Shown here piece by piece: positions 1-20,919 of a DNA stretch of 20,919 nucleotides. The DNA is from a virus. Position 1 is the stretch's first letter. The number at the start of each line of letters is the position of its first letter. Below the pieces are notes generated by a model, which was not told the origin of the DNA, made no database searches, and saw only the letters and a list, made by a program, of their open reading frames with translations. The DNA is taken from positions 1 through 20,919 of the IMG/VR virus record IMGVR_UViG_3300028810_000014. The stretch is one strand, 5' to 3'. A program made the position numbers and the translations under genes.

Positions 1-1497
1 ATTTAACAACGATTCGTAAAGCAATGCATCTACGCTGTCGGGGACTTGCAGGTAAGTGAACATGGTCCCTTGCGGGGAGAGGGCGATCCGGTCACATGCC
101 TGGGTCCAGTTGACCCATGAATTGGTAAGCGAATACCAGACGATGTGTGAAGAGGTAGAGAGGTCGATACCCAGTGAGGCAGCGTCGGGCTGGATAAGCA
201 TCAGACCCAGGCGGTCATGTTTGCGGAACTGGCGCACCGCCTCGTCGCTGTCTGACCGCTCCATGCCGCCCCGGATGGACCACATGGGGATATCCAGGTC
301 ACGTACCATCTCGGTGATGTCGTCAAGATCCATTTTGTACTTGGCCGCGACGATGACCTTCTCATCTTCGTCTCGATCTATGTACTCCTCCACCAACAAC
401 TCCCGAAGCACGTCCAATTTGTCTGTGCCTATTCGGTGATTCTCGGTGACCATTTTCTGTTCAATCTCACCCGTTCGTTTATTTCTCTTCTTCGGTCCGG
501 GCACGCGGATGCCGACGAAACCTCCCGTGATCTGCTGGAGGCGAAGAGTGCAAACGATGGGTATCTGGGCCTCTGCGATCAGGCCTTCCTTGATCTCGGC
601 CATCATGGTGTCTGCCATCTGTTGATATGCCTTGGCCGTTCGGCGAGACAACTTCACCGGGATGATGCGGTCAGGCATCCGATCGGGTAGGTCAAAACAA
701 TCCTCTCGTCTGACAACCATTCCGTCTTTGTGTATGCCTCGATGCAAATCCTTCATGCCACTCTTCTTCGCCCGAACCCACATCGAGAATCCCTCGCGCG
801 ATTTCCACACCCCGATGTGGTTACGGAACTCTTCAGCGGTCGGACCCCATCGCCGGAACCGGTCAGGGTTCACCCACTGCCACTGCATGAAGATGTCATG
901 CGCCCGGTTCTCCTTGGTTACCGGCGTGCCGGTCAACAGGAATCGGTACCGGAAGTCGTCCCGCATGGACACGATCGCCGTGGACGCCTTGCCGGATGGA
1001 GCCTTGATCTTGTGGCCCTCATCGATCACACCAACGGCAGGTGTGTCACCGATCCACTTCCGGATCATGTCTCGTGTCTTGAACCGGCCCGATGTCTTGG
1101 ACCGGCGTCCACTCGGTAAGCGTTTTCCAGGTGTACTGAACGCCTCGAAGTTGACGATCACCACCTGCAAGTCATACGGCGATACCGTCCGGGGTAGTGG
1201 TCGTCTGCGCGCCTTGGCATCCCAGATGATGCACTGCACGGTGTACGGGCAGTGGGCATGGAACTCGTTCACCCATACCCCCATCACCCGGTTGGGCGCG
1301 ATGATGAGAACACGCCGCACGCCGAACTTGGCATGCAGCGCGCCGATGCTATCGATTGTCGTTTTGGTCTTTCCCGTTCTTGGGTCGAACAGGAAAGCCG
1401 CGCCGTGCCCATTCCTGAATTGTTGGAAAGCGTGTCTGATCCCGTCCACCTGGTGCGCGTACGGCTTCGTCTTGAATCGGTAGGTCCGGGCACGCAC
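1..1497 (-). CDS. SNF2-like DEAD/DEAH-box helicase, C-terminus cut by window edge
   Basis: ATP-dependent DNA helicase or translocase of superfamily 2, probably acting in phage DNA replication or recombination. 499 residues are visible and the frame is open at base 1. A Q-motif-like YAHQ lies at 13-16, Walker A in DPRTGKT (38-44), motif II DEGH at 159-162, motif III TGTP at 189-192, and a motif VI region QACDRIALSPQ at 466-476. The start is GTG at 1497: it follows GGAGGGGA at a good distance, it is the only start codon between the upstream in-frame TAG and the Q motif, and the resulting N-terminus fits the family. It overlaps the preceding small gene by 149 nt. In motif VI the second arginine usual in SNF2 proteins is leucine. 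Family assignment is secure; the exact role is inferred. Confidence 0.93.
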   Translation of the reverse strand, partial: MRARTYRFKTKPYAHQVDGIRHAFQQFRNGHGAAFLFDPRTGKTKTTIDSIGALHAKFGVRRVLIIAPNRVMGVWVNEFHAHCPYTVQCIIWDAKARRRPLPRTVSPYDLQVVIVNFEAFSTPGKRLPSGRRSKTSGRFKTRDMIRKWIGDTPAVGVIDEGHKIKAPSGKASTAIVSMRDDFRYRFLLTGTPVTKENRAHDIFMQWQWVNPDRFRRWGPTAEEFRNHIGVWKSREGFSMWVRAKKSGMKDLHRGIHKDGMVVRREDCFDLPDRMPDRIIPVKLSRRTAKAYQQMADTMMAEIKEGLIAEAQIPIVCTLRLQQITGGFVGIRVPGPKKRNKRTGEIEQKMVTENHRIGTDKLDVLRELLVEEYIDRDEDEKVIVAAKYKMDLDDITEMVRDLDIPMWSIRGGMERSDSDEAVRQFRKHDRLGLMLIQPDAASLGIDLSTSSHIVWYSLTNSWVNWTQACDRIALSPQGTMFTYLQVPDSVDALLYESLLN

Positions 1498-1705
1498 GGG
1501 TGTTCCCCTCCATGGTCGTGTGTATCTCGGTGAACAGCGCCAGGATCGCTATCTGGTTGGCTGTCATCACGTGACCCTTCGCGATGACGTTTTGCAAATC
1601 CTCCATGCAAATCTCAACAGCCACCTTGATGGCGACCCACTCCGTGCGATCCAAAGCCACCATGTAGGCGACCCCGGTTGCCGCATCCGGATGTCTGACT
1701 CTCAT
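1349..1705 (-). CDS. Small helical protein overlapping the helicase start
   Basis: A 118-residue protein of unknown function. The first ~67 residues look like a real, largely helical domain (VALDRTEWVAIKVAVEIC, then MTANQIAILALFTEIHTTME). The remaining ~50 residues lie over the start of the helicase gene in another frame and have the composition of a shadow. ATG at 1705 begins 9 nt after the upstream zinc-ribbon gene's stop and is preceded by GATGAGG. It is probably co-transcribed with the helicase. Either the protein simply has a long meaningless tail, or the N-terminal domain is joined to the helicase by a +1 shift near GAGGGGAAC. The sequence cannot decide this. Confidence 0.6.
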   Translation of the reverse strand: MRVRHPDAATGVAYMVALDRTEWVAIKVAVEICMEDLQNVIAKGHVMTANQIAILALFTEIHTTMEGNTRACPDLPIQDEAVRAPGGRDQTRFPTIQEWARRGFPVRPKNGKDQNDNR

Positions 1706-1714
1706 GCCCTGACC

Positions 1715-2152
1715 TCATCCTGTGTATCGGGGCATCGCCGCTCGGCGGATGCCGCAGTAGTAACAACGCCGAGGCGCATCCTCGGTCAACACCGGCATCG
1801 TACGCAGCGCGTGATGCTCGGGCGATCGTTCCCGGAATTCGCTGGGCCTGCGGCACCGTGAGCACCAGTCGTACGTGCTGCGCCAGCGCGCCTCCACCGG
1901 GGGTGGAAAGAACACCCGGCGCGACACCAAGGCAACGTCGCGGTACCGATCGGTGTTGCGGTAAACCTGGATCACTTTGTCCCACGCGAGGGTGTACGAC
2001 TGGAACGTCTTCCTCCCCCATTTTCCCTCGTGGTCGGTTGCCCACACCATCCATGGCTCACCCCATTCCAGGGTGCGCGGGATGGTCGGCCGCGTTTTGT
2101 AGTACGAACGCATGACCGCATCGGCCAGCAGTTCATGGATGGTCGGTGGCAC
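1715..2152 (-). CDS. Zinc-ribbon protein, function unknown
   Basis: 145 residues. GTG start at 2152 is preceded by GAGGAGAA at 6 nt and is the first gene of the leftward operon. Two CxxC pairs, WCSRC near 92-96 and RCYYC near 129-133, about 35 residues apart, make a zinc ribbon likely. The N-terminal half is rich in W, R and Y and has no motif I recognise. The position ahead of a helicase suggests a nucleic-acid-binding role, perhaps an accessory replication protein, but no nuclease motif such as HNH is visible. The stop lies 9 nt before the next gene. Confidence 0.8.
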   Translation of the reverse strand: MPPTIHELLADAVMRSYYKTRPTIPRTLEWGEPWMVWATDHEGKWGRKTFQSYTLAWDKVIQVYRNTDRYRDVALVSRRVFFPPPVEARWRSTYDWCSRCRRPSEFRERSPEHHALRTMPVLTEDAPRRCYYCGIRRAAMPRYTG

Positions 2153-2233
2153 GGTGAATTCTCCTCGGGGGCATCACGGTTGATGTGCCGGGACGATACA
2201 CCAAAGCCCGGAGCCGGGGTATATAGTGGCCCG
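2153..2233. promoter_or_regulatory. Divergent promoter region with TATATA element
   Basis: This 81-bp gap separates the leftward helicase operon from the rightward RHH/primase operon, so it must carry promoters for both or lie downstream of them. TATATA at 2220-2225 reads the same on both strands. On the plus strand it is placed as a -10 box so that transcription would begin at about the ATG (2234), which would make the RHH message leaderless. No convincing -35 is seen on the plus strand. The leftward gene has a clear ribosome binding site (GAGGAGAA). Confidence 0.45.
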
Positions 2234-2434
2234 ATGCCAACCAACAACGTGGCACCGATCACCAGCACACCCACGACGACTTGCCTCAAAGTGGACAGTG
2301 TTGAGTGGAAGGTGTTTGTGGTTCTCATGAGAGAACAGGGCCGGTCCGCCAGCGACGCGGTAAGACAAATGGTCCGTGACACGGTGAACGAGCACAACAG
2401 GGGGCGTCAGCATGCCGGTCAACCACGAGGGTGA
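2234..2434 (+). CDS. Ribbon-helix-helix (Arc/CopG-like) DNA-binding protein
   Basis: A 66-residue protein with the layout of an RHH regulator: a flexible Thr-rich N-terminus, a candidate beta strand TTTCLKVD (14-21), helix A VEWKVFVVLMREQG (23-36), the Gly-Arg-Ser-Ala-Ser turn (36-40) and helix B SDAVRQMVRDTVNEH (40-54). RHH proteins bind short operators as dimers with the paired strands in the major groove. No Shine-Dalgarno precedes ATG 2234, and a TATATA box sits 8 nt upstream, so translation may be leaderless. It overlaps the primase start by 23 nt, which suggests translational coupling and control of the replication genes. Autoregulation is inferred. Confidence 0.75.
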   Translation: MPTNNVAPITSTPTTTCLKVDSVEWKVFVVLMREQGRSASDAVRQMVRDTVNEHNRGRQHAGQPRG

Positions 2435-4544
2435 ATCCTTCCTTGATGTGATCTACGGACGCAATAGGGGATTTGTGGCGGTAGCGGCCAAGAACGGTCC
2501 GGGGGGCGCGTGGTCCGAGCAAGTGTTCTCATGGCCGGACGACCAGTCTATCGTCATGGATTGGGCATCGGCCAACTCTGACGGTGACGTGTTCATATGC
2601 CCAGCACTCCGGCGCAGTCGAGGACGTATCAAAGGCGACGGTGCACACCTCGAATGGTTGTGGGCCGACGTCGACTACCAAGACGTGCCCGATGATAAGC
2701 GGGACCTTGTCCACCAGCGCATCGAAAAACTGGCAACCATGCTGGTCAAGTCAGGCACCGGTGACAACGTCCATGTGTACGTCAAGCTCAAGCAACCCGC
2801 CACGCTGGATGTGTGGCCACGACTGAACGCCGGGCTGCGTGCGTACCTCTACGCCGACGCCAAGCACACCGACAACGCCTTGCTCCGCCTGCCGGGGACC
2901 ATCAACCACAAGCCCGGGGGTAAGCGCGTCCATATCCTCATCCCCCATAACGGCAAAACCGCCAAGGCCACCAAATTGCTGGAGCACCCGGTATGGCGTG
3001 ACGTCGTCATCACCGATGAGCGCGGCGTGAACGATGGCGCGTTCGACACGGTTGACGTCTCTGGCCTCATGCGTGGTGAGACCAAACGTCTGGTCACCAT
3101 GGACGCCGACGAAGCACGCGCCCGATATGGCACCCGGCACGGCGCGGTATACCAAGTAGCCGCACGATTGAGCAAGCGCGGTTTCACCGCCGATCAAATC
3201 CACTCCCTCATGGCCGCATTCCCGGCAGGTGTGGACAAGGAAGAATCCGAGCGAGGGTATTCGCTGCACGTCGACATAGCCCGGTGCTTGTCTGCCAACC
3301 CCACGGTTGAATCTCTCGAGATCGTGGACGACGTCATGGACTCCCTCGAAGAGGTTCCTGATGATGAGCCCGACGATTCACTGCTCATTGCCGCACGTAA
3401 GCGCATGCGTTCCATGGATGTGGAAACCCTAGCCCGACAGATGTTCAGCCAACGGGCGTTCACACCACCCCCCGACGAAGTGTCATACCGGTGGTCCGTG
3501 CATGCCAACACCCCCCGCCCGCCCGTTCAGTTCGCTGTTGACGGCATCGCAGCGGTCGGGCAGAACGTCACCATCACCGGCCAATACAAAGCCGGTAAAA
3601 CGATGTTCGGGATCAACCTCATCAGGTCCCTGGTTGATGGCGAGCCGTTCCTGGGAGAATTCAAAGTACCCCGCATGACCGGCGACGCGGCAGTTGGTTT
3701 CTGGTCCTTGGAAATGGCCAGCAGCGACCTCGACGAGTACATTGACCCCATCGGCCTGGAGTCAGGTCACCGCCTGGTGGTGTTGAGTGGCCGGGGATAC
3801 GGCATCAACTTGCTGACCGACGTGGGCAAGGCGTGGACCATTAACTGGCTGCGGGACCAGGGCGTATCTACCTGGGTCGTGGACTCACACGCCCGTATAT
3901 GCCGCATGGCGGGTGTGGACGAAAACGACAACGGGCAAGTTCTTGATTTGTTGCACCGGTTCGATGAGATCAAGGAACAAGCCGGTATCGGCGAGTTGTA
4001 TTACCTCGCGCACACTGGCCGGGGCGAGATGATGGAGGGCAGGGAGAGGGCGCGTGGGGCCACGGTGCTGGACGACTGGGCAGACGTTAGGTGGGTACTC
4101 ACGCGTGATGGAACCATGCGGTTCTTGGCCGTGGAGGGTCGAAGGGTCAAGGATTTGACCGCGACCAGCCTGATTTTTGACAAGGAAACTGGCCGCATGA
4201 CGTTGGGTACGACCGACAAATTCGGCGCGAAAAACGACGGTTTGATTGACCTGATTTCGGCTCTTGTATTGGCCTCTCCGGGTGATTTGAACAAAACGAA
4301 TTTGAAAAAACGGGTCGCGGAAGTGGCCCCAGAAGGCATGAAAAACGCCGTGATGATTACCGACGCAATCGCGGAAGCCATCGAATGCGGGTTCATAAAA
4401 CAACGTAAAATCAATGCTCAAGAGGTGCGTTTTTGGCCCGTGTTGGGTGGTGTGGTACTCGGTCGGGAGACCGATAAGGACCGCGCGATGATGGCGAAAA
4501 TGCGTAAAAGACGTGAACGGAAAAACCGGCACGATGATGCGTAG
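2412..4544 (+). CDS. Primase-polymerase fused to RepA-type ATPase/helicase
   Basis: 710 residues, a replication initiator-type enzyme with two modules. The N-terminal archaeo-eukaryotic primase (PrimPol) module shows the catalytic pair in WADVDY (D86, D88), SGTGDNVHVY at 114-123 and RLPGTINHKPG from 159. The central RecA-like ATPase has Walker A GQYKAGKT at 390-397, a Walker B-like strand ending at D491 (TWVVDSH) and an HTGRG sensor-like segment, resembling RepA/AAA_25 ATPases. The last ~130 residues look like a winged helix followed by a very basic tail. GGGGG lies ahead of ATG 2412. It should prime and unwind phage DNA at the origin. The family call is firm; the helicase polarity is unknown. 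Confidence 0.92.
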   Translation: MPVNHEGESFLDVIYGRNRGFVAVAAKNGPGGAWSEQVFSWPDDQSIVMDWASANSDGDVFICPALRRSRGRIKGDGAHLEWLWADVDYQDVPDDKRDLVHQRIEKLATMLVKSGTGDNVHVYVKLKQPATLDVWPRLNAGLRAYLYADAKHTDNALLRLPGTINHKPGGKRVHILIPHNGKTAKATKLLEHPVWRDVVITDERGVNDGAFDTVDVSGLMRGETKRLVTMDADEARARYGTRHGAVYQVAARLSKRGFTADQIHSLMAAFPAGVDKEESERGYSLHVDIARCLSANPTVESLEIVDDVMDSLEEVPDDEPDDSLLIAARKRMRSMDVETLARQMFSQRAFTPPPDEVSYRWSVHANTPRPPVQFAVDGIAAVGQNVTITGQYKAGKTMFGINLIRSLVDGEPFLGEFKVPRMTGDAAVGFWSLEMASSDLDEYIDPIGLESGHRLVVLSGRGYGINLLTDVGKAWTINWLRDQGVSTWVVDSHARICRMAGVDENDNGQVLDLLHRFDEIKEQAGIGELYYLAHTGRGEMMEGRERARGATVLDDWADVRWVLTRDGTMRFLAVEGRRVKDLTATSLIFDKETGRMTLGTTDKFGAKNDGLIDLISALVLASPGDLNKTNLKKRVAEVAPEGMKNAVMITDAIAEAIECGFIKQRKINAQEVRFWPVLGGVVLGRETDKDRAMMAKMRKRRERKNRHDDA

Positions 4545-4559
4545 GAGGCGGGTAACCGG

Positions 4560-4628
4560 AACCGTGCTTATTACCTAAGCACGGCGAAGGAAGCACGGTT
4601 CATATGGCTATCCAGGCCAACCGTGCTT
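4560..4628. repeat. Four-copy inverted arm repeat forming two hairpins
   Basis: The arm AACCGTGCTT occurs at 4560-4569 and 4619-4628; its complement AAGCACGG occurs at 4577-4584 and, extended to AAGCACGGTT, at 4591-4600. Arms 1 and 2 give a perfect 9-bp stem with a 5-nt loop (4562-4570 with 4576-4584). Arms 3 and 4 give a perfect 10-bp stem with an 18-nt loop. Because all arms share one core, arms 2 and 3 could also compete for the same partners. This is suitable for a cruciform, an iteron/operator array or alternative RNA folds. Confidence 0.85.
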
Positions 4629-4633
4629 GAAAT

Positions 4634-4662
4634 GGGGTAACCCCCCCCCATGGGGGGTCCCC
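4634..4662. repeat. C9/G6 tract with hairpin potential
   Basis: GGGG, then nine Cs (4641-4649), AT, six Gs (4652-4657), T and CCCC (4659-4662). Six C:G pairs can form around a CAT loop, flanked by an outer GGGG/CCCC pairing. No T tract follows, so it is not a classical intrinsic terminator, but with the preceding hairpins it could stop or pause polymerase. The 9-base homopolymer is also a likely site of length error or slippage. Confidence 0.6.
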
Positions 4663-4780
4663 AATTAAGCGCGGTGGCATGGAGCCATGATTGCGGGTTG
4701 AAAGAGATAAAAAACGTGGTCGGTTGGTTCGGGTGCGGATGTCGAGGAGTGGTTATGCGGGACGGCTCGTTCTGGATGCT

Positions 4781-4823
4781 GGGAGGGGGATCTGGGGGTG
4801 AATGGCGACGGGTGGGGGTTGGG
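4781..4823 (+). other. G-quadruplex-prone G runs
   Basis: Runs of three to five G on the plus strand: 4781-4783, 4785-4789, 4794-4798, 4810-4812, 4814-4818 and 4821-4823. Spacers are mostly 1-4 nt, with one longer gap. Any four neighbouring runs satisfy the usual G-quadruplex pattern. It lies in the non-coding stretch downstream of the primase gene. Confidence 0.55.
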
Positions 4824-5023
4824 TGTGGATTGAGGAGCGCGGGAAAGGGGTCTGTAAGACACGCTGCGGGGTTGGGAGGCGGTTTTGTGGGGCCGTACCG
4901 GGGTGGCGGGGTGTTAAGGTCGCAGCGGGCAAATGCGGGGTTAGGTTAAGAGAACGGGAAGTCTGACTCTATTTGGTCTTACGTAGGTAGGAAATGGCCT
5001 TATCTCTCACAAGGGAAAACGTG

Positions 5024-5101
5024 ATGAAAATTGGTGGACTGCCCTATTCGAAACGAGCGGGAGACCTGGCTGAAAACGCCGGACGGACGGAGAAGATATA
5101 A
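5024..5101 (+). CDS. 25-residue small protein
   Basis: ATG at 5024 follows AAGGGAAAACGTG, and the stop TAA shares its last base with the ATG of the next gene, typical of translational coupling. The product is hydrophilic, with basic residues K10, R11, R21 and K24, and no recognised motif. It is the first gene after the non-coding region and may act mainly as a leader peptide. Support is only the binding site and the tight junction. Confidence 0.5.
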   Translation: MKIGGLPYSKRAGDLAENAGRTEKI

Positions 5102-5322
5102 TGATGGACATGGATGAGTCTTCTGACGAACGCGACGAGGAAACACCACGTCGTGTTCTGTCCGACTGGGCGCACTTGCCTGGCGGGTATCACGAGGAAC
5201 GACCACCCGATCCCTGCGGCTGTATCTGGTGCGTCGGGAACAGAACACGGCAAAGTGCTGCGACGTTCGTCGCGGCAAATCAAGATTGGCGAGAATACGC
5301 CAAGGGATGGAGCGGACTGTGA
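5101..5322 (+). CDS. Small acidic/Cys-containing protein, unknown
   Basis: 73 residues starting with tandem Met codons. GGACGGAG precedes the start, which overlaps the upstream stop by one base. The N-terminus is very acidic (MDESSDERDEE), the middle has a Cys cluster DPCGCIWC (near 38-45), and the C-terminus is WREYAKGWSGL. The three closely spaced cysteines could bind metal. No family recognised. The stop overlaps the GTG start of the next gene in GTGA. Confidence 0.7.
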   Translation: MMDMDESSDERDEETPRRVLSDWAHLPGGYHEERPPDPCGCIWCVGNRTRQSAATFVAANQDWREYAKGWSGL

Positions 5323-5741
5323 GTACTGCGTTTGTGCCGGGATGGCGCACAGCGGGTGAGGACACGCGCGACCCGTCGATCGGGTCGGGACGGCTGGAGG
5401 GCGAATTCGACGAAACCGCGCTGCGGATCGTTCTCGAGTTCGCGGAGGACACGGACGGGGGTGTGGACCGCTGGATCTTCCAGCTGCCGGGCGACATCGG
5501 CCTCAATCTCTGGGAGTGGAACCCCAATGGCGAGGTTCGGGCTTTCGACGCGGCTGACAACAACAAGCTGTATCGCGGCCTGGCGATGCTCGACCGCATG
5601 GGGGGCGCACTCATTTGCATAACCAATGAGGACACCAAGGAGTGGTCCGCCGAATACCCGTTCACCTTCACGGCGGGATGCTCGGCGTATATCCTCTTCG
5701 TTCCCCGGGGGCAGGCCATCCCGAACATCATCGGGGAGTAG
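5319..5741 (+). CDS. 140-residue conserved-looking protein, unknown
   Basis: GTG start in a GTGA overlap with the preceding stop, with GGATGGAG upstream. The product is acidic and soluble, with alternating hydrophobic stretches suggesting beta structure (RIVLEFAED, WIFQLPGDIGLNLWEW, GALICITNED, SAYILFVPRG). I do not recognise it. It starts a tight cluster with the micro-membrane protein that follows 2 nt later. Confidence 0.78.
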   Translation: MSTAFVPGWRTAGEDTRDPSIGSGRLEGEFDETALRIVLEFAEDTDGGVDRWIFQLPGDIGLNLWEWNPNGEVRAFDAADNNKLYRGLAMLDRMGGALICITNEDTKEWSAEYPFTFTAGCSAYILFVPRGQAIPNIIGE

Positions 5742-5743
5742 CC

Positions 5744-5839
5744 ATGCCGTATAGAAACGCCATGTTCTGGGTGGCCGTGTTCATCGGTTGTGTGTTGCTG
5801 GTGTGTGCCGGAGTCGGCCTCCTGCGGATGCCGGGCTGA
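5744..5839 (+). CDS. Single-membrane-segment micro-protein (31 aa)
   Basis: GGGGAG precedes ATG 5744, two bases after the previous stop. Residues 7-26 are a hydrophobic helix, with R4 before it and R28 after it. The stretch AMFWVAVFIG resembles AMFWIGLILG in the 30-residue protein at 11666 and FVFWCIAVLIG in the protein at 9808, so these may be paralogues. The stop overlaps the next start by one base. Confidence 0.72.
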   Translation: MPYRNAMFWVAVFIGCVLLVCAGVGLLRMPG

Positions 5840-6096
5840 TGAACGAGGACATGGGGGGCGATCTCGGGCCGCAGCCGTGTCAACCGATAGGCTGCGATAA
5901 CGGGTTTCATCTCGTGGGGTGTATCTTCGCCGATCCACCTCCCATCACCAGTTGGTGGACGATCTCGGGTCAGGCCCTCATGGATGCGCTCCGGCGCGTG
6001 CAGGCGGGGGATTCTCCCGACATCGTGTATCTCGAGTTGAGCGCGAACAGCGAGACGGAGGATTACCGCGATGGCGGAGGCCATGGATCGGGCTGA
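5839..6096 (+). CDS. 85-residue protein, unknown
   Basis: ATG 5839 overlaps the upstream TGA in TGATG; the ribosome site (GGATG) is weak, so re-initiation is likely. Cysteines at 14, 19 and 28 sit in the N-terminal third (QPCQPIGCDNGFHLVGC). The middle holds TSWWTISGQALMDALRRVQAG, then an acidic section and a Gly/His tail. The small size and three cysteines might indicate metal binding. No family recognised. Confidence 0.68.
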   Translation: MNEDMGGDLGPQPCQPIGCDNGFHLVGCIFADPPPITSWWTISGQALMDALRRVQAGDSPDIVYLELSANSETEDYRDGGGHGSG

Positions 6097-6238
6097 ACGA
6101 GACCTGATCGTGTGCGGCCATGGTCTAACTCGTGAAGATGTCACGATCGTGGGACATTGGCACAGATGGTTGTGGGGAGCGCGTGATGTTTGGGACGATG
6201 AAGGTAACGATGTCGTCCGGATCAACCAAGGAGAGTAA
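6071..6238 (+). CDS. 55-residue protein, unknown
   Basis: ATG 6071 follows ACGGAGGATTACCGCG and overlaps the previous gene by 26 nt. The TAA stop shares its last base with the next ATG (TAATG). The product is rich in charged residues and tryptophan (VGHWHRWLWGARDVWDDEGND) and ends in the codons that also form the next gene's perfect Shine-Dalgarno. Presumably cytoplasmic. No family recognised. An internal ATG at 6083 is a less likely start. Confidence 0.65.
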   Translation: MAEAMDRAERDLIVCGHGLTREDVTIVGHWHRWLWGARDVWDDEGNDVVRINQGE

Positions 6239-6654
6239 TGAGCGTCAAGTCACGCACCATACTGCCCACCATCGTGGTGGTCGGCCTTCTCATCGGGGGG
6301 TTCCAACTCCTCGGCCCCAAGAAGGCGGGTACGGGCAAGGACGATCGGATGGTGGGTGTGTACGGAGTATGGGAACCATCACCGTACCGCGATGGCGTCG
6401 CGGTGGTGGTGTCGATTGCCGGTAAGGCCAAGGTGGACACCACGGCTACCACTGCGCCGTTCACCCGCACGTTCGCGGCGAAGGTGGGGGATGAGGTCAT
6501 CATTACCTTGACCTTCAAGTCCGGGTTGGGCACCAAGAACTTCCAAGGCGTGCTGGGTTGCTCTATCACGTCGAATGGTCTGGAAGAGACCCACGATTAC
6601 AACCAGCGCGCGACCCTCGGTAACCCGCTGCGTTGTGCCGTGGTCTTGACGTAA
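6238..6654 (+). CDS. MmpS-like anchored/secreted protein
   Basis: 138 residues. AAGGAGAGTA precedes ATG 6238, in a TAATG junction. An N-terminal membrane segment (about 8-25, after S-V-K-S-R) anchors a ~110-residue beta-rich outer domain. The domain carries GCSITSNG with C108 and a second cysteine C133 near the C-terminus, the arrangement seen in MmpS-type small membrane-associated proteins of actinobacteria, where the cysteines form a disulfide. The MmpS resemblance is a pattern match by eye and is tentative. The outer domain would face the cell envelope. A strong hairpin terminator follows. Confidence 0.78.
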   Translation: MSVKSRTILPTIVVVGLLIGGFQLLGPKKAGTGKDDRMVGVYGVWEPSPYRDGVAVVVSIAGKAKVDTTATTAPFTRTFAAKVGDEVIITLTFKSGLGTKNFQGVLGCSITSNGLEETHDYNQRATLGNPLRCAVVLT

Positions 6655-6670
6655 CAACGTCGCACGCCTG

Positions 6671-6702
6671 CCCCCGCCGGTTGTACCGTTGGCTGGCGGG
6701 GG
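6671..6702 (+). terminator. Hairpin terminator after the MmpS-like gene
   Basis: CCCCCGCC (6671-6678) pairs perfectly with GGCGGGGG (6695-6702) across a 16-nt loop that can itself pair GGT with ACC; TTCGTCGTT follows. It begins 16 nt after the stop and ends 21 nt before the next start, so it divides the gene train. T-rich tails are often weak in GC-rich actinobacterial terminators. Confidence 0.7.
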
Positions 6703-6723
6703 TTCGTCGTTAGGGAGGAAGAA

Positions 6724-6822
6724 ATGAACGGCTGGCGGAATGTGATCATTGCTTTTGTTGGTGGGGTGGTCTTGTTGTTCGGAGTCATGTGCGCGGGTGA
6801 GGTCTTGGAGTTGATTCGGTGA
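6724..6822 (+). CDS. Single-membrane-segment micro-protein (32 aa)
   Basis: AGGGAGGAAGAA precedes ATG 6724. Residues 7-24 are hydrophobic (VIIAFVGGVVLLFGVMC), with R5 on the N-terminal side and an acidic/basic tail GEVLELIR. One charge before the segment suggests the N-terminus stays inside. First gene after the terminator; it overlaps the next start by 1-4 nt. Confidence 0.7.
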   Translation: MNGWRNVIIAFVGGVVLLFGVMCAGEVLELIR

Positions 6823-7082
6823 TGGCCATGCTCACATTCATACCGATCGACTGCTGGATCTGTGGTGCGCATTACCAGGTACCGGCCACGATCAGCCAGA
6901 GACCAAGCACTGATGAGATGGTGATGGCTCGACCTGTCTCGGCGCATTTCTGGGTCAACGTGGACCAGACCATGATCCGAGCGCATATCGCCGCGCATTG
7001 GCCGATGTTGGTTGTCGGGTTTTTTCTGTGGCGTGCGTATGTCGACGTGTTCGGCATCGACCCGCTGGAGTACTACCGATGA
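6819..7082 (+). CDS. Cys2-His2-like protein with C-terminal membrane segment
   Basis: 87 residues from GTG 6819 (GTGA overlap, GGAG 8 nt upstream); ATG 6822 is an equally possible start. DCWICGAHY gives a CxxC pair near 12-15, and IRAHIAAHW gives an HxxxH pair about 40 residues later, a possible zinc site. Residues ~62-78 (PMLVVGFFLWRAYVDVF) are hydrophobic, perhaps one membrane segment or a buried helix. Function unknown. The stop overlaps the next ATG in ATGA. Confidence 0.68.
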   Translation: MMAMLTFIPIDCWICGAHYQVPATISQRPSTDEMVMARPVSAHFWVNVDQTMIRAHIAAHWPMLVVGFFLWRAYVDVFGIDPLEYYR

Positions 7083-7216
7083 AGCCCCACGTGCAATGTT
7101 GGCGCATCTGGCCCCACCCGTGGCACCTGCATATGGGGCCGAAGGGCGATCAGCCCATGTCGCTGTGCAAGGGCGTGCCAGATCTCCGGAAGCGAGATGT
7201 GTTCCTATGCCGGTAA
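7079..7216 (+). CDS. 45-residue Trp/His/Cys-rich protein
   Basis: ATG 7079 in an ATGA overlap with the previous stop. The product is unusually rich in W, H and C: CWRIWPHPWHLHMGPKG, then LCKGVP and FLCR at the end (C7, C32, C44; H4, H13, H16, H18). This looks like a small metal-binding knuckle, but spacing matches no family I know. The end overlaps the next gene by 10 nt. Confidence 0.6.
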   Translation: MKPHVQCWRIWPHPWHLHMGPKGDQPMSLCKGVPDLRKRDVFLCR

Positions 7217-7590
7217 CCTGGCACTCGACCCCGTATACCATCGGCCCGTCTATCGAGATCCGAGATGGAGCCATGTACTGCCCGGCTGACTCTGACCGGC
7301 AGGTCGAGGTCACCGAGGAAATGATGGAATCCTGGGGATATGAGAGAAGAGATGAAATGACTGTCAAGCAATTCCTAGTCACGGTGAAACTGCCGAAGCG
7401 TCCAGGGCATCGATCGACTGACCCCCGGCCTAGGGTGATTGGCCCGTGCCCACTGAATCCCGACAAGGTGTGCATGGACTCGACCGGCGAACAACACACC
7501 GTGCTCTGGTCCGGCGTGAATCTCGAATACGCCATGAAGTATTGGGCGGAGATCGAGGGGTACCACGTGACGCGAATTGAGGAAGCGTGA
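7207..7590 (+). CDS. 127-residue protein, unknown
   Basis: ATG 7207 overlaps the upstream gene by 10 nt; GGAAGCGAG lies about 10 nt before it. The N-terminal half has YCPADSDRQVEVTEEMMESWGY. The C-terminal half begins at an internal Met (7357, preceded by GAGAGAAGAGATGAA) with MTVKQFLVTVKLPKRPG and ends EGYHVTRIEEA. The internal Met could be a second start in the same frame giving a shorter form. No family recognised. Confidence 0.7.
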   Translation: MPVTWHSTPYTIGPSIEIRDGAMYCPADSDRQVEVTEEMMESWGYERRDEMTVKQFLVTVKLPKRPGHRSTDPRPRVIGPCPLNPDKVCMDSTGEQHTVLWSGVNLEYAMKYWAEIEGYHVTRIEEA

Positions 7591-7682
7591 ATTGGTTGAG
7601 ACGGAATCCGGGTAAGGCCATCCTGGCGGTTTACGTGGTCGGGTGGCTGGTCATTCTTGGAATCACGGTGGCTCATGGATGA
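7587..7682 (+). CDS. Single-membrane-segment micro-protein (31 aa)
   Basis: GTG 7587 in a GTGA overlap, with GAGGAA 2 nt upstream. The N-terminus is basic (R5, R6, K10) and is followed by a hydrophobic helix 11-29 (AILAVYVVGWLVILGITVA) and a three-residue tail AHG. The charge pattern predicts N-terminus inside with almost nothing outside. Confidence 0.7.
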   Translation: MNWLRRNPGKAILAVYVVGWLVILGITVAHG

Positions 7683-7738
7683 CACACCGATGGTTGGGCA
7701 AGGACAGCATTACAATTGGGCAGACAGGGGATCACGAT

Positions 7739-8029
7739 ATGAACCAGTCGAACGACCGCAACGACCCCGAGCGGGATCACCTCGCCCGTACCGGGTTAAC
7801 ATGGGCCGACGTCCGGGATCAGTTAAGGAAAACGCTTTCCGAGCCTCCTCGTGAGCACCGGGTTGTGAAGCGATGCCGTCATCCCCACTGCGACCGTGAC
7901 CGGTGCGCGATGGACCAGCTCGCCCAGGCCGTTCAGCTGCCCCGTACGCCGCAGCCGGTGTCATTCCTGAGGTGGTGTGGGGAGCCAGGTGTACACTCCG
8001 CCCACGGCCGTTGTGACGGGGTTAAATGA
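7739..8029 (+). CDS. 96-residue basic Cys/His protein, unknown
   Basis: ATG 7739 is chosen because AGGGGATC precedes it at a good distance. ATG 7679, which would overlap the upstream stop as ATGA and add 20 residues, is possible. Features are a helical LTWADVRDQLRKTL and a Cys/His cluster KRCRHPHCDRDRC (three cysteines, two histidines) that may bind zinc, then two further cysteines near the end (WCGEP, GRCDG). It may bind nucleic acid. It is the last plus-strand gene before a bidirectional terminator. Confidence 0.68.
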   Translation: MNQSNDRNDPERDHLARTGLTWADVRDQLRKTLSEPPREHRVVKRCRHPHCDRDRCAMDQLAQAVQLPRTPQPVSFLRWCGEPGVHSAHGRCDGVK

Positions 8030-8039
8030 GGACTGCGAA

Positions 8040-8072
8040 AAACCCCCCGGCCAGTGGTGCACCGGGGGGTTT
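8040..8072. terminator. Bidirectional terminator between convergent genes
   Basis: AAACCCCCCGG (8040-8050) pairs perfectly with CCGGGGGGTTT (8062-8072) over an 11-nt loop. It is A-rich on the left and T-rich on the right, so it works as a terminator on both strands. It sits 10 nt after the plus-strand stop (8029) and just beyond the minus-strand stop (8083), exactly where two convergent transcripts must end. Confidence 0.88.
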
Positions 8073-8082
8073 GTCGTTGGCG

Positions 8083-8706
8083 TTACGGGGTCCGGGTGGA
8101 CCGGCAGGCCGCGCGTGCAGCCGGGGAGGCAACGTGGGCGCATCCGGCGTGCGAACCGCGACGCGATGCGGTGGGGGCGGCTTTGGTGCGGGTGGTGGTG
8201 GTTGCCACCGGCAGCGGCACGGCCACCTGCGGGGTGGGGATCGCGACCGGTGCGACAACCGCAACCGGGGCGATGGCGGCTTCCCGAGTGGCGATCAACC
8301 GCTCCGCGAAGGCGCGAATCCGGTTGGCGAGCAGTTCGCCGAGGAGGTAAGCAACCACCGGCCACGCGTGGCCAGCAGCCTGGATTCCGGTTTCCGCTTC
8401 CCACACGTTCGCGACGATCGAGACGACCACAGCGACGGTGAGGATTGCACCGGCGATCTTGCGCGACACGGTGTCGAGACGCGGGATTTGCAGGGCCATC
8501 GCGGCACCGAGTGCGAGCAGGTCGATCGTGCCCGGGATGACATACGAGAACAGCTTGAAGTGGTTGTTCAGGAGTAGGGTTACCTGCGTGCCGTACGAGG
8601 CCACGGTGCCGATAGCGGCGATCACGTAGGCGATCTTCTTGACGTGTCCGGCGGTCTTGAGGATCGAGTCGGTGGGGATTTCGGTGAGTGCGGGGGTGGT
8701 GTTCAT
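8083..8706 (-). CDS. DUF2637-like multi-pass membrane protein
   Basis: 207 residues on the minus strand, start ATG 8706 after AAGGAGAACCAAA. Four hydrophobic segments lie at about 24-40, 45-72 (containing FSYVIPGTIDLLALGAAMAL), 85-103 and 112-126. The P-x-x-I-D-x-L pattern in the second segment is typical of DUF2637 / Spd-type membrane proteins of actinobacterial plasmids and phages. The last ~60 residues are Ala/Pro/Thr/Arg-rich and disordered. It is the only leftward gene amid a rightward train, with its own promoter and terminator, like a moron gene. Role unknown; Spd proteins are linked to plasmid spread. Confidence 0.8.
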   Translation of the reverse strand: MNTTPALTEIPTDSILKTAGHVKKIAYVIAAIGTVASYGTQVTLLLNNHFKLFSYVIPGTIDLLALGAAMALQIPRLDTVSRKIAGAILTVAVVVSIVANVWEAETGIQAAGHAWPVVAYLLGELLANRIRAFAERLIATREAAIAPVAVVAPVAIPTPQVAVPLPVATTTTRTKAAPTASRRGSHAGCAHVASPAARAACRSTRTP

Positions 8707-8746
8707 TTTGGTTCTCCTTCGTGGTGGTTGTTTGCCCTGTACTCCT

Positions 8747-8774
8747 AATGTACCCGAGGCGAAGAGAAATACAA
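8747..8774 (-). promoter_or_regulatory. Candidate promoter of the DUF2637-like gene
   Basis: On the minus strand, TTGTAT (8774-8769) and TACATT (8752-8747) are separated by 16 nt, close to sigma-70/SigA consensus. Transcription would start near 8740, leaving a leader of about 33 nt that contains AAGGAG. The intergenic gap 8707-8829 also has to serve the rightward gene at 8830, for which I see no clear promoter. Confidence 0.4.
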
Positions 8775-8829
8775 CAGCGAATGCCTCATACGAATGGCCA
8801 TTTCTAGGAAAGAAAAGGGGGAGGCATTT

Positions 8830-9093
8830 ATGAGTGCTGATGATTCCGAGAAGCCGAACGCAATACCTAAAGACTTAGAAAAGGCGATTGCGAATTTGGC
8901 GAGAGTTACGGTTCAACGGGGATTGGACCCCGGACGCGTGTTGGCCATGCTAATGCGAATCGTCGAATGGCGCAACACTGTCTGGACAACGCTTTCCCAT
9001 GAGCAGAAGGACCAGGTGCGCGCATTGCTCCGGCGCATGCGTCACCATGGGCAAGCACCACCAAAGGGCAGACGCACCGACCGCAAGGACTGA
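8830..9093 (+). CDS. 87-residue helical, very basic protein
   Basis: GGGGGAGG lies 5-6 nt before ATG 8830; an upstream ATG at 8794 lacks such a site. The protein is mainly helical (LEKAIANLARVTVQRG; VLAMLMRIVEW) and ends in a strongly basic tail (RALLRRMRHHGQ, then KGRRTDRKD), which suggests nucleic-acid binding. It is immediately upstream of the WhiB gene (1-nt gap) and likely co-expressed with it. No family recognised. Confidence 0.75.
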   Translation: MSADDSEKPNAIPKDLEKAIANLARVTVQRGLDPGRVLAMLMRIVEWRNTVWTTLSHEQKDQVRALLRRMRHHGQAPPKGRRTDRKD

Positions 9094-9094
9094 A

Positions 9095-9415
9095 ATGAGA
9101 TACCGAGATCAACCCTGGGAACTCGCGAATTGCCGGGGAACGGACACACCATCCTGGTTCCCCGAGAAAGGACGAGTGACAGGCGAGCATCTGGGCATTC
9201 TCCAACGCATATGCAATGCATGCGAGATTAGGGACAGGTGTTTGGCATGGGCTCTCGAACGCGAGGAACGCGGATTCTGGGGCGGTCAGTATTTCCCAGC
9301 GAGGTTGGAGAAAGATGTCGATGACGTTGAAGGGGTACACACCCCAGACGATGGCGATAAGGTGCCGGACGTGTGGGAAGGGCCCGAGACAGAGATGCGT
9401 GCCGAGGACTGGTAA
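9095..9415 (+). CDS. whiB: WhiB-family iron-sulfur transcription factor
   Basis: 106 residues, ATG 9095 preceded by AAGGA. It has the four WhiB cysteines (C13, then C40-x2-C43-x5-C49) that hold a 4Fe-4S cluster, followed by the ERGFWGGQ turn (59-66) that contacts the primary sigma factor. The acidic last ~35 residues replace the basic DNA-binding tail of many host WhiB proteins. Phage WhiB proteins are known in mycobacteriophage TM4, where the protein represses a host whiB gene and interferes with septation. A similar host-directed role is inferred here. The 3' end overlaps the following gene by about 100 nt. Confidence 0.92.
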   Translation: MRYRDQPWELANCRGTDTPSWFPEKGRVTGEHLGILQRICNACEIRDRCLAWALEREERGFWGGQYFPARLEKDVDDVEGVHTPDDGDKVPDVWEGPETEMRAEDW

Positions 9416-9578
9416 CCCGGTGGGCGCGCGTCCGTACCCGGCGCATGCAGCGCGCGTGAATGACGCGAAAGAAATTCAGGACGTGGCCTCTTTCATGTGC
9501 GTGTCATTCGATGAGGCGCGTGACATTTGGGAGCAGGTCATCGCCGTGTATGGTCCCGTTCGGTCCGAAAGGAAGTGA
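9315..9578 (+). CDS. Small zinc-binding protein (CxxC...C...HAAR type)
   Basis: 87 residues. It carries RCRTCGKGPRQRC (three Cys) followed by a PYPAHAARV segment, the pattern of a small zinc-binding protein common in actinophages (Cys-x2-Cys-x6-Cys, then His-Ala-Ala-Arg). A helical tail ends DEARDIWEQVIAVYG. ATG 9315 is chosen for the GGAG just upstream; ATG 9321 or 9351 would also keep the zinc motif, 9351 cutting the overlap with whiB from 101 to 65 nt. Function unknown. Confidence 0.75.
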   Translation: MSMTLKGYTPQTMAIRCRTCGKGPRQRCVPRTGNPVGARPYPAHAARVNDAKEIQDVASFMCVSFDEARDIWEQVIAVYGPVRSERK

Positions 9579-9581
9579 ATC

Positions 9582-9671
9582 ATGACGCCAAACGCGCGTC
9601 TCTTGTTGCTGGTCGTTGCCATCGTCACTCTCGGGTGCACAGCGATGGTCCTGTTTGGGGGTCACCGGTGA
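9582..9671 (+). CDS. Single-membrane-segment micro-protein (29 aa)
   Basis: ATG 9582 follows AAAGGAAGTGAATC and lies 3 nt after the previous stop. R6 precedes a hydrophobic helix 7-25 (LLLLVVAIVTLGCTAMVLF), then GGHR. It overlaps the next gene in GTGA. First member of the dense run of membrane micro-proteins. Confidence 0.7.
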   Translation: MTPNARLLLLVVAIVTLGCTAMVLFGGHR

Positions 9672-9754
9672 GTACTCGCGCGCTCGGGTGGCTAGTGGTC
9701 ATCATTGCCCTCATCGGGGCGACACTGTCCATTCTCTCACTTTTGGTTGATTGA
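9668..9754 (+). CDS. Single-membrane-segment micro-protein (28 aa)
   Basis: GTG 9668 in a GTGA overlap, with GGGGG about 7 nt upstream. R4 is the only positive charge; residues 6-27 are hydrophobic (LGWLVVIIALIGATLSILSL) and the last residue is Asp. This predicts N-terminus inside with no outer domain. Confidence 0.66.
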   Translation: MSTRALGWLVVIIALIGATLSILSLLVD

Positions 9755-9807
9755 GTGGCCAAGCTGGGACTCATGTGGTTCGATCGATGTATGCGAAGGG
9801 AGGATCA

Positions 9808-9936
9808 ATGAAATTGCGCACATTCGTGTTCTGGTGTATCGCCGTGCTGATTGGGGTTACCCTGATCCGGATGGTGGTGGACCAGGGATGGAACCCCCTG
9901 GAGGGTCGCGTGCCAACCGTCGACATCAACCGGTGA
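9808..9936 (+). CDS. Membrane micro-protein with short outer tail (42 aa)
   Basis: GAAGGGAGGATCA precedes ATG 9808. K2 and R4 lead into a hydrophobic helix about 5-24 (TFVFWCIAVLIGVTLI), followed by a hydrophilic tail of ~18 residues (DQGWNPLEGRVPTVDINR). The x-x-F-W start of the helix resembles the proteins at 5744 and 11666. The 53-nt gap before it holds only a weak 18-codon frame. Confidence 0.74.
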   Translation: MKLRTFVFWCIAVLIGVTLIRMVVDQGWNPLEGRVPTVDINR

Positions 9937-10016
9937 TGGTCTACCTCATCGGCGCGGTCATCTTCGGGGTGACGGTGGTCGGAGTGCTCTACGTCATCTT
10001 CGGGGGTTGGAAATGA
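9936..10016 (+). CDS. Single-membrane-segment micro-protein (26 aa)
   Basis: ATG 9936 overlaps the previous stop by one base (TGATG); GTG 9933 would add one residue. Residues 2-22 are hydrophobic (YLIGAVIFGVTVVGVLYVIF) and the tail is GGWK. No N-terminal charge and a C-terminal Lys suggest the C-terminus is inside. No clear Shine-Dalgarno, so it probably depends on translational coupling. Confidence 0.64.
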   Translation: MVYLIGAVIFGVTVVGVLYVIFGGWK

Positions 10017-10099
10017 TCCCCGGATGGGCCTGGCTTGTGGCCGGTATTCTGGCCATCCTTGTATACGCAATCGTCTACCGCAAGATGGGGGGTAAGTGA
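10013..10099 (+). CDS. Single-membrane-segment micro-protein (28 aa)
   Basis: ATG 10013 in an ATGA overlap, with GGGGG upstream inside the previous gene. A hydrophobic helix at 5-21 (WAWLVAGILAILVYAIV) is followed by the basic tail YRKMGGK, which predicts a cytoplasmic C-terminus. The stop TGA and the next ATG share one base. Confidence 0.7.
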   Translation: MIPGWAWLVAGILAILVYAIVYRKMGGK

Positions 10100-10176
10100 T
10101 GCCCTGGTGGTTCTGGGTCATCATGTCGGCAGCCGTGGCCATTGGTGTCATCACCGGATGGCGGAAGAAGCCATGA
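10099..10176 (+). CDS. Single-membrane-segment micro-protein (25 aa)
   Basis: The smallest member. GGGGGGTAAGTG precedes ATG 10099, which overlaps the previous stop by one base. Residues 3-20 are hydrophobic with three Trp (WWFWVIMSAAVAIGVITG), and the tail WRKKP is basic, predicting C-terminus inside. ATGA overlap with the next gene. Confidence 0.67.
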   Translation: MPWWFWVIMSAAVAIGVITGWRKKP

Positions 10177-10280
10177 GCCAAGAGATGAATGGAATCGAAT
10201 TCCTGCTCATCTGCGGGGTGCCCGTTGCGGTGGTCATCGGCGGATACATCGCGCTGAAGATGTGGGCGCGGCGCAAGTGA
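10173..10280 (+). CDS. Single-membrane-segment micro-protein (35 aa)
   Basis: GGAAGAAGCC precedes ATG 10173 in an ATGA overlap. An acidic N-terminus (E4, E9) precedes a hydrophobic helix of about 10-28 (FLLICGVPVAVVIGGYIAL) and a basic tail KMWARRK, strongly predicting N-out/C-in. A GTGA overlap leads into the next gene. Confidence 0.72.
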   Translation: MSQEMNGIEFLLICGVPVAVVIGGYIALKMWARRK

Positions 10281-10372
10281 ACGAGGGGTGGGTAGTCCTG
10301 GGCCTATTTGCCATATGCGGCGGTCTCCTATGGCTGAACGCCAAGTGGAAGAAATGGATCGACAGGAGGTAG
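10277..10372 (+). CDS. Single-membrane-segment micro-protein (31 aa)
   Basis: GTG 10277 in a GTGA overlap. E3 is followed by a hydrophobic helix 5-20 (WVVLGLFAICGGLLWL) and a highly basic, Trp-containing tail NAKWKKWIDRR (five K/R), predicting C-terminus inside and perhaps bound to the membrane surface. Its last codons form the AGGAGG Shine-Dalgarno of the next gene. Confidence 0.7.
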   Translation: MNEGWVVLGLFAICGGLLWLNAKWKKWIDRR

Positions 10373-10374
10373 TC

Positions 10375-10677
10375 GTGGAAGACAGAGTCAGCCTCGAACG
10401 GTTCATCACTCGAGCCGGTGAGGAATTGGGTACATGGGTCCGGGCGGACTTCGGCCTGGAGGTCATGTGCCAGGGCAGCGATATCGTGGGCACCTTCCAC
10501 GTACGCGGCCAGGGTCACGTGCTGGCCTCGGTCGTCCTCCCATGCCGCGACTGGATGTCGGTCCCCGGGAGCGAAGGAATGGAGGTGTGGACCGATGCCG
10601 GGCCTACGGGCGATCAGTTCGGCACTGTTCACCTTCGCGGTTCGGGGGATGCGGATTGGTGGCTGATGCGGGCATGA
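10375..10677 (+). CDS. 100-residue soluble protein, unknown
   Basis: GTG 10375 is preceded by AGGAGGTAGTC, a near-perfect ribosome binding site. It is acidic, with a helical start (LERFITRAGEELGTWVRADFG) and then apparent beta strands (DIVGTFHVRGQGHVLASVVLP; GDQFGTVHLRG). No membrane segment and no recognised motif. It interrupts the run of membrane micro-genes and overlaps the next start in ATGA. Confidence 0.78.
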   Translation: MEDRVSLERFITRAGEELGTWVRADFGLEVMCQGSDIVGTFHVRGQGHVLASVVLPCRDWMSVPGSEGMEVWTDAGPTGDQFGTVHLRGSGDADWWLMRA

Positions 10678-10922
10678 GTACCATCGTGGAGTACCACACC
10701 TGCACCATGAAAGCGGTGATACCTTCTTCGCCTGATCAAGAATTCCTCTCTCCCTGGGGTATATACCGGTGCACCCATTACAACCTGGACGGTACGCACT
10801 GCCAAGCAATGGTCACTGGGCACAACATGCCCTATTTCGCAGCCGGGTCTCATGTGACATCGTCGGAAGCGATAACGGCGTGGCTCAACAAAGACAAGGC
10901 CAGCGGTGGACCCGAAGGATGA
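10674..10922 (+). CDS. 82-residue Cys/His-containing protein, unknown
   Basis: ATG 10674 in an ATGA overlap with the previous gene. Three cysteines (C10, C33, C43) lie among histidines (EYHTC; YRCTHYNLDGTHCQ; TGHN), which might bind a metal. The C-terminal third is helical (SSEAITAWLNKDK). No family recognised. It overlaps the next GTG start by 17 nt. Confidence 0.72.
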   Translation: MSTIVEYHTCTMKAVIPSSPDQEFLSPWGIYRCTHYNLDGTHCQAMVTGHNMPYFAAGSHVTSSEAITAWLNKDKASGGPEG

Positions 10923-11007
10923 GAACGGCGTTCTGCTGGTCGTGATCGTGATCCTCGCCGGGTTGGCATACGCCATCTACCGGATATTGAGGGGGCCACG
11001 CGAATGA
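10906..11007 (+). CDS. Single-membrane-segment micro-protein (33 aa)
   Basis: GTG 10906 with AAGG 7 nt upstream, inside the previous gene. The acidic N-terminus VDPKDENG precedes a hydrophobic helix 9-25 (VLLVVIVILAGLAYAIY) and a basic tail RILRGPRE, predicting C-terminus inside. ATGA overlap with the next gene. Confidence 0.67.
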   Translation: MDPKDENGVLLVVIVILAGLAYAIYRILRGPRE

Positions 11008-11180
11008 CTGAAGAACCCTGTGATGAGACGTTCGATATCGACAGCGTCGACATCATAGCCTGGGGTAGCGATATCCCGATCGCAACACACGAGGGCGTGA
11101 CACTCCGTTGCTCTCTCGGGGCAGGGCACATTCCTACTGACCTCCACAGCGATGGGGTCACAGATTGGAGATCAGAATGA
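11004..11180 (+). CDS. 58-residue acidic protein, unknown
   Basis: GAGGGGG lies 8 nt before ATG 11004. The product is soluble and very acidic, especially in the first 20 residues (TEEPCDETFDIDSVD), with C6 and C36 and beta-like stretches (IIAWGSDIPIATHEG). No recognised motif. Its last codons carry GGAGATC, the ribosome binding site of the next gene, in an ATGA overlap. Confidence 0.65.
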   Translation: MTEEPCDETFDIDSVDIIAWGSDIPIATHEGVTLRCSLGAGHIPTDLHSDGVTDWRSE

Positions 11181-11305
11181 AGTACGTCATCGGTATCGGC
11201 GCACTCATCATCGCGGTGCTCATCATCATCGCGATTATCCCCCAGAAGGACTGCGCGGGGAATAACACCTGGAAGACCTCCGAGACCTGCCAGACCGGCA
11301 AGTAA
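11177..11305 (+). CDS. Membrane micro-protein with two-Cys outer tail (42 aa)
   Basis: GGAGATCAGA precedes ATG 11177. K2 leads into a very Ile-rich helix 3-21 (IGIGALIIAVLIIIAII), then a ~20-residue hydrophilic tail with cysteines at 26 and 38 (KDCAGNNTWKTSETCQ). If the tail is outside, the two cysteines could form a disulfide loop of 11 residues. Confidence 0.72.
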   Translation: MKYVIGIGALIIAVLIIIAIIPQKDCAGNNTWKTSETCQTGK

Positions 11306-11306
11306 C

Positions 11307-11396
11307 GTGCACAAGCATGGCAAGTTCTTCATCGGAGCCTTTGGACTGGCGATGCTGGTCCTCCTCGTGATAGGTCTCTTCGGGGGCAAGTCATGA
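11307..11396 (+). CDS. Single-membrane-segment micro-protein (29 aa)
   Basis: GTG 11307, one base after the previous stop; the ribosome site is weak. The N-terminus is basic (H2, K3, H4, K6) and is followed by a hydrophobic helix 7-25 (FFIGAFGLAMLVLLVIGLF) and the tail GGKS. ATGA overlap with the next gene. Confidence 0.65.
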   Translation: MHKHGKFFIGAFGLAMLVLLVIGLFGGKS

Positions 11397-11485
11397 AACG
11401 GGCCCTGGTCGTGCTCGGGTGGGCGGGGGTGGCGGTTGTGGCTTGGCTGCTGTCGTCGCTGTACATGAATCCGAACATCCGATGA
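11393..11485 (+). CDS. Single-membrane-segment micro-protein (30 aa)
   Basis: GGGGGCAAGTC precedes ATG 11393. K2 and R3 are followed by a hydrophobic helix 4-24 (ALVVLGWAGVAVVAWLLSSL) and a six-residue tail MNPNIR. The N-terminal charge predicts N-terminus inside. ATGA overlap with the next gene. Confidence 0.68.
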   Translation: MKRALVVLGWAGVAVVAWLLSSLYMNPNIR

Positions 11486-11577
11486 GTGCGGGCAAAGTAG
11501 TGGCGGTCATCCTTGCGGTGGCCGTCGCTACCCTCATTATCGGCCGGTATATCGCCATGGTGGCGGGAGGTACGTGA
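11482..11577 (+). CDS. Single-membrane-segment micro-protein (31 aa)
   Basis: ATG 11482 in an ATGA overlap with the previous gene; no strong Shine-Dalgarno, so coupling is likely. K5 leads into a hydrophobic helix 6-21 (VVAVILAVAVATLIIG), with R22 within a second weakly hydrophobic stretch. The end GGAGGT serves as ribosome binding site for the next gene. Confidence 0.66.
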   Translation: MSAGKVVAVILAVAVATLIIGRYIAMVAGGT

Positions 11578-11669
11578 TGAACTGGAAACGGGTCATCCTT
11601 TTGATGGTCCTAACCTGGGGCGGGTTCCTTGCCCTGGTCTGGGCCTCCAACAGTGGAGTGTTCCCATGA
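11577..11669 (+). CDS. Single-membrane-segment micro-protein (30 aa)
   Basis: GGGAGGTACGTG precedes ATG 11577, which overlaps the previous stop by one base. K4 and R5 are followed by a hydrophobic helix 6-23 (VILLMVLTWGGFLALVWA) and the short tail SNSGVFP. Predicted N-terminus inside. ATGA overlap with the next gene, whose N-terminus (MNKWK) resembles this one (MNWKR). Confidence 0.7.
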   Translation: MNWKRVILLMVLTWGGFLALVWASNSGVFP

Positions 11670-11758
11670 ACAAGTGGAAGGCCATGTTCTGGATTGGCCT
11701 GATTCTCGGAGTGGCCCTGTACGCGTGGACCTTATGGGGTGCCACCAGTGGCCGGTAA
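11666..11758 (+). CDS. Single-membrane-segment micro-protein (30 aa)
   Basis: ATG 11666 in an ATGA overlap. K3 and K5 precede a hydrophobic helix 6-24 (AMFWIGLILGVALYAWTLW) and the tail GATSGR. The AMFW start of the helix is shared with the protein at 5744. It is the last of six consecutive membrane micro-genes (from 11177) and overlaps the next gene by 11 nt. Confidence 0.7.
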   Translation: MNKWKAMFWIGLILGVALYAWTLWGATSGR

Positions 11759-11963
11759 AGACGAATTGGCGATCGCGGCCAGCGGCAAGAACGGCATGCA
11801 ACCTGACGAGATCTTGACAGCAATTGGCAGAGCCGCCAGTGCGGGGTTTACCATTTTGCACAAGACCCGAGTTGGGTTCGCCGGACAGATTCAACTGATG
11901 ATCTTCCGGAGACAGATGGGAGATCATGATGTTGACGTGGCGAAGGGGAATGGCGACGCTTGA
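11748..11963 (+). CDS. 71-residue soluble protein, unknown
   Basis: GTG 11748 is chosen because GGGG lies 8 nt upstream; GTG 11739 would add three residues. The product has a helical region MQPDEILTAIGRAASAGFTIL, then HKTRVGFAGQIQLMIFRRQMG and a charged tail. Mixed charge and no membrane segment. No family recognised. It overlaps the following gene by 38 nt. Confidence 0.7.
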   Translation: MAGKDELAIAASGKNGMQPDEILTAIGRAASAGFTILHKTRVGFAGQIQLMIFRRQMGDHDVDVAKGNGDA

Positions 11964-12183
11964 CCGCCGCATCCTGTCGGACCGTGACCATCGGTACCTG
12001 TCCAACCACCCGGTTGGACAGGTGGCCCTGTTTCTGGTCCGATGGGGTGCGCACCTGATGACGGTCAGCCTGTGGCTGGAGCGGAGCGCGCTGGTTGAGG
12101 ATTCGTGGAGGGCAGATGAAACGCACACTGGCAATCGTGTTGTGGCTCGGGCTTCTGTTGTTAGCCACCGGTATGGGCTGTGA
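11926..12183 (+). CDS. 85-residue protein with amphipathic helices, unknown
   Basis: Start ATG 11926 or 11929, with GGGAG just upstream. The N-terminus is basic (TWRRGMATLDRRILSDRDHR) and is followed by VGQVALFLVRWGAHLMTVSL, which is hydrophobic but broken by R and H and so more likely amphipathic than membrane-spanning. The last ~22 residues lie over the start of the lipoprotein-like gene and may be uninformative tail. Function unknown. Confidence 0.6.
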   Translation: MMLTWRRGMATLDRRILSDRDHRYLSNHPVGQVALFLVRWGAHLMTVSLWLERSALVEDSWRADETHTGNRVVARASVVSHRYGL

Positions 12184-12286
12184 CCGGGCTGACCATGGAT
12201 GCCCGAAGGACGCGGGAGGCAACCCGGATTGCCCGACGCGTCAGTATAACCCGCCAGATGGATTGGTGAACGACTCCACCTGGTGA
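12116..12286 (+). CDS. Lipoprotein-like secreted small protein (56 aa)
   Basis: GTGGAGGGCAG precedes ATG 12116. K2 and R3 are followed by a hydrophobic signal 4-21 (TLAIVLWLGLLLLATGMG) and then C22, so TGMGC is a plausible though non-ideal lipobox for signal peptidase II. The mature part is hydrophilic with two more cysteines (HGCPKDAGGNPDC) and ends PPDGLVNDSTW. It would sit on the outer face of the membrane, a place from which phage lipoproteins can block superinfection. That role is inference only. A strong terminator follows 2 nt later. Confidence 0.75.
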   Translation: MKRTLAIVLWLGLLLLATGMGCDRADHGCPKDAGGNPDCPTRQYNPPDGLVNDSTW

Positions 12287-12288
12287 CC

Positions 12289-12337
12289 GGAACCCCCCTC
12301 GTTTGGGTCCTCCCCCCGACGCGCCGAGGGGGGTTCC
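12289..12337 (+). terminator. Strong 13-bp hairpin terminator
   Basis: GGAACCCCCCTCG (12289-12301) pairs perfectly with CGAGGGGGGTTCC (12325-12337) across a 23-nt loop that contains a further C6 run and CGACGCG. It follows the lipoprotein-like gene's stop directly and ends the main train of micro-membrane genes. The T-rich tail is short (TTCCTTA). Confidence 0.82.
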
Positions 12338-12391
12338 TTAGCATGGTCTCTCGGGATACCGTGGGATGACATCGACGAGGAGAAGGATAAT

Positions 12392-12784
12392 ATGGAACTG
12401 AAACCTGTTCAGTGCACGTGTACCGAGGGTCCGCCTAACGTTTTCCATTCGGACACCTGCCCTATGCGGATGGCCGACTACGACAAGGACCGGTTGATGA
12501 TCAGTCCCGACGCGCTGACCGTGGCCAAGGAAGCCGCAGGATTCTCATGGAACGCGACCCAACAGACAGTCGATCTCGATCGACTGGTCAATTGGCTGCG
12601 GGCCAATACCAAGATTGACGCGCGGGAGGACAACGCGATTGATGCGGCCATCAACTTGCTGGAGACCGCCCGGTTGATGGCGCAACACCTGACGCCTGCG
12701 GTTATGCACATTCTCAAATCGGCTCTCGACGCGCTGCGGTCCGCAGGTGTGGACGTCGGGGAATTCGGCAAGGATGGGTCATGA
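12392..12784 (+). CDS. 130-residue helical protein with N-terminal Cys/His cluster
   Basis: GAGGAGAAGGATAAT precedes ATG 12392, first gene after the terminator. The N-terminus has CTCTEGPPNVFHSDTC (C8, C10, H19, C23), a possible zinc knuckle. The rest is helical, with two likely helices (VDLDRLVNWLRANTKI; AIDAAINLLETARLMAQHL) and a third before the acidic tail. No family recognised. ATGA overlap with the next gene. Confidence 0.78.
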   Translation: MELKPVQCTCTEGPPNVFHSDTCPMRMADYDKDRLMISPDALTVAKEAAGFSWNATQQTVDLDRLVNWLRANTKIDAREDNAIDAAINLLETARLMAQHLTPAVMHILKSALDALRSAGVDVGEFGKDGS

Positions 12785-12888
12785 AGGATAAGATCTTTGC
12801 CTGGTTGTACGCGTTCATCTTCATCATGGTGGTGATCGTTGCCCTATACGCCTATGACCACTGGGGCGATACCATCACCATCAAATAG
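12781..12888 (+). CDS. Single-membrane-segment micro-protein (35 aa)
   Basis: ATG 12781 in an ATGA overlap with the previous stop, about 8 nt after an AAGGATGGG stretch. K2 and K4 precede a long hydrophobic helix 5-25 (IFAWLYAFIFIMVVIVALYAY), and the tail DHWGDTITIK is hydrophilic. Predicted N-terminus inside. The only micro-membrane gene in this block. Confidence 0.7.
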   Translation: MKDKIFAWLYAFIFIMVVIVALYAYDHWGDTITIK

Positions 12889-12921
12889 TTGACGGGCTTT
12901 CGGGCCTGATGACACCGTCAA
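12889..12921 (+). other. Short inverted repeat between genes
   Basis: TTGACGG (12889-12895) pairs with CCGTCAA (12915-12921) around a 19-nt loop that contains GGGC/GCCT complementarity. It starts right after a stop codon and ends 3 nt before the next ATG. It could be a weak terminator, an operator, or an RNA structure near the start codon. Confidence 0.45.
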
Positions 12922-12924
12922 CCC

Positions 12925-13131
12925 ATGACGATGTACGCAAAGGTGGAAACGATGCCGGATGGAGGGCAACAGATCACGTGTTGGGACGTGACGGATGCCC
13001 TCCTTCCTGCGCTGGTTGACGCCGTGCTGGGTACGCCGGACAGCACGAATCTACTCAGTTTAGAACAGGTGGTGAATTCTCGTGACGCAATTGGAACGTT
13101 CGCTTCTCTACCGGGTGGACTGGACGCATAA
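12925..13131 (+). CDS. 68-residue protein, unknown
   Basis: ATG 12925 has no visible Shine-Dalgarno and follows an inverted repeat by 3 nt; ATG 12931 is an alternative. The product is acidic with KVETMPDGGQQITCWDVTDALL and VDAVLGTPDSTNLLSLEQVVNS. It overlaps the next gene by 50 nt, so its last ~16 residues may carry little information. No family recognised. Confidence 0.6.
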   Translation: MTMYAKVETMPDGGQQITCWDVTDALLPALVDAVLGTPDSTNLLSLEQVVNSRDAIGTFASLPGGLDA

Positions 13132-13720
13132 CCGGGTTCAAGACCTCGCCTACACGATTCAATTCTGGTTCTGGTGCACCGAGTACGCGGCCATCGTCGT
13201 GACGGTGGTGTGGACCCGATGGGGCTGGTATGGCCTCATCCATTCCGAGTACCGAACAGTCGGCAAGCGCCGGGGTACCACACGGGCATCATGGGGTACC
13301 TATCGAGGGTATGTCTCTCGGCCACGGTTCTATTCGGTCGAGGCAACGTTGCGCATGTCAAAATTTGGCGGAACGACGTCAAGTATTGTCAAACCGCGCC
13401 CTGAGAGCCACGATAACGGCTTCGTGCACATGTTGGTGGACCGCGACCCCGGGTATTGGGACAACCGGCCAGCGTGTCTCCCAGCCATACCGGAAGGGGG
13501 CTGGTCACGGGTCACCCCACCCGATGACCCGTACTGGTTCGGTGAGGAAGCGTTCGATGGTCCGTGGCCGGTGGTGGTAGGTACCGCGCAGGTACCACCA
13601 TGGTCACGCGAGCCGGACGCTGACACCGTCCTGTTCTATCTCGGGGACCTAACAGGAAGCACGATCGAAGGAAGCATTTATGAGAGTGAGAATCATCGCT
13701 CAGACTCAGTTTCACGGTGA
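13082..13720 (+). CDS. 212-residue Trp/Tyr-rich protein, possible membrane segment
   Basis: GTG 13082 follows AGGTGGTGAATTCTC. Residues about 26-46 are hydrophobic and aromatic (TIQFWFWCTEYAAIVVTVVW), a candidate membrane segment. Then comes a basic stretch (TVGKRRGTTRASWGTYRG) and a soluble region rich in Trp, Pro and Asp. The C-terminus overlaps thyX by 41 nt and carries that gene's AAGGAAG site. No family recognised. Confidence 0.68.
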   Translation: MTQLERSLLYRVDWTHNRVQDLAYTIQFWFWCTEYAAIVVTVVWTRWGWYGLIHSEYRTVGKRRGTTRASWGTYRGYVSRPRFYSVEATLRMSKFGGTTSSIVKPRPESHDNGFVHMLVDRDPGYWDNRPACLPAIPEGGWSRVTPPDDPYWFGEEAFDGPWPVVVGTAQVPPWSREPDADTVLFYLGDLTGSTIEGSIYESENHRSDSVSR

Positions 13721-14459
13721 GGTCGCGTCTGCGCTGACTGATGGCGTCTGGTATCCGGATATGGCGGGTACCGATGCGGCCAACCTGTCGGAGTTCGCGG
13801 GTAGGGCGTGTTACCAGTCGTGGAGTCGCCCGAACGAGGCAACATCAACCAATGAGGGGTATATCGACCACATCATTGAGGTGGGGCATAATACTGTCCT
13901 CGAGCACGGTACGGTGTCGATCTACATAGACGAGGTGTCTCGGTCGTTCACCCATGAGATGATCCGCCATCGGCACAACTCTTACAGTCAGCTGTCCCAG
14001 CGGTTCGTCGTGCAGGGGAAACCCGAGAAGGGCAAATCCCCGTTTATTACTCCGGCGTTGTTCCGGGATAGCGAACTGGCCGGTACGATTTTGCTGGCTG
14101 CCTGGGAGGAGGCCATGCATTCCTACGATGCATTGCTGGGTCTGGCCGAGACGATCCTCTCCACCATGACGCCTACCGACCAGAGCGGTACTGCACATCG
14201 GAGGAAAGAAGCCCGTGAAGCGGCGCGGTGCGTGCTGCCCAACATGACGCCTACGGCGATCATCGTCTCGGGTAACCACTCGGCTTGGCGTGACTTCCTC
14301 ACCAAGCGTGCGTCACTTCACGCCGACGCCGAGATTCGGGAAGTGGCCATGCAGATCTTTTACGAACTCGAAATGTCCGAGACCAACCTGTACCAGGACT
14401 TTCGAGTCATGATGGATGATCGAGGACGTTCATACCTGGTGCGCGATGCCGAGGACTGA
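13680..14459 (+). CDS. thyX: FAD-dependent thymidylate synthase ThyX
   Basis: Makes dTMP from dUMP using methylene-tetrahydrofolate with FAD and NADPH. 259 residues, the usual length. The signature RHRx7S is at 96-106 (R96, H97, R98, S106), extended as RHRHNSYSQLSQRF, the variant typical of actinobacterial enzymes rather than the textbook RHRxxSxNExSxRY. Upstream HNTVLEHG (70-77) and EVSRSFTHEMI (85-95) are also characteristic. AAGGAAG lies 6 nt before ATG 13680. It should raise dTTP supply for phage replication. No other nucleotide-metabolism gene is linked in this window. Confidence 0.96.
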   Translation: MRVRIIAQTQFHGEVASALTDGVWYPDMAGTDAANLSEFAGRACYQSWSRPNEATSTNEGYIDHIIEVGHNTVLEHGTVSIYIDEVSRSFTHEMIRHRHNSYSQLSQRFVVQGKPEKGKSPFITPALFRDSELAGTILLAAWEEAMHSYDALLGLAETILSTMTPTDQSGTAHRRKEAREAARCVLPNMTPTAIIVSGNHSAWRDFLTKRASLHADAEIREVAMQIFYELEMSETNLYQDFRVMMDDRGRSYLVRDAED

Positions 14460-14733
14460 TGAACAGCGCAAGGCCGATGCCCGAGTACAAGCCGCGATTG
14501 AGCATTGGTTGGAGGTCAACGAACTGCTCGGGGATGGTGTGGCCGAAGAACGGCGCGTTCTCACTGATTACGTCGTATACGCGGCAACCCGGGGGTTCAC
14601 CTTGGACGAGAGCGACGACGTCACCGGGTACCCGTTCATCATGCGCCCGGGTATGCCGACCTATTGCGCGGTTGGTCTGGCGGAGTGCGGCGTAGCCAAC
14701 ATGCTTGAAGCGTTCAACGATTCGGAGGATTGA
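14446..14733 (+). CDS. 95-residue acidic protein, unknown
   Basis: ATG 14446, overlapping the thyX end by 14 nt; ATG 14416 upstream would also fit but lengthens the overlap. It is helical at the start (TDEQRKADARVQAAIEHWLEV) and acidic, with two cysteines in TYCAVGLAECGVANM. No family recognised. The stop overlaps the next ATG by one base, and GGAGG near its end serves the next gene. Confidence 0.7.
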   Translation: MPRTDEQRKADARVQAAIEHWLEVNELLGDGVAEERRVLTDYVVYAATRGFTLDESDDVTGYPFIMRPGMPTYCAVGLAECGVANMLEAFNDSED

Positions 14734-15533
14734 TGACACAGCAGGGCAAGCCACAACCCATCAAGTCGGGTGGGGGGTTCAGCAAACGTAACGCCGGACA
14801 GATGACAGTCCAGATGGACGACGTCCAGCGGATGCAACAGGGGTATGAGGACCGGATCGCTCGGCAGAAGGCGTCGTTGGATCGGTTGTCTGACCTGTTG
14901 TCGGCCCGAACTGACCAATTGACTCGTCAGATGGAAGGTGAGAACGATCGGGCACAAGAGTGGGGACTTCCGGCAATTGAAGAGGTTCGTTTAGTTGATC
15001 GTAAACGAACCGGTCCCGACGAGGATCAGACATGGGTTGACTTCGTCGTTGGCCTGATCCCCAAAGACTGGGACATGTTCAACGAGGACGACAGCAAAGA
15101 GACCATCATCGCCGCGTACATCCGGCATCTGCAGAGCGAAGTGCACGAACAACACGCCAAGCAAATCAGTCAAGGACAAGCGCTTAAGGGATCGGAAGAG
15201 GCGCGGTTGACTGGGGAGAAGAAATTGGCACAAGTCCAGGCCGAACGGGACGAAGCCACCCGCAATCTGGCGCAGGCCATTGCCGACGCGCGTCACAACG
15301 CCAAGGTGGCTAACACCGCGTTCCAGCAAGTCCAGATCGACGATGACATCCCGCCGTGGGATAAGCCCGGGTTTACACCTCCGGGGTCATCCGTCGTGGC
15401 GACCGTGATCGAGCGCAATACCCCGGTGGCCGACAACACCGAGCCATCGCGTGGAGATTCGGAGACCGTGGAGTTCAACGCGTTCTCGGGACCTCACCCA
15501 TACCCGGGGGAGGAACGTCCCGGTTCATTTTGA
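14733..15533 (+). CDS. 266-residue coiled-coil protein, unknown
   Basis: TCGGAGGATTG precedes ATG 14733, one-base overlap with the previous stop. Two long charged helical regions, about 30-75 (MDDVQRMQQGYEDRIARQKA...) and 128-195 (HLQSEVHEQHAKQIS...), look like coiled coils separated by a compact DFVVGLIPKDWDMF segment. The C-terminal ~65 residues are Pro/Glu/Ser-rich and disordered. Position just before the packaging genes does not define a job. Could be structural or regulatory. Last gene before the 153-nt leader. Confidence 0.8.
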   Translation: MTQQGKPQPIKSGGGFSKRNAGQMTVQMDDVQRMQQGYEDRIARQKASLDRLSDLLSARTDQLTRQMEGENDRAQEWGLPAIEEVRLVDRKRTGPDEDQTWVDFVVGLIPKDWDMFNEDDSKETIIAAYIRHLQSEVHEQHAKQISQGQALKGSEEARLTGEKKLAQVQAERDEATRNLAQAIADARHNAKVANTAFQQVQIDDDIPPWDKPGFTPPGSSVVATVIERNTPVADNTEPSRGDSETVEFNAFSGPHPYPGEERPGSF

Positions 15534-15686
15534 TCATTTGGCCGTAGATTACGTTCGGCCGTAAAGTATGGACGTCGGGCCTTGAATGCTTATGCATCTG
15601 GGACACGTGGACCAGGGCCCGTAAACCGGTGGGGTGGTTTTAGAAGTCGGCCACCCCATCGGCCGTATATACCGGAGGTGAGAACG
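15534..15686 (+). promoter_or_regulatory. Leader of packaging genes: repeats, promoter-like boxes, hairpin
   Basis: A 153-nt gap. GGCCGTA occurs at 15540-15546, 15557-15563 (17 nt apart) and 15661-15667, so it could be an operator. TTGGCC (15538-15543) and TAAAGT (15562-15567), 18 nt apart, could be -35 and -10 boxes overlapping the first two repeats. Further on TGGGGTGG (15630-15637) pairs perfectly with CCACCCCA (15651-15658). GGAGGTGAG then precedes the TTG start. This is the natural place for a late promoter of the packaging and structural genes. Confidence 0.5.
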
Positions 15687-16283
15687 TTGCCACAGCGTAA
15701 GGGCGCAGACGTCGATGAGGATGGCTTGGCCAAGATAAGCGAAGACACCCGGCGTTTATCGAGAAGGCCCGCATCCATCCGGCAACGCCTACGGCGTAAC
15801 GGGGGACGAGCGGCCGAAGACATCGCCCTACTGTTTGAGGTCCAGAATGGTCATGCCAAGCCAGTGTCGGAGTGGACCCTTGAAGAACTGCAGCGGGGAC
15901 GACCCCGACACCCCACCTCGGGATGGCTTGGCCAGCGTCCCAAGTGGATCACACCCATCATCCAGGCGGAGGTCCGTAAAAGACTCCGCGATGAGACCAT
16001 CGGTCAGTTGGTGGGTCATACAGGCCAGGCGATTAAAGTCTTGGCTGAATTCCTCAAGAATGATGAGGAGCCGCATCTCAAGTTCAAGGCCGCAACCCTC
16101 ATCCTTGAGTATGCAGCCGGTGCGCCAGACAAGCAATTGCACATCACGGGCAATGTGCAACTCCAATCCATGCTGGCGGGTGCCCTCGTGCTCGACGATG
16201 GTAGCCCAGCCCACCCCGTGATTGATGGCACTGCCGCATGGGCCGACGAGCCAGAGGATGACGACGATGAAGACGACGGATGA
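15687..16283 (+). CDS. terS: Probable terminase small subunit
   Basis: 198 residues from TTG 15687, chosen because GGAGGTGAG lies 6 nt upstream and no ATG or GTG start is better; another TTG at 15582 lacks a site. The central part (WITPIIQAEVRKRL, then IGQLVGHTGQAIKVLAEFL, FKAATLILEYAAGAPDKQ) resembles the helical core of phage small terminases, in which repeated helices oligomerise into a DNA-binding ring. The C-terminus is highly acidic (EPEDDDDEDDG). The order small subunit, small genes, TerL, portal supports the call. The DNA-binding N-terminus is basic but shows no clear HTH. Confidence 0.6.
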   Translation: MPQRKGADVDEDGLAKISEDTRRLSRRPASIRQRLRRNGGRAAEDIALLFEVQNGHAKPVSEWTLEELQRGRPRHPTSGWLGQRPKWITPIIQAEVRKRLRDETIGQLVGHTGQAIKVLAEFLKNDEEPHLKFKAATLILEYAAGAPDKQLHITGNVQLQSMLAGALVLDDGSPAHPVIDGTAAWADEPEDDDDEDDG

Positions 16284-16758
16284 TGAGAAGGTCATAGACA
16301 TTGAGAGTATCCCACCGGGGTTCTGCGCCGAGTGTGGGCTAAGTCACAGAGAACTGATCAGCACCGGCGTAATCCCCAATCACGAGTTCCAGATGCACGG
16401 GCAGAATGTGACCAAACCAACCGAGGAAATTTATCTATCGACTATGCGACAGGATCCTAACGCCAAGTGCACGACGTGTTCTAACACGTGGCTGTGGCAC
16501 CAGAACAACGGCGATGAGATTCGACATGCATTCAACGATGGGACCATGGCCGCGTCTGAGACATTTGGCAAGAAGTTGCCCACGGGGGAACGAACGAAGC
16601 CTGGTCAGCCCCCGGTGGTTGAGGAGGCGCGGTGGCCGTTCGATCCGGTACTTCGCCAAGCCCTGATTGACAAGGGCGTGATCACGCCAGAAGACCTGAC
16701 GCGCGCCGAAGCCACCATTCGCGCGGTGACGGACAACTTCAACGGGGGCAAGTCATGA
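16267..16758 (+). CDS. Zinc-ribbon-like protein between terminase genes
   Basis: 163 residues, ATG 16267 with GAGG 9 nt upstream, overlapping the previous gene by 17 nt. FCAECGLSHRELI and KCTTCSNTWLWH carry two CxxC pairs about 45 residues apart, with nearby histidines, a likely zinc ribbon. The C-terminal third is helical (LRQALIDKGVITPEDLTRAEATI). Function unknown; packaging-associated nucleases often sit here, but no HNH motif is visible. ATGA overlap with the next gene. Confidence 0.76.
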   Translation: MKTTDDEKVIDIESIPPGFCAECGLSHRELISTGVIPNHEFQMHGQNVTKPTEEIYLSTMRQDPNAKCTTCSNTWLWHQNNGDEIRHAFNDGTMAASETFGKKLPTGERTKPGQPPVVEEARWPFDPVLRQALIDKGVITPEDLTRAEATIRAVTDNFNGGKS

Positions 16759-16952
16759 CCGAGCGGTATTGCGTAGACTCCGGGCGCGCAGTTCGCATGA
16801 TCCCCGGCGATCGCTGCCTACACCACGGCAATCGGGACACGCCGTGCTTCACCGCTGTCCGCGAGGCAAGGTGCACCCACTCGCACCTATCGCCCAACCA
16901 CCCCCATCCACACTGCTCCGAATGCGGACTAGATCTGGAGGTCAGTTCATGA
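16755..16952 (+). CDS. 65-residue Cys/His-rich protein
   Basis: GGGGGCAAGTC precedes ATG 16755 in an ATGA overlap. Six cysteines and seven histidines in 65 residues (YCVDSG; DRCLHHGNRDTPC; RCTHSHLSPNHPHPHCSEC) suggest one or two zinc sites. No known spacing recognised. Its last codons hold the GGAGG site of the next gene; ATGA overlap. Confidence 0.72.
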   Translation: MTERYCVDSGRAVRMIPGDRCLHHGNRDTPCFTAVREARCTHSHLSPNHPHPHCSECGLDLEVSS

Positions 16953-17185
16953 CAGAGCCGGTATGGGACATCACCAGCCAAGAACGAGTGTCCACGGAGG
17001 ACCCAGACCTGGGCACCGAGTATGGAGGTGTGGGCGGGATCGTCCAGCCACCTCCGCATACGCCGACCGCCAGCGAGCGGTTGACTATGATCTACGCCAT
17101 TGACCCTGACGACGACGGATCACAGCCGACCTCGGTAGTGGCACCGGAGCAGGTTGGCGACTTCTCGTCGCGCGGGTACCGGTAA
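16949..17185 (+). CDS. 78-residue acidic protein, unknown
   Basis: CTGGAGGTCAGTTC precedes ATG 16949, ATGA overlap with the previous gene. The product is acidic and probably largely unstructured (EDPDLGTEYGGVGGIVQPPP; IDPDDDGSQPTSVV) with few helices. Ends 4 nt before the TerL start. No family recognised. Confidence 0.7.
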   Translation: MTEPVWDITSQERVSTEDPDLGTEYGGVGGIVQPPPHTPTASERLTMIYAIDPDDDGSQPTSVVAPEQVGDFSSRGYR

Positions 17186-17189
17186 GGCC

Positions 17190-18563
17190 ATGACCCAACC
17201 GGCGTTGTCCAAGCGAGGGTACTATCGCCAGATTGGGTACCAGCCCCACCCCGGTCAGGAATTGCTCCACTTCACGCGGGCACGGTTCAAGGTCATCTCT
17301 AATGGTCGCCGTTGGGGCAAGACGTTGTTCGGTGCCCGCGAGGCCGAGCCCAATACGTTCACGACGTCGGCAATCACAGGAGCGCCGCAGTTGGGTTGGG
17401 TGGTCGGTCCGCAGTACAGCGATGCCGACAAGGAGTTTGGTCTGATCTACGATTCGCTGCGCAAGGCAGGTGTGGACAAGGACTCGGTTAAATTCTTGCG
17501 GAACGTGGATTCGGGCAGTCTCCACATCAAGACCAATTGGGGCTTCGAACTGATCGGCAAGTCCGCAGCCAAGCCGGAGTCGTTGGTCGGTGATGGTCTG
17601 GATTTTGTCCTGATGGTGGAGGCAGGTCGGCACAAACGGAAGACCTGGGGGCAGTACATTCGGCCAACTCTTTCCGATAAACGCGGGTGGGCTGCGTTTA
17701 CCGGTGTGCCAGAGGGCAAATCAGAGAACTCACTGCTGTACTCGCTGTACCAACGTGGTCTCACACCAACAGCGCAGATGCGTGGATGGCAATCCTGGAA
17801 AATGCCCAGTTGGACTAACACGATTGTCTTTCCGGGTGGACGCCAAGACCCAGAAATCCTGGACGCCGAGGACGATCTGACCAAAGATGAGTTCGATCGT
17901 CAGTACGGGGCGGAGTTCAGCGAGAAGACCGGCGTGGTCATGCAGGAATGGGAGGACGAGACGCACCTGGGTGATTTCCCATACCAACCGTCTTGGCCTC
18001 TTTACATGGCGATCGACTACGGGTTCACTAATCCTTTTGTTGTGCTGTTCATACAGGTGGGGCCATTCGGTGAGATCAGGGTCATATGGGAGCGCCGGTG
18101 GACCAAACTCGATACAGAGGAAGTCGCAACTGATATCATGGCGACAGTACCCGGCCTGGTCCGGGCATGCCAGACGATTTACCCCGATCCTGCGGAGCCG
18201 GACGACACACGCACGATGGAACGCAAGTTGCATATTCCAGCGGCATCGTCAACTGGTGGGGCGTTGAGTAACCGGCTGTCGCTGATCCGTCGTGCTCTTA
18301 AAGTGCGTAATGCTCACCTGCCGGAAGGCGATCCCGAGAGAATACCAACTCTCATGATCGACCGGAGTTGTCATCAACTGGCCTGGGAGATGCGCGAGGG
18401 GTACAAATGGCCGGAGCACAAGTCGGAGATCAAATCCGATTCAGAAAACCCACTGGACAAAGACAACCATGGTGTCGAGGCGTTAGGCCGGTTCTTCCGG
18501 GGCATGTATCACGCGCCAATGGCCGACCATGGGTCATCCGTGAGCCAAGCGAATGTAGGTTGA
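17190..18563 (+). CDS. terL: Terminase large subunit (TerL)
   Basis: Packaging ATPase plus nuclease that cuts and pumps DNA into the prohead. 457 residues from ATG 17190 after TAAGG; an upstream GTG at 17154 is less likely. ATPase: NGRRWGKT at 38-45 (K44). The Walker B region is LDFVLMVEAG (137-146), where E144 is the catalytic Glu but the residue before it is Val instead of the usual Asp. Nuclease: first acidic residue D276 in MAIDYGF, and a C-terminal DNHGVEALGRFF (D425, E430), like the DHxxDALRY end of RNase H-type nucleases. The C-terminal position before portal is the classic order. Confidence 0.94.
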   Translation: MTQPALSKRGYYRQIGYQPHPGQELLHFTRARFKVISNGRRWGKTLFGAREAEPNTFTTSAITGAPQLGWVVGPQYSDADKEFGLIYDSLRKAGVDKDSVKFLRNVDSGSLHIKTNWGFELIGKSAAKPESLVGDGLDFVLMVEAGRHKRKTWGQYIRPTLSDKRGWAAFTGVPEGKSENSLLYSLYQRGLTPTAQMRGWQSWKMPSWTNTIVFPGGRQDPEILDAEDDLTKDEFDRQYGAEFSEKTGVVMQEWEDETHLGDFPYQPSWPLYMAIDYGFTNPFVVLFIQVGPFGEIRVIWERRWTKLDTEEVATDIMATVPGLVRACQTIYPDPAEPDDTRTMERKLHIPAASSTGGALSNRLSLIRRALKVRNAHLPEGDPERIPTLMIDRSCHQLAWEMREGYKWPEHKSEIKSDSENPLDKDNHGVEALGRFFRGMYHAPMADHGSSVSQANVG

Positions 18564-18564
18564 C

Positions 18565-20064
18565 ATGGCCGTAGAGTTCACCCCCTATTCCACCGGGGAG
18601 TCATTGTTCGGCACCAAGCCGTCATGGGTGGCCGACCCGCTGGACCAGAAACGACTAATGTCGTACGCGTTGTACGAGATGATCTACTGGAACGTCCCCG
18701 AGGTGTTCCGGTTGACCCAACGCGGGACCGACGATAAACCAATCTACGTGCCCGCTGGCCGGACAATCATCGACACGTCCAACCGGTATACCGCGCCGGG
18801 CTATTCGGTCGCTGTGAGCAATCTGACGGGCGGTCCGGACAGTGCCGACGTGCAGGCCGCGCGTATGACGTTGTCGGATCTCATGGCCCGTGAGCGGTTC
18901 AAGAGCAAGTTCCGGGGTGCGAAGCGGTATTGTCAGATTCAGGGGGATTGGATCTGGCATGTCACCGCCAACCCGGAGAAGCCCGTGGGCACCCGGTTGT
19001 CTATGACGGTGGTGGACCCCGGGCATTACTTCCCAGTGCAGGATCCCGAGAACGTTGATCGGGTCATCGCCGTGTTCTTGGCCGAATTGGTGACGCAGGG
19101 AAATGACCAGTTCGTTCGCCGGGTTTGCTATCGTAAGATGGCGGCTACCGCGACAGCACCGGCTCAAATCTTCGTTGAGGAGGGGTTGTTCGAGGTCGAT
19201 AACTGGCAAGACCTCGAGGTGCAGCCCGAGGAGGTCATACGACCGCTGACGCAGTTGCCCCCGGAGATCACGGCCATCCCGGTGTACCACACCAAGAACT
19301 TTGAAGAGCCGGGTAACCCGTTCGGATCGTCTGAGATCCGGGGTATGGAGCGGATCATCTCCGGCCTGCACCAGACCATGAGCGACGAGGACTTGACGCT
19401 GGCCCTGAACGGCCTGGGTATGTACGTCACCGACGCTCCTCGCCCGGTTGACTCCGAGACCAAACGTCCTGTCGCATGGCAACTCGGCCCGGGGCGTGTG
19501 GTCCAGGTACCCACGGCTAACCCTCCGCACAAGTTCGAGCGGGTTTCCGGGGTGTCCGATGTCACGCCGTACGGTGATCACTACACTCGGCTCTGGGACG
19601 CTATCAAGCAGGCCACCGGTTCGCCGGACGTGGCGATCGGTACCGTGGATGTGGCTATTGCCCAGTCCGGCATCGCTTTGGCTCTGCAACTGTCGCCGAT
19701 CGTCGCCAAGTCGTCCGAGAAAAATGACCTGATTGCTGAGTCACATGACCAGATGTGGTTCGACATCACGAACATGTGGTATCCGGCGTACGAGGAGACC
19801 ACGTTCACCGAGGTAAAGACAGAGTCGGTGTTCGCCGATGCCGTGCCGGTTGACCGTGAGACCAGGTTCAAGGAATTGAACGACATGCTGGCCGGTGGTG
19901 TGATCGATGATCAGTACTACCGGGACGAGGCAACCAAGCTCGGTTACAAGTTCCCAGAAAACATGGCGACGCGTGCGGCTACGTGGCGTCAGTCACAGCA
20001 ACCGGTTGACCCGTTCGCCACCCGGGTAGATGCGGAAACGGCGGAGGACGATGGCCCTGCCTAA
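18565..20064 (+). CDS. Phage portal protein
   Basis: 499 residues. ATG 18565 starts one base after the TerL stop; GTAGG lies just upstream. The portal forms the dodecameric ring at one vertex through which DNA enters. Supporting features: a length of about 500, an N-terminal region with an MIYWNVPEVFRLTQRG helix, SMTVVDPGHYFPVQDP, a central IPVYHTKNF and GNPFGSSEIRGMERII (typical of siphovirus portals, the latter ahead of the crown/stem), and a helical C-terminus. Order after TerL and before a MuF protein confirms it. It overlaps the next gene by 14 nt. Confidence 0.92.
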   Translation: MAVEFTPYSTGESLFGTKPSWVADPLDQKRLMSYALYEMIYWNVPEVFRLTQRGTDDKPIYVPAGRTIIDTSNRYTAPGYSVAVSNLTGGPDSADVQAARMTLSDLMARERFKSKFRGAKRYCQIQGDWIWHVTANPEKPVGTRLSMTVVDPGHYFPVQDPENVDRVIAVFLAELVTQGNDQFVRRVCYRKMAATATAPAQIFVEEGLFEVDNWQDLEVQPEEVIRPLTQLPPEITAIPVYHTKNFEEPGNPFGSSEIRGMERIISGLHQTMSDEDLTLALNGLGMYVTDAPRPVDSETKRPVAWQLGPGRVVQVPTANPPHKFERVSGVSDVTPYGDHYTRLWDAIKQATGSPDVAIGTVDVAIAQSGIALALQLSPIVAKSSEKNDLIAESHDQMWFDITNMWYPAYEETTFTEVKTESVFADAVPVDRETRFKELNDMLAGGVIDDQYYRDEATKLGYKFPENMATRAATWRQSQQPVDPFATRVDAETAEDDGPA

Positions 20065-20919
20065 ACCTTTTGGGGACTACATACGCACCCAGAAGAAGTA
20101 TGACGCCGTAATCATGCGCATACTTGAGCAGGCAGCGATCGCGATAGAAAGTCGATTGAAGAGATTGGGAACTACCGGGTTCTCTGCGAGCATTCGGGCA
20201 GCCCAGTTGCGATTGGCCCTTGCCGAGATCCGGTTAGACCAGCGGGACATGTGGCTTTCTCTGGGTGACGTCATCCGGGCGGGCCAGATTGAAGCGGCCC
20301 TGATCGCGGTGGACGACATGGACCGCATCAATCGGGTGTTGTACGCGTCGCTGCCGGATGATGCCGCCAAGATGTTGGCTGCCTCGGTCCGGGAGACTGC
20401 CCGATCCGGCATTAAATCGCTGTACGCTCGGAAGCCGATAGCCATCTCGCAAAAGGTGATGATCGTACCGAGCACGGCAGTTGCCGAGGCCATCGAGGAG
20501 ATTATTCAATCGTCGCTGGCGGCTGGCCTTTCGGCCAAAGAATTTGCCCAAACGGTTAGATCTTACATCTCACCCCGCACGCCTGGGGGTGCGTCATACG
20601 CGGCTTCACGGATCGCGCGCACCGAGATAAACAACGCGTTCCATGAGCGACAGATAGCCCAGATGGATTCGCCGGGGGTGCTGGCCGCGAAGTGGAACCT
20701 GTCGGGATCACACCGTAAACCGGATGACTGCAATAAGTTTGCGGAGACCGATCAGTACGACATGGGGGCTGGGATATTCCCTCGGGGCAAGGTGCCCAAG
20801 AAGCCTCACCCGCATTGTCTGTGTTACCTGACGATGGTAACGATGTCTCCCGAGGAGTTCGTTGCTGGTCTGAGGTCGGGCAAGTTCGACGATGAACTGC
20901 GCAAGCGGTTCAACACCAA
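20051..20919 (+). CDS. MuF-type head morphogenesis protein, C-terminus cut by window edge
   Basis: 289 residues visible, open at the right edge. GGAGGACG precedes ATG 20051 inside the portal gene. The N-terminal ~170 residues are helical. The MuF-like domain shows RIARTEINNAFHERQ from 187, SGSHRKPDDC ending at C227, and the closing HPHCLC (H253, C256, C258). MuF proteins sit in the head in a few copies per virion and sometimes carry C-terminal toxin or enzyme domains, which would lie beyond this window. Confidence 0.9.
   Translation, partial: MALPKPFGDYIRTQKKYDAVIMRILEQAAIAIESRLKRLGTTGFSASIRAAQLRLALAEIRLDQRDMWLSLGDVIRAGQIEAALIAVDDMDRINRVLYASLPDDAAKMLAASVRETARSGIKSLYARKPIAISQKVMIVPSTAVAEAIEEIIQSSLAAGLSAKEFAQTVRSYISPRTPGGASYAASRIARTEINNAFHERQIAQMDSPGVLAAKWNLSGSHRKPDDCNKFAETDQYDMGAGIFPRGKVPKKPHPHCLCYLTMVTMSPEEFVAGLRSGKFDDELRKRFNT

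Follow-up and report, generated by a model that had tools for sequence, protein, structure and literature searches.

Few phages have a known replication origin, and the DNA analysed here, a stretch of 20,919 nucleotides (positions 1–20,919 of the IMG/VR record IMGVR_UViG_3300028810_000014, referred to as the window), raises the question of which function is served by a cluster of short repeats directly behind a primase-helicase gene. The original prediction, made from the letters alone, had offered two answers, a phage origin or an operator for a small RHH protein. We hypothesize, with a probability of about 80%, that positions 4560–4688 form the replication origin of the phage, composed of iterons and a hairpin and read by the phage's own initiator, which is encoded next to it.

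The arm array and its core palindrome

The array starts 15 nt downstream of the stop codon of the primase-helicase gene at 4544. Arm 1 (4560–4569) and arm 4 (4619–4628) read AACCGTGCTT on the plus strand, arm 3 (4591–4600) reads AACCGTGCTT on the minus strand and arm 2 (4577–4584) is the 8-mer CCGTGCTT on the minus strand. The predicted arrangement, with the arm present twice in each orientation in 69 bp (4560–4628), was thus confirmed, and a degenerate fifth arm that had been overlooked is located at 4667–4675 (letters given as AAGCGCGGT; ACCGCGCTT on the minus strand, one mismatch). Several arm copies within ~150 bp are expected of an iteron-type origin, and four plus one degenerate are found here. 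Exact copies of CCGTGCTT in the 20.9-kb window lie at 4562 (+), 4577 (−), 4591 (−), 4621 (+) and 16842 (+), the last being the lone further copy that had been noted near 16844, and there is no second cluster. This count of five compares with 0.58 expected and was attained in none of 100 shuffles. CCGTGCTT is also the only 8-mer of the window with four copies inside 150 bp, and an 8-mer cluster of that density occurred in 0 of 1000 shuffled windows.

Both perfect hairpins of the original prediction, with exchangeable partners, were recovered, one of 9 bp (4562–4570/4576–4584) and one of 10 bp (4591–4600/4619–4628), together with an alternative arm pairing of 11 bp (4559–4569/4591–4601). The minimum-energy fold has arm 3 as the partner of arm 1 and arm 5 as that of arm 4, in place of the pairs 1–2 and 3–4. 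Arms 4 and 5 are the left and right arms of a core palindrome of ~85 nt (4604–4688), which they close around a G/C apical stem (4633–4663 in the predicted fold, GGGGTAACCCCCCCCCATGGGGGGTCCCC). In the predicted single-strand fold the palindrome forms 34–35 base pairs on either strand, with about equal fold strength on both, and the segment 4545–4690 as single-stranded DNA reaches −48.7 kcal/mol versus −24.3 ± 2.6 in shuffles (z −9.2). The element matched no Rfam family, and a tRNA search found none.

Layout of the arrays in related phages

The same kind of primase-helicase is encoded on three further IMG/VR contigs, L001 (67% identity; 58-kb record G001), L006 (63%; record G002) and L008 (40%; record G004, IMGVR 3300044541_000010, 56.9 kb); L007, with 24% identity in the N-terminal part only, was left out as too distant. 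No cluster of CCGTGCTT was seen after the primase-helicase gene in L001, L006 or L008, and hence the comparison was made by layout. A private arm follows the gene in each of the three contigs, CGTGACACT in L001, CGAGACAGT in L006 and AGTGTCAGC in L008, the last in four copies with an 11-bp period, and the arms of the window have only a loose ASYGT core in common with those of the relatives. Because these arms are spelled otherwise, a search by the letters of CCGTGCTT alone would miss the arrays. All nine exact copies of CGTGACAC in the 58 kb of G001 fall in one 340-bp cluster, as do seven of the eight exact CGAGACAGT copies of G002 in a single cluster. In five annotated Mycobacteroides prophages (M. 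abscessus and M. chelonae), where primase and helicase are separate genes, ACTGTTTCA arms follow the DnaB-like (AAA_25) helicase gene.

Counted from the helicase stop, with signs denoting orientation, the arms lie at +17 −33 −47 +76 −123 in the window, +17 −32 −44 +73 −118 in L006, +23 −45 −57 +88 −133 in L001 (plus one − arm at 34) and +19 −41 −55 +85 −125 in an M. abscessus prophage, while L008 retains the core pair (+83, −125) with a tandem array ahead of it. Equally close random five-site layouts were obtained 0 (L006), 8 (prophage) and 33 (L001) times per 300000 trials. An arm cluster at the same place in related genomes, as envisaged in the original prediction, is therefore present with a conserved layout and different letters, and both close relatives, which keep the primase, carry it. 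Across L001, L006, L008 and the mycobacterial prophages, the array is linked to the initiator/helicase gene by this shared position.

Equivalent core palindromes are found in the same three contigs and in the mycobacterial prophages, and all seven cores tested fold better than shuffles (z −4.5 to −9.3). The apical stem has its own sequence in each relative, at the same place and self-complementary each time, and a stem-loop lies between the core arms in every phage examined, with G/C runs in the window, L001 and L006, GCATGGGG...CCCCATGC in L008, and AGAAACCCTAAAGGGTTTCT and AAGTTTTCTCATAGAGAAAACCTT in two of the mycobacterial prophages. As the stems differ in letters yet every core folds, the hairpin structure is kept while its sequence changes. 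Just below the apical stem, a bulge of 2–3 nt is seen on the 5' side of the palindrome in the window (about 4638–4640), L001, L006 and L008, and could be a structure-specific recognition mark. L001 (7056–7100) and L006 (10060–10084) have additional arms that lie ~150 bp upstream, within the 3' end of the primase gene, and repeats of the origin type thereby code for a portion of the protein's tail.

Outside these relatives, a profile search of the genome contigs with an alignment of three primases found no relative, and Streptomyces phage Kela has no array after its primase gene. The Zukovirus phages KimJongPhill (L017, 3531–3730) and Zuko (L018, 3505–3690) have a repeat cluster upstream of the primase operon, with copies that read AGAACGCT and GGAACAGC, respectively, and nearly equal spacing (65, 90, 179 versus 65, 90, 178).

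A broader survey covered phage loci with related helicases. A scan with the helicase/C-terminal alignment gave 70 viral loci, of which 68 could be scored, and two more came from a second scan; merging of near-duplicates left 52 distinct loci. Each was scored by how often a single 8-mer recurs within 250 bp at the stop codon of the helicase gene. At least four copies were found in 24 of the 52 loci, compared with 3 of 2255 control windows taken from the same loci and consisting mostly of coding sequence, which limits the comparison; at least three copies were present in 37 loci and fewer than three in the other 15. When the six loci that had prompted the survey (L024, L025, L031, L088, L089 and L091) were set aside, at least four copies remained in 18/46 and at least three in 31/46. 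A hairpin at the helicase stop ranked among the strongest 5% of its own locus in 25/52 loci. By inspection, private arms were recognised in L076, L053 and L030, and an arm-framed stem-loop in L076 and L053. Judged from these sequences, arrays of this pattern are widespread downstream of genes for related helicases.

A candidate initiator and competing readings

The likeliest initiator would be encoded immediately upstream (2412–4544, plus strand), by a gene whose product is a 710-aa protein predicted to combine an N-terminal AEP primase fold, an AAA_25 helicase (Pfam E 3.5e-13) and a C-terminal winged helix. RSF1010 RepA is a member of AAA_25; a sequence-profile search of PDB sequences with the primase-helicase gave no meaningful match, and RepA was not among the returns. 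A full-length AlphaFold model built from four sequences was of low confidence (mean pLDDT 50), with values mostly of 60–78 in the N-terminus, which in this model resembles the RSF1010 primase RepB' (Foldseek E 1.9e-9 for 3h20; Z 14.8 for 3h25) and, on a par with it, the S-2L PrimPol (6zp9; Z 14.9). The C-terminus modelled alone gave a winged helix with a core pLDDT of 77–89. Foldseek searches with this domain returned generic winged-helix regulators only, and its family is therefore left unnamed. It is the least conserved part of the protein (20–37% identity versus about 40–65% for the whole), and such fast divergence would fit, if only suggestively, a domain that reads phage-specific sequence. 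The three larger records (57–58 kb relatives) also encode a family A DNA polymerase. Elsewhere in the window, 13680–14459 encodes the thymidylate synthase ThyX (Pfam Thy1, E 2.4e-43), and a 267-aa ORF at 14730–15533 gave a sub-threshold match to the Pfam CRISPR family Cse2 (E 0.0019; 19.1 bits versus a cut-off of 24.6) that is probably due to chance.

Based on these predictions, we propose that arms 1–5 are iterons serving as sites for a sequence-specific initiator, and that the palindrome framed by arms 4 and 5 could become a hairpin, on one strand or the other, through extrusion or exposure. Binding of the initiator's winged helix to the arms would lead to loading of the AAA_25 ring and unwinding of the DNA, and the RepB'-like primase domain would then start primers at or beside the hairpin. 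Initiation of replication at the array is the likely part of this scheme; recognition of the arms by the predicted C-terminal winged helix has odds a little better than even, and priming at the hairpin is a tentative step to which we give somewhat less than an even chance. The suggestion that the cluster could be a phage origin is strongly supported by its place, its layout and the hairpin in the relatives, together with the survey of helicase loci.

The GC skew is compatible with an origin. In the window and both 57–58 kb relatives, the minimum of the cumulative GC skew is located 0.9–2.5 kb upstream of the array, where it coincides with a nearby switch in gene orientation; this coincidence and the offset of 1–2.5 kb count against the origin reading. 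A further point against it is that there is no marked AT-rich stretch beside the window array that could act as an unwinding element, and L008 has a short AT loop only. The 15 surveyed loci with fewer than three copies, the upstream position of the Zukovirus clusters, the loose arm core shared with relatives and the low confidence of the full-length model also weigh on that side. The region past the array had been described as free of genes, which holds for the window insofar as 4545–5100 contains no convincing gene, but the equivalent region of L006 has an intact ORF. GC skew in the window peaks, at 0.47, in the G-rich, gene-free stretch that follows the array (4689–5000). In each of the three genomes G-skew is highest right behind the array, with a value of about 0.5 across 400 bp (4689–5100 in the window, 7400–7760 in L001 and 10278–10952 in L006). 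In L006, part of this stretch is occupied by the intact ORF (phrog_16564, E 6.7e-9), whose C-terminus carries a zinc-ribbon-like CxxC...CPWDG motif, and the seemingly gene-free stretch of the window and L001 is possibly a decayed copy of this ORF.

Three other readings, in which the array is an operator, a terminator or similar RNA signal, or an attP site, fit worse than an origin. That the arms are an operator, at which the RHH protein or another repressor controls downstream genes or the replication operon, is unlikely, even though short inverted and direct arms would suit dimeric repressors. A small RHH-like gene (2267–2434, plus strand, exact start uncertain; Pfam RHH_1 below threshold, E 0.17) lies directly upstream of the primase gene and has homologues in the corresponding position of L001 and L006, and the plasmid pRN1 has a repressor gene at the same operon position (PMC4234260). 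The gene likely encodes an operon regulator. No homologue of the window RHH protein was found in G004, however, whose array is intact, so array and RHH gene do not always occur together and the proposal of an RHH operator is weakened. The constant partner is instead the helicase gene upstream. Furthermore, a search for sigma-70-type sites found no promoter-like site near the array, the arms of G001 and G002 are limited to one cluster save a single stray copy, and a long conserved palindrome would be superfluous for an operator.

Considerably less probable still is that the element acts as RNA and provides the primase transcript with a 3'-end structure, a terminator or a processing signal. The stop codon is followed at once by a very stable stem, which would suit such a role, but a terminator-like site (a stem followed by a T-run) is absent from 4300–5300, and in pRN1 the terminator hairpin is dispensable whereas the long stem-loop is not (PMC4234260). 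The lack of an Rfam family likewise speaks against it, as does a palindrome that folds about as well on either strand. Neither the identical arms in both orientations across 100 bp nor those inside the 3' gene end of L001 and L006 would be explained. Arm-type integrase sites are short, occur in two orientations and vary from phage to phage, much like the arms described here, but with its location fixed behind the helicase gene the array has only a negligible chance of being an attachment site with such arms or another recombination site. Neither PF00589 (tyrosine integrase) nor PF07508 (large serine recombinase) was found in the window record, which is a fragment, and the three 57–58 kb relatives.

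Relation to known origins and implications

As an origin, the window element is a variant of a known arrangement, an iteron/stem-loop origin beside its initiator, and it joins features of the SaPI, pRN1 and RSF1010 origins. In the SaPIs of Staphylococcus, the origin is described as a set of iterons immediately behind the rep helicase gene that are bound by the C-terminal domain of its product, and the SaPI-related SCCmec helicase Cch2 bound the direct, and not the inverted, repeats of its putative origin (PMC7581432). The SaPI rep-ori and Cch2 systems resemble the window in having short repeats directly behind the helicase gene and, given the winged helix predicted here, possibly also in C-terminal repeat binding. 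In contrast, SaPIs are satellites with DUF927/D5-type helicases, whereas the window belongs to a phage of its own with an AAA_25 helicase, and its repeats frame a long palindrome, with arm sequences and a layout unlike those of SaPIs.

In the archaeal plasmid pRN1, a stem-loop of ~100 nt downstream of the primase-helicase gene is essential, also when moved, and its structure is conserved more than its sequence; the same arrangement was proposed by the authors for the Bordetella phage BIP-1 (PMC4234260). The pRN1 operon (orf56-orf904) and the window have in common a small regulator gene, a primase-helicase with a C-terminal winged helix and a long downstream stem-loop in which structure is kept above sequence. 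They differ in that pRN1 has an SF3 helicase and no iterons, as opposed to AAA_25 and iterons combined with a palindrome. The pRN1 origin also functions without an AT-rich unwinding element, which is usual but not universal (PMC4234260).

The IncQ plasmid RSF1010 (RepA, RepB', RepC, oriV, ssiA/ssiB) has an origin with iterons plus hairpins (PMC4234260), and RepB' recognises hairpin initiation sites (PMC4434180). The window shares the hairpin, the proposed iterons and, as modelled, the RepB'-type N-terminal primase fold. However, RSF1010 uses three separate proteins and two separate ssi sites, whereas here there is one fused 710-aa protein and one palindrome, and no AT-rich region is seen. In phage P4, the alpha protein unites primase, helicase and winged-helix origin binding, and is bound to repeats (PMC4234260); by this description, all three functions in one protein and an origin with repeats would be shared, but the primase of P4 is of the TOPRIM type. 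The phage Sfi21 origin (PER element), a short noncoding replication origin in the replication module (PMC6356513), is a functional parallel only.

In the open-access literature, no description of these arrays was found. We consider it possible, though with the balance somewhat against it, that they represent an undescribed, widespread class of phage origins, in which a RepB'-like primase, an AAA_25 helicase and a winged-helix reader, as one protein or encoded by adjacent genes, act at an iteron/palindrome origin with private arms and fixed spacing. Since the repeat spacing is kept while the spelling is private to each relative, origins become locatable in many uncultured phages: a repeat array plus hairpin right behind an AAA_25 helicase gene would mark the origin in dozens of them, and the same rule covers Mycobacteroides prophages, which are open to experiment. 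With arms that differ in a layout that stays, it becomes directly testable whether initiators and origins co-evolve and whether competing phages keep their origins exclusive. If the private arm indeed acts as a 'password', related phages would be unable to fire each other's origins.
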